From the NCBI RefSeq assembly GCF_000337095.1, contig NZ_AOIV01000025.1, positions 36,455 through 100,454 on the forward strand: a stretch of DNA of 64,000 nucleotides, written 5' to 3'. The translations under genes and the position numbers were made by a program. Shown in pieces: positions 1 through 64,000 of this stretch; within the stretch, counting starts at the first letter, position 1, and the number at the start of each line of letters is the position of its first letter. This DNA comes from Halogeometricum pallidum JCM 14848. GTDB taxonomy: Archaea > Halobacteriota > Halobacteria > Halobacteriales > Haloferacaceae. The notes beneath the pieces were generated by a model. It made no database searches. It saw only the letters and a program-made list of their open reading frames with translations, and was not told the DNA's origin.

Positions 1-227
1 AGGCCGCAGACGTGGACGTCGAACCCGACTCGACGGACGCCCTCTACAACTACGTCGACCCCGGCGCGCTGGACCGCCTGTTCTGCGGGGCGCCCTCCGC
101 GCGCGACTCGGGGTTCGTCGTCCTCGAACTCTGGGACGTGGCGGTACAGGTATCGCGACACGAAGTCGCCATCTACGACTCGCTGGCCGTCGAGTCGCCG
201 ACGGCGCCGGACGCGGCCACCGACTGA
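1..227 (+). CDS. HalOD1 output domain protein, C-terminal fragment
   Basis: The reading frame is open from the window edge, so the gene begins upstream; the GTG at 12 is probably internal. The visible part has the HalOD1 pattern: an acidic stretch leading into LYNYVDPGALDRLF, then two beta-like stretches (FVVLELWDVAVQV, HEVAIYD). HalOD1 is a haloarchaeal signalling output domain of unknown biochemical activity, either stand-alone or at the C-terminus of sensor proteins. Which of these this is cannot be told from the fragment. A complete HalOD1 protein lies at 21838-22110. Confidence 0.65.
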   Translation, partial: AADVDVEPDSTDALYNYVDPGALDRLFCGAPSARDSGFVVLELWDVAVQVSRHEVAIYDSLAVESPTAPDAATD

Positions 228-240
228 TTCCGGCTCTCGT

Positions 241-465
241 TCACTCGATGAGCGGAAGCATGATGCCGAAGACGAACGGCGACAGCAGCGTGATGACGAC
301 GCCGAGGGCCTCGGCGTCGAAGAGCAGCGACTGCTCCCACGCCGGGAGCGGTCCGACGATAGCGGGAGCGACGAGCAGTCCGAGCGCACCGACGGCGAAC
401 AGCGTGAGGCCGGAACCGATTCCGAGTTTGGTGAGTCGCGGGTAATCCAAGTTTCCGTTTGCCAT
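241..465 (-). CDS. Small two-helix membrane protein (DUF7860-like)
   Basis: A 74-residue protein. The frame stays open far upstream, but that part is arginine-rich shadow of the prs gene; the ATG at 465 is where protein-like sequence begins (MANGNLDYPRLTKLG). Two hydrophobic segments lie at about residues 15-37 and 53-73, with the C-terminus ending PLIE. The N-terminal LDYPRLTK pattern resembles a haloarchaeal small membrane protein family I recall as DUF7860; that name is from memory. Function is unknown. It lies about 60 nt downstream of prs on the same strand and could be cotranscribed with it. Confidence 0.7.
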   Translation of the reverse strand: MANGNLDYPRLTKLGIGSGLTLFAVGALGLLVAPAIVGPLPAWEQSLLFDAEALGVVITLLSPFVFGIMLPLIE

Positions 466-524
466 ACCCGATGAATTCTTCTCGAAGATAAGAACGTTTC
501 TCTCCGGCGAGGCGGTGTGCCGTG

Positions 525-1388
525 CTACTGTGTGACTGCGTCCACCGCGGCGGCGACGTTCGGCGCGACGCTGACGGCGCTCACGGCGCGTTCGACGGTG
601 TCGGTTCCGACGATACGTTCGATACCGGCGCGCTCGAGCTTCGTGCGGGCGTTCCTGACCAACAGCGGGTGGACGCAGGTGGCGAACACGCGGGCGGCGC
701 CGCCCGACTGGAGGTGCGCGACGGCCTCGCTCATCGTCGACCCGGTGGCGACGATGTCGTCGACGATGACCACGTCGCGGCCGGCGGCGTCGGCGTCGCT
801 CGGCGTCACCTCCACCTCCGTCCCCGAGTGTCGGACCTTCTCGAAGTAGTCCGTCTCGCCGCGGCCGTACGCCTCGCGGACGCTCCCGGCGAGTTCGACG
901 GCGCTCGCGTCGGGCGAGAGGAAGAGGGGGTCGTCCAAGTCGTCCGGAAGCGGCGCCGCGAGGCGAGACGCGGCGTCGACGATAGTGACGTGCGCGTCGA
1001 AGAACGAGGCCAGGTCCTCCTCGTGGGGGTTGACGAGCACCACGCGGTCGGCGCCCGTCGAGACGGCCTTCGCCATCGCGCGGGCGGAGACGGGGTGGCC
1101 GTCCTCGAACGCCGCGTCCTGGCGGGCGTACCCCATGTACGGGATGACGGTCACGACGCGGTCGGCGCCGGCCTCGCGGACGGCGTCCTGCAGTTGGAGC
1201 AGTTCGACCCACGCGTCGTTCGAGTCCGTCGTCGCCACGACGACGGCGCGGCCGCCGTCGAAGTCGGGGACGGCGGCGAGCGTCTCGCCGTCGGGAAAGC
1301 GGTCGTACTCGACGGCCGCCAGCGGTTCGTCCATCGCCGTCGCCACCGCGGCGGCCAACGCCTGCGAGGATGCGCCGGGTACAATCAT
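525..1388 (-). CDS. prs: Ribose-phosphate diphosphokinase (PRPP synthase)
   Basis: Makes 5-phosphoribosyl-1-diphosphate from ribose 5-phosphate and ATP, for nucleotide, histidine and tryptophan synthesis. The protein has 287 residues, the usual archaeal length. Visible motifs are FPDGE (31-35), a Mg/ATP region YARQD (87-91), the NPHEEDL stretch near 120, and the PRPP-binding loop DDIVATGSTM (210-219). The longer open frame upstream is antisense shadow of the next gene. The ATG at 1388 lies 26 nt from a TTAAACC-type TATA box (1411-1417), as expected for a leaderless haloarchaeal mRNA. Confidence 0.95.
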   Translation of the reverse strand: MIVPGASSQALAAAVATAMDEPLAAVEYDRFPDGETLAAVPDFDGGRAVVVATTDSNDAWVELLQLQDAVREAGADRVVTVIPYMGYARQDAAFEDGHPVSARAMAKAVSTGADRVVLVNPHEEDLASFFDAHVTIVDAASRLAAPLPDDLDDPLFLSPDASAVELAGSVREAYGRGETDYFEKVRHSGTEVEVTPSDADAAGRDVVIVDDIVATGSTMSEAVAHLQSGGAARVFATCVHPLLVRNARTKLERAGIERIVGTDTVERAVSAVSVAPNVAAAVDAVTQ

Positions 1389-1410
1389 ACTCGCAACTCT
1401 CCGTCGCGCG

Positions 1411-1417
1411 TTAAACC
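1411..1417 (-). promoter_or_regulatory. TATA box of prs
   Basis: On the minus strand this reads GGTTTAA within GC-rich sequence, centred about 26 nt before the ATG at 1388. That spacing gives a leaderless transcript and fixes the prs start. Confidence 0.5.
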
Positions 1418-1480
1418 CGTTTTCGTCTCGCGCGGGCGCGTCAGCGCCCCCGCATCGCCGTCTCGCGGCCGCGATTCGAC

Positions 1481-2341
1481 TCAGACCGCCACCGCGGCGG
1501 CGACGCCCCGCAGTCCGAGAATCTGGTGCCGCCACTCCGCGTCGGGCAGGCGGACGAGGAACGTTCCGGCGTCGGTGACGGCGTACGTCGCCGCCGACCC
1601 GTGGGCCACGGCGGCCACGTCCTCGGCGACCGGGACCGGTTCGAGCGACCACTCGCCGCCGTCGCCGCGGGCGTACAGGTCGCCGGCGCCCGCGGCGTGC
1701 GCCCGCCCGTCGCGGGCGCACACGGCGTCGAACTCCCCTTCGAGAACGTCCATCCAGCCGTTTCCGAGCCTGTACAGCCCCGTCCCCGTCGCCGCGAGCG
1801 GTTCGCTCCCGGCCACGTCGCGCGCGTCGTCTAATCCGACGTGCGAGAGGCCGTTCTCTTCGATTCGGTGGACGCCGTCGGCGGCCGCGACGAGGGGGCC
1901 GTCGACGGCCCGGACGGCCCCGACGCGCCCCAGATCGGTCCACGCGTCGCTTCCGTCTCCTTCCCCGTCGAACCGGGCCACTCGACCGTCGTCGTCGCCC
2001 GCCACGAGCGACTCGCCGTCGAAGCCGACGGCGGCGGCGGGGCCGAACCCGACGGCCTCGAAGTCGAGGGCGTCGGCGTCCTCCGCTTCGCCTCCGTCCG
2101 CGTCCGCCGCCTCGCCCCCGGCGGCCGTCAGGTCTGCCCGGAACACGTCCTCGTCGGTGGCGACGGCGAGGGTCACCCCGCCCGCGGCCACGTCCCGGGC
2201 CTCACCCCGGTGAGCGATGCCGAACCCGCCCACGAGGTCGTCCGAGACGGAGACGGCGACGACGCCCGCGCTGGTGGCGACGAACACCGTCTCCGTGCCG
2301 GTGTTGTCGGTGTAGACGCGCTTCTCGTCGATGGTGGGCAT
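1481..2341 (-). CDS. HVO_0234-type beta-propeller protein
   Basis: A 286-residue soluble protein starting [12 protein letters not shown]. It is made of repeated short strand patterns ([93 protein letters not shown]), consistent with about six to seven propeller blades. I recognise it as the haloarchaeal HVO_0234 beta-propeller family; its ligand and role are unknown. An acidic insert rich in Asp/Glu/Ala lies at about residues 70-95. It is on the same strand as prs, about 90 nt upstream of that gene's start. Confidence 0.8.
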
Positions 2342-2396
2342 CTCGGTCGAAAGTTCGGAGAGGCGGCGTGAAAACGTTGCGGAGGCGGCGTCGGAG

Positions 2397-2960
2397 TCAG
2401 ATGAACTCGCGCACGTCGGAGTACCACATATCGTGGTGGTCGACCTCGCCGATTCGCTCGGCGACGGCGGCGGCGAGGACGTGCCAACAGCGCTGGTCGT
2501 CCTCGTCGGGGTCGAGGTTGTACGAACTGTCCTTGCAGGTGCATCCGCCGTCCTCGACGACGTACTCCTCGGCGTAGCCGACGACGACGGTGAAGTCGCG
2601 GTAGCGCTTCACCCGACCCTCCGAGACGGCCTCGACGGCGCGCACGCCGCGACTCCCGTGCAGGCTGACGAGCGAGTCGACCACGTCGGCGGTGAGTTCG
2701 CCGGTCCGGACGAGCGTCCGCCGCCACGCCGTCCCCCGGTCGCTGTCCGTCTCCGTCGGCACGGCGAACACGGCCGCTTCGTCGTCTGCCGATTCAGCGT
2801 CCGAATCCGAATCTGGGTCCGGGGCGACCACCTCCTCGGTGCCGGCGCCGTCGCTCCGAACTCCCGCGCCGCCGTCGTCCGCTCGGTCCCCGGCGGCATC
2901 TCGGTCGTCGTCGCTGTCGGCGGCGTCCCGTCCGTCGGCGTCGTCACCCACCTCTCGCAC
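2397..2960 (-). CDS. SWIM zinc-finger domain protein
   Basis: The C-terminal 110 residues carry a SWIM zinc finger: CTCKDSS, then about 14 residues, then RCWHVLAA (the CxC...CxH pattern). SWIM domains bind DNA or protein. The first 65 or so residues are an Asp/Ala-rich, probably disordered segment with [12 protein letters not shown] repeats. The start is uncertain. GTG at 2960 is chosen because upstream translation becomes Arg/Pro-rich shadow; GTG at 2951 is an alternative. It diverges from trm1, with about 135 nt between the two starts. Confidence 0.75.
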
Positions 2961-3095
2961 GTCCGGAGGTTGGACCGTGGCGGACAAAACGCCACCGATG
3001 GCACGGCGGCCGCCGCCCGCCGGCGCCGTTCGCCGCCGTCCACCTCCGCCGCCCGCATCGCATCGCTTTTCGCCGCGGGGGTCGCTCCTCGGGAT

Positions 3096-4220
3096 ATGGA
3101 CGTACGCGAGGGAGGCCTCACGGTCGAGGTGCCCGGCGCCCGCGACGGCGCCTCGGAGGGGGCCGGCGACGACGTGTTCTACAACCCGACGCAGGAACTC
3201 AACCGCGACGTGACGGTGGCGACGCTTCGCGCCTACCGCGAACGGGACGACCGGGCGTCGTCGTATCTGGACGCGATGGCCGCCAGCGGCATCCGGGGCG
3301 TCCGCGCCGCCGCCGAGGGGTTCGACGTGACCTGCGCGGACCTCGACGAGGACGCCGTCGAACTCGCCCGCGAGAATCTCGCGCGCAACGGCCTCGACGG
3401 CGAGGCCGTTCACAGAAACGCCAACGCCCTCATGCACGAGTCGGTGTTCGACGTCGTCGATTTGGACCCGTTCGGCACGCCCGTTCCGTTCGCGGACGCG
3501 GCGTTCGCCAGCACGCGCGACTTAGTCTGCGTCACCGCGACAGACACCGCGCCGCTCTGCGGCGCGCACCAGAACTCCGGCATCCGCAAGTACTCGACGC
3601 TCCCGCAGAACACCGACTACCACCCCGAGATGGGCCTGCGCGTCCTCCTCTCGGCGATGGTCCGCACCGCCGCGCGCTACGACAAGGCGGCGGTGCCCGT
3701 CCTCTCGCACGTGACCCGCCACTACGCGCGGGCGTACCTCGAACTCGACGCGCGGGCGACGAAGGCCGACGAACTGCTCGAAGAACTGGGCCACGTCTAC
3801 CACTGCGAGGACTGCCTCGAACGCGACCACGAGTTCGGACTCATCGCCCACCCGCCCGAGGCGTGCCCCGCCTGCGGGAGTTCGCGGACGCTCGTCGCCG
3901 GACCGCTCTACCTCGGTCCCATCTGCGAACCGGCGTTCGTCGAGTCGGTTCGCGAGCACGTCACCGAGGAGATGGGCGAGGCCAAGCGCGCCCGGTCGAT
4001 GCTCGACACCGTCGCCGAGGAGTTCGACCGCCCGACGCACTACGACCAACACCGACTGTGCAAACTGTGGAACCGCTCGGCGACGGGGATGGACGAGTTC
4101 CTCGGCGAACTCCGCGCGGCGGGCTACGAGGCGACGCGGGCGCACTACTCGGGGACGGCGTTCAAGACGGACGCGAGCATCGCGGAGATGCGCGAGGCGA
4201 CGACCGACGGCGACGGGTAA
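3096..4220 (+). CDS. trm1: tRNA (guanine(26)-N2)-dimethyltransferase
   Basis: Transfers two methyls from SAM to N2 of G26 (in some archaea also G10) of tRNA. The protein has 374 residues, normal for archaeal Trm1. Visible features are the N-terminal EGGLTVEV and [12 protein letters not shown] (28-38), the SAM-binding stretch [10 protein letters not shown] (59-68), the catalytic DPFGTP (124-129), and a C-terminal zinc site formed by C237, C240, C257 and C260. The frame is open upstream, but the ATG at 3096 begins the conserved N-terminus. Confidence 0.95.
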
Positions 4221-4309
4221 GTACCGTCGACCGACGCTGAAATCGGACGAAACCGGTCGACTGCGGCCGAAAACGCCGTCCGAGCGCTCTCGGAGGCAAG
4301 TAGCTTCTT

Positions 4310-5617
4310 GTGCGTCTCCTCCGAAGTAGGTTCGTGAGCGTTCGGACTCGGAACCCTATTCCCGTGATTCGCTCGGTAGCCACGACCGTCCAAGAGCGGG
4401 AGGTGACGTTCCTGGCGGCGAGCATCTCTTATTACACGCTCGTCTCCCTCGTCCCCCTCCTCACCCTCGGTCTCCTCGTCGCGTCGTTCGTCGGCGGCGA
4501 GGCGCTCCGACAGCAGGTGATGGCGCTGGCTCAGCAGTACCTTCTCCCGTCGGGGTCCGACATCGTCGGGAACGCCCTCGGCGACCCGACCGGACAGGGG
4601 GCGCTTTCGGTTGTGAGCCTCGGCGTCACCCTCTGGGGGGCGCTGAAGCTCTTCAGAGGCTTGGACATCGCCTTCTCGCGCATCTATGGCTCCGAGGCCG
4701 GCGGCATCGTCGACCAACTCAGAGACGGCATCGTCGCGCTCGGCTCACTCGGCGCCGGAACTCTCGGCGTCGGACTCCTCACCGTCGTCATCGCGATTCT
4801 CGACGTTCCGTTTATCGACTTCCTGAGCCCGTTCCTGCTGCTCGGACTGCTCGCCGCGGCGTTCTTCCCGCTCTACTACGTCTTCCCGGACTCCGGTCTC
4901 TCGCCGCGCGAGGCGCTCCCCGGCACCATCTTCGCCGCTGTCGGCTGGGTCGTCCTCGGCGTCGCCTTCGGAACCTACGCCGCCACCGCGAGCGGGTCCG
5001 TCGCGGGCGCTCTCGGCGCCATCCTGCTGCTCGTGACGTGGTTCTATTTCTCGGGCATCCTCGTCCTCACGGGCGCGGTGGTGAACGCCGTCCTCGCCGA
5101 CCGGGTATCGCCCGGACCGAGCGACGGCGGCACATCGGACCGGCAGGTACAACACAGGCCCGCCCGACAGACACACCGAACGATGAGCGTGGACGACGAA
5201 CCCGTAGACGAGTCGGGCGAGGCGGACGTCGACCCCCGCGGCGCGCCCGACATCGAACAACTCGAGGACCGCGTCGAGGAACTCCGCGCGGACCTCGACT
5301 CGTTCGAGTCGGACGTACAGGAGCGGACGGTCGAACGCCCCGACGTGGAGTCCGAACTCAAGCGCTACGTGCGCAACCGGATGCGGCAGAGCAAGGCGCG
5401 CGGATGGGGGCCGTACCTCGTGCTGCTGTACGGCACCGCCGTGACCATCGCGGCGTTCTTCCTCATCCAGGACGACCTGCTCGCCGTCGTTGCTATGCTC
5501 GTCACGTACCTCTCGACGCTCGGTCTCTACGTCATCTTCGTCGTGTTCGGCGCCGGACTCGGGGCGCTCGGCGTCCCCGGCCGACTCATCGACTGGATCC
5601 GCGACCGGCGGTCCTGA
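4310..5617 (+). CDS. YihY/BrkB-type membrane protein with extra C-terminal coiled-coil/membrane module
   Basis: Residues 1-270 are a YihY/BrkB (formerly RNase BN) integral membrane protein: QEREVTFLAASISYYTL, then about six hydrophobic helices ending GAVVNAVLADR. The family is now regarded as membrane proteins of unclear transport role. A low-quality linker (DRQVQHRPARQTHRT) follows. Then comes a segment beginning at an in-frame ATG (5183), with an acidic coiled coil (EQLEDRVEELRADLDSFESDV) and two TM helices. The linker looks like translated intergenic DNA, so this may be two genes (4310 to about 5180, and 5183-5617) joined by loss of a stop codon. GTG at 4334 is an alternative first start. 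Confidence 0.75.
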   Translation: MRLLRSRFVSVRTRNPIPVIRSVATTVQEREVTFLAASISYYTLVSLVPLLTLGLLVASFVGGEALRQQVMALAQQYLLPSGSDIVGNALGDPTGQGALSVVSLGVTLWGALKLFRGLDIAFSRIYGSEAGGIVDQLRDGIVALGSLGAGTLGVGLLTVVIAILDVPFIDFLSPFLLLGLLAAAFFPLYYVFPDSGLSPREALPGTIFAAVGWVVLGVAFGTYAATASGSVAGALGAILLLVTWFYFSGILVLTGAVVNAVLADRVSPGPSDGGTSDRQVQHRPARQTHRTMSVDDEPVDESGEADVDPRGAPDIEQLEDRVEELRADLDSFESDVQERTVERPDVESELKRYVRNRMRQSKARGWGPYLVLLYGTAVTIAAFFLIQDDLLAVVAMLVTYLSTLGLYVIFVVFGAGLGALGVPGRLIDWIRDRRS

Positions 5618-5636
5618 CCCCGACCCGCCGCGACCG

Positions 5637-6536
5637 ATGACCGGACCACCGACCGCCGCCGCGGCCGCCGCTCCCCTTCCGCTCGCCGCCCGAGGCGCGG
5701 GCGAACTCGCCGCCGCGGCGTCGCTGCCGGACGCGCTCGTAACGTCATTCTCCGTTCTCACCCACCTCGGCAACCCGTGGGTCTGCCTGTTCACCGTCTC
5801 GTTCGCCTACGTCGTCGGCGACCGGGCCGGCATCGCGCGTCCGTCCTCGGCGTTCGTCCTCGCCCTCGGACTCGGGGCGGTCGGACTCACCGTCGGTCTC
5901 AAGGCGTTCTTCGCGCTCCCCCGCCCGCCGGGCGCGGCCGAGACGGGGTACGGGTTCCCCAGCGGACACGCAATCGGGACGACGGTGTTCTGGGGCGGCG
6001 CGGCGCTTCTGGCGGACGCGGGCCGACGTCGCGTCCGCCTCGGCGTCGCTACCGCCGTCGTCGCCGTCGTCGCCGTCTCGCGCGTCGTCCTCGGCGTCCA
6101 CTACCTCGCGGACGTAATCGCGGGCGTCGCCGTCGGCGGCCTCTTCGTGGCGGCCGCCGCCGCCGCCGGACCCGGCCTCCGTCGTCCGTCCACCCCCTCG
6201 AACCGCGCCGTGGTCACCTGCTTCCTCGTCGGCGGTACTCTCGCCGCGGCCGCCGCCGCCGCGAACCCGGTGGAGCGGGAGGTGCTCCTCGCCGTCGGGA
6301 CGGCGGCCGGCGGCGCGGCGACGTGGGCGTCCATCGGCGACGCCGCGCGGTCGATAGGCGATGCCGTCTCCCCCCGGTCGCTCGTCGTCGGCGCCCTCTC
6401 CGTCCCGGTGCCGCTGGTCGGGATGGCCGCCGTTGCGGAACTGCCGGTGCAGTCGCTCGCCCTTGCGGGGGCGGGCGCCGTCGGCGGCGCGGCGCTACTG
6501 TCGCTCCCCGTCGCGGCGGCGTCGCTGTTCGAGTGA
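5637..6536 (+). CDS. PAP2-family membrane phosphatase
   Basis: A phosphatidic acid phosphatase type 2 / haloperoxidase superfamily protein, 299 residues with many hydrophobic helices. All three catalytic motifs are present: K89 to R96-P97 (KAFFALPRP), PSGH (108-111), and SRVVLGVHYLAD with S148, R149, H155 and D159. It probably hydrolyses a lipid phosphate or diphosphate such as a polyprenyl diphosphate; the substrate cannot be told from sequence. After the catalytic core it has about 100 extra residues of Ala/Val-rich membrane sequence. It lies 19 nt after the preceding YihY gene and is probably cotranscribed. Confidence 0.9.
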   Translation: MTGPPTAAAAAAPLPLAARGAGELAAAASLPDALVTSFSVLTHLGNPWVCLFTVSFAYVVGDRAGIARPSSAFVLALGLGAVGLTVGLKAFFALPRPPGAAETGYGFPSGHAIGTTVFWGGAALLADAGRRRVRLGVATAVVAVVAVSRVVLGVHYLADVIAGVAVGGLFVAAAAAAGPGLRRPSTPSNRAVVTCFLVGGTLAAAAAAANPVEREVLLAVGTAAGGAATWASIGDAARSIGDAVSPRSLVVGALSVPVPLVGMAAVAELPVQSLALAGAGAVGGAALLSLPVAAASLFE

Positions 6537-6591
6537 ACGCGGAAAAAACCGAATCGCGGCGGTTCGACTCGCTTCGTGCGGGTCCGTCGCG

Positions 6592-7968
6592 TCAGAACGT
6601 CTCGAGGTACTGGTCGAGTTCCCACTGGGAGACGTCGACGCGGAACTCGTCGTACTCGTAGGACTTCGCCTCGTGGAACTTCTCGTAGATGTGCTCGCCG
6701 AGAGCGTCCTGGATGACCTCGTCCTCTTCGAGGGCCTCGAGCGCCTCGCCGAGATTCGAGGGCAGCGTGTCGATGCCGTACTCTTCGCGCTTCCCCTCGT
6801 CGAAGTCGTAGATGTTCTCGCGGACCGGGTCCGGCGCTTCGAGGTCCTGCTCGACGCCGTCGAGGCCGGCGTGGATGAGCGCGGCGAACGCGAGATACGC
6901 GTTACACGACGGGTCGGGGAAGCGGGCCTCGATACGACTGGCGGCCGGGACGCGCGCGGCCGGCTTCCGGATGAGCGCCGAGCGGTTGCGGTCGGACCAC
7001 GCGACGTAGACCGGCGCCTCGTAACCGGGGACGAGGCGTTTGTAGGAGTTCACCGTCGGGTTCGAGATGGCGGTGATGGCGGGAGCGTGGTTGAGGACGC
7101 CCGCGAGGAAGGAGTGGGCCGTCTCCGAGAGGTTGAACTCGTCGTCCTCGTCGTGGAACGCGTTCTCGCCGTCCTCGTCGAACAGCGAGATGTGCGTGTG
7201 CATGCCGGAGCCGTTGATGCGAGCGATGGGCTTGGGCATGAACGTCGCGTGCAGGTCGTGTTGGGCCGCGATGGCGCGGACGACCGTCCGGAACGTCCCC
7301 ACGTTGTCGGCCGTCGTGAGCGCGTCGTCGTACGTGAAGTTGATCTCGTGTTGGCCCTCGGCGACCTCGTGGTGGCTGGCCTCTATCTCGAAGTCCATCT
7401 GCTCGAGGCCGTAGATGATGTCGCGTCGGACGTCGGAGGCGAGGTCCTTCGGCGCGAGGTCGAAGTAGCCGCCGGCGTCGTTCGTGTTCGTCGTCGCGCG
7501 GCCGTCCTCGTCCTCCTCGAAGAGGAAGAACTCGGGTTCGGGGGCGACGTTGACCGTGTAGCCCATCTCCTCGGCGCGGTCGAGGGCGTCTTTCAGCACG
7601 TAGCGCGGGTCACCGACGAACGGTTCGCCCGTGCTGGTGTCTATGACGTCGCAGATGAGGCGCGCGGATCGACCGTCGCGCCAGGGGAGAATGGCGAAGG
7701 TATCCGGGTCGGGCTTGAGGCGCATGTCGGATTCCTGGATGCGCACGAAGCCTTCGATAGAAGAACCGTCGAAGTAGATTCCCTCGGCAAATGCCTTCTC
7801 GGCCTGCGTGGCGGGAATAGCCACGTTCTTTACGGTACCGAGGATATCGGTGAACTGGAGGCGGAGGAAGTCCACGTCGCTGGACTCTATCTCGTCGACG
7901 ACAGCTTGTGCTTTCGTCGAGAGTCCGCCGTCCGTTGCCACAGTCGTGTTCGCGTTATCGTCCGTCAT
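6592..7968 (-). CDS. glnA: Glutamine synthetase, type I
   Basis: ATP-dependent synthesis of glutamine from glutamate and ammonium, the main nitrogen assimilation step. The 458 residues contain the GS beta-grasp region ([11 protein letters not shown]), [10 protein letters not shown], the EPEFFLF metal site, FMPKPI with [10 protein letters not shown], the [17 protein letters not shown] loop, and the R-rich [20 protein letters not shown] region. ATG 7968 is preferred; an in-frame TTG at 7992 would add eight residues. It is divergently transcribed from the Lrp-type regulator with about 126 nt between starts, an arrangement that suggests regulation by that protein. Confidence 0.96.
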
Positions 7969-8094
7969 CTTACTGGACACGACTTTCGTCAACGTCCATC
8001 TTTATGACGTTATCGCTTAGCGCAACTCGCGAGTGCCCGGCCTAGAACTGGATATTCGTAAAATTCTAATGCCCCGAGTGAGTGGGTCGCTGTG

Positions 8095-8553
8095 ATGACG
8101 TACGAAAACCTCGACGCAAAACTCATCAACGCTCTGCTGGGAGACGGGCGCGCGAGCCTCCGAAGCCTCGCTGAGGAGCTCGACGTGTCGGTCACGACCG
8201 TCTCCAACCACCTTCGCGACTTAGAAGACCAAGGCGTCATCGAGGGGTACACCCCCCGAGTGAACTACGACGCACTCGGCTACGACGTCACCGCCATCGT
8301 CCAACTGAAGGTTGAGGGGAGCGCACTCCCGGAGATAACCGACCGACTACGCGAGCAGAAACAGATGGTCTCCGTCTACGAGGTCACGGGCGATTACGAC
8401 ATCATCGCGGTCGGCAAGTTCACCGACACCGACGGCATGAACAATCAGATAAAGGCGCTGTTGACGGACGAAGACATCCGCGAGTCCAACACGAGCGTCG
8501 TTCTCAACGCCGTCGTCGAGAACCAGCAGTTCGACCTCGACGTCGACGAGTAA
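8095..8553 (+). CDS. lrp: Lrp/AsnC-family transcriptional regulator
   Basis: A 152-residue feast/famine regulator. The N-terminal HTH (residues 5-60, [33 protein letters not shown]) is followed by an AsnC/RAM ligand-binding domain ([25 protein letters not shown]). Such proteins form octamers and sense amino acids or glutamine. The divergent pairing with glnA suggests control of nitrogen assimilation; that is inference from context. ATG 8095 is preferred over the GTG three bases upstream. Confidence 0.92.
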
Positions 8554-8615
8554 TCGCCGCGTCGCCGTTCGACTGCTCGACCATCCTCCGAGGACCCCTT
8601 CCCCCGAGCGACCGC

Positions 8616-8768
8616 TCAGACGAACCGACTCGCCACCTCGTCGATGTCCGTCCGGCAGTACGGACAGCGATACCGCGTGTCGAACCCACCGTGTCGCGTC
8701 GTCGTCTTCGCCTCCAGTTCGTGCATCCCCACGTCCCGACCGCACTCGGTACAGAGTACCTTCGGCAT
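8616..8768 (-). CDS. Small zinc-ribbon protein, 50 residues
   Basis: Too short for usual ORF cut-offs but convincing: starts MPKVLCTECGRD and ends TDIDEVASRFV. Two CxxC knuckles (C6/C9 and C35/C38) make a likely zinc ribbon, with a short linker containing MHELEAKTTTRHGG. Function unknown; small zinc proteins of this kind are common in haloarchaea. It is convergent with lrp (63 nt between the stop codons). Confidence 0.75.
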   Translation of the reverse strand: MPKVLCTECGRDVGMHELEAKTTTRHGGFDTRYRCPYCRTDIDEVASRFV

Positions 8769-8890
8769 AGCTAACGTTTCACGAACCGACCCACATAAAT
8801 CGACCGGTGGATGTGAACGTCTCTCAATGGGGCTGGGAGAACACGCGAGACGCCCCGTCCGGTCGAAGAGAGGCCGAGAGAGTCGAACTC

Positions 8891-8923
8891 ACTCGAAGCC
8901 GTCCTCGAAGACGAACGTGCCGT
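8891..8923. repeat. Displaced copy of the M29 aminopeptidase 3' end
   Basis: 33 bp that match positions 8993-9025 (the last codons of the downstream-lying aminopeptidase gene, minus strand) with one mismatch. Read on the minus strand it encodes GTFVFEDGFE followed by TGA, against GTFVFEDDFE followed by TAA in the gene. Confidence 0.85.
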
Positions 8924-8928
8924 CCCAC

Positions 8929-8980
8929 CTTTTGCTCGCTCGGACTGCGTCCTCGCTCGCAAAAGCTGGACCAAAAGCCT
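8929..8980 (-). repeat. Palindromic 3'-end element, copy A
   Basis: Arms CTTTTGC (8929-8935) and GCAAAAG (8959-8965) enclose a TCGCTCG-type spacer and are followed by CTGGACCAAAAG. The same layout, with the same GGACCAAAA tail, occurs 3' of etfA at 44061-44112. It lies between the aminopeptidase stop codon and the displaced copy of its 3' end. Confidence 0.7.
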
Positions 8981-8990
8981 CCCGAGACGG

Positions 8991-10076
8991 TTACTCGAAG
9001 TCGTCCTCGAAGACGAACGTGCCGTTCCGCTGGACGACGTCGCCGTCCACCTCGATGACGGAGTCCTCGGACATGTCAAGAATCATATCGACGTGTTCGG
9101 CGCTCTGGTTCACCTCGTTCTCCTCGCCCACCGTGTCCGGGTACGCCGACCCGACGGCCATGTGGACGGTGTCGCCCATCTTCTCGTCGAACAGCATGTT
9201 GTACGTGAACGTGTCGATGGCGCGGTTCATCCCGATGCCGAGTTCGCCGAGGTAGCGCGCGCCCTCGTCGGTGTCGAACACGCCGTCGAGCACCTCCTCG
9301 TTGCGCCCGGCGCTGTGGGACTCGACGCGGCCGTCCTCGAAGCGGACGCGGACGTCCTCGATTTCGCGGCCCTGTCGGTACAGCGGCATGTCGAAGTGCA
9401 CCTCCCCCTCGACGCTGTCCCGCACGGGCGCGGTGAACACCTCGCCGCCGGGGAGGTTCTTCTCGCCCTTGTCGTTTATCGCGGTGTTGCCCGCGACGCT
9501 CATCGTCACGTCCGTCTCCTCGCCCGCGGCGATGCGCACCTCCTCGGCGTCGTTCAGAATCTCGACCATCCGCTGTTGGTGCTCGTACTGCTCGTCCCAG
9601 TCGAGGCTGACGGCGTCCCAGACGAAGTTCTGGTAGCCGTCGGTGCTCATACCGGCGAGTTGAGCGTTGCCCGGCGTGGGAAACTGCGTGAGACACCACG
9701 TCTTCGAGAGGCGTTCCTGCAGGACGGGTTGCATCGCGCGGCGGTAGGCGGCGTTCGTTTCGGGGTCGACGTCCGCCGTCTCCGAGGCGTTCGCGTCGCC
9801 GCGGACGGCGATGTACACGTCCATCTCCTCGTACATGGCGAGGAGGTGCTCCGGCGTCTCGAAGTCGCCCTCGCGGTTCCGGAGGAACGCGCGGGAGGCG
9901 CGGGAACTGCTGCTCGTGTAGACGGGGTTCGCGCCGCGTTCGGCGCACTCCTCGTGGAGGGCGACGACCAACTCCTCGGCGGCGGCGGGCGCCGCGACGA
10001 CGACGTTGTCGCCGGACTCGATGCCCGTCGAGTGCTCGGCGATGGTCTGGGCGTGTTCCCGGATGCGTGGGTCCAT
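8991..10076 (-). CDS. Aminopeptidase, M29 (thermophilic metalloprotease) family
   Basis: A 361-residue cytosolic metallo-aminopeptidase related to AmpS/AP-T, removing N-terminal residues from peptides. Family-like segments are the N-terminal Rossmann-like region (DNVVVAAPAAAEELVVALHEEC), GNTAINDKGEKNLPGGEVFTAPV (the E-rich metal-site area), and the C-terminal YLGELGIGMNRAIDTFTYNMLFDEKMGDTVHMAVGSAYPDT split across the final domain. The ATG at 10076 is chosen over a longer frame whose upstream part is Arg-rich. Its 3' end is duplicated downstream around a palindromic element. Confidence 0.92.
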   Translation of the reverse strand: MDPRIREHAQTIAEHSTGIESGDNVVVAAPAAAEELVVALHEECAERGANPVYTSSSSRASRAFLRNREGDFETPEHLLAMYEEMDVYIAVRGDANASETADVDPETNAAYRRAMQPVLQERLSKTWCLTQFPTPGNAQLAGMSTDGYQNFVWDAVSLDWDEQYEHQQRMVEILNDAEEVRIAAGEETDVTMSVAGNTAINDKGEKNLPGGEVFTAPVRDSVEGEVHFDMPLYRQGREIEDVRVRFEDGRVESHSAGRNEEVLDGVFDTDEGARYLGELGIGMNRAIDTFTYNMLFDEKMGDTVHMAVGSAYPDTVGEENEVNQSAEHVDMILDMSEDSVIEVDGDVVQRNGTFVFEDDFE

Positions 10077-10220
10077 ACCACGAGGTGTCGCGTCGGGGTG
10101 AAACCGCTTTCGCACCGGTACCGGCGTTCGCCGCCCGAATCGTTCGCGCACCGAATCAGTCGAACAAGGACTTCAGCGCCGCCCACGAGCCGTTTCTGAG
10201 GAACCGAGAACCACGCTCTC

Positions 10221-10260
10221 TTTATATGATATCTCCGGGAGAGTGTACAACTGTAAGAGG
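10221..10260 (+). promoter_or_regulatory. Promoter and Shine-Dalgarno region of doxX-like gene
   Basis: TATA-like TTTATATGAT (10221-10230) is followed by the short dyad TCTCCGGGAGA and then GTAAGAGG, a plausible Shine-Dalgarno about 10 nt before the ATG at 10271. The dyad lies at the expected transcription start and could be an operator. Confidence 0.45.
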
Positions 10261-10270
10261 TAAAATCACT

Positions 10271-10807
10271 ATGAGCACTCCCACCACCACCACCCGAACC
10301 GCCTTCGAGGACGTCCTCGAGTTCGACCTGCAGGGTACCATCGCCGGCTACTGGCTGGTCGCTCTCCGACTCGTCACCGGCTACTGGTTCCTCCACGCCG
10401 GGTGGACCAAGTTCGCCTTCGTCTCGGGCGAGGCGTTCGACGCCAGCGGCTACCTGATGAGCACGACCGGTAGCCCCATCCACGGCTTCCTCGCGTGGGC
10501 CGCGGCGACCCCGTGGCTGATGGCGTTCACGAACGTCGCGATTCCCGCCGGGGAGTTCCTCATCGGCCTCGGACTGATCGTCGGCGGTCTCGTCCGACTG
10601 GCCTCGTTCTTCGGGGCCCTGCTGATGGTGTTCTTCTACCTGGGGAACGCCGACTGGGCGCACGGCCTCGTCAACGGTGACCTGTTCGGCCTCGTGCTGT
10701 TCGTCACCCTCGCGACGTTCGGCGCGGGCCGCATCCTGGGCCTCGACGCCTACCTCGAAAAACTCGACCTGGCCGACAACCGCGTCGCGAAGTTCATCCT
10801 CGGGTGA
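10271..10807 (+). CDS. DoxX-family membrane protein
   Basis: 178 residues with four predicted TM helices: [42 protein letters not shown], the [15 protein letters not shown] helix, and [20 protein letters not shown]. The pattern is that of DoxX/TQO-small-subunit relatives. Homologues take part in thiosulfate:quinone oxidoreductases or in oxidative-stress membrane complexes; no partner gene is adjacent here, so the role is open. The open frame extends upstream, but ATG 10271 has a TATA box and Shine-Dalgarno at correct distances. Confidence 0.9.
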
Positions 10808-10900
10808 ACCGCGACCGAACGGCCCCCTTTCCGCCGTCGTCCGTCGCTTCGAGGCGCGCCTCTGCGCGCCGTCGGCGCACGGACCGCCGCGACCACCGCC

Positions 10901-10908
10901 TATAACTC
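10901..10908 (+). promoter_or_regulatory. TATA box of threonine aldolase gene
   Basis: TATAACTC lies about 26 nt before the ATG at 10930, consistent with a leaderless transcript. Confidence 0.45.
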
Positions 10909-10929
10909 CGGCGCCCGACACCGTCTCCC

Positions 10930-12000
10930 ATGGCTATCGACCTTCGCAGCGACACGGTGACGCGCCCCTCGGCGGCGATGCGGGAGGCGGCGCGGGACGC
11001 CCCCGTCGGCGACGACGTGTACGGCGACGACCCGACGGTGAACGAACTCGAAGCCGCGGCGGCGGAGCGAGTGGGGATGGAGGCCGCCCTCTACGTCCCG
11101 ACGGGGACGATGGGCAACCAGATAGCCGCCCGCGTCCACGCCGACCGCGGGCAGGAGGTACTCCTCGACGAGCAAGCGCACGTCTACAAGTGGGAACTCG
11201 GCGGCCTCGCCCAGTTGTCCGGCCTGCAGGTCCGCACGTTCGACGCCGCCGAGGGAACCTCGGCGGGCACCCGGACGCGGTCCGGCGACTCGGGCGAGTC
11301 GGCCGTCCCGACGCCCGAACAGGTCCGCGAGAACTTCGTCGCCGAGGACCTCCACAAGGCTGGTACCGGTCTCCTCGCCCTCGAAAACACGCACAACGCG
11401 CGCGGCGGCGTCGCCGCTCCCCCCGACGCTATCGACGCCGCGGCCGGGGCGGCGCACGAACTCGGCGTCCCGGTCCACCTCGACGGCGCCCGTCTGTTCA
11501 ACGCCTGCGTCGCCCTCGACGTCGACCCGGAGCGGATGACCCGCGACGTCGACTCGGTGATGTTCTGCCTCTCGAAGGGCCTCGGCGCGCCCGTGGGGTC
11601 GATGCTCGCCGGGAGCGAGGAGTACGTCGAACGCGCCCGCCGCGTCCGCAAACTGCTCGGCGGCGGGATGCGGCAGGCCGGGATAATAGCGGCGCCGGGC
11701 CTCCGCGCCCTCGACAACGTCGAGCGACTGACCGAGGACCACGAGAACGCGGCGCGACTCGCGGCGGGACTCGACGGCGTCGAGGGCCTCCGCGCGCCCG
11801 ACCCCGACACGAACATCGTGCAGGTGTTCTCCGAGGAGGCTGACCTCACCGCCGCGGAGTTCGTCGATATCTGCGAGGAGGCGGGCGTTCGCGGCGGCGC
11901 GCACGGCGAGCATCTGACGCGCTTCTGTACGCACCTCGGCGTATCCGCCGACGACGTGGCCGAGGCCGTCGAGCGAATCGAGACGGCGATGTCGGCGTAG
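10930..12000 (+). CDS. Threonine aldolase, PLP-dependent (low specificity)
   Basis: Cleaves L-threonine or L-allo-threonine to glycine and acetaldehyde using PLP. At 356 residues it fits the beta-eliminating lyase family. Visible landmarks are the N-terminal [41 protein letters not shown] (cofactor-phosphate region), [32 protein letters not shown] (Asp binding the PLP ring nitrogen), and the Schiff-base lysine in [12 protein letters not shown]. It ends at a short gap before the convergent CDF gene. Confidence 0.93.
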
Positions 12001-12022
12001 AAAGCGCGTTCGTGCGACCCGT

Positions 12023-12964
12023 TCAGATCTCCGGTTCGATATAGACGAACCTCACCCGGCCGTCCTCGGCCTTCAGCTTCTCTTCTATCTGTGTAATGTC
12101 CGCGTCCAGATCATCGGTGTCGAGGTCGGACTCGAAGCTGATGTCGGCGTTGACGAGCACCTTCTCCGGGCCGACGTGGACGGTCCGGAAGTTGTCGACG
12201 TGAACGACGCCGGGGTGGTTCCGAACGACGTCGCGGAGTCGGTCCTCGGCGTCCTTCGGGAGACTCTCGCCGAGAAGGAGCCGTTTGTTCTCCCACGCGA
12301 GGGCGACGGCGAACCCCATGAGGAGAACGCCGATGAACGCGGCGGAGACGGCGTCGTAGATGTAGTTACCCGTGACCTGCGTGAGGACGACGCCGACGAG
12401 TGCGATGGCCGCGCCCGCGAGGGCGATGGCGTCCTCGGTGAACGCCGTGAGCGTCGTCACGTCGCTCGTCTTCTTGAACGCTTCCGCGATGCCGCTCCAC
12501 TCGTACTCGCGGATCTGCGTTCGGAGTTCGACGGCGGCCTTCTTGAACGCGTACGTCTCGAAGCCGATGGCCGCGACGAGGACGACGACGTTGACGTACC
12601 AGGCGGGGAACTGATAGCCCGCGAACGACACCAGTCCGGCGGCGGCGTGACTGCCGTGCAGGATGGCGTCGTAGCCGTGCTTCAGCGACTCCCACCCGGC
12701 GATGCCGAACAGCAGCACCGAGACGAGAAACGAGTAGAAGAACTGTGCCTTCCCGTAGCCGAACGGGTGCGCTCGGCTCGCCTCCTTGCCGCTGTACCGG
12801 ATGCCGACGAGGAGAAACACCTGATTGCCCGTATCGGAGATGGAGTGGTACGTCTCCGACAGCATCGAGGGACTCTGCGTCAGGAGATATCCGAGAAACT
12901 TCAGAACCGCGATGGCGCCGTTCGCGACGAGGGCCGCGATGACGACGCCTCTGCTTCCTGCCAT
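12023..12964 (-). CDS. Cation diffusion facilitator transporter
   Basis: A 313-residue membrane exporter of divalent cations (Zn, Mn, Fe, Co) driven by proton exchange. About six TM helices are visible, with the family motif ETYHSISDTGNQ in helix 2, the HPFGYGKAQFFYSF loop, and FTEDAIALAGA in helix 5. A C-terminal cytoplasmic domain (RDVVRNHPGVVHVDNFRTVHVGPEKVLVN) has a ferredoxin-like fold in relatives. The metal cannot be predicted confidently. Confidence 0.92.
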   Translation of the reverse strand: MAGSRGVVIAALVANGAIAVLKFLGYLLTQSPSMLSETYHSISDTGNQVFLLVGIRYSGKEASRAHPFGYGKAQFFYSFLVSVLLFGIAGWESLKHGYDAILHGSHAAAGLVSFAGYQFPAWYVNVVVLVAAIGFETYAFKKAAVELRTQIREYEWSGIAEAFKKTSDVTTLTAFTEDAIALAGAAIALVGVVLTQVTGNYIYDAVSAAFIGVLLMGFAVALAWENKRLLLGESLPKDAEDRLRDVVRNHPGVVHVDNFRTVHVGPEKVLVNADISFESDLDTDDLDADITQIEEKLKAEDGRVRFVYIEPEI

Positions 12965-13096
12965 ACTTCTACCTCATGCGTCTCGCGTAAGAACATTCCC
13001 ACGTGGGTCTCCCGGCTCTCTCCTCTCGCGGCGGCCGCCGAACGGCGAAGCGGTCGAACGGAACGTTCCTATCCCCCCGATTCGTAGCCGGAACCG

Positions 13097-13618
13097 ATGC
13101 TGACCGTCGTCTCCGACACCCACAGCGCGGACTCGCATCGGCTCACCGGTCGGACGCTGGACGCCGTCCGCGAGGCCGAACTCGTCGTCCACCTCGGCGA
13201 CTTCATGCGCGAACCCGTCCTCGACGCCTTCGAGTCGGAATCCTCGCGACTTCTCGGCGTGTACGGCAACAACGACGACGCCGAGATACGGAGCCGACTG
13301 CCTGAGGCGCGGAACCTCACCTTCGCGGGGCTGACGTTCGCGGCGACGCACACGCGCCGCGGCGGACCGACGGCGCTCTCGATGTTCGGCCGCGAACGCG
13401 ACGCCGACGTGGTCCTGTTCGGCCACAGCCACCGGCCCACGCTCGACGCGACGGGTGCGGTGACGCTCCTGAACCCGGGGAGCCACGCGCAACCGCGCGG
13501 GCACCGCGCCGCGCACGCGGAACTCGAACCCATGACGGACGGCGGCGTCTCCGGCCGACTCGTCACCGTCGAGAGCGACGTCTTCGAGACGTTCACGATA
13601 CCGCCGTCAGAGGAGTGA
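13097..13618 (+). CDS. Metallophosphoesterase, YfcE/MJ0936 type
   Basis: 173 residues. Calcineurin-like motifs: SDTHSAD (D7, H9), VHLGDF (second Asp), YGNNDD (metal-bridging Asn), THTRRGG, and GHSHRP near the C-terminus followed by NPGSHAQPRG. Relatives are Mn- or Ni-dependent phosphodiesterases of uncertain physiological substrate. It is divergent from the CDF gene. Confidence 0.92.
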   Translation: MLTVVSDTHSADSHRLTGRTLDAVREAELVVHLGDFMREPVLDAFESESSRLLGVYGNNDDAEIRSRLPEARNLTFAGLTFAATHTRRGGPTALSMFGRERDADVVLFGHSHRPTLDATGAVTLLNPGSHAQPRGHRAAHAELEPMTDGGVSGRLVTVESDVFETFTIPPSEE

Positions 13619-13663
13619 CCCCGACGGTCCGTCGGAGGCGGCCCCCATCCCGCTCGCTCTCGC

Positions 13664-14539
13664 TCAGCGGCTGACCCACCAGTACGCCGTCGCGCAGGCG
13701 AGCGTCACGATACCGCCGAGGAAGAACAGTTCCGCGGGCGCCAGCGTCGACAGCGCGGCGACGCCGAGAGTGCCGTCGGTTCCGGGAGCGGCCGCCGTCT
13801 CCAGCGCCGTCCGGGTCGTCTCGGCGGCGTGCGTGCCCGCGGCGCGCGTCGCTTCCGCCGCCCGCGTCGCAGTCTCCGCGCTCGTCGCCTCCCCGCCGGT
13901 CGTCGACGGCGCCTCCGCGATGCCGAACCCGCCGCCTCCGGCGTCCGTGGATGTCGCTTCCGCCGCCGTCGACCCCGAGGGAGCACCCGGCGCGGCCCCG
14001 CCCGACGCGGACCCGCCGGTCGCCGCCCCGCCCTCGTCTGCCTCCCCGGCCAGCGAGACGGTCGGCCCCGCGGCCGTCCGCGTCAGTCGGTCGACGACGA
14101 CGCTGCCGAGGGCGACGACGCCGAGGCCGCCGAGCAGTCGCGAGAGCACCGACCGGAGGCCGCTCGCGTCCTCCTCCTTCCCGGCGACGACGACCAGCGC
14201 GCGGTCGGCGGGCGCGTAGACGGTCATCTCCCGTCCCTTCTCCGAGTAGGCCGTTCCGCCGGGTTCGATGAGGCCGGCGTCTTCCAGCCTCCCGAGGTGA
14301 TACTGGGCGTTCTGGATGGAGGTGTCGACTCGGTCGGCCATCTCGGAGGGCGTCGCGGGCTCCTCGTGGAGCGACGAGAGGACGGTCCGAGCCGTCTCCG
14401 AGGAGATGGCCGAGAGCACCTCCGAGGTCTCCTCGCCGTCGAGTCCGACGACGCGCGGCTCCTTGTCGTCGGAGGACGCGTCGAATCGGGAGGGTAGGAT
14501 GTCGGCCACGTCGTCGCTCGGTTTTAGGTGCGTTGTCAT
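13664..14539 (-). CDS. Winged-helix (ArsR-like) regulator with C-terminal membrane segments
   Basis: 291 residues. A winged HTH at about 40-110 (SSETARTVLSSLHEEPATPSEMADRVDTSIQNAQYHL split by a helix-turn-helix, then GLIEPGGTAYSEKG) is followed by a weakly hydrophobic segment at about 135-155 (LLGGLGVVALGSVVV). A long Gly/Ala/Thr-rich, probably disordered region comes next, then a final TM helix (LFFLGGIVTLACATAYWW). A DNA-binding domain tethered to the membrane is common in haloarchaeal one-component systems; the signal is unknown. It diverges from the small membrane gene at 14611. Confidence 0.85.
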   Translation of the reverse strand: MTTHLKPSDDVADILPSRFDASSDDKEPRVVGLDGEETSEVLSAISSETARTVLSSLHEEPATPSEMADRVDTSIQNAQYHLGRLEDAGLIEPGGTAYSEKGREMTVYAPADRALVVVAGKEEDASGLRSVLSRLLGGLGVVALGSVVVDRLTRTAAGPTVSLAGEADEGGAATGGSASGGAAPGAPSGSTAAEATSTDAGGGGFGIAEAPSTTGGEATSAETATRAAEATRAAGTHAAETTRTALETAAAPGTDGTLGVAALSTLAPAELFFLGGIVTLACATAYWWVSR

Positions 14540-14610
14540 GAGTCTTCCCCTCCCCTACGACCCGGAGGGACGGCGAAACGGCTTTACCTCCGCCCATGAA
14601 AGGCCCGCCC

Positions 14611-14790
14611 ATGTTCTCCCGTCCCTTGCAGAGTCTCCTCGACGACGCCGTCGAGCTCGTCCTCTCGGAGCCGATTTTCGTCGGGTTCGTCGTCTTCATC
14701 CTCCTGTTTGTCTTCTTCGGATATCTCTTCGTCCGCCGGACGGTCATGGGGATGCGCGAAGGATTCGACGAGGGATACCGGGGGAAGTAG
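14611..14790 (+). CDS. Small single-helix membrane protein
   Basis: 59 residues beginning MFSRPLQSLLDDAVEL, with one strong TM helix (IFVGFVVFILLFVFFGYLFV) and a charged tail RRTVMGMREGFDEGYRGK. ATG 14611 is preferred because the TATA-like CTTTAC (14582-14587) lies about 26 nt upstream; an in-frame ATG at 14596 would add five residues. It resembles a haloarchaeal family of unknown function. It sits 7 nt before the phosphate permease start and is probably in its operon. Confidence 0.75.
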   Translation: MFSRPLQSLLDDAVELVLSEPIFVGFVVFILLFVFFGYLFVRRTVMGMREGFDEGYRGK

Positions 14791-14797
14791 CGAGCCA

Positions 14798-16000
14798 ATG
14801 GCTGCTATCGGAACGCTCGCGACGCTCGTCGTCGCGGGACTTGCGAGTCTGTTCATGGCGTGGGCCATCGGGGCCGGGTCCTCGGGGTCCACGCCGTTCG
14901 CCCCAGCCGTCGGCGCGAACGCCATCTCGGTCATGCGCGCGGGGTTCGTCGTCGGCCTCCTCGGGTTCGCCGGCGCCTTCCTGCAGGGCGCGAACGTCAC
15001 GCAGGCCGTCGGCAACGACCTCGTCGTCGGTAACGTGCTGACCGCGAGCGCCGCCACCGTCGCGCTCATCGTCGCCGCCGGCCTCGTCGCCCTCGGCGTG
15101 TTCGCCGGCTACCCCATCGCCACCGCGTTCACCGTCACCGGCGCCGTCGTCGGCGTCGGCCTCGCCAACGGCGGCGCGCCCGCGTGGGACAAATACCAGC
15201 AGATCGTCTCCCTGTGGGTGCTCACGCCGTTCCTCGGCGGCGGCGCGGCGTACGGTACCGCGCGCCTCCTCCGCAACGAGTCGGTGCCCGAACGGGTCGC
15301 CGTCCCGGTGCTCGGGGGTATCGTCGGCGCCATCGTCGCTAACATCGACTTCGCCCTCCTCGCGGCCGACGGCGCCGACGCCGGGTCGTTCTCGGACTAC
15401 GTGGCCCGGGCGCTGCCGACCGTCGACGTCGGCGGGGTCCCGGTCGGCATCGTCGCCGTGACGCTCCTCGTCACCCTCCTCTCCGCCGGCGTCGTCGCCC
15501 GCGAGATGTACCGCGACGAGGCGGCCGGTCAGCGCCGGTTCCTGCTCGTGCTCGGCGGCCTCGTCGCCTTCTCGGCGGGCGGGAGTCAGGTCGGCCTCGC
15601 CATCGGTCCGCTCGTCCCCCTGCTCAACGAGGTCACCATCCCGCTCCCGGCGCTCCTCGCGGGCGGCGGTATCGGCCTCCTCGTCGGATCGTGGACCGGC
15701 GCGCCGCGGATGATAAAGGCGCTCGCGCAGGACTACTCCTCGCTCGGCCCCCGGCGGTCCATCGCGGCGATGATTCCCTCCTTCGCCATCGCGCAGGTGG
15801 CCGTCGCACTCGGGATTCCGGTGTCGTTCAACGAGATAATCGTCAGCGCCATCGTCGGCAGCGGGTTCGCCGCCGGCGGCGCGGGCGTCAGCCGCGAGAA
15901 GATGGTGAAAACGGTGCTCGCGTGGGCCGGGTCGCTGGCCCTCGCGTTCGGGCTCTCGTACGGCGTGTTCACCGCGTTGGCCCTCGCGTTCGGGCTGTAA
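14798..16000 (+). CDS. PiT-family inorganic phosphate transporter
   Basis: A 400-residue permease with about ten TM helices. The two signature repeats of the PiT family are present: FAPAVGANAISVMRAG near the N-terminus and SAGGSQVGLAIGPL near residue 260, each followed by glycine-rich helices. It imports phosphate coupled to protons or sodium. ATG 14798 begins the hydrophobic N-terminus (MAAIGTLATLVVAGLASLF); the longer frame upstream is shadow of the small membrane gene. It is on the same strand as that gene. Confidence 0.9.
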   Translation: MAAIGTLATLVVAGLASLFMAWAIGAGSSGSTPFAPAVGANAISVMRAGFVVGLLGFAGAFLQGANVTQAVGNDLVVGNVLTASAATVALIVAAGLVALGVFAGYPIATAFTVTGAVVGVGLANGGAPAWDKYQQIVSLWVLTPFLGGGAAYGTARLLRNESVPERVAVPVLGGIVGAIVANIDFALLAADGADAGSFSDYVARALPTVDVGGVPVGIVAVTLLVTLLSAGVVAREMYRDEAAGQRRFLLVLGGLVAFSAGGSQVGLAIGPLVPLLNEVTIPLPALLAGGGIGLLVGSWTGAPRMIKALAQDYSSLGPRRSIAAMIPSFAIAQVAVALGIPVSFNEIIVSAIVGSGFAAGGAGVSREKMVKTVLAWAGSLALAFGLSYGVFTALALAFGL

Positions 16001-16003
16001 CGG

Positions 16004-17371
16004 CTACTCGGTCTCTATCTCCTCGGCCTCGGACTCCTCTTCGACCTGCGGGTCGTAGGACTCGTCGACGGTGATGCGCGCCTTCATGATGCGCGTGTTG
16101 TCCACCTGCTCGATGCGGATGGTGACGCCCTCGAACTCTATCTCCTCGCCCTCCTCGACCAGGCGGCCGGCGCGGTTGAAGATGAACCCGGCGAGCGTCT
16201 CGAACTCCTCGCCCTCGGGCAGGTCGAGTTCGAGCACCTCGTTCACCTCGTCGATGTTCACCTCGCCGCGGACGAGCGTCTCCTGGTCGTTGACGAACTC
16301 GAACGCCTCCTCCTCGTCGGATTCGAGGATGTCGCCGACGATCTCCTCGACCATGTCCTCGAGGGTGAGAAGGCCCTCGGTCGTCCCGAACTCGTCGATG
16401 ACGATGACCATCTGGAGGCGGTTGTCCTGTATCTCCGTCAGCAGTTCGTCGACGTTCTTCGACTCGGGGACGTGCAGCGTCGGTTGGACGATGTCGGCCA
16501 GTTTGCCGCCGCCCTCGCCGTAGAACTGCTCGCGGACGAGGTCGCGGATGTTGACGATGCCGATGACGTTGTCGAGGTTGCCGTCGTACACCGGGACGCG
16601 TTCGTGGTCCGACTGGATGCAGGTCTCGATGGCCTCGTCGAGCGTCGCGTCCTTCGAGACGGCGGTCATGTCGAGACGCGGCGTCATCACCTCCTTGGCG
16701 ATGGTGTTGTTGAAGCGGAAGATGCGGTCGAGCATCTCGCGTTCCTCCTCCTCGATGACGCCCTCGCGCTCGCCGGTCTGGATGAGGTCCTGAATCTCGT
16801 CGCGCGTGATGTAGGACGTCTCGATGGACGACCGGCCGCCGGTCACCTTGTTGATGACGCGCGTCAGGTAGTCGAAGAAGATGACAAGCGGGAACAGCAC
16901 GTACTCGGAGTACTTCAGCGGTCGCGCGATGCGGAGCGACCACGACTCGGTGTTCTCGACGGCGTAGGACTTCGGCGCGCTCTCGCCGAACAGCAACACG
17001 AGCGTCGTGATGCCGAACGTCGAGATGAGCACCGCCGGGCCCGCCTCGAAGTAGATGCTGACGACGGCCGTCGCGATGGAGGACATCGCGATGTTGACGA
17101 TGTTGTTCCCGACGAGGATGGTGATGAGCAGCCTGTGCGGGTCGGATTTGAGGTCGCTCACAGCCTTCGCTCCCGGCACGCCCCGTTCGACTAGCGAGTC
17201 GACGCGGTGCTTGGCGAGCGAGAACATGGCTATCTCCGAGGAGGAGAAGAACGCCGAGAAGCCGATGAGCAGGACGATGGCGATGGCGCCCCCGATAGTA
17301 ATCGTGGTGTTGTCCACCGAGACGGCCGGCAACTGCAGGACGCCGGCCGCGACGGAGGTCGCGTTACTCAT
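16004..17371 (-). CDS. CNNM/CorC-type membrane protein (DUF21-CBS-CorC_HlyC)
   Basis: 455 residues. DUF21 membrane domain at about 15-185 (SAFFSSSEIAMFSLAKHRV is the typical first-helix signature), then a CBS pair at about 205-330 (VMTPRLDMTAVSKDATLDEAIE), then a CorC_HlyC domain (LTLEDMVEEIVGDILDE-like, ELDLPEGEEFETLAGFIFNRAGRLVEEG). Relatives are implicated in Mg/Co homeostasis; the bacterial name hemolysin is misleading. ATG 17371 (MSNATSV) is chosen over an upstream in-frame start at 17458. Confidence 0.92.
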   Translation of the reverse strand: MSNATSVAAGVLQLPAVSVDNTTITIGGAIAIVLLIGFSAFFSSSEIAMFSLAKHRVDSLVERGVPGAKAVSDLKSDPHRLLITILVGNNIVNIAMSSIATAVVSIYFEAGPAVLISTFGITTLVLLFGESAPKSYAVENTESWSLRIARPLKYSEYVLFPLVIFFDYLTRVINKVTGGRSSIETSYITRDEIQDLIQTGEREGVIEEEEREMLDRIFRFNNTIAKEVMTPRLDMTAVSKDATLDEAIETCIQSDHERVPVYDGNLDNVIGIVNIRDLVREQFYGEGGGKLADIVQPTLHVPESKNVDELLTEIQDNRLQMVIVIDEFGTTEGLLTLEDMVEEIVGDILESDEEEAFEFVNDQETLVRGEVNIDEVNEVLELDLPEGEEFETLAGFIFNRAGRLVEEGEEIEFEGVTIRIEQVDNTRIMKARITVDESYDPQVEEESEAEEIETE

Positions 17372-17602
17372 CGGACTGGCGGTCTGAACGGGGGCTGCCG
17401 AACCCGCCCAAGGGCGGTGCTGAGCAGCGATAGATGGTACGAGCGACGACAAACCCATGCAAATACGTCCACTTGTCCGGCCCCGGAATTAAGAGTTGCC
17501 CTCCCTCTTCCGTCCGAACGTCCGTCTCGTCGGATTTCAGCGCTCGCGGCGGGGCGTTCCGGGGGCGAAGCGCTTAGGGACCGGACGGCCGTATCGACGG
17601 GT

Positions 17603-17890
17603 ATGACAGTCGACGAACCGGCGATTACGCTGTATCGACTGCAGGCGTGTCCCTTCTGCGAACGGGTCGTCCACGTACTGGACGAACTGGATATCGCCTA
17701 CGAGTCGCGCTTCGTCGAACCGATGCACTCCGACCGGAACGTCGTCAAGCGCATCTCGGGCAAGCGGACCGTCCCGGCCATCGTCGACGACGAGACGGGC
17801 GTGACGATGTCCGAGTCCGCCAACATCGTCGACTACCTGCGGGACACCTACGGAGACGGCTCCGGGGCCGCCGAGGGAGGTGCGGCTTGA
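17603..17890 (+). CDS. Glutaredoxin/GST N-terminal domain protein
   Basis: 95 residues with a thioredoxin fold: strand ITLYRLQ, active site C16-P-F-C19, cis-Pro region KRTVPAIV, and ESANIVDYLRDTYG, the GST-N/glutaredoxin helix. It is probably a thiol-disulfide or mixed-disulfide oxidoreductase. The stop overlaps the start of the next gene (TGATG), so the two are translationally coupled and likely act together. Confidence 0.9.
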   Translation: MTVDEPAITLYRLQACPFCERVVHVLDELDIAYESRFVEPMHSDRNVVKRISGKRTVPAIVDDETGVTMSESANIVDYLRDTYGDGSGAAEGGAA

Positions 17891-18405
17891 TGGTCGACTT
17901 CGACGTCGTCGACCTACCCGACTCGGACCACCCCGAGGCCGGCGACACCGCACCCGACTTCACCCGTCCGCTCGTCGGTCCGGAGTACTGGGAGGACGTC
18001 GCCCTCTCGGAACTCACCGACGAGGGGCCGGTGCTGCTCGTCTTCCACCCGATGGACGGCGCGTTCCCCGCGACGTACGTCTGGAACAACCTCCGCGACC
18101 ACGGCGTCGTCGACCGTGTGACCACCGTCGGCGTCTCCATCTCCTCGCCGTACGAGCACAAGACGCTCCTCGCGGAACGCGGTATCGAGGACTCCGTCTG
18201 TCTCTACTCGGACCCCGCCGCGGGCGTCGCCGACGGATACGGCATCGAGAACCCCCTCGACGGCATGACGGGCGTCACCGAGCACCGCCCGGCCGTCTTC
18301 CTCCTCGACGAGGACCGCACCGTGGAGTACGCGTGGGTCGCGAGCGAGTGGCCCGACTTCCCCGACTACGAGGAAGTCGCCGACGCCGTCGAAGAGCACG
18401 CGTAA
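17890..18405 (+). CDS. Peroxiredoxin-like (AhpC/TSA fold) protein lacking the peroxidatic Cys
   Basis: 171 residues with a redoxin layout: GDTAPDFTRPLVG at the N-terminus, VLLVFHPMDGAFPATYVW, GVSISSPYEHKTLLAERG, LYSDPAAGVADGYG, and RPAVFLLDEDRTVEYAW. The position of the peroxidatic cysteine (normally in FxPxxFTxxC after the second strand) is occupied by GAFPATYVW. The only cysteine is C104. It therefore probably is not a classical thiol peroxidase. It is coupled to the CPFC protein just upstream. Confidence 0.88.
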   Translation: MVDFDVVDLPDSDHPEAGDTAPDFTRPLVGPEYWEDVALSELTDEGPVLLVFHPMDGAFPATYVWNNLRDHGVVDRVTTVGVSISSPYEHKTLLAERGIEDSVCLYSDPAAGVADGYGIENPLDGMTGVTEHRPAVFLLDEDRTVEYAWVASEWPDFPDYEEVADAVEEHA

Positions 18406-18497
18406 CCCCGCCGCACGACCGTCCGGCGCGTTCCGGACGACTCTCCGTCCCGCTCCGGCACCCTCTTACTTCCGCGCCGTCTCCCGATTGACGAACG

Positions 18498-19121
18498 ATG
18501 TCGAACCTCGACGACTCGATAGACGCGGCCGCGGCGGCCGTCCGCGCGGGCGAAGCCGTCGTCTATCCGACGGAGACGGTCTACGGCCTCGGCGCGGACG
18601 CGACGGACGCCGACGCCGTCGAACGCGTGTTCGAACTGAAGGGACGCGACCGAACCAAGCCGCTCTCGGTCGGCGTCCCCGACGTGGCCGCCGCCCGCGA
18701 GTACGCCCGCCCGACGCCGTTCGAGACCCGGTTCATGGAGCGGTTTCTCCCCGGTCCCGTCACCGTCGTCGTCGAACGCGGTCCTGATCTCCCGGACGCG
18801 CTCACGGCCGGCCGAGCGCGCGTCGGCGTCCGCGTCCCCGACTACGAGACCACGCTCGAGTTCTACCGCCGCGCCGGCCGACCCGTGACGGCGACCAGCG
18901 CGAACCGGAGCGGTGCCCCGAGCATCCGGACGCCCGCCGAACTGGACCCGGCGCTCCGAAAGCGCGTCGGCGCGGTCCTCGACGCCGGCGAGACGCCCGG
19001 CGGCACCGAGAGCACCGTCGTCGACCCCGGTCGGAACGTGATACACCGCCGCGGCGCGATGGCCGACGAGGTGGCGGCGTGGCTGACCGAGGAGGCGGGC
19101 GCGCCGCCGACCGTCGAGTAG
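18498..19121 (+). CDS. L-threonylcarbamoyladenylate synthase (Sua5/YrdC)
   Basis: Makes threonylcarbamoyl-AMP from threonine, bicarbonate and ATP for the tRNA t6A37 modification. The 207 residues cover the YrdC domain only, without the extra C-terminal Sua5 domain. Landmarks are VVYPTETVYGLGADA, FELKGRDRTKPLSVGV (KxR...SxN-type site), LPGPVTVVVE, and TATSANRSGAP. It carries its own upstream gap of about 90 nt after the redoxin gene. Confidence 0.93.
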   Translation: MSNLDDSIDAAAAAVRAGEAVVYPTETVYGLGADATDADAVERVFELKGRDRTKPLSVGVPDVAAAREYARPTPFETRFMERFLPGPVTVVVERGPDLPDALTAGRARVGVRVPDYETTLEFYRRAGRPVTATSANRSGAPSIRTPAELDPALRKRVGAVLDAGETPGGTESTVVDPGRNVIHRRGAMADEVAAWLTEEAGAPPTVE

Positions 19122-19136
19122 GGGCGGTACGGAGAC

Positions 19137-19805
19137 TCACAACCCCAGCAGCGTCTTCAGCGACCGCGTCTTCGTCCCGCAGGTCGTCCGGTACTCGCAG
19201 GCGGCGCACTTCTTCGAGTCGCGGACGCGGGGCGGGACGCCCTCCGTTCGTCTGACCGTCCACAGCGTCCGCCGGTAGGCGCCCGCGTTCCGCGTCGTGA
19301 CCCGGACCGCCCGGACGACGCCGTGGGCCGGATACTCGACCAGCGCGCGCGGAATCTCGCGCTCCCGCTCCCACGCCAGCGCCTTGGCGACGGCGACGGC
19401 CCGGACGCGCTGAGGCTCCCAGACGCCGCGTTCGGGCGGGTCACCGGGGGACACGAGCGTCGGCGTCGGCGGGTCGCCGCCGAGCACCTTGTGTGCGACG
19501 CCGTGGCAGTCGCGCCCGCGGAGGAACACCTCCCGACCGGTCGGCGCCGCCAACTCCGCCCAGTCGTCGCGTTCGGTCAGGCGGCCGAGGTTCTCGCGGT
19601 AGGTGTCGGGCGGAACCACGACGGGACGCGCGTCGAGTTCGTCGTCGTCGGCCCTCAGTAGTTCGTCGTACCGGAACGCCAGTTCCCGAACCGCCTCGAC
19701 CTCCGGCGGCGGCGCGTGGTCGTCGTACTTCTCGGCGTAGTACAGTTGCCGGGGACAGTAGGCCGCTCGCGCGAGGTGCGAGAACGGCGTCGAGGGTCGT
19801 GACAC
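19137..19805 (-). CDS. Solitary Cas4-like protein with degenerate nuclease motifs
   Basis: 222 residues, GTG start. It keeps the Cas4 cysteine set: C17 in AAYCPRQLYY, and C200, C203 and C209 in KKCAACEYRTTCG, which hold a 4Fe-4S cluster in Cas4. The PD-(D/E)xK motifs look lost. Where Cas4 has GxxDxV there is GVAHKV, and where it has VEYKxG there is LVSPGD. No other cas gene or repeat array is in the window. It is a conserved-looking stand-alone haloarchaeal gene of unknown role, possibly nucleic-acid binding rather than cutting. Confidence 0.8.
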   Translation of the reverse strand: MSRPSTPFSHLARAAYCPRQLYYAEKYDDHAPPPEVEAVRELAFRYDELLRADDDELDARPVVVPPDTYRENLGRLTERDDWAELAAPTGREVFLRGRDCHGVAHKVLGGDPPTPTLVSPGDPPERGVWEPQRVRAVAVAKALAWEREREIPRALVEYPAHGVVRAVRVTTRNAGAYRRTLWTVRRTEGVPPRVRDSKKCAACEYRTTCGTKTRSLKTLLGL

Positions 19806-19871
19806 GGGGACGTTGGCGCCGCTCCCGTACTTGAACGTTCGCCGGAAGAGGGTCGGGGGCCGACCCGATTC

Positions 19872-20771
19872 TCAGAGGTCGAAACCGGGTTCGTACGCGA
19901 GTAGTCCCGTCAGCGCGTCCTTCGTCGACCCCTCGCGCACGCCCAGTTCCGCGTCGGAAACGTCGGCCAGTCGCTCGACGACGCGGCGCCTCTCGGGCAC
20001 CTGCGAGGGGTGTTCGCGGGCGAAGTGGACGAGCGAGACGTGCGCGTACGTCCACACGTCCCCGTCGTCGTCCGACAGGGCCTCGGGAAGCGCCGTCACC
20101 GTCCGCGGGAACCGCCGGGGTTCGGCGCCGAGCAGTTTCCCGGCCGCCATCACGCCCGCGAGTCGCACCGTCGCGTCGCCGTCGCGCATCGCCGCCGTCA
20201 CCTGCCTGTCGGTCCGGGCGACGGCTTCGGGGAACGCCTCGCCGACTTCGCCGACGACGGCCAACGCGGCCCGCCGGGTCGGCACGTGCGGCGTCTCCAA
20301 CCGGCGCACGGCGGCGTCGAGACCCTTCCTCGCCGCCGCGGGATGGACGGCGGCGAGTTGTGCGAGGGCGCGCATGCCGACGAACGAGAGCGACTCGGCG
20401 TCGGCGGCGGCGCACGCCGCGATGTCGTCGGCCCACACCTCGAACTCCACGGGGCGGAGGAGACCGAGGAGGTCCAACGCCTCCCCGGCGGCCCGTCGGG
20501 CCTCGTCCCCGCAGTCGCGGACGATGACCAGCAGGTCTCCGACGGTATCGCCCGCGCTCACGGGGTCAGACAACGCGGTTTCGACGACTCCGTCGACGAA
20601 CGCCGTCGGGTCGACGGCCTCGTCCCGGTCGTCGAAGCGGGTCGCTCGTCCTTCGTCCGCCGTCCGATTCGGCGTCCGGTTCTCCGCGCTGTCGTCGACG
20701 GTTTCGAGTCCGGCGTCGTCTCCGTCTGGAGGGTTTCGTGACACGGTGTAGCCTCGGATACTGCTCGCCAC
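19872..20771 (-). CDS. HEAT-repeat protein
   Basis: 299 residues, GTG start. After a charged N-terminal 50 residues come repeated helical pairs with HEAT character, such as LSFVGMRALAQLAAVHPAAA, PTRRAALAVVGEVGEAFPEA, and DGDATVRLAGVMAAGKLLGA. HEAT arrays are protein-interaction scaffolds; no partner or enzymatic domain is visible. A TATA-like sequence (TAACTATAACC on the minus strand, 20787-20797) lies just upstream of the chosen start. Confidence 0.85.
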   Translation of the reverse strand: MASSIRGYTVSRNPPDGDDAGLETVDDSAENRTPNRTADEGRATRFDDRDEAVDPTAFVDGVVETALSDPVSAGDTVGDLLVIVRDCGDEARRAAGEALDLLGLLRPVEFEVWADDIAACAAADAESLSFVGMRALAQLAAVHPAAARKGLDAAVRRLETPHVPTRRAALAVVGEVGEAFPEAVARTDRQVTAAMRDGDATVRLAGVMAAGKLLGAEPRRFPRTVTALPEALSDDDGDVWTYAHVSLVHFAREHPSQVPERRRVVERLADVSDAELGVREGSTKDALTGLLAYEPGFDL

Positions 20772-20942
20772 TGCACGATGGGGACGGTTATAGTTACGCC
20801 GTCGATTCCCCGTTTTGAGAATTTGAGCGCCGCTCCCGTCGATTCGTCCGCCGGTCGTCGAACGCGCGTCGGACGCCCGACGCGCCGCCGATGAGTTTCC
20901 GGGAGAGGAGATGATTTACGTGGCCGTTCCTTACCGCCGAAC

Positions 20943-21632
20943 GTGGATTCTCCGTTCGACGTTCTCGGAGTCGGGCCGGACGCGGACGACGCGGAGGTCG
21001 ACCGGGCCTACCGGCGTCGAGTCATCGAAGTTCATCCGGACCAGGGCGGGTCGGCGAGCGAGTTTCACCGGGTTCGGACCGCCTACGAGCAGATCATGGC
21101 CGGCGACGTCCCGGACCCCATTCCGGACGACGCCGCGACCGCCCCCGGCCCCGACTCCGCCGGCGTCGACGACTCCGACGCCGGCGAGGACGAGGAGACC
21201 GAACAGGAGGGGTCGCGGGTCGAGTATCTCAACTACGAGGTGCTCGACGACCACGGCTGGGACCTCGGCGACGACGACCTCTTCGAGAAGGCGGCCGACG
21301 CGGGCCTCGCCCACGAGGACTACGGGCAGTTCCTCGCACTCCCGCGGGAGTCGCTCCTCGAAGCGGCCGAGAATCGCGGGTTCGCGTGGCCGTACGCCTG
21401 TCGAGGCGGCGCGTGCGCGAACTGCGCCGTCGCCGTCTTCGAGGGCGAGATGGACACGCCCGGCGACCACATCCTCCCCTCGACCATGCTCGACAGCGAC
21501 ATCCGCCTCTCCTGTATGGGCGGACCCGTCTCCGACGAGATGAAAGTCGTCTACAACGTCAAGCACCTCCCCGGTCTCGACGAACTCCGACTCCCGCCGT
21601 ACCCGTTCGACAAGGCGCGCATGAACGACTGA
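20943..21632 (+). CDS. J-domain / 2Fe-2S ferredoxin fusion
   Basis: 229 residues, GTG start. Residues 1-52 form a J-domain (FDVLGVGPDADDAEVDRAYRR, with the HPD tripeptide at 31-33). An acidic linker (55-90) leads to a plant-type 2Fe-2S ferredoxin domain, with cluster ligands C153, C158 and C161 in ACRGGACANC and C191 in LSCMGG. The domain has the halophilic acidic insertion before the cluster. Haloarchaea are known to carry such DnaJ-ferredoxins. The ferredoxin transfers electrons; the J-domain suggests recruitment of DnaK for cluster assembly or targeting, which is inference. Confidence 0.92.
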   Translation: MDSPFDVLGVGPDADDAEVDRAYRRRVIEVHPDQGGSASEFHRVRTAYEQIMAGDVPDPIPDDAATAPGPDSAGVDDSDAGEDEETEQEGSRVEYLNYEVLDDHGWDLGDDDLFEKAADAGLAHEDYGQFLALPRESLLEAAENRGFAWPYACRGGACANCAVAVFEGEMDTPGDHILPSTMLDSDIRLSCMGGPVSDEMKVVYNVKHLPGLDELRLPPYPFDKARMND

Positions 21633-21837
21633 CGCCGCGAACCGCCGACTCGCCCGGCCTCTCACACGGATGCGATTCGACGCCGCCACGGCGGTCGTTT
21701 CGTCGATTCTGTCGGAGAACTGCCGATCGAGTGGCTCTACCCTCAATTATTTGCTACTGGGTATCATCGTCCAACCCACGACAGCAGCGCGGTGACGCCG
21801 AAGCGAACGTCGCAGATGCAGTCGAAGAGGGGAAATA

Positions 21838-22110
21838 ATGAGCAACGATACCACGACAGCCGATTCTAACGCAGTTCCGACCAACGAACCACCTCGCGAA
21901 CGACTGTTACACGAGATCGTCTCGCGAGTCGCGGAGGCGAACGACTGCGGCGTGTTTGACCTCCGACCGGTGTCGGAGGTGGTCGACCCGGAGGCCCTTG
22001 AAGCGCTCCTGATCGCGTCGAACACGACCATGACGGTCACCTTCGCCTACGAAGGCGGACTGGTGCGGGTGAGCGAGGCGGGCGTCGAGTTCGAATTCGA
22101 ACTCGACTGA
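21838..22110 (+). CDS. Stand-alone HalOD1 output domain protein
   Basis: 90 residues. After a Thr/Asn-rich N-terminus comes the HalOD1 domain: LLHEIVSRVAEANDCGVFDLRPVSEVVDPEALEALL (shown by its helix plus PVSEVVDPEAL motif), then TMTVTFAYEGGLVRV and a final acidic strand VEFEFELD. The family is restricted to haloarchaea and its biochemical output is unknown. An AT-rich stretch (AATTATTTG, 21744-21752) about 90 nt upstream may hold the promoter. Confidence 0.88.
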   Translation: MSNDTTTADSNAVPTNEPPRERLLHEIVSRVAEANDCGVFDLRPVSEVVDPEALEALLIASNTTMTVTFAYEGGLVRVSEAGVEFEFELD

Positions 22111-22210
22111 CCGCGCGATGTGCGTCGGTGCGTCCGTCCCGCCGGTCCCGAGCCGTCGCTCCTCGAACTGATTCGCGCAGATATTTGACATACCTGTCCC
22201 GACACTCGGC

Positions 22211-22495
22211 GTGTTCGACCGCACGTCCCTCCTCTCCGGGGCCGTCGTCAGACTGTCGTTCTCCCGGAGCAACCTGCGCGAATCTCGTTCTCGCTGGTCG
22301 CTCCTCCACGTTCTCCTCGTCGCCGGCGGCGCGCAGTTCGGCGTCCAGATGAACTTCCCCATCCCGTCAAGTCTCACTACCGCCATCTGGTTTCTCGTCC
22401 TCGGCGTCGGCTGGGCGGCACTGCTCGTCGGCGTTCAGATGAGCCGCGAAAACGCGTCGTCGGGGTCCGACCCGACGGCCGTGACGACGGACTGA
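22211..22495 (+). CDS. Possible small membrane protein
   Basis: A 94-residue frame from a GTG. The only protein-like part is the C-terminal half: MNFPIPSSLTTAIWFLVLGVGW and the rest of one TM helix, then a short polar tail ending VTTD. A start at ATG 22349 would give a 48-residue single-helix protein. No family is recognised. Support is the hydrophobic segment and the acceptable tail only. Confidence 0.35.
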   Translation: MFDRTSLLSGAVVRLSFSRSNLRESRSRWSLLHVLLVAGGAQFGVQMNFPIPSSLTTAIWFLVLGVGWAALLVGVQMSRENASSGSDPTAVTTD

Positions 22496-22598
22496 GTCGC
22501 TCCCCGGCGACATCCGTCCGCAGTTCTGCCGGCTTTTCCCCCGCCGATTCCCCACTGTACCCTATTCCCCGTCCGCCCGCGTAGAGCGACGACGCGAT

Positions 22599-22772
22599 TC
22601 AGTAGTGCGAGCAGCGTCCGTTGAGGTGGTGTCGGACGGTGTCCTCGTCGAACTCGAAGTGCGTCGAGAGCGCCTCCACCGTGTACCCCACTTCGGCGGC
22701 CAGTCGCATCTCGGTGCATTCGTCGGCGTCCACGGGTTCGAATTCGTCGTTGAGTTCTGCTTCTGTGTGCAT
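22599..22772 (-). CDS. 57-residue HTH-like haloarchaeal protein
   Basis: Below usual length cut-offs. The minus-strand frame from ATG 22772 reads MHTEAELNDEFEPVDADECT, then EMRLAAEVGYTVEALSTHFEF, then DEDTVRHHLNGRCSHY. The second half has helix-turn-helix spacing (AAEVGYTVEALSTHF, then DTVRHHL), and the C-terminal CxH...H pattern with the earlier DADEC could bind metal. The codon pattern is much more protein-like than the Arg-rich frames overlapping it. Probably a small DNA-binding or zinc protein; function unknown. Confidence 0.65.
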   Translation of the reverse strand: MHTEAELNDEFEPVDADECTEMRLAAEVGYTVEALSTHFEFDEDTVRHHLNGRCSHY

Positions 22773-23157
22773 ACTTCCCCATTAGGTGGTGTGAGGATTG
22801 GGGTTGTGCGTATACACATAGCTAGTCGAAAAAACCGATACTATAGTAGTGGAATTAACTCACTTAGCAGATATTCATCTATACTCAACATAAAAGCGGC
22901 TTAGTATGTACGGAGAGTTGGTCAGTTGTTCGAGTCGGGGGGTGGTCGAGTGCGCGACGCCGCGATGAGCGGAGCGAGTCGTTTTCTGATTCGGGCGTTC
23001 ACCGGAGCCGTCGCACCGCGAGAACGACCCGACGTCTCTGAGGAGGACGCTCGACAGACACGAACTCTCCTGTACCGAGACTCGCAGGCTCGTTTCGCGA
23101 CGTTCGAACCGTTCGCTGTGCATTTCTGGCTCCTCACGTGCGTTCGTCGCACAGAAA
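22773..23157. other. AT-rich intergenic region next to tRNA-Pro
   Basis: No credible gene. Positions 22790-22915 are markedly AT-rich for this genome, with several TATA-like stretches (GTATACACATA, AATTAACTCAC, ACATAAAAG). From 22925 the composition returns to GC-rich. Just before the tRNA there is an inverted repeat, CATTTCTG (23121-23128) and CAGAAATG (23152-23159). A 97-residue frame crossing into the tRNA is an artefact. Confidence 0.6.
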
Positions 23158-23230
23158 TGGGACCGCCCGGATTCGAACCGGGGTCACGGGCACCCAAGGC
23201 CCGAAGTATACCAGGCTAACCCACGGTCCC
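23158..23230 (-). tRNA. tRNA-Pro (UGG)
   Basis: Minus strand: acceptor GGGACCG pairs with CGGTCCC and the discriminator is A. The D-arm holds GGTTAGCCTGGTA, the anticodon stem CGGGC/GCCCG encloses CTTGGGT with anticodon TGG, and the T-arm is CCCCGGTTCGAATCCGGG. No intron; CCA is not encoded. An inverted repeat directly abuts its 3' end. Confidence 0.93.
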
Positions 23231-23277
23231 GCATCTACCGGTGGGGTCGTGCGGCGGTAAAGCGTTTCGCTCGGCGT

Positions 23278-25140
23278 TCACGCGGGTGGCGTGAGACCCC
23301 ACCACGCGGCGATTCCGATTGTCGTGACCACCGCGAACAGGAACTGCAGGGGCGCTCCGACCCGCAGGTAGTCCGTGAATCGATACCCGCCGGGACCGTA
23401 GACGAAGAGGTTCGTCTGGTAGCCGACGGGCGTCATGAACGCCGTCGACGCCGCGAACGTCACCGCGAGGATGAACGCGAACGCGTTCGCCCCGAGCGTT
23501 CCCGCCGCCTCGACGGCGACGGGTATCATGAGGACGACGCTCGCGTTGTTCGAGACGACGTTCGTCAGCAGGGCGGTGACGAGGTAGAACACCCCGAGGA
23601 CGCCGATGAGGGGGAGGAAATCGCCCGTCAGCACGACGAACTCCGCGAGCAGCGCCGCCGCCCCCGAGTTCTCCATGGCGATGCCGAGGGGGATGACGCC
23701 CGCGAGGAGGAAGATGACGTCCCACTGGACGGCGTCGTACAGTTCCGGCGGACGGAGACAGCCCGTCGCCACCATCGCTAGCGCGCCGGCGAGGGCGGAG
23801 ACGACGATGGGGATGATGTCCAGGGCCGCGAGGGCGACGACGACGGCGACGATGCCGATGGCGACGGGAATCTTCCCCTCGCGGTAGTCGTGCCGGTGTA
23901 CCTCTTGGGCGACGATGAAGTCGCGGTTGGTGTCGAGGCGTTCGATACTGTCGGTCGTCGCCTGCACGAGGAGCGTGTCGCCGACGCGGAGTCTGATGTT
24001 GTCCATCCGTCGGCGGACGAGTTCCCCGCCGCGTCGGAGGGCGAGGACGGTGGCGTCGTAGCGCTGGCGGAAACTGGCCGAGGCCAGCGACTCGCCGACG
24101 AGCGAGGACCCCGGCGCGACGACGACTTCGACGAGATTCTGTCCGGACTCGCCCGTCTCTAGCTCCGCCTCGTCGACGGTGACCGGAACGGGATTCAACC
24201 CCTCCACGTCGAGGAGTTCGACGAGCGTGTCGCGGTCGGTTCTGAGCGCGAACACGTCGCCCGCATGAATCTCCTTCGGGCCGAGCGGTTCGAGGAACAC
24301 CTCCCCGTCGCGGATGAGTTGGATGAGGTCCACGTCGAACTCCGTCTCTACGAGCGCCCGTTGGACCTGCTGGCCCACCAGCGGCGAGTCCTCGCGGACG
24401 ACGACTTCGGTGAGGTAGTCGCTCATCTCGAACTCCTCGGTCAGGTCGCGTTCGGGCTTGATGCGCTCGGGCGTGAGCCACTTCCCCACGGTGAGCAGGT
24501 AGACGGTGCCGACGACGCTCACGGCGAGTCCCAACTCTGTGAACTCGAACATCGTGAACGTGCGGCCGATGAGGCGGCCCGAGAGGTCCGAGGCGAGGAT
24601 GTTCGTTGAGGTACCGATGAGCGTGAGCATTCCGCCGAACATCGAGGCGTACGACAGCGGCAGGAGGAGTTTCGACGGCGAGGTGCCGCCGCGCTGGGCC
24701 AGGTCGGTCACCATCGGCAGGAGGATGGCGACGGCGGCGGTGTTGTTGATGAACCCCGAGATGGGGCCGACGACGCCGATGGTCGCCCCCAACTGCCGGG
24801 ACTCGCTGTCGCCGGTGAACGACGCTATCTTCGCGCCGAGCATCTGGACGATGCCGGTCCGCTGGACCCCTTCGCTCAGGATGAACATCGCCAGCACCGT
24901 CAGCGTCGCCGTGCTGGCGAATCCGGAGAGCGCCTGCTGGGGGTAGGGGTCGAACAGTAGAACCGGTTCCGAGAGGAGGCCCCACGTCACCAGCCACTCG
25001 GAGGCCGGTTGCGCGAGCATCAGCGTCACCATCACCCCGAGCGCGGTCACGTCCACGGGAACCGGTTCGGTGGCGAAGAACACCAACGCGAGAAGGATGA
25101 CCGCGGAGACGACGACGATGCTCGGCGTTATCGTTACCAC
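23278..25140 (-). CDS. SLC13-family permease with two TrkA-C domains
   Basis: 620 residues, GTG start. An N-terminal set of TM helices contains the family signature GFINNTAAVAILLPMV and GTSTNILAS. The central cytosolic part has two RCK/TrkA-C domains (VVVREDSPLVGQQVQRALVE with FALRTDRDTLVELL; VVAPGSSLVGESLASASFR with VGDTLLVQATTDSI). A second TM half includes TNVVSNNASVVLMIPVA and ASTAFMTPVGYQTNLFV. This layout is typical of divalent-anion:Na symporters for sulfate or dicarboxylates; the substrate is not predictable. Confidence 0.93.
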   Translation of the reverse strand: MVTITPSIVVVSAVILLALVFFATEPVPVDVTALGVMVTLMLAQPASEWLVTWGLLSEPVLLFDPYPQQALSGFASTATLTVLAMFILSEGVQRTGIVQMLGAKIASFTGDSESRQLGATIGVVGPISGFINNTAAVAILLPMVTDLAQRGGTSPSKLLLPLSYASMFGGMLTLIGTSTNILASDLSGRLIGRTFTMFEFTELGLAVSVVGTVYLLTVGKWLTPERIKPERDLTEEFEMSDYLTEVVVREDSPLVGQQVQRALVETEFDVDLIQLIRDGEVFLEPLGPKEIHAGDVFALRTDRDTLVELLDVEGLNPVPVTVDEAELETGESGQNLVEVVVAPGSSLVGESLASASFRQRYDATVLALRRGGELVRRRMDNIRLRVGDTLLVQATTDSIERLDTNRDFIVAQEVHRHDYREGKIPVAIGIVAVVVALAALDIIPIVVSALAGALAMVATGCLRPPELYDAVQWDVIFLLAGVIPLGIAMENSGAAALLAEFVVLTGDFLPLIGVLGVFYLVTALLTNVVSNNASVVLMIPVAVEAAGTLGANAFAFILAVTFAASTAFMTPVGYQTNLFVYGPGGYRFTDYLRVGAPLQFLFAVVTTIGIAAWWGLTPPA

Positions 25141-25263
25141 ACCGTCACCGAAACGCCCCCGTCAGAAAAGGATATAGGTTCACATGGCTGCCGTTTGCCG
25201 GTTTCATTGGCGTCAACGCGGCGGTGTGGACGAACGCTGTCGACGTTCTATCGATGGACCCCC

Positions 25264-27393
25264 TTACAACTCCTCGTCGGCCAGTTCCATCTCGGCGACG
25301 ATGTCGTACGGACTCAGACCGCCGCGGATGCCGCCGAGGATGCGGAAGGCGTCCCGCGGCGCGAGGAAGTGCCGGCAGACGGCGCGGCCGAGGGGGGTCG
25401 GCTCGAATCCGTCGATGAACTTCCACTCCAAGAGTTTCCCGACGGCGTGCTTCGTCGGCACGTCGCCGAGCATCCGGTCGTTCAGGCGCTTGGCCTTCTT
25501 GCCGGCGACGATGATGTTCGCAAGCGTCTCCTCGGCGGCGGCGGACTCGTCGTAAACGGTGATCACGTCCTCCATCTCCCCTTTCAGGAGCTTGAACGCC
25601 ACCTCGTCCTCCGTCATCTCCATGGAGTTGTGGTACGACGCGTCGGGTTCGACGAGGAGGTACACCGTCCCCTTGTCGTGGTAGTCCGGCCGCCCGGCCC
25701 GACCAAGCATCTGCTCGAACTCCTGGACGGAGAGCCACTCGATGCCCATCGCCAGCGTGTCGAACACCACCTGCGAGGCGGGGAAGTCGACGCCGGCGGC
25801 CAAGGCGGCGGTGGTGACGACGGCCGCTAAGTCCTGGTTCCCGAACTGCCGTTCGACCTGCTTGCGACGGCGGTAGTCGAGGCCCGCGTGGTACGGCGCG
25901 GCGTCGTACTCCAGCTTTCTAGATATCTCGTGACAGCGCCTGCGGGAGTTGGTGAACACGATGGTCTGACCCCGATACCCCTTCGAGGACTTCGTGTCGA
26001 ACTCCCGTCTGACGAGTTTGTTGATGATGTCGGGCTTCTCGCGGCCGTCGGCGAACGTGACGTGGCGTTCGATTGGGACGGGTCGCTCCTCGAATTCGAT
26101 GAGCGTCGACCGAAGCTTCCGCGCCAGCGTCTCGGGGTTTCCGACCGTCGCTGAGAGGTAGACGTACTGCGCGCCGTCGTAGCGCTCCCGTCGTTGCTCT
26201 CGCTCCTCGCAGTAGTGTTTCAGCCGGGAGATCATCCCGTCGAGGCGGTGGCCGCGTTCGTCCTCCTTGAGCGTGTGCACCTCGTCGATGACGACGGTGG
26301 CGATGTCGCCGAGGTCCTTGCCCGTCCGCAGGGCGTGGTCGATGCCCTCGTAGGTGCCGACGATGATGTCGGCGTTCGGGTCGAAGCGGTTGCCGTCGTC
26401 GTTGATGCGGGAGGCGCCCACGCGGATGGTAACGTTCAGGTCGTCGCCGTAGCGCTCCTCGAAGTCCTCGTGCTTCTGGTTGGCGAGGGCCACGAGGGGA
26501 ACGAGAAAGAGCATCTTCCCCTTCCCCTCCAGCGCGCGATTCACGCCCGCGAGTTCGCCGACGAGCGTCTTCCCGGTCGCCGTCGCCGACACGACGAGTT
26601 GGTCGCGGCCCTCGAACAGGCCGTTCTCGACGGCGAGCGACTGCACCGGCAGCAGGGTGTCGAAGCGGTCCTCGACCATCGACTGCAGTTTCGGGTCCAA
26701 ATCGAGGGTCGACGTCGGGACCAAATCCACGTCGTCGGTCGTCGCGGAGACGGTGTCGAACTTCGTGAGGTCGGGGTCTAACCCCCCCTTCAGGAGGTTG
26801 GAGATGCGGCCGAGGTCCTGCGTCTCCAAGAGGAGGGATTCGAGGCGTTCCTGTGCGGCCTTCGTCATCGTCCCCGTCCCGGAGAAGTCGAGTTCGCGCT
26901 CCAGTTCCCGCTTCGCGCAGTCCGGGCAGATGTGCTCGTTGTCGGCCTTGATGGCCGTCTCGCCGGTGATGGGCGAATAGCGGCCGTTCGAGGCGCAGAA
27001 GCGGCAGGTACGCACGACGAGGGCTTCCAACTGGTAGCCCTCCAGCATCTCGCGAAACTCGTCGCGGCGGGACTTGGAGGTCTGCTGGGAGATGCGGATT
27101 CGCTCGGCTCTGCGGGCCAGTTCGACGAACTGGCTCGGGTCTCGGGGCTCGTCCGACGACCCGCGCTTGACGCGGAACTTCGCGGGGCGGGGGCCGGCGC
27201 TCGTCTCCTTCAGTTCGAGCACGGCGCGGAAGACGCGCTCTCCGTCCCGTTGGACGACGACGAGGAAGTCGTCGTTCGTCTCGTGGACGAACAGCGTGTC
27301 GACGCGGCCGACCTGTTTGGACACGCCCTCAGGTAGGAGGACGGGGTATTTCAGCGGTTCGTCTATCGGCCGACCGCTCTCTCGGCGAATCAC
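25264..27393 (-). CDS. Ski2-like DEAD/DEAH helicase with N-terminal DUF5814-type domain
   Basis: 709 residues, GTG start. Residues 1-230 form an N-terminal domain with a zinc-binding set C130, C133, C156 and C159 (RTCRFC, HICPDC). The helicase core has the Q-like PVQSLAV, Walker A ATATGKT (271-276), DEVH (370-373), SATVGNPE (motif III), TIVFTNSRRR, TTAALAAGVDFP (motif V) and QMLGRAGRP (motif VI). The tail resembles Hel308/Ski2 winged-helix parts but is shorter. I recall this as the archaeal DUF5814 helicase family; its substrate is unknown. Confidence 0.93.
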   Translation of the reverse strand: MIRRESGRPIDEPLKYPVLLPEGVSKQVGRVDTLFVHETNDDFLVVVQRDGERVFRAVLELKETSAGPRPAKFRVKRGSSDEPRDPSQFVELARRAERIRISQQTSKSRRDEFREMLEGYQLEALVVRTCRFCASNGRYSPITGETAIKADNEHICPDCAKRELERELDFSGTGTMTKAAQERLESLLLETQDLGRISNLLKGGLDPDLTKFDTVSATTDDVDLVPTSTLDLDPKLQSMVEDRFDTLLPVQSLAVENGLFEGRDQLVVSATATGKTLVGELAGVNRALEGKGKMLFLVPLVALANQKHEDFEERYGDDLNVTIRVGASRINDDGNRFDPNADIIVGTYEGIDHALRTGKDLGDIATVVIDEVHTLKEDERGHRLDGMISRLKHYCEEREQRRERYDGAQYVYLSATVGNPETLARKLRSTLIEFEERPVPIERHVTFADGREKPDIINKLVRREFDTKSSKGYRGQTIVFTNSRRRCHEISRKLEYDAAPYHAGLDYRRRKQVERQFGNQDLAAVVTTAALAAGVDFPASQVVFDTLAMGIEWLSVQEFEQMLGRAGRPDYHDKGTVYLLVEPDASYHNSMEMTEDEVAFKLLKGEMEDVITVYDESAAAEETLANIIVAGKKAKRLNDRMLGDVPTKHAVGKLLEWKFIDGFEPTPLGRAVCRHFLAPRDAFRILGGIRGGLSPYDIVAEMELADEEL

Positions 27394-27506
27394 TCGCGTC
27401 CGCTGTCAACGACGCCCCGAAAGCTCCCGCCCGCGGCAGTCGTTCGCGCAGTCGTCGCGCGTCCGACCCCGGCCGCTATCGCTCGCTGCGTCCGTCTTCC
27501 GCCGCG

Positions 27507-27887
27507 TCACTCCTCCTGCAGTTCGATGCTGTCGTCGCCGTTCGGCACCGCGCAGAGGAAACTCCCCTCCTCGTCGCTCTCGTTTCGGTACCAGTGGACG
27601 ACGCCCGCCGGGATGAGAAGTGAGTCCCCCTCCGAGACTTCGTGCTCCTCGTCGTCGATGCCGACGGTGTACGTCCCCGAGAGGACGTACTGCTCGTGTT
27701 CGACCTCGTTCGTGTGCTTCGGGACGGACGCGCCCGCGTCGAGGGCGAACCGTCGAATCGCGAAGTTCGGCGCGCCGTCGGAGGCGTCGAGGAGGACGCC
27801 CTTGGACATCCCGTCGGCGGCCCCGACGGCCCCGTACTCCACGTCTTCGGCGCGCTTGACGACCGGTTTCGGCTGGGATTCGCTCAT
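27507..27887 (-). CDS. Cupin-domain protein
   Basis: 126 residues forming one small beta-barrel. Cupin motif 1 is SVPKHTNEVEHEQYVLSG (His, His/Glu ligands) and motif 2 is EVSEGDSLLIPAGVVHWYRN (Pro, His). It is probably a metal-binding single-domain cupin; dioxygenase, isomerase and sensory roles are all possible. It is separated by about 110 nt from the helicase gene on the same strand. Confidence 0.9.
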   Translation of the reverse strand: MSESQPKPVVKRAEDVEYGAVGAADGMSKGVLLDASDGAPNFAIRRFALDAGASVPKHTNEVEHEQYVLSGTYTVGIDDEEHEVSEGDSLLIPAGVVHWYRNESDEEGSFLCAVPNGDDSIELQEE

Positions 27888-28009
27888 ACGCCGACCACGT
27901 CGACGGGCGGCCTAAACGTTCGCCCCGGGGACGCGTTCCGGCCACCGCCGTCGTTCGGTCGGGCCGTCGCCCCTTCTACCGGCCTCCAATTCCGAATATC
28001 GGATTGGAC

Positions 28010-28016
28010 TTAATAT
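28010..28016 (+). promoter_or_regulatory. TATA box of site-2 protease gene
   Basis: TTAATAT is centred about 26 nt before ATG 28039, giving a leaderless transcript. Confidence 0.45.
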
Positions 28017-28038
28017 CCGTCGCCGACTAGGCTCTTCT

Positions 28039-29217
28039 ATGCGCGGAATCCGCATCGGACGTGTCTTCGGCATCCCGATTCAGTTGAACCTCACGTTTCT
28101 CCTCGTTCTCCCGTTGTTCGCGTGGCTCATCGGGTCCGACGTGGGCCAACTCGTCGAGGTTCTGAACCAGTTCGCCCGCACGCCCATCGACGCCGCGCCC
28201 CTCACCGAGGGGTCGATGCAGTGGATTCTCGGCACCGCCGCGGCGCTCGGACTGTTCGTGTGCGTCCTCCTCCACGAGTTCGGCCACTCGCTGGTGGCGA
28301 TGCGGTTCGGCTACGAGATAGAGTCCATCACGCTGTGGCTCCTCGGCGGCGTCGCCAGTTTCGCGGAGATGCCCGAGGATTGGAAGCAGGAGTTCGTTAT
28401 CGCCATCGCCGGGCCCCTCGTGAGCGTCGCCGTCGGGGCGCTCTCGCTCCTCGGCTTTCTCGCTCTCCCCGTCTCGCAGGGCCCCGTGAAGTTCGTCCTC
28501 GGCTACCTCGCGCTGACGAACGTCATGCTGGCGGCGTTCAACATGCTCCCCGGCTTTCCGATGGACGGCGGGCGCGTCCTCCGGGCGCTCCTCGCCCGGA
28601 CTCGACCGCACGCGCGAGCGACGCAACTCGCCGCGGAAGTGGGCAAGGCGTTCGCGTTCCTCCTCGGCATCGTCGGCCTGTTCACCTTCCAACTTCTGCT
28701 CGTCGCCCTCGCCTTCTTCATCTACATGGGCGCCTCCTCGGAGGCCCAGCAGACGGTGATGAAGGCCGCCTTCGAGGACGTGACCGTCCGGGACATCATG
28801 ACGGAACGGAACCGACTCGACGTCGTCGACGTGCGGACGAGCGTCGCGGAACTGCTCGACCGGATGTTCCGCGAACGCCACACAGGCTACCCGGTGATGA
28901 AGAACGGCCACCTCGTGGGGATGGTGACGCTCAACGACGCCCGGTCGGTGAACGAAGTCGAACGCGACGCCTACCTCGTCGGGGACGTGATGTCGGGCGA
29001 ACTCACCACCGTCCTCCCCGACGCCAACGCGATGGACGCCATCACGGTCATGCAGGAGAACGGCGTCGGGCGACTGCCCGTCGTCGACGAGAGCGGCGAA
29101 CTCGTGGGGCTCATCTCGCGGTCGGACCTCGTCACCGCGCTCAACATCATCCAGTCGCGCGGGTCGCTCCCGACGGTCCGACGGGGCGACCAGACGGAAA
29201 TCGTCGACCCGCGATAA
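28039..29217 (+). CDS. Site-2 protease (M50) with CBS domain pair
   Basis: An intramembrane metalloprotease, 392 residues. The HEFGH zinc motif is at 79-83, and the second site is NMLPGFPMDGGR, whose D176 completes the site. About six TM helices end with FTFQLLLVALAFFIYMGASSEAQQ. Two CBS domains follow (VRDIMTERNRLDVVDV and VGDVMSGELTTVLPDANAMDA), as in SpoIVFB-like and Rip1-like group III S2Ps, where they may sense adenine nucleotides. Likely role is release of a membrane-anchored regulator; the substrate is unknown. Confidence 0.94.
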   Translation: MRGIRIGRVFGIPIQLNLTFLLVLPLFAWLIGSDVGQLVEVLNQFARTPIDAAPLTEGSMQWILGTAAALGLFVCVLLHEFGHSLVAMRFGYEIESITLWLLGGVASFAEMPEDWKQEFVIAIAGPLVSVAVGALSLLGFLALPVSQGPVKFVLGYLALTNVMLAAFNMLPGFPMDGGRVLRALLARTRPHARATQLAAEVGKAFAFLLGIVGLFTFQLLLVALAFFIYMGASSEAQQTVMKAAFEDVTVRDIMTERNRLDVVDVRTSVAELLDRMFRERHTGYPVMKNGHLVGMVTLNDARSVNEVERDAYLVGDVMSGELTTVLPDANAMDAITVMQENGVGRLPVVDESGELVGLISRSDLVTALNIIQSRGSLPTVRRGDQTEIVDPR

Positions 29218-29235
29218 GAGCCGACTTTCGGCGCT

Positions 29236-30012
29236 CTACTCCCCGCTCTCGGCGCCCTCTCCGTTTTCGGATTCGACTCCGTCTTCGGCCTCGACCAGTT
29301 CCCGGCCCGCGTTCTCGATGAGCCACGACGACGCCTCGGTCAGCACCGACGGGTCCGTCGCGGTGAGTTTGATGCGCGTCCGGGTCCCCTCGCGGTTGGG
29401 ATAACTGCCGACCCGGATGTTGAAGCGCGTCGCCACCTCCGCGAGGGGGTCGGCCATCGCGCCCTCCGGTTCGGGCGTGTAGAACGTCTTCGTCGCAACG
29501 GTGCCGCCGAAGTCGTCGGCGACGTTGGCGAAGACGGCGCGCATCTCCTCGGGGATGCCGGGGAGGACGTAGACGTTCTCGGCGACGCACCCCGGTGCGA
29601 GACCCTCCGGGTTCGGAATCGGAGTCGCCCCCGCGGGCATGGAGGCGTACCACGGCACTTCGAGGTCGAAGTCGATGTCGGGTCGCCGTTCGAGGATGCG
29701 TTCGATGGTCGCCTCCACGTCGGCGGCGGCGACGGGGTTCACCTCCAACTCCCGGTCGAGTCCGGCGGCGACGCCGTCCATCGTCAGGTCGTCCGGCGTC
29801 CCGCCGAGGCCGCCGGTGACGAGGACGGCGTCGAACGACGCCGCCCACTCGCGGACCGTCTCGGCGATGACGGACTCCTCGTCGGGGACCGTGAGCACGC
29901 GAACCACCTCCACACCGCGTTCGGTCAGTTCGCGCGCCAACCACGTCGCGTTGGTGTTCTCGATGTCGCCGGCGAGCAGTTCGTTGCCGACGGTCACGAT
30001 GGCGACGTCCAT
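29236..30012 (-). CDS. CinA-like molybdopterin-binding domain protein
   Basis: 258 residues of the MoCF-biosynthesis/CinA N-terminal fold: VTVGNELLAGDIENTNATWLAREL at the N-terminus, VLVTGGLGGTPDDLTMDGVA (GGxGxTxDD nucleotide loop), and ENVYVLPGIPEEMRAVF. CinA relatives have ADP-ribose pyrophosphatase or nicotinamide-nucleotide amidase parts. The deamidase domain is absent here, as in other archaeal versions. The C-terminal 20 residues are an acidic tail. It is convergent with the protease gene. Confidence 0.9.
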   Translation of the reverse strand: MDVAIVTVGNELLAGDIENTNATWLARELTERGVEVVRVLTVPDEESVIAETVREWAASFDAVLVTGGLGGTPDDLTMDGVAAGLDRELEVNPVAAADVEATIERILERRPDIDFDLEVPWYASMPAGATPIPNPEGLAPGCVAENVYVLPGIPEEMRAVFANVADDFGGTVATKTFYTPEPEGAMADPLAEVATRFNIRVGSYPNREGTRTRIKLTATDPSVLTEASSWLIENAGRELVEAEDGVESENGEGAESGE

Positions 30013-30185
30013 GCCCCGACTACGGACGCCGGACGGATAGCCCTACTGCGAGAGGTCGTGGCGAACGTTCGGTCCGCCCCGTTCCGCTCCACTCGCCGCG
30101 ACTCTCCGGTCACCCGACGGCGCGGTCGGTTGCGGGGGATACCGACCCGACCACGACGACGTTCGCGTCCCTCGGAGTGAAAATC

Positions 30186-30193
30186 TCATATAA
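30186..30193 (+). promoter_or_regulatory. TATA box of carotenoid oxygenase gene
   Basis: TCATATAA is centred about 25 nt before the ATG at 30214 in otherwise GC-rich DNA. Confidence 0.45.
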
Positions 30194-30213
30194 CTGTACC
30201 GTCAACGTCGCCC

Positions 30214-31671
30214 ATGAATCGGTGGTCGCTCGGTCTGCGCAGTCAACCGGAGACGGTTTCCAACGCCGAGTTGCGGGTCGACGGGACGCTCCCCGAATGG
30301 GTGGACGGGTCGTTCGTTCTGAACGGTCCGGGACAGTTCGAGGTGGGAGGACGGTCGTTCGCGTACTGGTTCGACCCGTTCGCGATGCTCCGACTGCTCG
30401 ACGTGAGCGGTCCCGACGGAACCGTGCGCTACACCAACCGGTACGTCGACTCGCGGGACTACCGATGGGCGCTCGACCGCGGCGGCGTCCGCACCGCGTT
30501 CCCGGGCACGCCCCCCGACCGGTCCCCGTTCGTCCGCTTTCACCAACTGCTAACCGGGCGGTTCACCGACAACACCTCCATCGGCACCGTCCGCGTCGGG
30601 GGCGAGTGGGTGGCCGTCACCGAGTCGCCATGGGGGCACGTCATCGACCCCGAGACGCTGGAGACCGGCGAGCGAATCGACCTCACGCGCGGCCTCCCCG
30701 TCGACGCGACGCTGGGACACGTGCACGTGGACCCGGATACCGACGAGTTCTGGGGGCTCGGTCTCTCCTACGGGCCGAAGATGGGATACGTGGTGTTCAA
30801 GCGACCCGCGAACACCCGCGTCCCGACGATGGTCGCGCACCTGCCGTTCCGGGACATCCCCTACGTCCACTCCTTTTCGATGACCGAACGGTACATCGTT
30901 CTCCCCGCCACGCCGTACGGGCCGAACCCCGTCGCCCTCCTCGCCGGGTCGCTGCTCGACTCGACGACGTTCATCGAGTCGTTCGAACGGCGCGACGGCC
31001 CGGCCCGCTTTCACGTCGTCGACCGACAGACCGGGGACGTGGTCGCGACTCCCGAGGCCGACCCCTTCTTCGTCTACCACCACGCGAACGCCTTCGAAGA
31101 CGGCGACGAGATCGTCGTCGACGCCGTCATCTACCCCGACGACCGGGCGATAACCGGCCTCTACCTCGACGAACTCCGCACGGGCGACCCGGACGTTCCA
31201 CCGGGCCGCCTGGTCCGCTTTCGACTTCCGCTGGACGGACGCGACATCGTCACTCGAGAGTCGCTTCACGACGGCCCCGTCGAATTTCCCACCATCAACT
31301 ACCGCGGTCACAACGGCCGCCCCTACCGCTACGTCTACCTCGCGGAGATGAGCGCCGGCCCGTTCCCCACGGGACTCCTGAAGTTCGACACGGAGACGCG
31401 GACGGAGACGGCGTGGACGCCCGTCGCCGCCGACGGCGGCGACGCCTACCCCAGCGAGGCGACGTTCGTCCCCCGTCCCGGCGCAACCGAGGAGGACGAC
31501 GGCGTCCTGTTGACGGTCGTTCTCGACCCGGCGACCGAGCGGTCGGTGTTCGTCGTGCTGGACGCCGAGACGATGACGGAACTGGCGCGGGCGACGCTCC
31601 CGCACTGGACGCCGTACCCCTTCCACGGTCAGTTCTACGACCGCGAGAACCCGACGCGAACGATGCACTGA
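30214..31671 (+). CDS. Carotenoid oxygenase family protein
   Basis: 485 residues, a seven-bladed-propeller non-heme iron dioxygenase by family. Four iron-ligand histidines can be placed: in LGHVHVDPD (H169 or H171), YVHSFSMTE (H219), VYHHANAFED (H289 or H290), and PFHGQFYD (H471). The N-terminal WVDGSFVLNGPGQFEVGG is typical. Likely cleaves or otherwise oxidises a C40/C50 carotenoid, for instance beta-carotene to retinal for rhodopsins; no rhodopsin or blh gene is nearby to decide. A leaderless start at 30214 is supported by the TATA box. Confidence 0.92.
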   Translation: MNRWSLGLRSQPETVSNAELRVDGTLPEWVDGSFVLNGPGQFEVGGRSFAYWFDPFAMLRLLDVSGPDGTVRYTNRYVDSRDYRWALDRGGVRTAFPGTPPDRSPFVRFHQLLTGRFTDNTSIGTVRVGGEWVAVTESPWGHVIDPETLETGERIDLTRGLPVDATLGHVHVDPDTDEFWGLGLSYGPKMGYVVFKRPANTRVPTMVAHLPFRDIPYVHSFSMTERYIVLPATPYGPNPVALLAGSLLDSTTFIESFERRDGPARFHVVDRQTGDVVATPEADPFFVYHHANAFEDGDEIVVDAVIYPDDRAITGLYLDELRTGDPDVPPGRLVRFRLPLDGRDIVTRESLHDGPVEFPTINYRGHNGRPYRYVYLAEMSAGPFPTGLLKFDTETRTETAWTPVAADGGDAYPSEATFVPRPGATEEDDGVLLTVVLDPATERSVFVVLDAETMTELARATLPHWTPYPFHGQFYDRENPTRTMH

Positions 31672-32024
31672 AACTCGGAACGCGGCGCTCCGACGAAAAG
31701 AGGACGTACTGGAAGTGACACCCACCGAACCGAAACCCGAACTCGTCGGGCGCGTCGACGAACTGCTCCGACCGAACGGCGTCTGCCATGGACACGATTT
31801 TGGTAGTACGTGCCGCTCGGTTACGGATCGTCGTTCTCGCCGCAGCGAGAATGCGTGTGGTGGTCGTCGCGCGAGGGCTTCCCCCGAACCCCTCGACGAC
31901 GACCGGGAGGGCCGCAGCAGGGACCGATACCGATCGACTCGCTATTTTGCCTGTCGTGACGAACGCGTGCTCTCCGATTGCCCACCCGCCCCGGTCTCCC
32001 CCGAAACCGGCCGGGTCTTCCCCC
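31672..32024. other. Intergenic region with a possible gene remnant
   Basis: No complete gene is seen. From GTG 31715 about 30 codons look protein-like (TPTEPKPELVGRVDELL, then RPNGVCHGHDFGS). The frame then becomes Arg/Ser-rich and loses coding character. This could be the 5' end of a decayed gene. The rest of the stretch shows nothing recognisable. Confidence 0.4.
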
Positions 32025-32183
32025 TCAGGGCTCGATCGGAATCGACACGGTCGACTGGATCCACGCGCTCTCGTTGTCGTGGTCCTGGATGACGACGACC
32101 GTTTCGTCGTCAGACTCGTACTCGATGTACTGATACTCCCCGTCCGTTCCCGCGTTGTCTGCCGAGTTTGTTGGTGTCTTCAT
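32025..32183 (-). CDS. 52-residue acidic haloarchaeal protein (DUF7331-like)
   Basis: Minus-strand frame from ATG 32183, reading MKTPTNSADNAGTDGE, then YQYIEYESDDETVVVIQDHD, then NESAWIQSTVSIPIEP. Two beta-strand-like stretches with the pattern YIEYES...VVVIQD...AWIQS match a small haloarchaeal family I recall as DUF7331. It is very acidic, with no cysteine or membrane segment. Function unknown. Frames on the plus strand here are Arg/Pro-rich shadows. Confidence 0.7.
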   Translation of the reverse strand: MKTPTNSADNAGTDGEYQYIEYESDDETVVVIQDHDNESAWIQSTVSIPIEP

Positions 32184-32458
32184 CGTTTGTTGTCGACCTC
32201 CCCACCCTTTCTGGCACGTCGTTCGACACTCTCACCAATGGCGTATGGGCATATACCGATACTGTCTATATGTATAGTTGTGCCCGGACGGCGACGCTAG
32301 AATACGAAAAACACCCGTGTATAGTAGTAAATACCAGAGACATTCACTAAAAGATTACTGTTTCGGCTGTTCGCGTAGCGCCTGTGCGGCGGTGCGATCC
32401 GAACCCGCGTTCCGAACGGGCGAGAGAGGCGGAGAACGCCACCGAAGGCGTCCGGTCG
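32184..32458. other. AT-rich intergenic region
   Basis: Positions 32225-32355 are AT-rich with several TATA-like stretches (ATATACCG, CTATATGTATAG, AATACGAAAAAC, ACTAAAAGATTAC). No gene seen. It lies upstream of the 52-residue gene on the minus strand and could contain its promoter as well as the 3' flank of the TrmB-type gene. Confidence 0.5.
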
Positions 32459-33247
32459 CTATTTCGGTCGTGCGGTGTCGTCTAGCCGGTCTCCGAGCAG
32501 TTCCCGTATCCACGCCGCGAACCCGTGGTTGTGTCCGTTCGACCACACCGCAGTCTCCCTGGGAATGCCCGGGAGGTCGCTCTCCTCGACGCCGCTGGCG
32601 AGTATGGCTCTGTGGTCCACCATCAGCAACCGTCCCGGCCACTTCTCTACGACCTGACGCGTCTCCCGGAGGCCGCTCGACACGACGATGTGGGGGTCCG
32701 GAAGGGTCTCTCGGATGCTGTCGCGGACCTCCTCCGACGGAACCTCCACGACGACGGTGACGCCGCGGTCACTGGCCGCCGTCAGTCGGTCGACGACGTC
32801 GTCTTCGAGCGTCGTCTTGTCGGCGAGGATGAGGTGAACGTCTTCCTCGGCGTCGTCGAGGAGCGTCCCGATTCTGTCGCTCACCTGGTCGGCGTCCGCG
32901 ATAGCCCACATCCCCTTGTCCTCTTGGGTCTCCGCCGATTCGACGGCCTCTAAGGCGGCGCCCGCGGCTTCGAGGCTGTCGTCGTAGTCCTCGCGCAACC
33001 GTTTCAACGCCTCCTTCTTCGAGACGGCCCGGTACTGGCGCGGTTCGGACTGCTGAACGTCGACGAGTCCCCGCCGGTGGAGGCGTTCGACCGTATCGTA
33101 CACCCGCGACCGGGGGACGTCGGACAGTTGGCTGACTTCCTTCGCCGTTCCCTGTTTGACGCGAACGAGCGCGACGAAGCATTTCGCTTCGTATTCGGTC
33201 AGCCCCAGTTGGACCAACGCCTCCGCGGCCGACCCCTCGCTAGACAT
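32459..33247 (-). CDS. TrmB-family transcriptional regulator
   Basis: 262 residues. An N-terminal winged HTH of the TrmB type (LVQLGLTEYEAKCFVALVRV, then AKEVSQLSDVPRSRVYDTVERLHRRGLVDVQ split at the wing) is followed by a short coiled linker (DDSLEAAGAALEAVESAE). Then comes a PLD-like C-terminal region (WAIADADQVSDRIGTLL, DVHLILADKT, VTVVVEV, LLMVDHRAILASG). The sugar-binding TrmB C-terminal domain appears absent, so it is of the shorter haloarchaeal class. Ligand and target are unknown. Confidence 0.9.
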   Translation of the reverse strand: MSSEGSAAEALVQLGLTEYEAKCFVALVRVKQGTAKEVSQLSDVPRSRVYDTVERLHRRGLVDVQQSEPRQYRAVSKKEALKRLREDYDDSLEAAGAALEAVESAETQEDKGMWAIADADQVSDRIGTLLDDAEEDVHLILADKTTLEDDVVDRLTAASDRGVTVVVEVPSEEVRDSIRETLPDPHIVVSSGLRETRQVVEKWPGRLLMVDHRAILASGVEESDLPGIPRETAVWSNGHNHGFAAWIRELLGDRLDDTARPK

Positions 33248-33321
33248 AGAAAAAATACAGAGTTTGACGCGCCTTAATCTATCGGTGTATTACCTGCTCG
33301 AAATATCTCACTCTGTACCGG

Positions 33322-33663
33322 TCACTCACGACGGATCTCTGAGGAGAGCGTGATCGAATCGTTTTCCCGGTCGTACGCTACGAGGTCCGCGTCCCTCAGT
33401 TTCGGTAAGTGAAGGTGATACAGCACTACACGAACCTTCTCCACCTCCTCGGCCGAAATCCCGGACTGCGTCGCGTCCCGGTCCCGTTTCGCGACTTCGT
33501 TCGCCAACTCCGCGAGCGTCAGCGGCGTCCGCCCCTCCTCTAGGCATTGGAGGACGTGCCGACGTCGCCGGTGAGAGAGCGCTTCGAGTCGTTCGTCGAG
33601 GGCCGACGCGTCGACGGTATCGAAGAGCCGAGTGTCGGAGTGAATGCTCTGCGAGTTGGTCAT
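33322..33663 (-). CDS. DUF7344-type winged-helix protein
   Basis: 113 residues, one winged-helix domain: LDERLEALSHRRRRHVLQCL, then PLTLAELANEVAKR, then VRVVLYHLHLPKLRDADLVAYD and a short wing ending SSEIRRE. This matches the haloarchaeal DUF7344 HTH family. Probably a DNA-binding regulator; target unknown. It is about 75 nt upstream of the TrmB gene on the same strand. Confidence 0.88.
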   Translation of the reverse strand: MTNSQSIHSDTRLFDTVDASALDERLEALSHRRRRHVLQCLEEGRTPLTLAELANEVAKRDRDATQSGISAEEVEKVRVVLYHLHLPKLRDADLVAYDRENDSITLSSEIRRE

Positions 33664-33777
33664 AACGAGATATTGAGATAGCGGTACTTAGGGCGTCCGT
33701 GAGTTCTATCGAGGTACGTCCGCGGTTACTATCGCTGTGACAACGGACCCGGGGACCGGTCCATGGACGAGTCGAGT

Positions 33778-33814
33778 TTCTCCGTCGCGTACGTCGTTCG
33801 CTCGCGTCGCTCCT
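33778..33814. repeat. Flanking repeat, distal copy
   Basis: 37 bp matching 34024-34060 with two mismatches; the distal half of the tandem unit next to tRNA-His. Confidence 0.75.
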
Positions 33815-33861
33815 CTCGGGGCGCACGCTCGCGAGGGGGAAGCACTCGGAGAGACGGTTTT

Positions 33862-33878
33862 GGTGCGAGAATTGAACC
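33862..33878 (-). repeat. tRNA-His 3'-end copy, distal
   Basis: Seventeen bases identical to the T-arm and acceptor part of tRNA-His. It starts an inverted repeat with 33901-33911 (GGTTCAATCTC). Confidence 0.75.
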
Positions 33879-33955
33879 TCGCTACGCTCGGTTACTCGCT
33901 GGTTCAATCTCACAGTGCGGACGTTCGTCTGCTCACTTCGTTCGCAGACAGAAAG

Positions 33956-33978
33956 GTCCGGGTGCGAGAATTGAACCC
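33956..33978 (-). repeat. tRNA-His 3'-end copy, middle
   Basis: 23 consecutive bases identical to the last 23 bases of tRNA-His (34101-34123). Positions 33966-33977 pair perfectly with 34004-34015 (GGTTCAATTCTC), giving a 12-bp stem with a 26-nt loop. Confidence 0.85.
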
Positions 33979-34023
33979 CGGTCGCTTCTTCCAGTCGCTC
34001 CCCGGTTCAATTCTCTGTACGAC

Positions 34024-34060
34024 TTCTCCGTCGCGTATGTGGTTCGCTCGCGTCGCTCCT
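34024..34060. repeat. Flanking repeat, proximal copy
   Basis: 37 bp 3' of tRNA-His that match 33778-33814 with two mismatches. It is part of the roughly 100-bp duplicated unit that ends in the tRNA 3' end. Confidence 0.75.
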
Positions 34061-34100
34061 GTCGGAGCGCCTGCTCGCGAGAATAGCGCTCGGAGAGAAG

Positions 34101-34174
34101 GTCCGGGTGCGAGAATTGAACCCGCGTCTCAGCCTCCACAAGGCTGAAGGATAGTCCACTACCCTAACCCGGAC
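34101..34174 (-). tRNA. tRNA-His (GUG)
   Basis: Minus strand, 74 nt including an encoded G-1 paired with C73, the histidine identity element. The acceptor pairs TCCGGGT with ACCCGGA. The anticodon stem CAGCC/GGCTG encloses TTGTGGA with anticodon GTG. The T-arm is GCGGG-TTCAATT-CTCGC. No intron; CCA is not encoded. Its 3' end is duplicated downstream. Confidence 0.93.
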
Positions 34175-34297
34175 ACGCAGTTAGTGGTATCCTCGTGTGA
34201 CTAAAATACGTTACGACTCCAGGGAGGCGTGCGAGAGAGGTGCACGCCGCCGTCCACCGGGACGCTTTTGCCGCCGACAGGACTAGAACGGGCAACT

Positions 34298-34753
34298 GTG
34301 GCCATCACGGACAAGATATACCTCAAAAACCACCGCGAAATCGTCTCGCAACTGGACGTGAACATCCCGAAGGGGGCGTTCAAGGGGGCGACGATGGACG
34401 TGCTCTACTCGGGAGAGGGCCTCTCGAAGGTGGACGCGGCGACGCGCGACAGACTGCTCGACTTCGCGAAGGCCTTTCTGGACCCCGAGAACCCCGACGA
34501 CCTCTACACGGGCTACCCGGAACGGCAGTTCGTGACGTACATCCTCGAACTCCGCGCGCAGGGGCTCGGCCCCGACGCCATCGTCGACGTGATGGGCGAC
34601 GAATACATGCTGTACGCCTACCCCGGCGACGTGCTCTCCTTCCTCGACAACGCCGTGCGGACGCTCGAAGCCGTCGAGACGCTCTCGAACGTCGAGGGCG
34701 ACGACGAGATGGAACGGAAGGCACGCGACGCGAAGCGGGCGCTCAGCGGCTGA
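34298..34753 (+). CDS. Conserved haloarchaeal protein of unknown function
   Basis: 151 residues from GTG 34298 (VAITDKIYLKNHREIV); the longer frame upstream is Pro/Thr-rich and unlikely. Largely alpha-helical by appearance: QLDVNIPKGAFKGATMDVLY, LLDFAKAFLDPENPDDLYTG, QFVTYILELRAQGLGPDAIVD, DVLSFLDNAVRTLEAVETL. No cysteine, membrane segment or known catalytic motif. It looks like a conserved single-domain family; I do not know its function. Confidence 0.8.
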   Translation: MAITDKIYLKNHREIVSQLDVNIPKGAFKGATMDVLYSGEGLSKVDAATRDRLLDFAKAFLDPENPDDLYTGYPERQFVTYILELRAQGLGPDAIVDVMGDEYMLYAYPGDVLSFLDNAVRTLEAVETLSNVEGDDEMERKARDAKRALSG

Positions 34754-34801
34754 GAGCGCGAGAGCGGGAACACGAAGGCGGCGGCCGCAGGTCGGTTCGT
34801 C

Positions 34802-35209
34802 CTAGCCCAGACGGAACGACGGTTCGTCGGCTTCGCCGTCCAGGTCTTCCAGTTGGATGACCTCCTCCTCCTCGTCTTCGAGTTGTTCGCGGAGGTAGTT
34901 GACGTAGCGTTTGTGCTCTTCGAGTTGTTCGCGGAGGTGGTCCGCCTCCAGTTCGAGACGCTCGTGCTCGCGGACGAAACTCTTCGGAACCTGCACCTTC
35001 GGCGGGAACGACTCCGTCTCCTCGGCGCCCATCCCTTCGAGTTCGTGGTCCGGAACGACCTGCACTTGGCCGTCGTGGGCAACGAGGGTGTCCACGTAGT
35101 CGCGGAAGACGGCCGACAGCGAGATATCCCGCTCTTCGGCTATCTCCCGAAGCGTCTCGAACGCGTCCTCGTTGACGCGGAACGAGATGGTCTTGTTCTT
35201 GTTGCCCAT
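34802..35209 (-). CDS. Ribbon-helix-helix (CopG-like) regulator with coiled-coil tail
   Basis: 135 residues. The N-terminal RHH fold is KTISFRVNEDAFETLREIAEERDISLSAVFRDYV: a strand followed by two helices. Residues 75-120 form a charged coiled coil (VREHERLELEADHLREQLEEHKR) and the C-terminus is acidic. ATG 35209 is preferred; three extra residues are possible from GTG or ATG positions upstream. Probably a DNA-binding dimer with a coiled-coil multimerisation element. Confidence 0.88.
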   Translation of the reverse strand: MGNKNKTISFRVNEDAFETLREIAEERDISLSAVFRDYVDTLVAHDGQVQVVPDHELEGMGAEETESFPPKVQVPKSFVREHERLELEADHLREQLEEHKRYVNYLREQLEDEEEEVIQLEDLDGEADEPSFRLG

Positions 35210-35342
35210 GATGCCCAAAAGTTGTCGCTCGGAGCTACTTAATGCTTCGTCAGACGGTTACGCGGCGAAAAATCGGATCGGCGTCGCCGGCGCAGTCCGG
35301 CGGCCTGTCGAGGTTCTCTCGGAAGCGTCGCGCGAGCGTCGA

Positions 35343-36029
35343 CTACGCGTTCGGTTCCGGCGAGGCGGTATCGGCGTCGCTCCCCTCCGATTCGGATTCA
35401 GAGTCGGACGCGTCGGCGGTGTCGGCTCCGTCCGACCCGCCGAGTTCGTCGCCGCCGGCCTCTTCGAGGCTCTGGAGGGCGGAGACGGCGGCCGTCTTGT
35501 AGCGGTCGGTGGGGAGGTCGTACTCTTCGCGGGACATGCGGCCGTACTCGTTGCCCTCCTGGTCGAACCGCTCGATGCGCTCGACCGTCCGCTGAGCCGT
35601 CTCGACGACCCAGCGGTCCCGCGTCGTCGCGTCGACGACGCTGATTGACTCGGGGCGCACGGAGACGTTGACGTTGCCGTCGTCCGTCTCGTAGGTCCGC
35701 GGCTTGCCGACGACGGAGACGTACGCGGGCGGTTCGAGGTCGCGGAGCGCGCTCGCCGCCTCGGGCTGGTACTGCCCGGCGTAGACGAAGAACGTCCCCG
35801 TCGGGTCGACGATGCGGCCCCGCCAGTACTCGTTGTCCTCGCCCACGTCCTCCTTCTCGGTGAGGGTGCCGACGAGGAAGACGCGGTTGGCCTTCTCCCC
35901 CGTCGGGAGGAGCAGGTACACCGGCGCCCGTTCGTCGTCGGACTCTTTGAACGTGTAGCTGGCGTCGTTGAACTCTTCGGCGAACACTCGCCGGGCGACC
36001 TCTCGGGACGGGACTTCGTTGGAACTCAT
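35343..36029 (-). CDS. rpap3: RPA-associated protein (COG3390)
   Basis: 228 residues with an OB-fold (VYLLLPTGEKANRVFLVGTL, DPTGTFFVYAGQYQPEA, YVSVVGKPRTY), then helices (WVVETAQRTVERIERFD) and an acidic Ser/Asp tail. The ATG directly follows the stop of the upstream RPA gene. In Haloferax volcanii the RPA and RPA-associated proteins form paired operons and bind single-stranded DNA together in repair. The length and pairing here fit RPAP3. Confidence 0.9.
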   Translation of the reverse strand: MSSNEVPSREVARRVFAEEFNDASYTFKESDDERAPVYLLLPTGEKANRVFLVGTLTEKEDVGEDNEYWRGRIVDPTGTFFVYAGQYQPEAASALRDLEPPAYVSVVGKPRTYETDDGNVNVSVRPESISVVDATTRDRWVVETAQRTVERIERFDQEGNEYGRMSREEYDLPTDRYKTAAVSALQSLEEAGGDELGGSDGADTADASDSESESEGSDADTASPEPNA

Positions 36030-36959
36030 TTAGATCGACCTCGCTTTGATGAGGACCGCTTCGGCATCGGCCGGTTCGTTCAGTCGTTCGGTGTCGTCGG
36101 CGAGCACGTACCGACCCAGTTCGGGGCCGGAGACGCGGTAGTATCTGCCGATCAGGTCCGTGCGCATCTCGTCGACGACGACGGTGGTGTCGAGTGCGTC
36201 CATCGCCATCTCCTGCGCTTCCTCCAGCGTGATGCCGGTGAGGTCTTCGGTCATATCGCGGCCGAAGATGACCTCGTGGACGGCGTCGCCGTCGTCGAGG
36301 ACGCCCTTGATGCGGAGGTCGAACTCGCCCTCGACGTTGCCGTGTTCGTTACAGCGGCCGTTCTGGAGGACGCGCGTGCAGCCCTCCTCGGGGCAGCGCT
36401 TGATGAGGCCGCTCCCGGACTGGATGTCCACGAGCGCGCCCTCGACGGTGGTGGCGTCGTCCCCGACTTCGATGTCCTCGTCGAGTTCTTCGATGCTGGT
36501 CGTCCGGTTGAGCTTCACGGAGAAGTTGCCCTGGTACTCGTCGGTGACGACGTTGCCGAGGCGGTACACCTTTCCCTCCTCGATTTCGGGGAGGTCGGAG
36601 GTGGTGAAGGAGACGAACTTCATCCGTCCGGACTCGTCGCCGAGGAGGCCGACCTGCGAGATGGACTCGCTTCTCGGCTCCCACAGTTCGACGACTTTCG
36701 CGGTGACGTCGACCCACTGCTCGTCCTGGTCGATGTCCGCGAGGTGGACCTCCTCGTTCCCGCCGCGACCGAGTTCGTCGCGGTCGAGGCCCGCCTCGTC
36801 GAGGTAGCTGTTGACGACGGAGCGACGCGCCTCGTCGACGGGCACCCGGTACTCGTCGACGAGGTTCTGCAGTCGCTCCTCGACGTCGTCGGCGTCGATA
36901 TCTAAGTGGTCTGAAAACTGCTCGGCGATCTCCTCTGCATGGTTTCGCAGGTCTGACAT
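36030..36959 (-). CDS. rpa3: Replication protein A, RPA3-type
   Basis: Single-stranded DNA-binding protein for replication and repair, 309 residues from ATG 36959. OB folds lie at about 70-150 (HLADIDQDEQWVDVTAKVVEL, GRMKFVSFTTSD) and 165-230. A zinc finger follows (C189, C194, C203, H206), then a C-terminal domain ending in EAVLIKARSI. The length suits Rpa3 rather than the longer Rpa1. An in-frame ATG at 36989 would add ten residues. A TATA-like TTATTAACC near 37020 fits a near-leaderless start there, while GGAGGCG before 36959 fits the inner one; the choice is unresolved. Confidence 0.92.
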   Translation of the reverse strand: MSDLRNHAEEIAEQFSDHLDIDADDVEERLQNLVDEYRVPVDEARRSVVNSYLDEAGLDRDELGRGGNEEVHLADIDQDEQWVDVTAKVVELWEPRSESISQVGLLGDESGRMKFVSFTTSDLPEIEEGKVYRLGNVVTDEYQGNFSVKLNRTTSIEELDEDIEVGDDATTVEGALVDIQSGSGLIKRCPEEGCTRVLQNGRCNEHGNVEGEFDLRIKGVLDDGDAVHEVIFGRDMTEDLTGITLEEAQEMAMDALDTTVVVDEMRTDLIGRYYRVSGPELGRYVLADDTERLNEPADAEAVLIKARSI

Positions 36960-37157
36960 GGTTTCACTCGCCTCCGCCTTGGTTTCCATTGGGAGGCGTA
37001 CGTCGGTTGGTTCGCTATGGTTAATAAGCTTACGTGCGAGATGAAACTGAAAACGCAGCCCTTGGGTCTCCTACAGCCACAATTCGGCACTCTCCACCGC
37101 ACCGAATTCGGCCACCAACGGACCTATAGCCTCGGCGCGCCCACCGCCCGGTAAGCG

Positions 37158-37445
37158 ATGGACGACCGATTCGCACGCTTCGTCCGAGACCAGTTCCGCG
37201 TCGCCGGCCGACAGTACGCCCGCGCGAAACGGGCGTACGACGACGGCAGAGAGACGTCGCAGTCCGACCTCCCCGACCTGCCGCGCGACGAGGAGGGGCG
37301 CGTCCGCCTGGTCTGCCGGCGCCACGCCGAACGCCGCGCCGTCGGCCTTGACGATGCCCACCTCCCGGCCTGCTTCGAGGCCGGCCACCCCGACTGCGAA
37401 GGCTGCGCCGAGGACGTCCGAAGCGGGGTCGTCGAGACGTGGTGA
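37158..37445 (+). CDS. Small Cys/His protein (DUF7091-like)
   Basis: 95 residues, MDDRFARFVRDQFRVAGRQYARAKRAYDDGR-type N-terminal helix, then VRLVCRRHAERR and a C-terminal cluster PACFEAGHPDCEGCAEDV. The arrangement C-x-x-H ... C-x5-H-x2-C-x2-C suggests a zinc site. It matches a haloarchaeal family I recall as DUF7091. Its end overlaps the start of the mannose-1-phosphate guanylyltransferase gene by 7 nt, so the two are probably cotranscribed. Confidence 0.82.
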   Translation: MDDRFARFVRDQFRVAGRQYARAKRAYDDGRETSQSDLPDLPRDEEGRVRLVCRRHAERRAVGLDDAHLPACFEAGHPDCEGCAEDVRSGVVETW

Positions 37446-38506
37446 ACGCCTCCGCGGACCGACCGGTCGTCGCCCTCGTCCTCGCCGGCGGCACCGGTTC
37501 CCGCCTCTACCCCGCGAGTCGCGCGGACCGACCCAAGCAGTTCCTCCCGCTTCTCGGCGAGGAGTCGCTCCTCTCGCGTACGGTCGAACGCGCCCGCGAG
37601 GTGGCCGACGAGGTGGTCGTCTCCACCCGCCCGGCGTTCGCCGAGGCGATTCCCGACCACGCGCCCGACGCCGAGGTGGTCGTCGAACCCGCCGCGCGGG
37701 ACACCGGTCCCGCCCTCGTCTACGCCACCCACTGCGTCCGCGACCTGTACGGCGACTGCGTCGTCGTCGCCCTCCCCAGCGACCACCGGGTCGAGGGCGA
37801 CTTCGCCGACACGATGCGCCGCGGGGCGCGCGTCGCCGCCGACACGGGGTCGCTCGTCACGTTCGGCGTCGAACCGACCCGACCGGACACCGGATACGGC
37901 TACATCGAACCCGGCATCTTCGTGGGCGAAGGAGGCGAAGGGAGCGAGAAAGGGGAGGACGAGAACGGCTACGCGCCCGTCGCGGCGTTCCACGAAAAAC
38001 CGGACGCCGAGACGGCCGAGAAGTACGTCGACGCCGGCCACTACTGGAACGCCGGCATCTTCGCGTGGACGCCCGCTGCCCTCCTCGACGCCGCCCGCGA
38101 CACGCCCCTCTCCGGTCTCGTCGCCGCCCTCGACGCCGGCGACGACGCCGAGGCCGCCTTCGAGGACGTGCCGGAGGTGAGCATCGACTACGGCGTGATG
38201 GAACGCGCCGCCGACGCCGTCGTCGTCCCCGCGACGTTCGAGTGGGACGACCTGGGCTCGTGGGACGCTCTCGAACGCGTGCTGGACCCGGACGAGGACG
38301 GGTCGGTCGTCGCGGGCGACGCGACGCTCCGGTCGGTCGACGCCGCGGACAACGTCGTCGCGGGCGACGACAAGCACGTCTCGCTCGTCGGCGTCTCGGA
38401 CCTCGCGGTGGTCGCGTGGGACGACCGGGTCCTCGTCGTGCCGAAGTCGCGCGCGCAGGACGTGCGGGACCTCGCGGACGAGTTGAAGTCGCGCGGCGAG
38501 TTCTAA
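37439..38506 (+). CDS. Mannose-1-phosphate guanylyltransferase
   Basis: Makes GDP-mannose from mannose 1-phosphate and GTP for glycan or S-layer glycosylation. 355 residues: nucleotidyltransferase signature LAGGTGSRLYPASRADRPKQ, LPSDHRVEGDF, RPDTGYGYIEPG, KPDAETAEKYV with HYWNAGIFAW, FEWDDLGSWDAL, and a C-terminal short domain. GTG 37439 or 37442 are both possible. The isomerase domain found in bacterial ManC is absent. Confidence 0.92.
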   Translation: MVNASADRPVVALVLAGGTGSRLYPASRADRPKQFLPLLGEESLLSRTVERAREVADEVVVSTRPAFAEAIPDHAPDAEVVVEPAARDTGPALVYATHCVRDLYGDCVVVALPSDHRVEGDFADTMRRGARVAADTGSLVTFGVEPTRPDTGYGYIEPGIFVGEGGEGSEKGEDENGYAPVAAFHEKPDAETAEKYVDAGHYWNAGIFAWTPAALLDAARDTPLSGLVAALDAGDDAEAAFEDVPEVSIDYGVMERAADAVVVPATFEWDDLGSWDALERVLDPDEDGSVVAGDATLRSVDAADNVVAGDDKHVSLVGVSDLAVVAWDDRVLVVPKSRAQDVRDLADELKSRGEF

Positions 38507-38525
38507 GCGCGTCCGCTCGCCCTCC

Positions 38526-39056
38526 CTACTCCGCGGACCGCCGGACGCGGAGGGTCCCCTCGGTCGTGACGCCGACGAGGAGCGACGAGCGCACTTCCCG
38601 CCCCCGGACGGCGTCGCCGGCGGCGTCGGCGACGATCTTCATCAGGTCCGGCGCGGTGTGACTCACCTTCACGCCCGCCTCGTCACAGGCGTCGTAGACG
38701 AGTTTCGGCACGTCGTACAGGTCGGCGCCCTCCTCGACGGCCACCTGAACGGGGGCGGTCAGCGCCTCCGCGAACGCGACGGTCTCTCTCGCCCTCTCGA
38801 CGTTGCGCCGCGCGCTGGATTCGACGCTGGAGACGTTCGCGCGCGAGGTTCCGAGGTGCTCGGCGATGGTCGACTGGCGGACGCCGCGTTCGCGGAGGGC
38901 CAGCACCTCGGCCTGCCGTCGCGTGAGGACGCTCGTCTCGGGGTCGAATCCCGTCTCGGCGAGGACGCCCGCGGCGTCGACGTCCGCGTCGGTACCGACG
39001 CCGTCTCCCTCGCTCCCGTCCCCATCCCCGTCCCGGCCGCGGTCCGCGTCGTGCAT
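38526..39056 (-). CDS. Tfx-family DNA-binding protein
   Basis: 176 residues. A disordered acidic N-terminus (1-45) leads to a Tfx/sigma-like HTH (SVLTRRQAEVLALRERGVRQ, STIAEHLGTSRANVSSVESSARRNV) and a C-terminal domain (LYDVPKLVYDACDEAGVKVSHTAPDLMKI) typical of archaeal Tfx. The founding Tfx was described in relation to formylmethanofuran dehydrogenase genes in methanogens; here the target is unknown. It is convergent with the guanylyltransferase gene. Confidence 0.9.
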   Translation of the reverse strand: MHDADRGRDGDGDGSEGDGVGTDADVDAAGVLAETGFDPETSVLTRRQAEVLALRERGVRQSTIAEHLGTSRANVSSVESSARRNVERARETVAFAEALTAPVQVAVEEGADLYDVPKLVYDACDEAGVKVSHTAPDLMKIVADAAGDAVRGREVRSSLLVGVTTEGTLRVRRSAE

Positions 39057-39142
39057 ACGCTTCGCTACCGGCGCGGGTCGCAAAAAGCTACAGAAGGATG
39101 TGACTGTCCGTGGCGTGACGCGGCGTGGCGGTTCGCGGGCGT

Positions 39143-39643
39143 CTAGCTCCCCCAGAAGTTGTCGCGGCTTCCGAGGGCGGTCGGCCGCTTCGGCCCGCTT
39201 CCCTTGTCGTTGCCGCCGTCGTCGTCGCTGTCGTCGCCGTCATCGTTCCCGTCGCCGTCGCCGCCTCTCCCGGCCGCGTCGGCGTCTCCGGCCTCCTCGT
39301 CGGGGTCGGTCGGCAGGCGCTCGACCACCTTCTTCGATTTGGCGTGGTTCGACTTCACCCGGTCGATGCGGACGACGGCGCGCGTGGTCGGCAGCAAGCC
39401 GTCGACGAGGACGATGAAGCCGTCCTCGGTCCGCCCGACGCCGGCGCCGCTCTCGTGGATGTCGTCGACGGTGACGACGACGTCCTCGCCCGGCTTGACG
39501 GGCTGCTGTTTCAGGTCGCGGATCGGCTGTTCGTAGCTGTTACACCACTCTGCCCCCGCGCGGTCCCCGTAGTACTGACATCCCATCCCGTTGATGCGCT
39601 CGGAGTACCGCGGGCACTCGTCCGCCAGTGGACAGTCTGACAT
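39143..39643 (-). CDS. TRAM-domain protein with N-terminal Cys cluster
   Basis: 166 residues. A cysteine-containing N-terminus (C4, C10, C22, C34 in DCPLADECPRYS, GMGCQYYG and EWCNSYE) is followed by a TRAM domain at about 50-110 (VVVTVDDIHESGAGVGRTEDGFIVLV, ATTRAVVRI-like strands). The tail is a long Asp/Gly-rich disordered segment ending PTALGSRDNFWGS. TRAM domains bind RNA and in archaea can act as cold-shock RNA chaperones. The N-terminal cysteines may bind metal or an Fe-S cluster. Confidence 0.88.
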   Translation of the reverse strand: MSDCPLADECPRYSERINGMGCQYYGDRAGAEWCNSYEQPIRDLKQQPVKPGEDVVVTVDDIHESGAGVGRTEDGFIVLVDGLLPTTRAVVRIDRVKSNHAKSKKVVERLPTDPDEEAGDADAAGRGGDGDGNDDGDDSDDDGGNDKGSGPKRPTALGSRDNFWGS

Positions 39644-39772
39644 ACGAGAGGCTACTCTATCGCTCGTCTAAACGCTTCCGGGTGCGCCTCCGAGGCGCCG
39701 ACACGGTGTGAGGCCCGGGGTCCGTCGCTCACCGGACGCAACGCTTTCCCGCGCTTGCACCCGAACTCGACT

Positions 39773-40471
39773 ATGAGCCGTCGCGTCCCGGAGTTCGCCC
39801 TCATCATCGGCGTCGTCCTCGGCCTCTCGGCGGTGGTGTTCGGTCTCGTGCTCGGAGGGGGCCTCCTCGATACCGTGGTTCTCGCCGCCGTCGGCACGTA
39901 CCCGTTCGTCGCCTTCGGCCTCCTCCGCGACGACGACCCCGCCTCGGTCGTCCCGCCGCGCTGGGTGCTCGCCGGCGGCGTCCTCTGGGCGTCCCTCGGC
40001 GTCGTCGGCGTCCTCGCGGGCGACTCCTCGCCGTCCGCCCTGATTCCCGCGGCCTTCGCGGGCCTCGTCCTCGCGCTTCCCCCGGCGGCGTACGCGGTCC
40101 GTTACGGCGCGGGCGTGAATCCGCTCCCGGCCCGAGCGACGTTCGCCGTCGGCGTCGTCGTCGCCGTCGGCCTCCTCGTCGTCGGTCTCGTCACCTCACA
40201 ACCCGTCTTAGGCGTCGTCGACGCCCTCCTCGCCGCCGTCGCCGCCGGCCTGTACGCGACCGCTCGCGGCGTTCGACTCGCCGAGCGCACCCGCCGTGCG
40301 GGCGTCGCGGCGGGTGCGCTCCTCGGCGTCGCTCTCGTCCTCGTCGGCGTCGTTCTCGGCGACGAACTCACGAACTGGCTGCTGGCCGGCGCCGCGGTGG
40401 CGTTCGCCCCGAGTCTGTACGTGGTGCTGTCGCGGGACCGAAAACGGGGTCGGAGGCGGCGGACGCGGTGA
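39773..40471 (+). CDS. Multi-pass membrane protein of unknown function
   Basis: 232 residues with about seven hydrophobic helices (ALIIGVVLGLSAVVFGLVLG, VVLAAVGTYPFVAFGLL, WVLAGGVLWASLGVVGVLAG and later ones), few charged residues, and a basic C-terminus RKRGRRRRTR. No catalytic or transport signature is recognised. ATG 39773 (MSRRVPEF) is preferred to an ATG six codons upstream. Confidence 0.7.
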   Translation: MSRRVPEFALIIGVVLGLSAVVFGLVLGGGLLDTVVLAAVGTYPFVAFGLLRDDDPASVVPPRWVLAGGVLWASLGVVGVLAGDSSPSALIPAAFAGLVLALPPAAYAVRYGAGVNPLPARATFAVGVVVAVGLLVVGLVTSQPVLGVVDALLAAVAAGLYATARGVRLAERTRRAGVAAGALLGVALVLVGVVLGDELTNWLLAGAAVAFAPSLYVVLSRDRKRGRRRRTR

Positions 40472-40588
40472 GTCCCCTGAGAACGGTCCGCCCCGCCGTC
40501 GTGAACGTTCTTGACCGGAAGTTCGCGTTCCGCTTCTGCGGAGTCGGTGCGACGACTCGTGGTCGTTCCGACGGAACGACCGGAAAAA

Positions 40589-41584
40589 TCAGGCCAGCGG
40601 CGTCCGCTCGACCACGGTGCCGTCGACGGTGGGGTACTGCTCGACGATTTCGCCCTTCGGCGCGTCGCCGTCCTCGACCATCTCTTCGAGGAGCCACCAC
40701 GCCACCTCGACGTGGTCGGACTTGACGGTGTAGAACTCCTCGGGCACGCCGAGGGCGTCCATGTCGGCCTCCGTCAACCACGTCTTCCCGTAGACGAGCG
40801 TCCCGTCGTCGGTCACCTCGTCGAACGGCCGGCGGATGTTCTGCGCCATGCGCTTGAGGCGGTTGCGGTGCTGGGCGGCGTCTTTGAACACCGAGGTGCA
40901 GAAGTAGACGCGCTCGTGGTCGGCCATCTCTTCGAGGATGGCGTCCTTCGAGCCGTCGACGGCCGACATGTGGCCCTCCTGCAGTTCGTACCCCTCCTCT
41001 TGCATCCGGCGGTAGTTGCCGTCCGACATCTCGAACTCGTTGACGTTGCAGAACTCCGCGGCCCCCTCGTCGAGGAAGTCGAGAAACTCCTCCTCGGCGC
41101 GGATGCCCGGAATCTCGAAGGCGGGCGTCAGTCCCTCCTCGCGGGCGACGTAGAGGATGTCCTCCCACTCGGTGCCGTGCAGGTCGCCCCACATCTCGTA
41201 CGGCGGGTGGAAGCGAATCTCGTCCAGACCGGCCTCCGAGAGGCGGCACATGTTCTCGCGGCCGCCCGTGATTCCGGTGTACAGGTGGGTGTGGTGGTCC
41301 TCGCCGAACTCGTCTTTGAGTAGTTCGAGGTAGCGACAGGTCTTGTCGAGGGCCTCCTGCGGCTCGCCGCCCGTGATGGACGTCCCCAGCGCCTCCATGC
41401 GCTTGGCCTCGGCGATGACGTCGTCGTCGGACTCGACCTTCCGCTCGTTGGCGTACACGTCCGTGACGTTCTTGCGGTTCTCGCCGAGGGGACAGTAGAA
41501 GCAATCGCGCTGGTCGCAGTAGCCGTAGACGAACAGCACCATCTTCCCTCCCATGGCGCACTGCTCACAGCCCTTCGATATCAT
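40589..41584 (-). CDS. Radical SAM protein with CX4CX2C cluster motif
   Basis: 331 residues. The N-terminal region holds GYCDQRDCFYCPLG, i.e. C23, C28 and C31, with four rather than three residues between the first two cysteines. SAM-binding features follow: SITGGEPQEAL (GGE motif) and FGEDHHTHLYTGITGG. Two more cysteines at the N-terminus (KGCEQCAMGGKMVLFVYG) could bind a second metal. The remaining TIM-barrel strands are visible (EIRFHPPYEMWG, TPAFEIPGIRAEEE). Its reaction is unknown; similar proteins are widespread in haloarchaea. Confidence 0.88.
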   Translation of the reverse strand: MISKGCEQCAMGGKMVLFVYGYCDQRDCFYCPLGENRKNVTDVYANERKVESDDDVIAEAKRMEALGTSITGGEPQEALDKTCRYLELLKDEFGEDHHTHLYTGITGGRENMCRLSEAGLDEIRFHPPYEMWGDLHGTEWEDILYVAREEGLTPAFEIPGIRAEEEFLDFLDEGAAEFCNVNEFEMSDGNYRRMQEEGYELQEGHMSAVDGSKDAILEEMADHERVYFCTSVFKDAAQHRNRLKRMAQNIRRPFDEVTDDGTLVYGKTWLTEADMDALGVPEEFYTVKSDHVEVAWWLLEEMVEDGDAPKGEIVEQYPTVDGTVVERTPLA

Positions 41585-41770
41585 TCGTTACGAACACGGT
41601 ACACGTCCCACGGGCAAAAACCGTGCGAAACGCCGTTCGCCCGTGGTGATCGCTCCCACCGTACGCAGGTGGAGCGGTTCGCTCCCGCGGGCGCGGGTCG
41701 CTGCCGTCTCCGTCGGAATCGACGGCGATTGGGGCCGACGTCCGTCCTCGTCCGCTCCGTCCCCGAAAAC

Positions 41771-41778
41771 AAATATAG
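41771..41778 (+). promoter_or_regulatory. TATA box of DUF373 gene
   Basis: AAATATAG is centred about 26 nt before ATG 41801, giving a leaderless start and ruling out the longer upstream frame. Confidence 0.5.
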
Positions 41779-41800
41779 CCCGACGGCATACGGTCGCACG

Positions 41801-42928
41801 ATGCTGTTGGTCCTCTGCGTCGACCTCGACGACGACCTCGGCCGGAAGACGGGCTTCGACACGCCCGTCGTCGGCCGGAACGAAGTCGAGGCGGCCGCGG
41901 TGGCGCTTGCGACTGCCGACCCCGAGGACTCCGACTCGAACGTCCTCTTTCAGGGCATCCACGAGTACGACACGCTCTCGGCGGACCCCGAGGTCGACGA
42001 GCAGGTCGAAGTCGCCGCCGTCACCGGCATGCAGGGCAGCGACGTGCAGGCCAACCGCGCCACCGGCGACGAGATAGACCGCGTCCTGGCGGGGCTCTCG
42101 ACGGGAGAGAACGTCAGCGCCATCGTCATCACCGACGGCGCGCAGGACGAATCGGTGTTGCCGGTCATCCGCTCGCGCGTCCCCATCGACAGCGTGCGGC
42201 GCGTCGTCGTCCGGCAGGCGCAGGACCTCGAATCCATCTACTACACGATGAAGCAGGTGCTCGCGGATCCCGAGACGCGCGGCACCATCCTCGTCCCCCT
42301 CGGCATCCTGCTTCTCATCTACCCGTTCCTCATCATCGCCAGCTACTTCGAGGTCCCCGGCGCGGCGGTCTTGGGCGTCATCTCGGCGCTCCTCGGTCTC
42401 TACACCCTGTTCCGCGGTCTCGGGTTAGAGACCGTCGTCAACGACGCGGTGGGCCGCGGGCGCGACATCCTCTACGAGGGGCGCGTGACGCTCATCACGT
42501 ACGTCGCCGCCCTCGCGCTCATGACCGTCGGCGGCTTCCGCGGCGTCGCGCTGGTGGAGGAACTGTCCGACCCGGCCCCGCCCCTCGTCCTCGCGCTCTT
42601 CGTCCACGGCGCGGTCCAGTGGCTCGCCGCCGCCGGCGTCACCTCCAGTCTCGGCCAGGTGACCGACGAGTACCTCGCGGACCGCTTCAAGTGGCGCTAC
42701 CTCAACGCCCCGTTCTACGTCGTCGCCATCGCCATCGTGCTGTACGTCGTCTCGGGGTTCTTCCTCAACGTCAACGGCGTGGCCGGCGTCCCCGGCGTCC
42801 GGGCGTTCTCCGCGGCCGACTTCGCCGTCGGCCTCACGGTGGGGACGCTCCTCGGCGTGTTCAGCACGCTCGCGTTCGCCATCGCCGAGTCCCGGTTTCC
42901 CACGAGCGTCGAACCGACGCGCGGGTGA
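41801..42928 (+). CDS. DUF373-family membrane protein
   Basis: 375 residues. A soluble N-terminal domain (LLVLCVDLDDDLGRKTGFDTPVVGR, AAVTGMQGSDVQANRA, AIVITDGAQDESVLPVI) contains an acidic VDLDDD motif near the start. About six TM helices follow (LLLIYPFLIIASYF, VLGVISALLGLYTLFRGL, and later ones). This is archaeal DUF373, with no established function; the N-terminal domain looks like a metal- or nucleotide-binding Rossmann-type fold. Confidence 0.9.
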   Translation: MLLVLCVDLDDDLGRKTGFDTPVVGRNEVEAAAVALATADPEDSDSNVLFQGIHEYDTLSADPEVDEQVEVAAVTGMQGSDVQANRATGDEIDRVLAGLSTGENVSAIVITDGAQDESVLPVIRSRVPIDSVRRVVVRQAQDLESIYYTMKQVLADPETRGTILVPLGILLLIYPFLIIASYFEVPGAAVLGVISALLGLYTLFRGLGLETVVNDAVGRGRDILYEGRVTLITYVAALALMTVGGFRGVALVEELSDPAPPLVLALFVHGAVQWLAAAGVTSSLGQVTDEYLADRFKWRYLNAPFYVVAIAIVLYVVSGFFLNVNGVAGVPGVRAFSAADFAVGLTVGTLLGVFSTLAFAIAESRFPTSVEPTRG

Positions 42929-42950
42929 CGGCCGGCGGTGACCGGGCGGC

Positions 42951-43793
42951 TCAGCGCTCGCGGACGACGACGAACTCCGCGAGGTCGCGGAGGTAGCCGA
43001 TGGAGTCCGTCTCCTCCACCTCGGCCGCGTCGAGGGCGCCGAGCGCCTGATCGGACTGCTCGCGCGCCCGCTGATTCGCCTCGGCGGGCGTGAGGTCGGT
43101 CACCTGCACGACGGAGGGGCGGTCCATCTGCACGTCCTGCCCGGTGGGCTTGCCGAGTTCGTCGGCGTCGGCCGTCGCGTCCAGCACGTCGTCGCGTATC
43201 TGGAAGGCGACGCCGACCCGTTCGGCGTACTCGCCGAACGCCTCGACGGTGAGCGGGCCCGCCCCCGCGGCGATGGCGCCGAGTTCGGCCGCCGCGCGGA
43301 ACAGCGCACCCGTCTTCCGCCGCGCGAGTTCCATGTACTCGCGCTCGTTCGACGGGCGGGCGACCAGTTCCGTCGCCTCCCCCTCGCCGAGTTCCACCAT
43401 CGACTCGGCGACCACCTGCATCGCCTGGTCGTTCACCGAGAGGAGGGCGAACGCCTCGCCGAGCAGGCCGTCGGAGGCGATGATGGCCGGGCCGTAGCCG
43501 TACTCCGCCCACGCGCTCGGCGTGCCGCGTCGGATGTCCGAGCGGTCGATGATATCGTCGATGACCAAGGAGGCGTTGTGGACCAACTCGACGGCGACGG
43601 CGAAGTCCACCGCCGCGTCGGCGTCGCCGCCGCAGGCCTCGCAGGCGAGAATCGTCACCGCGGGACGAACGCGCTTGCCGCCGGCGAGAGCGACGTGCGC
43701 GAGTTCCTCGGACAGTTCGGGCGGGTCGACCGCTTCGATGACCGCCTCCAGACGGTCGTCGACCATCGACACCCGACGCTCCAGATACTCCAT
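42951..43793 (-). CDS. Polyprenyl synthetase (short-chain prenyl diphosphate synthase type)
   Basis: 280 residues, class I trans-isoprenyl diphosphate synthase. First Asp motif DDIID (79-83) followed by RSDIRRG, second Asp motif DDVLD (201-205), and GGKRVRP (39-44), the diphosphate-binding entry. Makes allylic diphosphates such as GGPP or farnesyl-type chains for archaeal lipids, quinones or carotenoids; chain length cannot be assigned. It is shorter than typical GGPP synthases (about 320-350), and the C-terminal region after the second motif is brief. It lies head-on against the DUF373 gene. Confidence 0.9.
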   Translation of the reverse strand: MEYLERRVSMVDDRLEAVIEAVDPPELSEELAHVALAGGKRVRPAVTILACEACGGDADAAVDFAVAVELVHNASLVIDDIIDRSDIRRGTPSAWAEYGYGPAIIASDGLLGEAFALLSVNDQAMQVVAESMVELGEGEATELVARPSNEREYMELARRKTGALFRAAAELGAIAAGAGPLTVEAFGEYAERVGVAFQIRDDVLDATADADELGKPTGQDVQMDRPSVVQVTDLTPAEANQRAREQSDQALGALDAAEVEETDSIGYLRDLAEFVVVRER

Positions 43794-44123
43794 TATCGGG
43801 ACTCAGGATGCGGCGACAAAAGAGGTTCCGGAACGAGCGTTCCCGGTCGGTGTCGCCGCTCGAACGAGGAACAGCTAGGGGATTCCGACCGGAACCCTCG
43901 TGCATCGCGCCGACGCCCCATAGTGACAGAACATCCGTGCGCGAACTGCAGACCAGTGATAGACTATACCCGCGGGACTTCTCGAAGCGCCAGCGACCGC
44001 TCGCCGTCTACGCGTTTGGTCTCGTCACCGCCGTTCCGTTTTACGCGCTTCTCCACCGACTTTTTGCGGACGCCCGCAGGCTCGCGTCCGCAAAAATCTG
44101 GACCAAAAACCGCACCGACCGGG
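43794..44123. other. Intergenic region between polyprenyl synthetase and etfA
   Basis: Holds the upstream region of the polyprenyl synthetase (minus strand), a doubtful 68-codon frame at 43937, and at its right end the palindromic element next to the etfA stop codon. Nothing else is recognised. Confidence 0.5.
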
Positions 44124-44143
44124 CTACTCGAACTCCTCGGTAA
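43937..44143 (+). CDS. Doubtful small membrane protein reading into the palindromic element
   Basis: A 68-residue frame from GTG: RELQTSDRLYPRDFSKRQRP, then one hydrophobic helix (LAVYAFGLVTAVPFYALL), then HRLFADARRLASAKIWTKN and a basic tail that overlaps the convergent etfA 3' end by 20 nt. The first 45 residues look protein-like; the tail is encoded by the palindrome. It may be a real small gene whose end was altered by the element, or chance. Confidence 0.35.
   Translation: MRELQTSDRLYPRDFSKRQRPLAVYAFGLVTAVPFYALLHRLFADARRLASAKIWTKNRTDRATRTPR
44061..44112 (-). repeat. Palindromic 3'-end element, copy B
   Basis: Perfect 12-bp arms TTTTTGCGGACG (44061-44072) and CGTCCGCAAAAA (44085-44096) with a 12-nt loop, followed by TCTGGACCAAAAACCG. 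It sits directly after the etfA stop codon (minus strand). The distal GGACCAAAA tail and the arm type match copy A after the M29 aminopeptidase. In the etfA direction it could fold as a 3'-UTR hairpin with T-rich flanks. Confidence 0.8.
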
Positions 44144-45080
44144 GCGCCGGTACCACGTCGAACAGGTCCCCGACGACGCCGTAGTCCGCGATATCGAAGA
44201 TGGGCGCGTTCGAGTCGTTGTTGATGGCGACGATGGTTTCGGAGCCTTTCATGCCGGCGACGTGCTGTACCGCCCCGGAGATTCCGATGGCGATGTACAC
44301 CTCCGGCGTGACGACCTTGCCCGACTGGCCGACCTGCCGGTTCTTCGGAAGCCACCCGTTGTCGACGATGGGTCTGGATGACGAGAGCGTCGCCCCGAGG
44401 GCGTCGGCGAGGCGTTCGACGAGTTCGATGTTCTCCTCCTCTTCGATGCCGCGCCCGACGGAGACGAGCACCTCGGCGTCCGCGATGTCCACGTCGCCGC
44501 CGGCCACCTCCTCGAAGCCGGTGACGGTGGAGTTGACGGCCGACTCGTCCACCTCGAACTCGAAGGGGGTCACCTCGGCGTCGCCGTCGGCCTCGGTCAC
44601 CATCCACTCGCCGGGACGAACCGTCACGACGGTGCGTTCGGCGTCGACTTCGACTGTCGTCTCCACCTTCGAACCGTACATCTCGCGCGTGACGGTGAGA
44701 CCGCCGTCGTACTCGATGCCGACGGCGTCCGTCACGAGGGGGAGAGCGAGGCGGTTCGCCACGGCGGGCGCGTAGTCGAGGCCGTTCACGGAGTTCGGCG
44801 TGAGGACGTACTGCGGGTCGAGTTCGTCCGCGAGGGCACAGACAGCCTGCACGTACACGTCGTGGTTGAACTCCTCGCCGTGGTCGACGGTGTGGACGAC
44901 GTCGACGCCCTCGCGGTTCACGCGCGTCGCGAACTCTTCGACCTGCCCGCTTATCACGGCCACGTGGAGGTCACCGCCCGTCTCCTCGGCGAGTTCGCGC
45001 CCCGCGGTCACGAGTTCGTAGCTCACGTCGCGCACGTCGCCGCGGCGGTGTTCCGCGACGGCCAAGACGTCGGACGTCAT
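44124..45080 (-). CDS. etfA: Electron transfer flavoprotein, alpha subunit
   Basis: 318 residues. Carries electrons from acyl-CoA or other dehydrogenases to the quinone pool, holding FAD. N-terminal ETF fold (VLAVAEHRRGDVRDVSYELV), and C-terminal FAD site (GRGIEEEENIELVERLADAL, SRPIVDNGWLPKNRQVGQSG, IAIGISGAVQHVAGM, AINNDSNAPIFDIADYG). The ATG overlaps the stop of etfB by 4 nt, so the two are translationally coupled. The frame open further upstream is antisense-quality sequence. Confidence 0.94.
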   Translation of the reverse strand: MTSDVLAVAEHRRGDVRDVSYELVTAGRELAEETGGDLHVAVISGQVEEFATRVNREGVDVVHTVDHGEEFNHDVYVQAVCALADELDPQYVLTPNSVNGLDYAPAVANRLALPLVTDAVGIEYDGGLTVTREMYGSKVETTVEVDAERTVVTVRPGEWMVTEADGDAEVTPFEFEVDESAVNSTVTGFEEVAGGDVDIADAEVLVSVGRGIEEEENIELVERLADALGATLSSSRPIVDNGWLPKNRQVGQSGKVVTPEVYIAIGISGAVQHVAGMKGSETIVAINNDSNAPIFDIADYGVVGDLFDVVPALTEEFE

Positions 45081-45880
45081 TCGGCGCCCACCCCCTTCTC
45101 CCGCAGGGCCGTCGCAAGTTGCGCGGCCTGTTCGCCGGCGTCGCCGTCGAAGTACGTCGCGTCGGACTCCGCCTCGGGTTCGTACATATCGGTCAGGAAC
45201 AGTTCGCCCGCGACGGCCGAGTGGTCGAGACCGAGGTCCGAGAGCGTCTTGCGGGCTATCTCCTTCGACTGCGCCTGCCGGATGCCGCGGAGGCTGGCGT
45301 AGCGCGGTTCGTTGATGCCCGTCTGGATGGTCAGGACCGCGGGGAGGTCGATTTCGGTTATCTCGTCGATACCGCCTTCGAGTTCCCGGTGGACGTGCGC
45401 GACGCCGTCCTCGAGGACGCCCTCGGTGTCGAGGTGGTTCACGACGGCGCCCCACTCGAAGCCGACGGCGTCGGCGAGGGCGACGCCCGTCGCGCCGAAC
45501 CCGGTGTCGTTCGCCTGCACGCCGGTGAGGACGATGTCGGGGTCCTCCTCGGCGACGACGGCTTCGAGGAGTCGGACCTTCGAGGCCACGTCGAGGAACT
45601 CGGCGGCCTCCACGTCGTCGTCCCAGATGCGGACCGCGCGGTCGACGCCCTTGGCGAGAGCCATCCGGACGGTCTCTTCGCTTCGCTCGGGTCCGATGGT
45701 CGCGGAGACGACTTCGACGTCCTCGTCGGACGCCTCGGCGAGTCGGACCGCCGCTTCGACGGCGTACTCGTCCCACTCGTTCAGGTCGTACTCGAGGTAT
45801 CGGGGGTCGACGTCGAGGTCGGCTATCTCGAAGTCGTCCTCGACTTCGGCCACCTCCTTGACGGTCACGAGAACCTTCAT
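45077..45880 (-). CDS. etfB: Electron transfer flavoprotein, beta subunit
   Basis: 267 residues from ATG 45880; another ATG three bases upstream is equally possible. ETF beta fold: MKVLVTVKEVAEVEDDFEI, NEWDEYAVEAAVRLAE (signature LNEYDxxAxE), SATIGPERSEETVRMALAKGVDRA (AMP-binding region), VLTGVQANDTGFGATGVALA, and LPAVLTIQTGINEPRYASLRGI. Partner of EtfA in the same operon. Confidence 0.94.
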   Translation of the reverse strand: MKVLVTVKEVAEVEDDFEIADLDVDPRYLEYDLNEWDEYAVEAAVRLAEASDEDVEVVSATIGPERSEETVRMALAKGVDRAVRIWDDDVEAAEFLDVASKVRLLEAVVAEEDPDIVLTGVQANDTGFGATGVALADAVGFEWGAVVNHLDTEGVLEDGVAHVHRELEGGIDEITEIDLPAVLTIQTGINEPRYASLRGIRQAQSKEIARKTLSDLGLDHSAVAGELFLTDMYEPEAESDATYFDGDAGEQAAQLATALREKGVGAE

Positions 45881-45957
45881 CATCGTTCCTTCCGGCAGAG
45901 ACCGGTAAATCCTTTCGGAACCCTCACCGGAACCGACGGCTGTTCGCCCGCCGGACG

Positions 45958-47187
45958 CTACTCCTCGTTTCCGTTCCCGCTCCTGTTCCCGTTCCCGTCG
46001 TCGTCGGTCTCGTCCGGCACGGAAATGAGGTTCTCCCGACCGAGGCGGAGTTTGTCGACGCGCCCTTCCTCGGCCATCGCCGACAGCAGTTGGGACACCT
46101 TCGCGTCCGACCAGTCCGTCTCCGCGACGATGGTCGCCTGCTTCATCCGCCCGCCGTTCCGTTCGAGGAGGCGTTCGATCCGCTCCTCGTCCGAGAGCAA
46201 GGAGAGGTCCACCTCGGGTTCCGCCGCTTCGGCAGCATCCTCGTCGTCGGACATCGACTCGGTCCCCGTCTCGCCGGCCGTCACCGACTCCGCGGCGTCG
46301 ACGCCGCCGTTCGTGGTCCCGCCGCCCGCCTCCGGCGTCGGGTCGCCGGGGCGACCGCTGCCAGCGCCCGCGCCGGAGTCGGACTGCCAGCGGAGGACGA
46401 CCGCGGCGAGGGCGATGAGGAACGCGACGAGGATGCCGCCGCCGACGACGAGGTCCCACGGAATTCCGCCGGGGTCGGTGATGTTCGTCGGCCGGTACGT
46501 CACGACCAACGCGTCCTCCCCTTCGAACGTCGACGGCCCGTCAAGGATGAGGGCGTTGTTCCGCTGGAGCACCTCGATGCTCGTGGTATCCGTCGCGTAC
46601 CCCGGCGGCGTCTCGACGTACAACCGTTGGTCCTCGCCCAGGAGCGACAGCCATGAGTGGGGCTCTCCCGAGGACTCGCTCGGCAGTCGGAAGGCGTCCC
46701 CCAGCGCGAGATTCCCGTCTTCCATCTGCCGCAGGAAGTTCGTCCAGACGAACTCGACGGTGAGCGTTCCCGTCCCGGCCTCTCCGTCGAGGCTGTAGTC
46801 GTACGTCGCGTTTCGAATCTCCATGTCCCGTCCGGTCGCTTCGCTCGTCCGCGAAGCGATTCGCTCGAACAGTTCGCCGCGGACGCCGACGTCGGCGTTC
46901 CCGTCGACGTACTCCTCGCCCAGACGCCTGAAGGCGTCCGATTCGTTCGGCGAGTCGAACCGGTAGTGCATCTCGACCCGCCACTTCGCGTTGCCGTTAT
47001 CGCGGAGGTCGATTCGTACCACAGTCTGCGGGTCGCCGTCGAACGGCCCGTCGACTTGGGGGCTGGGGGCAGACCCCGTCTCTTCGACCCGGAGGGCGCC
47101 GCTCTCAGTGCCGACCGCCGCCGCGGTGGCGGGGACGACACCGGAGAGCACCAGGAGGAGGGCTACGGCCAACGCGGGTATCCGCAT
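45958..47187 (-). CDS. Exported/membrane HTH protein (DUF7345/DUF7343-like)
   Basis: 409 residues from ATG 47187. Signal peptide (RIPALAVALLLVLSGVVPATAAA), an external domain of about 220 residues (VVRIDLRDNGNAKWRVEMHYRF, DMEIRNATYDYSL, YVETPPGYATDTTSIEVLQRNN), one TM helix (WDLVVGGGILVAFLIALAAVVL), an acidic linker, and a cytoplasmic winged HTH (RIERLLERNGGRMKQATIVAETDWSDAKVSQLLSAMAEEGRVD, shown here as its start and end pieces). The topology suggests a one-component membrane sensor-regulator. The neighbouring divergent gene also encodes an exported protein. Confidence 0.85.
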   Translation of the reverse strand: MRIPALAVALLLVLSGVVPATAAAVGTESGALRVEETGSAPSPQVDGPFDGDPQTVVRIDLRDNGNAKWRVEMHYRFDSPNESDAFRRLGEEYVDGNADVGVRGELFERIASRTSEATGRDMEIRNATYDYSLDGEAGTGTLTVEFVWTNFLRQMEDGNLALGDAFRLPSESSGEPHSWLSLLGEDQRLYVETPPGYATDTTSIEVLQRNNALILDGPSTFEGEDALVVTYRPTNITDPGGIPWDLVVGGGILVAFLIALAAVVLRWQSDSGAGAGSGRPGDPTPEAGGGTTNGGVDAAESVTAGETGTESMSDDEDAAEAAEPEVDLSLLSDEERIERLLERNGGRMKQATIVAETDWSDAKVSQLLSAMAEEGRVDKLRLGRENLISVPDETDDDGNGNRSGNGNEE

Positions 47188-47270
47188 TTGCTGGTGGTTG
47201 GACGTGGAGCGCTCAAAACCCTTTCCATGCCGAGAAAACCGCCCGCTCGGCGGTTTCGACGAGCAAGACG

Positions 47271-47278
47271 TTTTAGTA
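47271..47278 (+). promoter_or_regulatory. TATA-like box of the exported protein gene at 47302
   Basis: TTTTAGTA is centred about 27 nt before ATG 47302, as for leaderless transcripts. The 115-nt gap to the divergent gene also contains that gene's promoter. Confidence 0.4.
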
Positions 47279-47301
47279 GTCGTCCGCAGTACGTGTTCGA
47301 T

Positions 47302-48681
47302 ATGAGAGCCCTCCCCGCCGTGCTCGTCGCGGTCCTCGTGCTTTCGACCGTCGTCGGAGCGGCGGCGCCGGGTACGGCGCCGGTCCCATCGGCGACCGAT
47401 ATCGCCCCTGACTCGGCACCCATCGGAGCCCCCGGCGCGAACGCGCCGACGCAGGTCGGAGTGCCGGCGACGCAACTGGCGTCGAACGAGACGGCGAGCA
47501 ACGCGACCCTCCACGTGCTCGGGATTCCGCCGGATCGGGTCAATCGAAGCTCCTTGGAGGGGCGGACGGTCGATCTGGGCCCGGCGCTCGCCTTCGAGGA
47601 CAACGAGACGAAGCTGACCATCGAGACGCTCGCGGCCGTCGAGCGGATTCAGTCCGCCGACACCGAGGACCGCCGACAGCAGGTGATCCTCCAGGAACTG
47701 ACCACCATCGAACAGCGCATCATCTCGCTTCGGTCGAGACAGCAGGCGGCGATCAGCGCCTACGGTGCGGGGGAGATAACGCCGCGGCGGTTCCTCGTCC
47801 GCCTCGCCGTTATCGACCTGGAGGCGCGAGCGCTCGACGAGCGCAGACAGCGAATCGACGCATTCGCCGAGTCGATGTCCGGGCTTTCGGTCGAGTCGCG
47901 GTCCGCGACGCTCGAACGCGAACTCGACACGTTCACCGGGCCGGTCCGACAGCACGCCGTCAGCGTCCTGCAGGGCGACGCCGAGAGCACGCGCTTCTTC
48001 CTCCAGACCGGCTCCGACAGCGTCGTCGCCACCACCATCAGAAACGAGACGTACGTCCGCGAGGCGTACCGCGAGGACCTGAGAGCGCGCGGCACCGGGA
48101 TCATCACCCTCGACGAGGCCCTCAACAACACCACGCAGGCGTACCCACACATCAGCGCGCTGGGGCTGCGCGAGAGCGGAACGAGCGTCTCCGGCACGCG
48201 GCAGGGGGACAACAGCGTCCTCGTCCGCATCCAGCACGAACGCGGACAGCTGTACGCGTTCGTCGACAGCGGCTCCAAGCAGGTGTTCAAGGAGTTCCAG
48301 TACCGACCGCTCGACACGCTTCGGACGACGCCCACCGACGGCGCAGTGAAGGACGGCCTCGAACTCACCGCCCACCAGACGTACGCCGGCGGTCCCGTCC
48401 GCATCCAACTGAACCGGACCGACACCGGCCGCCCCGCGAACGCCCGAATCACCGTCGGCCCGCAGAACGGACAGAGCGCCGTCGTCGGCGAGACGGGCGA
48501 CGACGGGACGCTGTGGACGATGGCGCCCGGACGGACCTATCAGGTGACCGCCATCAGGGGCAACTCGGTCGTCGTCCTGACCGTCAGGCCCGACGCCCCC
48601 CCGCTCGTCAACCAGACGGCGGCGGGCGAACCCGCGAACGCCACCGCGTCGCAGGCCGCGCAGTCCCCGTCCGACGACTGA
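47302..48681 (+). CDS. Exported protein with coiled-coil region (DUF7096-like)
   Basis: 459 residues. Signal peptide RALPAVLVAVLVLSTVVGAA, Thr/Ala/Pro-rich region, then a coiled-coil domain (ETLAAVERIQSADTEDRRQ, ELTTIEQRIISLRSRQQAAI), an alpha/beta middle part, and a C-terminal beta-rich domain (GGPVRIQLNRTDTGRPANARI, GDDGTLWTMAPGRTYQVTAI) that resembles an Ig-like or carboxypeptidase-regulatory fold. The C-terminus is polar with no anchor. It matches a haloarchaeal family I recall as DUF7096. Function unknown. Confidence 0.85.
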   Translation: MRALPAVLVAVLVLSTVVGAAAPGTAPVPSATDIAPDSAPIGAPGANAPTQVGVPATQLASNETASNATLHVLGIPPDRVNRSSLEGRTVDLGPALAFEDNETKLTIETLAAVERIQSADTEDRRQQVILQELTTIEQRIISLRSRQQAAISAYGAGEITPRRFLVRLAVIDLEARALDERRQRIDAFAESMSGLSVESRSATLERELDTFTGPVRQHAVSVLQGDAESTRFFLQTGSDSVVATTIRNETYVREAYREDLRARGTGIITLDEALNNTTQAYPHISALGLRESGTSVSGTRQGDNSVLVRIQHERGQLYAFVDSGSKQVFKEFQYRPLDTLRTTPTDGAVKDGLELTAHQTYAGGPVRIQLNRTDTGRPANARITVGPQNGQSAVVGETGDDGTLWTMAPGRTYQVTAIRGNSVVVLTVRPDAPPLVNQTAAGEPANATASQAAQSPSDD

Positions 48682-48760
48682 CGCCCGGACGGCGCCCGAC
48701 CGCCTGACGGGCACCCGCCCGTCCGAATCTTCTTATCCGAACGGGCGGCCACCGCCCGCC

Positions 48761-49324
48761 GTGACCGACCGCGCGCTCTCCCCCGTCGTCGCGACGCTGT
48801 TGCTCGTCGCCCTCGTTCTCTCGACGGCCGCCGTCGTGGCGGCGGCGAGCGACGCGCTCGTCGCCGGCGCGTCTGCTCGCGCCGCGGCCGCCGACCCGGG
48901 TTCGACGGGGTTCCGCGGCGTTCCCGACGCGTCGCCCGGCCCCGCCGCCGGAGTCGGGTCGGGCCTCCCCCCGACGGCGTTCTCGCTGTCCGCTACCGGG
49001 GACGAACTCGCCGTGACGTACGAGCGCGGTCCGACGCTCGACGCGTCGACGCTCCGACTCCGCGTCGCCGTCGACGGCGAACCGCTGGCGTTCCAACCGC
49101 CGCTCCCGTTCTTCGCGGCCCGGGGGTTCCGCTCGGGTCCGACCGGTCCGTTCAACGTCGCTGACGACGGCGCGTGGTCGGCGGGCGAGACGGCGACGCT
49201 CGCGGTGGCGGGAACGAACGACCCCGAACTCGAACCCGGCCGGACCGTCACGGTTCGGCTCTACCGGGGGTCGTCGTCGCGTCCGTTGGCGACGCTGACG
49301 GCGTCGGTGAGCGCGCCGGCGTGA
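48761..49324 (+). CDS. Archaeal type IV pilin-like protein
   Basis: 187 residues, GTG start. The N-terminus TDRALSPVVATLLLVALVLSTAAVVAA is the archaeal pilin signature: short basic leader, processing before a hydrophobic helix, with SPV in the H-domain. The rest is a secreted Gly/Thr/Ala-rich beta domain ending FGRLYRGSSSRPLATLT-type strands. Probably a prepilin processed by a PibD-type peptidase, for adhesion pili. No pilus biogenesis genes are nearby. Confidence 0.85.
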   Translation: MTDRALSPVVATLLLVALVLSTAAVVAAASDALVAGASARAAAADPGSTGFRGVPDASPGPAAGVGSGLPPTAFSLSATGDELAVTYERGPTLDASTLRLRVAVDGEPLAFQPPLPFFAARGFRSGPTGPFNVADDGAWSAGETATLAVAGTNDPELEPGRTVTVRLYRGSSSRPLATLTASVSAPA

Positions 49325-49412
49325 CCGGCGAATCGACCGCGAGCGCGCGGGAGAAGGGTTGCGGGCGAACGCCCGTTTCGTCGTCTCGGTCGAGTCTCCG
49401 TCGCGGCCGTGT

Positions 49413-50084
49413 TCAGGCCTCGACTTCGGCTTCGGCGCCGGCGTCCGCCTCGTCTCCGCCGTCGGCGTCCGGCACCCGCGCGACGGTGGTGATGGCGCGC
49501 GGCGTACCGGGTGCGGCCTGCTGGATGTGGTGTTCGATGTCGACGAAGCCGGCCTCCTCGAACATCCGCTGGGCCTCGTGCTCGTCGTAGAACAGCATGA
49601 TGGCGTCGGCGAGGTACTGGAACGGGCCCGTCTCCGGGTAGTCCGGCCCGACGACGAGGACGCGGTTGCCCGGTTCGACGACGCGGCGGAACTCCTCTAA
49701 GGCGTCGACGGGGTTGGGCCAGTACTCGATGGACCCCGAGGACCACAGCACGTCGAAGGAGTCGTCCTTGAAGGGGAGGCGCTCGGCGTCGCCGCGGTAG
49801 AAGCGAACCCGGTCGTTCCGCCCGAACTTCGCGAACGCCTTCTCCATCTGGTGGATGCTCTGGTCGAGGGCGTGGACGTCGTCGGTGTACCGCAGGAGTC
49901 CCTCCGTGGCGAACCCGGTCCCGGACCCCACGTCGAGGACGCGGTCGTCGGGTTGGATATCGAGGAGTTCGAGCGCCTCGTCGCGCATCTCCTCGTTCCA
50001 GACGAAGGGGTTGATCCGGTCGTACACCTTCGAGAGGTACTTGTAGAACAGGCGCGCCCGTGACTTGTTCTCGAGGACTCCCAT
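49413..50084 (-). CDS. SAM-dependent methyltransferase, UbiE-like
   Basis: 223 residues, class I methyltransferase: helix region FYKYLSKVYDRINPFVWNEEM, motif I VLDVGSGTGFATEG, motif II region DVHALDQSIHQMEKAF, then RFYRGDAERLPFKDDSFDVL and LVVGPDYPETGPFQYLADAIMLFY. The layout resembles MPBQ/MSBQ and menaquinone methyltransferases, so a quinone substrate is plausible but unproven. The acidic Ala/Glu tail is typical of halophiles. It is divergent from the ATP synthase operon. Confidence 0.88.
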   Translation of the reverse strand: MGVLENKSRARLFYKYLSKVYDRINPFVWNEEMRDEALELLDIQPDDRVLDVGSGTGFATEGLLRYTDDVHALDQSIHQMEKAFAKFGRNDRVRFYRGDAERLPFKDDSFDVLWSSGSIEYWPNPVDALEEFRRVVEPGNRVLVVGPDYPETGPFQYLADAIMLFYDEHEAQRMFEEAGFVDIEHHIQQAAPGTPRAITTVARVPDADGGDEADAGAEAEVEA

Positions 50085-50180
50085 CGTCGAGCCGTTCGAA
50101 CCGGGCGGTGATAACCGTGCGGATTCGTCCGAGAGGCGGTCGGGACGCCCGTGCCGCCGCGAGAGGTTTCCGCAAACACC

Positions 50181-50187
50181 TTATACG
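50181..50187 (+). promoter_or_regulatory. TATA box of the ATP synthase operon
   Basis: TTATACG is centred about 34 nt before the atpH ATG at 50218, giving a short leader. Confidence 0.5.
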
Positions 50188-50217
50188 GCGGTGGCGCAAC
50201 TTTCTGACGATACGAGT

Positions 50218-50550
50218 ATGCCGAGACCAGAGGTTCTCGAACGGATCAAGACGGCCGAATCCGAGGCTGACGATATCGTCGCGGAGGCTGAGGCGGACCG
50301 CGAGGAGCGGATCGCCGACGCGCGTCAGGAGGCCGAAGAGATCCGTCAACAAGCCGAAGAGGAGGCACGTGAGTACGAGTCCGGGCGTCTCGAGGAGGCT
50401 CGCGAGGAGATCGAAGAGGAGCGGCAGGCCGTCCTCCAAGAGGGCGAATCGGAGCGCAAACGGCTCATCAGGGACGCGGAATCGAACGTGGAGGAGGCGG
50501 TCGAGTACACGATCGACCAGTTCGAGGAGGCGGTGAATGCTCAGACCTGA
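50218..50550 (+). CDS. atpH: A-type ATP synthase subunit H
   Basis: 110 residues, almost entirely a charged coiled coil (IKTAESEADDIVAEAEADRE with AEEIRQQAEEEAREYES) ending TIDQFEEAVNAQ. This is the peripheral-stalk subunit H/AhaH that pairs with subunit E. The ATG at 50218 is chosen; the open frame upstream is antisense to the methyltransferase. Its stop overlaps the atpI start by 14 nt. Confidence 0.93.
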   Translation: MPRPEVLERIKTAESEADDIVAEAEADREERIADARQEAEEIRQQAEEEAREYESGRLEEAREEIEEERQAVLQEGESERKRLIRDAESNVEEAVEYTIDQFEEAVNAQT

Positions 50551-52810
50551 ACAGATGAGTAAGGTCTCCGTGACCGGGTCCAAGCGCGTGATGGACCCCG
50601 TCATCGAGACGGTTCACGACCTCAATCTGCTTCACGTGACCGAGTACGACAACTCGTGGGACGGCTTCGACCCGGGCGACCCCGCCGCCGGCGCCGAGAC
50701 GGCTTCGGACAAACTCGTCACGGTTCGGTCCCTCGAGAGCATCCTCGACGTCGACGAGGAGGACGCGGGGCCGACCCGCATCGTCACCGACGACGCGTTG
50801 GAGGCCGAACTCGAAGAGATCCGCACGCGGGTTAACGAACTCGACGACGAGCGACAGGCGCTCCGTCAGGACCTCCGCGAGATCGAAGAGCGCACCGAGG
50901 CGATGGAACCGTTCGAGGACCTCGGTATCGACCTCGACCTCCTGTCGGGATACGACTCCATTCAGGTCGCCGTCGGGCGAGGGAAGCGCGAGGCGATAGA
51001 GCGCGCCATCGTCGACTCCGACGAACTCGTCGACTACGAGATATTCGAGGGCGACGACGCGCTCGCGGTGTTCGCGCGACCGGCGTCCGGCGCCGACGAC
51101 TCCGCGCTCACCGACGCCCTCGTCAGCGCCGACTTCGCCACGCTCGAAGTCCCGGACGCCCGCGGGAGTCCGCAGGAGTACATCCGGGAACTCGAACACG
51201 AACACCAGCAGATCTCCTCGAAGCTCGAATCCGTCGAGGACGAACTGTCGAGCATGAAGCTCGACGCGGCGGGCTTTCTCCTCGCGGCCGAGGAGAAACT
51301 CTCCATCGACGTTCAGAAGACCGAGGCGCCGCTGTCGTTCGCCACGACCGAGAACGCCTTCGTCTCCGAGGGCTGGATTCCGACCGAGCGGTTCACCGAG
51401 TTCAAGGCCGCGCTGAAGGAGAACGTCGGCGAACGCGTCGAGGTCGAGGAGCTCCAGCGCGCGACGTTCTCGAGGGACGGAACCGACCACGTGCGCGAGG
51501 ACCCGGCCGCCGGCGGCGGCGGTTCGGGTAAGCCGGCCGCCGCGGACGGCGGGACGGCAGCGGACGCGCGTGCCGACGGCGGTCACGCGAGCGGTGTGAG
51601 CGCGACTTCGTCGAACGCTCGCTCCGACGGCGGTGCGGTCGTCATGGACGACGACGAACCGCCGACCATACAGAACAACTCCGGTCCGGTCCAGCCGTTC
51701 GAGGTGCTCGTGCAGGCGGTCAGCCGACCGAGCTACTACGAGTTCGACCCGACGGTCATCCTCTTTTTGACGTTCCCGGCGTTCTTCGGGTTCATGATCG
51801 GTGACCTCGGCTACGGGCTCATCTACACCGCCATCGGCTTGTTCCTGTGGTCGAAGTTCGACGACCGGCCGGCGTTCAAGAGCATGGGCGGTATCACCAT
51901 CGCCGCCGGCCTGTTCACGACGTTGTTCGGCATCCTCTACGGCGAGATATTCGGACTGCACCTCGTCGCGACGTACTTCTGGGAGGGCGTCGTCGGCCTC
52001 TCGCACGCCCCCATCGAGAAGGGTCTCTCGCCGGCCACCTCCGAGTGGGCGCTCGGGTGGCTCACCGTGAGCGTCATGGTCGGTATCGTCCACCTCAACA
52101 TCGGGTGGCTATTCGACTTCTTCGAGAACCTCGAACTCCACGACCTCAAGCACGCCGTCTACGAGAGCGGCTCGTGGCTCCTGATGCTCAACGGCCTGTG
52201 GATCTGGATCTTCTCGGACGTGCTCAGAGGCACGTCTCCCGAGTTCCTCTACACGACGTTCTCCGCAGAAGGCGTCCTACCGCTCGGCTTCAGCGGGTTC
52301 CCCGCTATCGTCGGGTGGGTCGGACTGGGCGTCTTCTTCCTCGGTCTCGTCCTGCTCGCCGTCGGCGAGCCAATCGAGGTCGTCGAGTTCCTGAACGTGC
52401 TCGTGAACGTGCTCTCGTACACCCGTATCGCCGCGGTGCTGCTCGCCAAGGCGGGGATGGCCTTCACGGTCAACCTCCTGTTCTTCGGCGTCTACGCCAC
52501 CGAGGGAGAACACGGCAACGAGTGGCACTTCGGGCTCGATCACATGCCCCACGTCGGGGATATGTCTCACGGACACGAAGTCGTCGAAGTGCTGTTCCCC
52601 GGCCTCGTCCACGGCGGCGCGGCGACGGTCCTCCTCGGACTGCTCGTCCTCGTCCTCGGGCACCTGGTCGTCCTCGCTCTCGGCGTGACCAGCGCCGGCC
52701 TGCAGGCCGTGCGTCTCGAGTACGTCGAGTTCTTCAACAAGTTCTACGAGGGCGGCGGCCGCGACTACGAACCGTTCGGCTACGACCGCCAGTTCACCAC
52801 CGAGGACTGA
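50537..52810 (+). CDS. atpI: A-type ATP synthase subunit I (a-like membrane subunit)
   Basis: 757 residues. The N-terminal half is cytoplasmic with coiled coils (ALEAELEEIRTRVNELDDERQ, EHEHQQISSKLESVEDELSS) and an acidic, Gly-rich halophilic insertion (residues 310-375). The C-terminal half has about eight TM helices, with GDLGYGLIYTAIGLF, LFGILYGEIFGL, LNVLVNVLSYTRIAAVLLAK (bearing the essential arginine) and a His/Gly-rich loop before the last helices. It forms the proton half-channels with the AtpK ring. Confidence 0.95.
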   Translation: MLRPEQMSKVSVTGSKRVMDPVIETVHDLNLLHVTEYDNSWDGFDPGDPAAGAETASDKLVTVRSLESILDVDEEDAGPTRIVTDDALEAELEEIRTRVNELDDERQALRQDLREIEERTEAMEPFEDLGIDLDLLSGYDSIQVAVGRGKREAIERAIVDSDELVDYEIFEGDDALAVFARPASGADDSALTDALVSADFATLEVPDARGSPQEYIRELEHEHQQISSKLESVEDELSSMKLDAAGFLLAAEEKLSIDVQKTEAPLSFATTENAFVSEGWIPTERFTEFKAALKENVGERVEVEELQRATFSRDGTDHVREDPAAGGGGSGKPAAADGGTAADARADGGHASGVSATSSNARSDGGAVVMDDDEPPTIQNNSGPVQPFEVLVQAVSRPSYYEFDPTVILFLTFPAFFGFMIGDLGYGLIYTAIGLFLWSKFDDRPAFKSMGGITIAAGLFTTLFGILYGEIFGLHLVATYFWEGVVGLSHAPIEKGLSPATSEWALGWLTVSVMVGIVHLNIGWLFDFFENLELHDLKHAVYESGSWLLMLNGLWIWIFSDVLRGTSPEFLYTTFSAEGVLPLGFSGFPAIVGWVGLGVFFLGLVLLAVGEPIEVVEFLNVLVNVLSYTRIAAVLLAKAGMAFTVNLLFFGVYATEGEHGNEWHFGLDHMPHVGDMSHGHEVVEVLFPGLVHGGAATVLLGLLVLVLGHLVVLALGVTSAGLQAVRLEYVEFFNKFYEGGGRDYEPFGYDRQFTTED

Positions 52811-52842
52811 GGCGCTCGCCTCGTCTCGGCTTTTTTCTCCCG
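52811..52842 (+). terminator. Possible terminator after atpI
   Basis: GAGGCGCTCGCCTC can fold as a short hairpin and is followed about ten bases later by TTTTTT. Haloarchaeal termination is T-run driven; this would separate atpHI from the rest. Confidence 0.35.
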
Positions 52843-53266
52843 CACCTGTCCCGTCGGTCACCCGTTCGCCGCCGCGCGGACGTAAAAAATCCTCTCGCAC
52901 ACAACCCGTGCGTTGAGGGTATCTCTTCGAGAAGTGGGCCCCGTCCATCGAGGCGAGTCACTCGGCGCGTTCCCACTGAGAATCACTCACTCACGGGCTC
53001 GCCCCCGATGGACCGATTCGATTCCGCCACGCGCTCGGCGGCAGACGGATAGCTTTTCGTCCGCCCGTCCCCGCTGCGACATTTTCCTCGACTACGGGTC
53101 CCCCACTCGCCAGTACACTTTTGCAGTCGGGGAGAATATGTCCTGATTGGAACAACTAATTCCCCGTGTGCGCTTTCGCCGTGACCATGGGACCCAGTCA
53201 CGCCCGCCGGACTCCCGGCGGAACGGACGCATAACCGACCACACGCGTTCCGCGACGACTGATACC
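52811..53266. other. Intergenic insert after atpI, left part
   Basis: No gene. After the atpI stop comes a GC-rich dyad and a T6 run (52831-52836), a likely terminator. Further on, an imperfect inverted repeat pairs CGTCCATCGAGGCGAG (52943-52958) with CTCGCCCCCGATGGAC (52999-53014). A stretch near 53130-53165 is AT-rich and may hold a promoter for the HTH gene. Confidence 0.55.
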
Positions 53267-53410
53267 ATGTACGAGACCACGCTACTGCGGACGCTACGGG
53301 CAGGTACCGGGCTTCGACGACCCCGTCGGACGCACTCGACAGGGGTCGGTACAGGAGTCGGCGCCGAGGTCAGCGTCGACGGCGGCGCGGCGCGAGGTGA
53401 GGCGCGATGA
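53267..53410 (+). CDS. Doubtful 47-codon ORF coupled to the HTH gene
   Basis: From ATG 53267, MYETTLLRTLRAGTGLRRPRR, then a Gly/Val/Ala-rich stretch ending GGAARGEAR. Its stop overlaps the ATG of the Bat-type gene by 4 nt (ATGA), the arrangement of translationally coupled genes. The composition is unremarkable and no family is recognised, so it may only be a leader or chance. Confidence 0.3.
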   Translation: MYETTLLRTLRAGTGLRRPRRTHSTGVGTGVGAEVSVDGGAARGEAR

Positions 53411-54054
53411 CCGCGTTCTTAGACTTCACCGTCCCGCGGGAGGCGTTCGTCCTCGGACGGGTGTTGGACGTCGACCACGTCGGCTACGTCGAACTCACGC
53501 AGTTCGTCCCCACCGGCGAGTCGTTAGTTCCCTTCTTCTGGGCGGAGACCGACGACGCCGAGGCGTTCGAGGCGGCCGTCACTGAATCGCCCCAGGTCGA
53601 CGAACTCATCGGACTCAACGGCGTGACCGGGCAAACGCTGTACCGAGTGGAGTGGACCTCGGGGGTCGACGGCCTGCTCGACGCCCTGCAGGCGCACGAC
53701 GTCGCGGTGCTGCACGCGAGCACCGACGGCGGCGACTGGACGTTCAGGACCGTCGCGGCGGATCGCGAGACGTTCACGCGGTTTCAGACCGCCTGTCGCG
53801 AGAAGGACCTCCCTATCGACGTCCGTCGGCTCTCGAACAGCAAGAACCGCGAACGGGCGCTGTACGGTCTGACCGACAAACAGCGGGAGGCGCTCCTACT
53901 CGCCTACCAAGCCGGATACTTCGAGCCGGGGACCGACGTGCGCTTGGGGGACATCAGCGGAGAGCTCGAAATCAGCCAGCAGGCGCTCGGCGGGCGACTC
54001 AAGCGGGGGACTCGCGCGCTCATCAGCAACACGATAGCTCTCGGTCACACGTGA
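53407..54054 (+). CDS. Bat-type (bacterio-opsin activator-like) HTH protein
   Basis: 215 residues. An N-terminal BAT-type GAF/HTH-associated domain (MTAFLDFTVPREAFVLGRVL, LVPFFWAETDDAEAFEAAV, LYRVEWTSGVDGLLDALQAH) is followed by a C-terminal HTH_10 domain: YGLTDKQREALLLAYQAGYF, LGDISGELEISQQALGGRL, KRGTRALISNTI. Such regulators are very numerous in haloarchaea. This one sits inside the ATP synthase gene cluster between atpI and atpK on the same strand, where none is expected. Its own promoter and large flanking gaps suggest separate expression. Confidence 0.9.
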   Translation: MTAFLDFTVPREAFVLGRVLDVDHVGYVELTQFVPTGESLVPFFWAETDDAEAFEAAVTESPQVDELIGLNGVTGQTLYRVEWTSGVDGLLDALQAHDVAVLHASTDGGDWTFRTVAADRETFTRFQTACREKDLPIDVRRLSNSKNRERALYGLTDKQREALLLAYQAGYFEPGTDVRLGDISGELEISQQALGGRLKRGTRALISNTIALGHT

Positions 54055-54227
54055 CGGCGCGGCCGCCGACGCGGCACCATAGAAACGCCCACCTTTTCCC
54101 GCCAAAGTTCGCCGCGACTCGGTTTCTTTTTATCTGTTCGGCTCCAACCGAATCAGCTCGGTATTTCTGCGATTATCCGGGCGTATTGAGGCCCCTTCTC
54201 ACCGTTTTGCGAAATCGGTTTGGGAAG

Positions 54228-54235
54228 CTTTATGA
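54228..54235 (+). promoter_or_regulatory. TATA-like box before atpK
   Basis: CTTTATGA gives a predicted transcription start near 54258. That coincides with an in-frame GTG (54257), which would extend AtpK by 14 residues, so the atpK start is uncertain. It shows that atpK onward can be transcribed separately from atpHI. Confidence 0.4.
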
Positions 54236-54298
54236 GATGCCCCCGGTGACATAGGCGTGTTCGGAGACGCAATCCGGTACTACGAGGACACAACACAA

Positions 54299-54538
54299 AT
54301 GCTCGAAAACATCCTACTTCAGACGCAGTCGTCCGGCCCGGCTATCAGTGCACCCGCCGCCGCCGCTCTCGCGGTCGGTCTCGCGGCCTTCGGCGCGGGG
54401 TATGCAGAGCGCGGTATCGGAGCCGCCGCGATGGGCGCCATCGCAGAGGACAACGACCTCTTCGTCAACGGTCTCATCCTGACCGTCCTGCCGGAGACGC
54501 TCGTCATCCTCGCGCTGGTCGTCGTGTTCATCGTTTAA
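54299..54538 (+). CDS. atpK: A-type ATP synthase subunit K (c-ring proteolipid)
   Basis: 79 residues from ATG 54299, two TM helices (AAAALAVGLAAFGAGYAERG, NGLILTVLPETLVILALVVVFIV split in its parts) with the carboxylate in LPETLV on helix 2 that binds the coupling ion. One hairpin only, as in most haloarchaea. GTG 54257 is an alternative longer start. Follows the HTH insertion by about 240 nt. Confidence 0.93.
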   Translation: MLENILLQTQSSGPAISAPAAAALAVGLAAFGAGYAERGIGAAAMGAIAEDNDLFVNGLILTVLPETLVILALVVVFIV

Positions 54539-54562
54539 AGCAACCCCCTCCCTTTCCACCAC

Positions 54563-55144
54563 ATGAGTTTGGATAACGTCGTCGAAGACATACGAGAAGA
54601 AGCCCGCGCGCGTGCGGAGGAGATTCGCGAGGACGGAGAGCAACGGGCCTCCGAAATCGTCGCGGAGGCCGAATCCGACGCTCAGGAGCTTCGAGAATCG
54701 CGCAAGACCGACGTCGAACGTCAGGTCAAACAGGAGCGCGAGCAGGCGCTTTCGAGCGCGAAGCTCGAAGCCAAACAGAAGCGCCTCGAAGCGCGCCGAG
54801 ACGTCCTCGAGGACGTCCGCGAGGAAGTCGAATCGGAACTGGCCTCGCTCTCCGGTGACCGTCGCGAGACGCTCACCCGCTCGCTACTCGACGACGCGGC
54901 CGACGAGTTCGACGCCGGCAACGACGTCGTCGTCCACGGCCGCGCCGCCGACAAAGCGCTCCTCGAAGATATCCTCGAAGAGTACGACGACTACAGCTAC
55001 GGGGACAGCTACGACTGTCTCGGCGGCGTCGTCGTCGAGAGCACGCAGTCGCGCGTCCGGGTGAACAACACGTTCGACTCCGTCCTTGAGAGCGTCTGGG
55101 AGGACAACCTCAAGGAAGTGAGCGCCCGACTGTTCGACCAATGA
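54563..55144 (+). CDS. atpE: A-type ATP synthase subunit E
   Basis: 193 residues. N-terminal long coiled coil (VVEDIREEARARAEEIREDG to QKRLEARRDVLEDVREEVE), then the globular C-terminal E domain (DDAADEFDAGNDVVVHG, DCLGGVVVESTQSRVRVNNTFD). Peripheral-stalk partner of AtpH. The next gene starts within its stop codon (ATGA overlap). Confidence 0.94.
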   Translation: MSLDNVVEDIREEARARAEEIREDGEQRASEIVAEAESDAQELRESRKTDVERQVKQEREQALSSAKLEAKQKRLEARRDVLEDVREEVESELASLSGDRRETLTRSLLDDAADEFDAGNDVVVHGRAADKALLEDILEEYDDYSYGDSYDCLGGVVVESTQSRVRVNNTFDSVLESVWEDNLKEVSARLFDQ

Positions 55145-56187
55145 GTGCCGCCGGCGGTTCCAACCCCGAGTACGTGAACGCCCGCGTCCGGTCGCGGCAG
55201 AGCCAACTGTTCAGCGACGAGGACTACCGGAAACTGGTTCGGATGGGGCCGGCCGAGATAGCCCGCTTCATGGAGGAGTCGGAGTACGAAGAGGAGATAA
55301 ACGCGCTCGGGTCGCGGTACTCGGGCGTCGACCTCATCGAGTTCGCGCTCAACCGCAACCTCGCGAAGCAGTTCAACGACATCCTCAAGTGGGCCGATGG
55401 TCGGCTGTACGACCTCATCGCCCGTTACCTGCGCAAGTTCGACGCGTGGAACGTCAAGACCATCATCCGCGGCATCTACTCGGATATCGACCACGACGCG
55501 GTCGACGTCGACCTCATCCGCGCCGGCGAGTTCGACGACCGCTTCATCGACCGGTTGCTCGACGCGGGCACCATCGAGGAAGTCGTCGACCGCCTCGACG
55601 GGACGATGTTCGACGCGGGGCTCGAACAGGCCTACGAGGACTACGAGGACACGGACGTGCTCGTCCCCCTCGAGAACGCCATCGACCGCGCCTACTACGA
55701 GAACCTGCTCGAAGGGCTCGTGGTCGACGAGTCGACCGAGCAGTACCGCGAGTACCTCGAAGCGGAGATAGACTTCCGGAACGCCCGGAACGCGCTCCGC
55801 CTCGCGCGAAGCGGCGCGGACATCGACCCCGCCGAATACTACATCGAGGGCGGGTCGCTGTTCTCCGCTTCGGAGCTCGTAACGCTCTCGCAGAACCCCA
55901 CCGAACTCCTCTCGAAGATACGCGATTCGAAGTACGGCGACGACCTCTCCGATGCGCTCGACGACATCGAATCGGTAAACAGTCTCATTGGCTTCGAGCG
56001 CGCACTAGAGAGTGCGTTGCTCGAGTACGCTGACAGCCTCGGTTACGTCTACCCGCTGTCGGTGAGTCCGGTCATCTCGTACATCCTCGCGAAGGAGCAA
56101 GAGGTGGACAACATCCGGGCCATCGCCCGCGGCCGCGAAGCCGGCCTGTCGGAAGAGGAGATAGAGGAGGAGCTGGTCATCCAATGA
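55141..56187 (+). CDS. atpC: A-type ATP synthase subunit C
   Basis: 348 residues, helical subunit C/d-type that links the central stalk to the c-ring: VNARVRSRQSQLFSDEDYRK, LNRNLAKQFNDILKWADGRL, RYLRKFDAWNVKTIIRGIYS, AIDRAYYENLLEGL, and a C-terminal VSPVISYILAKEQEVDNIRAIARG. Overlaps atpE and atpF by 4 nt on either side. Confidence 0.95.
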   Translation: MSAAGGSNPEYVNARVRSRQSQLFSDEDYRKLVRMGPAEIARFMEESEYEEEINALGSRYSGVDLIEFALNRNLAKQFNDILKWADGRLYDLIARYLRKFDAWNVKTIIRGIYSDIDHDAVDVDLIRAGEFDDRFIDRLLDAGTIEEVVDRLDGTMFDAGLEQAYEDYEDTDVLVPLENAIDRAYYENLLEGLVVDESTEQYREYLEAEIDFRNARNALRLARSGADIDPAEYYIEGGSLFSASELVTLSQNPTELLSKIRDSKYGDDLSDALDDIESVNSLIGFERALESALLEYADSLGYVYPLSVSPVISYILAKEQEVDNIRAIARGREAGLSEEEIEEELVIQ

Positions 56188-56513
56188 GTCAGGAGATAGC
56201 CGTCATCGGCAGTTCGGACTTCACGACCGGGTTCCGACTCGCGGGGGTTCGGAAGTTCGAGAACGTGCCCGACGAACAGAAGGACGAACAGCTCGACGAA
56301 GCCGTCAGCCGGACGCTGGAGGACGAGGACGTGGGCATCATCGTGATGCACAACGACGACCTCGACGACCTCTCCCGGCAGGTCCGCCAGTCCGTCGAGA
56401 CCAGCATCGAACCGACGCTGGTCACCCTCGGCGGCGGCGCGGGCGCAGGCGGCCTCAGAGACCAGATCAAACGCGCCATCGGTATCGACCTGATGGAGGA
56501 GGACGAAGACTAA
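56184..56513 (+). CDS. atpF: A-type ATP synthase subunit F
   Basis: 109 residues, the small CheY-like central-stalk subunit: [60 protein letters not shown]. Normal length. Four-nt overlap with atpC and one base before atpA. Confidence 0.94.
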
Positions 56514-56514
56514 C

Positions 56515-58272
56515 ATGAGTCAGACACAACAGACCGTCCGCGAGGACGGCATTATTGCAAGCGTGAGTGGTCCCGTGGTGAGCGCCCGAGACCTCGACGC
56601 CCGGATGAACGACGTCGTCTACGTGGGCGACGAAGGCCTGATGGGCGAGGTCATCGAGATAGAGGGCGACATCACGACGATTCAGGTGTACGAGGAGACA
56701 TCCGGCGTCGCTCCCGGCGAACCCGTCGAGAACACGGGCGACCCGCTGACCGTCGACTTGGGTCCCGGCCTGCTCGACACCATCTACGACGGCGTTCAGC
56801 GCCCGCTGGACGTCCTCGAAGACAAGATGGGTAGCCCGTACCTCGACCGCGGCGTCGACGCGCCCGGCATCGAACTCGACGAGAAGTGGGAGTTCGTGCC
56901 CGAGGTCGTAGAGGGCGACGCGGTCGAACCCGGCGACGTGCTGGGCGTCGTCGAGGAGACGGTCACCATCGACCACAAGGTCATGGTCCCGCCCGACGTC
57001 GAAGGCGGCGAGATCACCGAGATCAAATCCGGCTCCTACACCGTCACCGAGCCCATCGCGACGCTCGACAACGGCGAGGAGATAACGATGCGCCAGGAGT
57101 GGCCGGTCCGCGAGGCCCGACCCTCCGAGACGAAGATGACCCCCCGGACGCCGCTGGTGTCCGGACAGCGCATCCTCGACGGCCTGTTCCCCATCGCGAA
57201 GGGTGGGACGGCCGCGATTCCCGGCCCGTTCGGGTCGGGAAAGACCGTCACGCAGCACAGTCTCGCGAAGTTCGCCGACGCGGACATCATCATCTACGTC
57301 GGCTGCGGCGAGCGCGGAAACGAGATGACGGAGGTCATCGACGACTTCCCGGAACTCGAAGACCCCTCGACGGGTAACCCGCTCATGGCCCGGACGTCGC
57401 TCATCGCGAACACGTCCAACATGCCGGTGGCCGCCCGCGAGTCCTGCGTGTACACGGGTATCACCATCGCGGAGTTCTACCGCGACATGGGGTACGACGT
57501 GGCGCTGATGGCCGACTCCACCTCCCGGTGGGCCGAGGCCATGCGCGAAATCTCCTCGCGGCTGGAGGAGATGCCCGGCGAGGAGGGCTACCCCGCCTAC
57601 CTCTCCGCACGCCTCTCGGAGTTCTACGAGCGCGCCGGCGCGTTCGAGAACATCAACGGTACCGAGGGTACCATCTCCGCAATCGGCGCGGTGTCGCCGC
57701 CCGGCGGCGACTTCTCCGAGCCGGTGACACAGAACACCCTGCGCATCGTCAAGACGTTCTGGGCGCTGGACGCCGACCTCGCCGAACGGCGTCACTTCCC
57801 GGCCATCAACTGGAACGAGTCGTACTCGCTCTACAAGGAGCAGCTCGACCCGTGGTTCCAGGAGAACGTCGACCCCGAGTGGCCCGACGAACGCCAGTGG
57901 GCGGTCGACGTGCTCGACGAGGAGGGCGAACTGCAGGAGATCGTTCAGCTCGTCGGCAAGGACGCGCTGCCGGAGGACCAACAGCTCACCCTCGAAGTGG
58001 CGAGCTACCTCAAGGAGGCGTACCTCCAGCAGAACGCGTTCAACCCGAACGACATGTACTGCTCGCCGGAGAAGACGTTCACCATGCTCACCACCATCCA
58101 TCACTTCAACGACGAGGCGTTCCAAGCGCTCGAAGCCGGCGTCCCCGTCGAAGAGATCATCGATATCGACGCCGCGCCGCGGCTGAATCGCATGGCCGTC
58201 CAGGATGACTGGAAGGAGTACATGGCCGACCTGCGAGACGACATCCAAGCGCAGATGCGGGAGCTGTACTAA
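56515..58272 (+). CDS. atpA: A-type ATP synthase catalytic subunit A
   Basis: 585 residues, the catalytic subunit hydrolysing or making ATP. N-terminal beta barrel ([20 protein letters not shown]), the A-specific insertion, Walker A GPFGSGKT at about 237, [42 protein letters not shown] and [22 protein letters not shown]. No intein is present in the Walker region, although archaeal atpA genes sometimes carry one. Confidence 0.97.
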
Positions 58273-58273
58273 G

Positions 58274-59686
58274 ATGAAAGAGTATCAAACGATATCCGAG
58301 ATCAGCGGTCCGCTGGTGTTCGCCGAGGTCGACGAGCCGATCGGCTACGACGAAATCGTCGAGATAGAGACGCCGGAGGGCGAGACCCTGCGCGGTCAGG
58401 TTCTCGAATCCACCGACGGCGTCGTCGCCATCCAGGTGTTCGAGGGGACCACCGGCATCGACAAGAACGCGTCCGTCCGCTTCCTGGGCGAGACGATGAA
58501 GATGCCCGTCACCGAGGACCTCCTCGGGCGGGTCCTCGACGGTTCCGGTCAGCCCATCGACGGCGGGCCGGAGATCGTCCCCGACGAGCGACACGACATC
58601 GTCGGCGCGGCCATCAACCCCTACTCCCGCGAGTACCCCGAGGAGTTCATCCAGACCGGCGTTTCCGCCGTCGACGGCATGAACACCCTCGTTCGCGGGC
58701 AGAAGCTCCCCATCTTCTCGGGGTCGGGGCTGCCGCACAACGACCTCGCGCTTCAGATCGCCCGTCAGGCGACCGTTCCCGAGGAGGCGACCGACGAGGG
58801 CGAGGACGGTTCGGAGTTCGCCGTCATCTTCGGCGCGATGGGCATCACGGCCGAGGAGGCCAACGAGTTCATGGACGACTTCGAGCGCACCGGCGCCTTG
58901 GAGCGCTCTGTCGTCTTCATGAACCTCGCGGACGACCCCGCCGTCGAGCGGACGGTCACGCCGCGGATGGCCCTGACGACCGCCGAGTACCTCGCGTTCG
59001 AGAAGGGCTACCACGTGCTGGTCATCCTCACGGACATGACCAACTACTGCGAGGCGCTGCGAGAGATCGGCGCCGCGCGCGAGGAGGTCCCGGGCCGACG
59101 TGGCTACCCCGGATACATGTACACCGACCTGGCGCAACTGTACGAACGCGCCGGCCGTATCAAGGGTCGCGAAGGGTCGGTCACGCAGATTCCCATCCTC
59201 ACGATGCCGGGGGACGACGACACTCACCCCATCCCGGACCTGACCGGGTACATCACCGAGGGGCAGATCATGATGGACCGCGACCTCAACAGTCAGGGCG
59301 TCCAGCCCCCGGTCAACGTGCTGCCGTCGCTCTCCCGTCTCATGGACGACGGTATCGGCGAGGGCCTGACCCGCGCGGACCACGCCGACATCTCCGACCA
59401 GATGTACGCGGCGTACGCGGAGGGTGAGGACCTGCGCGACCTCGTGAACATCGTCGGCCGCGAGGCGCTCTCGGAACGCGACAACAAGTACCTCGACTTC
59501 GCCGACCGCTTCGAGGCGGAGTTCGTCGACCAGGGCTACGACACCGACCGCTCCATCGACGAAACCGTCGAAATCGGTTGGGACCTCCTCTCGGAGTTCC
59601 CGAAAGAGGAACTCAACCGCATCGACGAGGAACTCATCGAGGAGCACTACCGCGAAGAGACCGAAGAGGAAGTTACGGCCGACTGA
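58274..59686 (+). CDS. atpB: A-type ATP synthase subunit B (non-catalytic)
   Basis: 470 residues beginning [20 protein letters not shown], with [34 protein letters not shown] (replacing a true Walker A, as in all B subunits), [20 protein letters not shown], and [24 protein letters not shown] 58274 is two bases after the atpA stop. Forms the alternating hexamer with AtpA. Confidence 0.97.
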
Positions 59687-59703
59687 CGGGACTCTCCCGT
59701 TCG

Positions 59704-59723
59704 ATTTTTCTTCTTTCCCCCTT
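59704..59723 (+). terminator. Possible T-rich terminator after atpB
   Basis: ATTTTTCTTCTTTCCCCCTT directly follows the atpB stop and would end or attenuate transcription before the broken gene and atpD. Confidence 0.35.
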
Positions 59724-59727
59724 TCGA

Positions 59728-59912
59728 GTGACTTCCTCGGCGGTCGGACTCGCTCACGAGAGTCCTCGCCGGCGTCGGCGTCGTCGGTGCCGCTCTCCTC
59801 GGGGAGGCGAACCTAGTACCCCGATGCGCTTCTCGCGTGGGTCGCGCCCGTGCTCACCCTCCCGCGCGTCGTCGTGGTCTCTTATCTGGACCGGGTTCAG
59901 GGGCTCTGGTGA
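59728..59912 (+). pseudogene. Frameshifted small membrane protein remnant
   Basis: Protein-like sequence is split over three frames: from GTG 59728 VTSSAVGL; from 59756 TRVLAGVGVVGAALLGEANLV; from 59817 YPDALLAWVAPVLTLPRVVV and VSYLDRVQGLW with stop TGA 59910-59912. Joined, this gives a protein of about 60 residues with two TM helices, requiring a shift near 59750 and another near 59805. The rest of the interval has no coding character. From memory, some haloarchaea have an extra small gene between atpB and atpD. Confidence 0.45.
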
Positions 59913-59994
59913 GGGCGGTTCGCGTCGGGTCGCGGTGCGTCACTTGGAGTGACTGAAAAGGATTAACCTCCTCCGTCCACAAGTTTCCCGCAAG

Positions 59995-60693
59995 ATGGCC
60001 GAAGACGTCAAACCGACTCGCAAGAACCTGATGGCGATCGAGGACCGCATCGAGCTCTCCGAGCGGGGTCACGACACGCTCGAACAGAAGCGAGACGGTC
60101 TCATCATGGAGTTCATGGACATCCTGGACCAGGCGCAGGACGTCCGCTCGGAACTCAACGGCAACTACGAGACGGCCCAATCGAAGATCAACATGGCCCG
60201 CGCGATGGAGGGCGACGTGGCCGTCCGCGGCGCCGCCGCGGCGCTGAAAGAGCACCCCGAGATAACCACCCAGTCGAAGAACATCATGGGCGTCGTCGTC
60301 CCGCAGATCGAATCCTCGCGCGTGAAGAAGTCGCTCGACCAGCGCGGGTACGGGCTGCTCGGCTCCTCGGCTCGCATCGACGAGGCGGCCGACGCCTACG
60401 AGGACTTGCTCGAATCCATCATCCTCGCCGCCGAGGTGGAGACGGCGATGAAGAAGATGCTCAAAGAGATAGAGACGACGAAGCGCCGCGTCAACGCCCT
60501 GGAGTTCAAACTCCTGCCCGACCTCTATGAGAACAAAGAGTACATCGAACAGAAACTCGAAGAGCAGGAACGCGAGGAGATATTCCGCCTGAAGAAGATC
60601 AAGGCGAAGAAGGAAGAAGAGGAGAAGGCCGAACGCGAGGAGGCCGAACAGAACGAGACGTCCGTCGCCGAGAGCGTCCCTGCGGACGACTGA
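59995..60693 (+). CDS. atpD: A-type ATP synthase subunit D
   Basis: 232 residues, the central rotor shaft: [34 protein letters not shown] N-terminal helix, [25 protein letters not shown], and a long C-terminal helix [24 protein letters not shown] leading to a Lys/Glu-rich tail. It is separated from atpB by about 300 nt rather than the usual short gap. Confidence 0.95.
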
Positions 60694-60921
60694 GTCGCGA
60701 CTCGACTCGACCGTTCGCGACTGCGACGCGCGAGTCGAGTTCCGCCTCGCGCAGTCGGGTGAGTCTTCGGCCGACGCCCGACGCGGTTTCGGTTCTCTCT
60801 GCTCTCTGACTCTCCAGCGACGGCGTTCGGGATCCGCTTCCGTACGGCTTGCACGAGGAAACCCCGCCGTTGGCGCCGGCCGACCGGCGGACTTTCACGA
60901 CTCGCGCGTCTGCCTCTCGGT

Positions 60922-61308
60922 ATGGCGACCTGTTCCGTCTGCGACGAACCGTTGGCCCGCGCTCGCGTCCCGACCGACCTCCGCGAGTACGCCGCCGACG
61001 CCCCGGGCGTCGGCCTCTGTCCCGTCTGCCTGCGGACCGACCCCGTCGCGGACGCGCCCGAGTCCGACGAGTTCGACGCGGTGGCCGACTACTTCCCCCG
61101 AGGCGACGGCGGCGTTGCCGTCGCCCTCGCACTCGGGATGCTCGACTCGCTGGCGCTCAACCGCTCGGCCGTCCAGTCGCTCGTCGAACGCGCCGAACGG
61201 GAGGGCGCCGACGTCCTCCTGACGCTCGACCGACTCGCCGGGGACGATTCGCTGGACCCGCACTTCGACGTCGAACGGCGACGGGCGCAGATCGAGCAGT
61301 TCCTCTAA
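60922..61308 (+). CDS. Zinc-ribbon protein (DUF6276-like)
   Basis: 128 residues. Two CxxC pairs near the N-terminus (ATCSVCDEP and GLCPVCLRT) form a zinc ribbon. A helical C-terminal domain follows (VAVALALGMLDSLALNRSAVQSL, DVLLTLDRLAGDDSLDPHFDVERRRAQIEQFL in parts). It matches a haloarchaeal family I recall as DUF6276. Its stop overlaps the end of the convergent gene by 4 nt. Confidence 0.85.
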   Translation: MATCSVCDEPLARARVPTDLREYAADAPGVGLCPVCLRTDPVADAPESDEFDAVADYFPRGDGGVAVALALGMLDSLALNRSAVQSLVERAEREGADVLLTLDRLAGDDSLDPHFDVERRRAQIEQFL

Positions 61309-62123
61309 CTCCCGCCGGCGTTCGCGTCGTTCGCATCCTCGTCGGTTCCCTCGCCGTCGAACGCCACCGGGTCCTCCCAGCGGTTCCCCTCCTCGACCGG
61401 TTCGACCGCGTGGTCGAGTTCGTCCTCCCCGTACTCGACGTCCGAGAACGCCATGTTGAGCCGCTGCCAGCGCGCGCTCTGTTCGTCCTCGCCGTCCGGC
61501 CCGACGCGCGCGCCGAACCGCTTGAAGAAGCCCTCGCCGCGGTCCCGTCTGGAGCCCTCGGCGGTGTGCTTGTCGAAGATGACGTCGTACGGGCCGCCGG
61601 GTTCGAGGTCCGAGACCGGAAAGTCGACGGCGGGGTCCGCTTCGGTTCCGCGGACCTCGGCGCGGGCCGCGGCGGCGTTCCGGAAGAACTCGTCGGCGTT
61701 GGCCGCTTCGCGAGACGAACGCGCACGCGCGCACGAGAGAGCGGCGTGAATCGCGCACAGGCGGCCCTTCCAAGACTGCGGGTCCCAGCGCTCGGTCGCC
61801 AGCGTCTCGTATCGCTCGACGAGGAGCGCGACGTCCTGCCCCGCGCGGAGGTCCTCGACCACGTAGAGGTGGAGGCGGTCCCAGAGGTTCCACGCGTACC
61901 CCGACCGGGCGAGTTCCCACGCCGCCCACGCGGCGACCTCCTCGTCGGACCGACGGACGGCCTTCTGCAGCAGACTGGAGACGTCGTAGCGGTTGTAGCC
62001 GCCGTCGGTCTCGCCGTCGGCCTTCGATTCGCCCCAGTCGGTCGTCCCCTCTCGCGCTTCCGGCGGCGTCTCGGTGTCGAGACTCCCGTCGGACCCGAAC
62101 GTGGCTTGACGGTCCTCGTCCAT
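61305..62123 (-). CDS. RarA/MgsA C-terminal-like protein without an AAA+ domain
   Basis: 272 residues. The core segment YDVSSLLQKAVRRSDEEVAAW, AAWELARSGYAW, then RLHLYVVEDL, and later AIHAALSCARARSSREAANA resembles the helical C-terminal part of the recombination-associated ATPase RarA/MgsA (pattern YDVxSAxxKSxRGSDxDAA...LAxxxKSN). The ATPase part is absent. C-terminal acidic and Glu-rich tails are present. No catalytic motif is visible. Probable haloarchaeal stand-alone protein, function unknown. Confidence 0.65.
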   Translation of the reverse strand: MDEDRQATFGSDGSLDTETPPEAREGTTDWGESKADGETDGGYNRYDVSSLLQKAVRRSDEEVAAWAAWELARSGYAWNLWDRLHLYVVEDLRAGQDVALLVERYETLATERWDPQSWKGRLCAIHAALSCARARSSREAANADEFFRNAAAARAEVRGTEADPAVDFPVSDLEPGGPYDVIFDKHTAEGSRRDRGEGFFKRFGARVGPDGEDEQSARWQRLNMAFSDVEYGEDELDHAVEPVEEGNRWEDPVAFDGEGTDEDANDANAGGS

Positions 62124-62264
62124 GCTCGCGAGTGACGGCAGCGTCGGTCAAGTGTGGTCCGGTCTGCGGCGGCCGTTCGCGGTGATGCGAGACCGTTCGA
62201 CCCCGGTCCCTTCGGCCGAAGGAGATTTTCGAGCGGCGGCCGAACGTCCGTGACGGTGGTTCAC

Positions 62265-62648
62265 ATGGAAGACTCAGACACCGCGACGGTCGAACTATCG
62301 AAGGGCGAGGCTCGGGAAGCGATCAACGCACTCTCGTCGTACCGGACGACGGAGACGGGGCAAGACGAACGGCGCGCGCTCAACGTCGAGGAGTTCCTCC
62401 AGCGCGAGTTCGGGTTCAAGGACGACGATACGGGTCTCTCGAACATCGGCGAGTCGTTCGCCTCGTTTCTCGACGACAGCGACGAGCAGAGTCACGAGGT
62501 GCAACTCTCCCGCGCGGAGGCCGAGGAGGTAGTCGAAGCCCTCGCGGCCCACGAGAACGACTCCGCGACGGACGCGGGGACCGTCAGAGACCTCAGAACC
62601 AGACTCGCCGAGACGTACGAGCTGAACCGCTCGGACTCCGGCGTCTAA
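62265..62648 (+). CDS. Small acidic protein of unknown function
   Basis: 127 residues from ATG 62265 (MEDSDTATVELSKGEAREAI); a longer upstream frame is Arg/Pro-rich. Two related helical segments, LSKGEAREAINALSSYRTTE and LSRAEAEEVVEALAAHENDS, suggest an internal duplication, joined by a linker containing LQREFGFKDDDTGLSN. No cysteine or TM segment. No family recognised. Confidence 0.75.
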   Translation: MEDSDTATVELSKGEAREAINALSSYRTTETGQDERRALNVEEFLQREFGFKDDDTGLSNIGESFASFLDDSDEQSHEVQLSRAEAEEVVEALAAHENDSATDAGTVRDLRTRLAETYELNRSDSGV

Positions 62649-62673
62649 CTCCCCCGCTCGCGTCCGTCTCTCC

Positions 62674-63936
62674 TTACACGCCCGTGGAGTACCGCAGGAT
62701 GCCGGCGACGCCGCCGAAGGCGTCGTACAACTGTTCGCCCTTCTCGAAGTCCGTCGAGATGAACTTCGTCTCGGTGCCGCGCTGTTCGGCTATCCCCATC
62801 AGATGCTCGATGACGTCCTCGCGGTCGGTCTTTTCGGCCTCCTCGCCGCACTCGGTGCACTGGTGGCCGGGGTCGCCGTGGCGTCGGTCCACCACCTCGT
62901 ACTCCTCGTGTTCGTTGGGACACTCGTAGACGACCACGTCCGAGCGGAGGTCCTCCGAGAGCAGCAATCGGTCGACCGACCCCATGATGAGGTTCTTCCG
63001 GGTCGGACCGAAGCCGTAGGTGGCCTCCTCGCCGGTGTGGAGTTTCTCGAAGAACTCCTCCATCTGGGATTTGTCCTTCATCACCTCCTGGTCGGCCAGC
63101 ACCTCCTGGGCGGCGTCGACCAGGTCGTTCAGTCCCGACTCGTCGGTGTAGGAGACGTCGAACTTACCGACGACCAGGTCCTGGAGTTCGTGGTGGAAGT
63201 AGCCGCCGTCGAGGAACTCGTCTTTCGTCGGCGACGGGCCGCCGACCAGAATCCCGTCCATGTTGTGGCGCTCGGGGACGAACAGGTCGTCGGCCATCCC
63301 GGCGACCTCCTGGTAGAAGTTGTCGATGGCCTCCAACCGAAGGCGGGCGAACCGCTGGGCGGACTGACCACCTTTGCGCTGTTTGCCGGGGACGAGCGAT
63401 GAGGCTGACTTGACCGGTTCGACGCGTTTGCCCTTCAGCCACCCGACGTTCGCCTCGCGGCGGTCGAGGACGACGAGGCCGAACAGCCCCTTGTCGGTCA
63501 GCATATCCTCTAACGGTTGGGTGAGGAAGTTCGAATCGCAGTGGTAGCGGAACGACTGGATGGGTTCGGGCGGACTGTCCAGCACGCGGGTGACCATCTC
63601 CGTCTGGCCGCCGCCGGAGTTCACCGCACCGGAGAAGATGACGATACCGTTGTCCGGGGGGAACGTGTCGTAGTAGCGCAGGCGGTCCTTGATGGACGTG
63701 AGCGCGTCCTGCACGTTCGTCCGCGTCTGCTTCGATTTGATGTTGGACGCCTCCGAGTGCTCCTGCGTCACGTGCGCCACCACGTCGGATATCTGCTTGT
63801 CGTCCGGGATGTAGATGGTGACGAGCTGCGTGCCGGACCCCTCGTAGTCGTCGAGCTCCTCGATGACTTTTCGGAACTCGTATTTCCTCCTGTCTGAGTT
63901 CTCCTCAGCGCCGCTTTGAGTATCCGTGTCCGACAT
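62674..63936 (-). CDS. prf1: Peptide chain release factor aRF1
   Basis: 420 residues, reads all three stop codons. Stop-decoding NIKS is at 65-68 and YHCDSNF at 131-137 (the YxCxxxF motif), catalytic GGQ at 189-191, and a C-terminal domain with two zinc-type pairs (YECPNEHE and CTECGEEA). No intein. Likely partner of aRF3/Pelota-type factors. TATA-like TTTAACC (63968-63975, minus strand) lies about 35 nt upstream of the ATG. Confidence 0.97.
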   Translation of the reverse strand: MSDTDTQSGAEENSDRRKYEFRKVIEELDDYEGSGTQLVTIYIPDDKQISDVVAHVTQEHSEASNIKSKQTRTNVQDALTSIKDRLRYYDTFPPDNGIVIFSGAVNSGGGQTEMVTRVLDSPPEPIQSFRYHCDSNFLTQPLEDMLTDKGLFGLVVLDRREANVGWLKGKRVEPVKSASSLVPGKQRKGGQSAQRFARLRLEAIDNFYQEVAGMADDLFVPERHNMDGILVGGPSPTKDEFLDGGYFHHELQDLVVGKFDVSYTDESGLNDLVDAAQEVLADQEVMKDKSQMEEFFEKLHTGEEATYGFGPTRKNLIMGSVDRLLLSEDLRSDVVVYECPNEHEEYEVVDRRHGDPGHQCTECGEEAEKTDREDVIEHLMGIAEQRGTETKFISTDFEKGEQLYDAFGGVAGILRYSTGV

Positions 63937-63966
63937 GGTTGTTGTCTAGAACAAGACGACGGAGAC

Positions 63967-63976
63967 GGTTAAAGTA
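63967..63976 (-). promoter_or_regulatory. TATA-like box of prf1
   Basis: TACTTTAACC on the minus strand, about 35 nt before the ATG at 63936. Confidence 0.4.
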
Positions 63977-64000
63977 CCGCAATCCGCGTGTAGTGGCGGG

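What the first reader, a model, noticed from the sequence alone, without database searches (positions are those of the whole stretch)
33778..34174. tRNA-His 3' end repeated in tandem downstream of the gene
Seen directly: the terminal 23 bases of tRNA-His recur at 33956-33978, and 17 of them at 33862-33878. The flank is duplicated with them: 33778-33878 matches 34024-34122 over about 100 bp. Each displaced copy is followed by an inverted partner (12-bp perfect arms at 33966-33977/34004-34015; weaker at 33867-33878/33901-33911). tRNA 3' ends are standard integration targets, and tandem copies could be scars of successive integrations and losses. The inverted partners are not explained by simple att-site duplication and suggest a small non-autonomous palindromic element that captures gene 3' ends.
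Basis: partly seen in the sequence, partly recalled or inferred. Interest (0 to 1): 0.75.

Follow-up and report, generated by a model that had tools for sequence, protein, structure and literature searches.

The report
tRNA 3'-end hairpin cassette arrays
In salt-loving archaea many tRNA genes, including the tRNA-His gene in this window, are followed by small units without evident genes that each end in a copy of that tRNA's own last 21 or so bases, and these units were likely inserted one after another into a fixed spot of the tRNA gene as tiny mobile cassettes.

Summary
Downstream of tRNA-His (34100-34173, minus strand) lie two displaced copies of its 3' end (33955-33977 exact; 33856-33878, 3 mismatches), two inverted partial copies and hairpins. 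It is not peculiar to tRNA-His: own-3'-end copies follow 15 of 44, 17 of 41 and 16 of 42 tRNA genes in three haloarchaeal genomes, against 13 of 5480 cross-tRNA matches. Units read D - H1 hairpin - inverted copy I - H2 hairpin - D'; the copied block runs from tRNA nucleotide 53 to 73. I-H2-D' is a covarying hairpin. Its model hits 105 of 117 haloarchaeal genomes; in a phylum sample all 51 genomes with hits are of that order. Hits lie on the sense strand downstream of tRNA genes. Two congeners differ by whole units, identity resuming at the T-loop, at 5 of 14 genes compared. I read the units as non-autonomous mobile cassettes that insert at the T-loop edge and restore the tRNA with the 3' end they carry, likely recognised as folded single strands. 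The recombinase is unidentified; transcription and movement are untested.

The parts
34100..34173 (-). tRNA-His (GTG) gene, the landing site
   Evidence: ARAGORN; Rfam tRNA 34101-34173, 49.7 bits
34100..34122 (-). D: 3' end of the tRNA gene (T-loop edge to 3' end) that is copied downstream
   Evidence: block limits from 65 units
34023..34099 (-). unit 1, H1 hairpin (long type)
   Evidence: sequence
34004..34015 (-). unit 1, I: inverted copy of the T-loop part of D, perfect 12-bp complement of D and D'
   Evidence: inverted repeats I3/I4
33978..34003 (-). unit 1, H2 hairpin (type 2a, GGGGAGCGA..GCGACCGG)
33955..33977 (-). D'1: displaced exact copy of the tRNA-His 3' end, right boundary of unit 1 (145-bp period)
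33918..33954 (-). unit 2, H1 hairpin (short type, TTTCTGTCTGC-GAACGAAGTGA-GCAGACGAA)
33901..33911 (-). unit 2, I: inverted T-loop copy, one base shorter
33879..33900 (-). unit 2, H2 hairpin
33856..33878 (-). D'2: displaced copy with 3 mismatches of 23, all in the acceptor part (99-bp period)
33778..33855 (-). tail: second copy of the long H1 (90% identical to 34024-34081 over 58 nt), remnant of a former unit or of a tandem duplication
   Evidence: family D2

Best explanation
Downstream of tRNA-His lies an array of units without evident genes, each ending in a copy of the host tRNA's own nucleotides 53-73, and these units are likely non-autonomous mobile cassettes that inserted between G53 and T54 of the tRNA gene. 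Shown by sequence: the order D - H1 - I - H2 - D'; the sharp limits of the copied block; the sense-strand location beside tRNA genes; and whole-unit differences between congeners. Inferred: an incoming cassette begins with a copy of tRNA nucleotides 54-73, so that insertion restores the tRNA; the old 3' end is pushed downstream as D'; repeated insertion, together with unequal recombination between the D copies, builds the array. Inferred: recognition is by a fold of one strand. I (complementary to the T-loop half), an unpaired asymmetric spacer, hairpin H2 and then G^TTC in D' form a hairpin with the geometry of an integron attC site or of the right end of an IS200/IS605-type element, and the tRNA T-arm is the partner site. 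Predicted and untested: the enzyme acts in trans from elsewhere in the genome. A single-strand transposase (Y1 type) or a tyrosine recombinase would fit. Function for the host is not required; the units would behave like selfish elements that do no harm because they repair their target.
For: Own-3'-end copies (<=3 mismatches of 24, within 400 nt) follow 15/44, 17/41 and 16/42 non-tandem tRNA genes in G000, G046 and G056 (two of G000's 15 are neighbouring Arg-gcg genes in a stretch with assembly Ns), against 5/2138, 4/1684 and 4/1658 cross-tRNA matches. Copied block: tRNA position 51 identical in 29/65 units, 52 in 54/65, 53 in 65/65, 73 in 59/65, 74 in 21/36. I present: 58/78 units with <=2 mismatches of 12 against own D', 4.4% of 1870 cross comparisons. 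Covariation in 18 type-2b units: 93.7% of cells paired, 11 pairs with changes on both sides, 35 such cells against 10.2 in shuffles and 2-6 in slid controls; five of those pairs lie in H2, outside tRNA-derived sequence. Sense strand folds better than antisense in 69 of 78 units with RNA and 63 of 78 with DNA parameters, by more than the shuffle mean in 65 of 78. Hits in 105/117 haloarchaeal genomes; in a phylum sample 51/294 hit, all 51 in the same order. Location: 30 of 30 returned loci; of 57 places in four genomes 54 directly downstream of a tRNA gene on the same strand, the other three in one displaced tRNA-Tyr array; 17 of the 57 and 3 of the 30 are training units. Whole-unit differences between G000 and G002 at Ala-cgc, Ser-cga, Leu-caa, Leu-taa and Phe, identity resuming at the T-loop. 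First D' is the better copy in 10 of 20 arrays, equal in 9, worse in 1.
Against: No enzyme was identified, and no excised form, new insertion or transcript was seen. Insertion and deletion were not polarised with an outgroup, so the G000/G002 differences could all be losses by D-D' recombination; 9 of the 14 genes compared gave no clean test (flanks diverged, units shared, or arrays too complex), and Leu-caa and Leu-taa also align in other registers because units resemble each other. The period is only about 90-200 bp, short for a circular intermediate. The G-U excess in the I/D' helix (37 against 11 A-C on 54 distinct pairs) sits at nucleotides 52-54; elsewhere it is 8 against 11, so it gives no support for an RNA rather than a DNA fold. 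I is not clearly closer to the upstream D than to D' (9, 6 and 9 ties). One covariation measure, further pair types, was reached by 26 of 500 shuffles. 12 of 117 haloarchaeal genomes had no hit. Integron integrase above cut-off: 0 of 117 genomes.
Confidence: 0.6

Rival explanations
1. Scars of ordinary integrative elements: each displaced 3' end is a leftover attR of a provirus or plasmid whose body was deleted.
For: tRNA genes, the T stem-loop and 3' end included, are standard archaeal attachment sites (PMC8371274, passages). Elements with recombinase genes do sit at tRNA-His of G004 and tRNA-Tyr of G056.
Against: The spacers are not random remnants: they carry recurring H1/I/H2 modules at different tRNAs and in genomes of different families. 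The G004/G003 element has a 47-50 nt repeat and no such modules in the stretches read beside its ends. Up to 35 model hits per genome, and none in the sampled genomes outside the order.
Confidence: 0.12
2. A host RNA device: the tRNA trailer is transcribed and the hairpins steer termination, 3' processing or tRNA folding; the copies of the tRNA end pair with I for that purpose.
For: Sense strand, downstream of tRNA genes; sense strand folds better; the T-loop half of D' matches where the acceptor half of some distal copies has decayed, though the search favoured that half.
Against: More than half of the tRNA genes examined lack a clear unit and orthologous genes in two congeners differ. At least 65 of 78 kept units still match the tRNA over the whole block, including the acceptor half that is mostly not paired with I. 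No general G-U bias.
Confidence: 0.14
3. Pure recombination or slippage: short repeats of the tRNA end arise once and are multiplied or lost by unequal recombination, with palindromes made by template switching.
For: Tandem duplications such as A-B-A-B in L028 and near-identical neighbouring units in L005; repeat-mediated deletion over short direct repeats is described for Haloquadratum (PMC3119063, passages).
Against: It does not explain the same H2 families at unrelated tRNA genes across families, the fixed start at nucleotide 53, or recurrence at dozens of tRNA genes.
Confidence: 0.1
4. Homing by an HNH endonuclease that cuts tRNA genes and copies elements in by repair.
For: An HNH gene sits between tRNA-His and a displaced 3' end in G053, and 30 of the 30 returned relatives lie next to tRNA-His.
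Against: No such gene at E<=1e-10 in G000 or G002, which have arrays. The relatives whose surroundings I saw lie beside tRNA-His or one intron-containing tRNA, apart from L300 where no tRNA was found, whereas arrays follow many isoacceptors.
Confidence: 0.04

Closest known systems
Integron gene-cassette arrays (attI, attC, IntI)
   Same: Tandem units in one orientation beside a fixed landing site; better-preserved copy usually next to it; folded site of two complementary boxes (I and D') around an unpaired spacer and a hairpin, with GTT at the box edge (attC layout recalled; archaeal integrons in PMC9668308, passages).
   Different: The landing site is a tRNA gene, a different one for each array. 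The boxes are tRNA-specific 12-mers. The short units carry no evident gene. No integron integrase above cut-off in 117 genomes.
PATEs / IS200-IS605-type elements of haloarchaea (PMC3119063, passages)
   Same: Short, no transposase gene, palindromes near both ends (H1, H2), fixed target side, one orientation; the guide-hairpin-cleavage-site order at the right end is like I-H2-G^TTC (IS608 layout recalled).
   Different: Target is the T-loop edge of tRNA genes, the unit carries the tRNA 3' end, and the guide-like box is about 12 nt. Similarity of H1/H2 to known PATE or IS605 ends was not tested.
att sites of tRNA-targeting tyrosine integrases
   Same: Displaced 3' end of the tRNA, restored gene; the T stem-loop is a known att location (PMC8371274, passages).
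   Different: No integrase or evident gene in the units; the same hairpin modules at many tRNAs; period of about 90-200 bp.
SMR-A small mobile repeats of Haloquadratum (PMC3119063, passages)
   Same: About 110 bp, non-coding, strong target preference, mobilisation unknown.
   Different: They have inverted terminal repeats and target PATEs and IS605-type elements, not tRNA genes.

Membership tests
Integron | intI gene | tested here: not met
   TIGR02249 above cut-off in 0 of 117 haloarchaeal genomes; weak matches in 75 of 117, as in all 14 control genomes
Integron | attC-like folded site with complementary boxes, unpaired spacer and hairpin | tested here: inconclusive
   geometry and covariation present; GTT at the box edge, but the rest of the R box consensus (recalled) is not met
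Integron | tandem same-orientation cassettes beside one insertion site | tested here: met
Integron | genes in the cassettes | tested here: not met
   unit lengths and sequences leave no room for ordinary genes; ORFs over the window's array are mechanical
PATE / IS200-IS605 | near-terminal palindromes, no transposase gene | tested here: met
   H1 and H2 by inspection
PATE / IS200-IS605 | ends similar to those of an IS605-type transposon | not tested
PATE / IS200-IS605 | dispersed insertion beside a 4-6 nt target | tested here: not met
   all 57 strong places in four genomes are tied to tRNA genes; the model contains the tRNA-like arms
Integrase att scar | repeat matches the att of an integrated element in the same gene | tested here: not met
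   G004/G003 element: 47-50 nt repeat, no H1/I/H2 in the stretches read beside its ends
Known Rfam RNA family | match above gathering score | tested here: not met
   only tRNA reaches its gathering score in window 33500-34500 and in 14 loci

The most novel reading that the evidence does not exclude
Haloarchaea host a cassette system of their own, unrelated by enzyme to integrons: the T-arm of almost any tRNA gene serves as the landing site, each cassette carries the tRNA 3' end that makes its insertion harmless and a 12-nt guide-like box that makes it specific for that tRNA, and a recombinase acting on folded single strands adds new cassettes next to the gene.
Probability: 0.3. Interest if true: 0.93.

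Novelty: new variant of a known kind. Interest (0 to 1): 0.8.

Why it matters
It would be an overlooked, order-wide class of tRNA-anchored mobile DNA, present beside a third or more of the tRNA genes examined in three genomes. It would supply another natural example of structure-guided, array-building recombination besides integrons, and a simple solution to the problem of inserting into an essential gene without breaking it. It also warns annotators that haloarchaeal tRNA trailers hold pseudo-copies of tRNA ends, which can confuse att-site and tRNA-fragment searches. The recombinase question is directly testable in laboratory haloarchaea.

Tried and rejected
Integron membership by IntI: 0 of 117 above cut-off. 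Rfam: nothing but tRNA above gathering score; a HgcC match in L016 is below its cut-off. RNA-specific selection by G-U against A-C counts first looked positive (44 to 11 over 65 units), but on 54 distinct pairs the excess is confined to nucleotides 52-54, so I do not use it. H1 and H2 stems by a crude stem finder gave no G-U excess (H1 6 to 10, H2 5 to 20). Two apparent exceptions to tRNA proximity (L242, L255) were offset errors of my script at contig ends; both hairpins are in the first 150 nt downstream of a tRNA. Four viral contigs hold the core pattern; none has a tRNA gene, one match spans the model but with arms unlike a tRNA T-loop and three are partial. No hit in the phage collection, one in the plasmid collection. 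HNH gene as general mobiliser: absent from G000 and G002 at E<=1e-10. No protein structure was predicted.

Rows dropped: of 104 candidate units (its printout was cut, later scripts used the full saved list), 78 were kept. Removed: units with N, spacers under 50 or over 200 nt, more than 1 mismatch in the T part, repeats of the same spacer, tandem tRNA genes. One search used 65 of the 78 (at most 3 mismatches), so identity inside the block is partly selected; its left edge and the base after 73 are not. A1 holds 18 units: 16 of 17 typed 2b (Ser-cga of G056 left out) plus His of L015 and Val-tac of G056. R1 finds these by construction: 17 of the 57 places and 3 of the 30 loci. Genome-scale model searches used stricter filters that lose weak matches. 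One search counted only genes with at least 200 nt of downstream sequence and set tandem tRNA genes apart. G000/G002 were compared in detail at 14 tRNA genes chosen. Second-clade HNH loci (15) were chosen by hand from the list.

Literature: searches in the open-access library listed no paper that I could recognise as describing this feature; passages only were seen of PMC3119063, PMC5217627, PMC9668308 and PMC8371274, listings only of the rest. attC and IS608 layouts are recalled.

Full report
Observation. The minus-strand tRNA-His gene (34100-34173) is followed by two displaced copies of its 3' end at 33955-33977 (exact) and 33856-33878 (3 mismatches of 23), two inverted copies of the T-loop part (34004-34015, 33901-33911), and a duplicated flank (85 of 101 columns identical). 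Read in the direction of the tRNA, the order is D - H1 - I - H2 - D' - H1 - I - H2 - D'' - H1.

It recurs at tRNA-His. A search of 60 genomes (own included) with the gene gave matches in 59, some of them other tRNAs. I oriented 44 tRNA-His loci. 17 of 44 carry at least one further copy of their own 3' end within 450 nt downstream, 0 of 44 upstream, and 0 of 44 with the reversed query. In 11 of the 13 arrayed loci printed the first copy has the A/G variant of its own gene (not in L008 and L016).

It is not about histidine. In this genome, and in two genomes of other families, a third or more of the non-tandem tRNA genes examined have a copy of their own 3' end downstream: 15/44, 17/41 and 16/42, against 13 of 5480 cross-tRNA comparisons. 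The copied block starts at tRNA nucleotide 53: identity is 29/65 at position 51, 54/65 at 52, 65/65 at 53, 59/65 at 73 and 21/36 at 74. The interior of the block is partly selected by the filter used; the left edge and the base after it are not.

Anatomy of a unit. After D comes a hairpin H1 that often pairs the T-run after the tRNA with an A-run, and often holds the motif stem-GA-RC-loop-GY-GA-stem. Then I, the complement of about 12 nt of the T-loop half: 58 of 78 units have it with at most 2 mismatches to their own D', against 4.4% of cross comparisons. Then hairpin H2, of which a few families recur at different tRNAs and in different genomes, then D'. For family 2b the alignment of 18 units fits a helix I/D', an asymmetric unpaired spacer, and an H2 helix with recurrent mismatches and an unpaired A. 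Of its 24 pairs, 11 have changes on both sides; five of these lie in H2, outside tRNA-derived sequence. The covariation score is 0.286 against 0.140 in shuffles and at most 0.085 in slid controls; the weakest measure, further pair types, was reached by 26 of 500 shuffles. The sense strand folds better than the antisense strand in 69 of 78 units with RNA and 63 of 78 with DNA parameters, by more than the shuffle mean in 65 of 78. Whether the folded strand is RNA or DNA is open: the G-U excess in I/D' is confined to nucleotides 52-54.

Distribution. A covariance model of family 2b hits 105 of 117 haloarchaeal genomes (94 of 97 good ones), with up to 35 hits in one genome. In a phylum sample 51 of 294 genomes hit, and all 51 are of the window's own order. 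The 30 loci returned, the best match of each of 30 genomes and three of them training units, all lie downstream of a tRNA gene on the same strand (28 by script, two at contig ends by reading). In four genomes with listed tRNA genes, 57 places reach E<=1e-3, 17 of them training units. 52 are within 600 nt downstream of a listed tRNA gene, where about 0.4% would be expected by chance. Two more follow tRNA genes that the family scan had missed. The last three form one array 4.7 kb downstream of tRNA-Tyr, beyond an element with a phage-integrase gene. A core pattern without the tRNA-like arms gives 24 hits in the four genomes and none for the reversed control. By coordinates 20 are downstream of tRNA genes and one is in the tRNA-Tyr array; the remaining three, in G000, have no tRNA gene nearby and share another repeat context beside genes that resemble RPA-like proteins by eye.

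Dynamics. Two congeners, G000 and G002, differ at many tRNA genes. I compared 14 in detail. At Ala-cgc and Ser-cga G000 has a unit that G002 lacks, and G002's sequence from the T-loop on matches G000's from D' on (83% over 78 nt, 81% over 57 nt). At Leu-caa (G000) and at Leu-taa and Phe (G002) the best-matching unit of the other genome lies one unit further out, so the extra unit is next to the tRNA; Leu-caa and Leu-taa also align in other registers. The other nine gave no clean test. In 20 arrays with at least two copies, the first D' matches the tRNA better than the last in 10, equally in 9, worse in 1. Tandem duplications such as A-B-A-B also occur, so recombination between D copies is likely active too. 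Truncated tRNA copies of Tyr and Pro carry hairpins inserted at the T-loop edge, to within a base or two of G53/T54. Large integrative elements enter the same gene independently: in G004 a 38-kb element with a resolvase-domain gene is bounded by a 47-nt repeat, shows no such modules in the stretches read beside its ends, and separates an array from tRNA-His.

Interpretation. The simplest account is a family of non-autonomous cassettes that insert at the T-loop edge of tRNA genes, bring their own copy of the 3' end, and displace the old one. The landing site, the complementary box I, the spacer, the hairpin and the GTT edge resemble an integron attC site; the two near-terminal hairpins and the guide-like box resemble IS200/IS605 elements and PATEs. 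Neither membership is shown: integron integrase is not found above cut-off, and ends of IS605-type elements were not compared. Insertion, strand choice and enzyme are inferred. The main rivals are a host RNA device, recombination alone, and ordinary att scars.

A second tRNA-linked element surfaced. An HNH endonuclease family (hits in 245 of 392 haloarchaeal genomes at E<=1e-10) lies next to tRNA-His in 30 of the 30 loci returned. In G053 it sits between tRNA-His and a displaced 3' end. A second clade lies just upstream of an intron-containing tRNA in the 15 loci that I chose to fetch. It is absent from G000 and G002 at that threshold and so is not the general mobiliser.

Noticed in passing
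L301-L330, L090:6829-7278, L343-L345: An HNH endonuclease family with zinc-finger-like cysteine repeats sits next to tRNA-His in 30 of the 30 loci returned (28 downstream on the same strand, 2 convergent); displaced tRNA-His 3' ends follow it in G053 (1 mismatch of 22) and, less exactly (4 of 22), in L314 and L318.
   Followed up: partly
L331-L342, L346-L348: A second clade of the same HNH family lies within about 200 nt upstream of an intron-containing tRNA in all 15 loci that I chose to fetch (labelled Gln-ttg by ARAGORN in 12 of 15; Rfam tRNA above cut-off in 11 of 15); it may be tied to that gene or its intron.
   Followed up: partly
G004:C1:390667-429164 (L085-L087), G003:C5/C6 (L088, L089): A 38-kb element at tRNA-His with resolvase-domain, DNA-methylase and DUF499 genes, 47-nt repeat; a relative appears in G003, split over two contigs.
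   Followed up: partly
L260 (G056:C1:2229000-2235500): A stretch of about 4.7 kb with a phage-integrase gene separates tRNA-Tyr from its hairpin array, which contains truncated tRNA-Tyr copies split at the T-loop edge.
   Followed up: partly
L273 (Haloarcula halophila plasmid NZ_CP119561.1, 237657-242706): 22 tRNA genes by ARAGORN upstream of a TROVE-domain protein gene; one stretch that reads like a tRNA-Cys gene by eye has a type-2b hairpin inserted at its T-loop edge.
   Followed up: no
G000:C35:33525, C36:90955, C41:33526 (L280, L283, L286): A shared motif GTGGCTGCGCGCGCAGCGA..GCACGGAGCGG near genes that resemble OB-fold/RPA-like proteins by eye; contains the 2b core without its arms.
   Followed up: no
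L016 759-862: Weak match to HgcC RNA (28.4 bits, gathering 50) near a tRNA-His locus.
   Followed up: no
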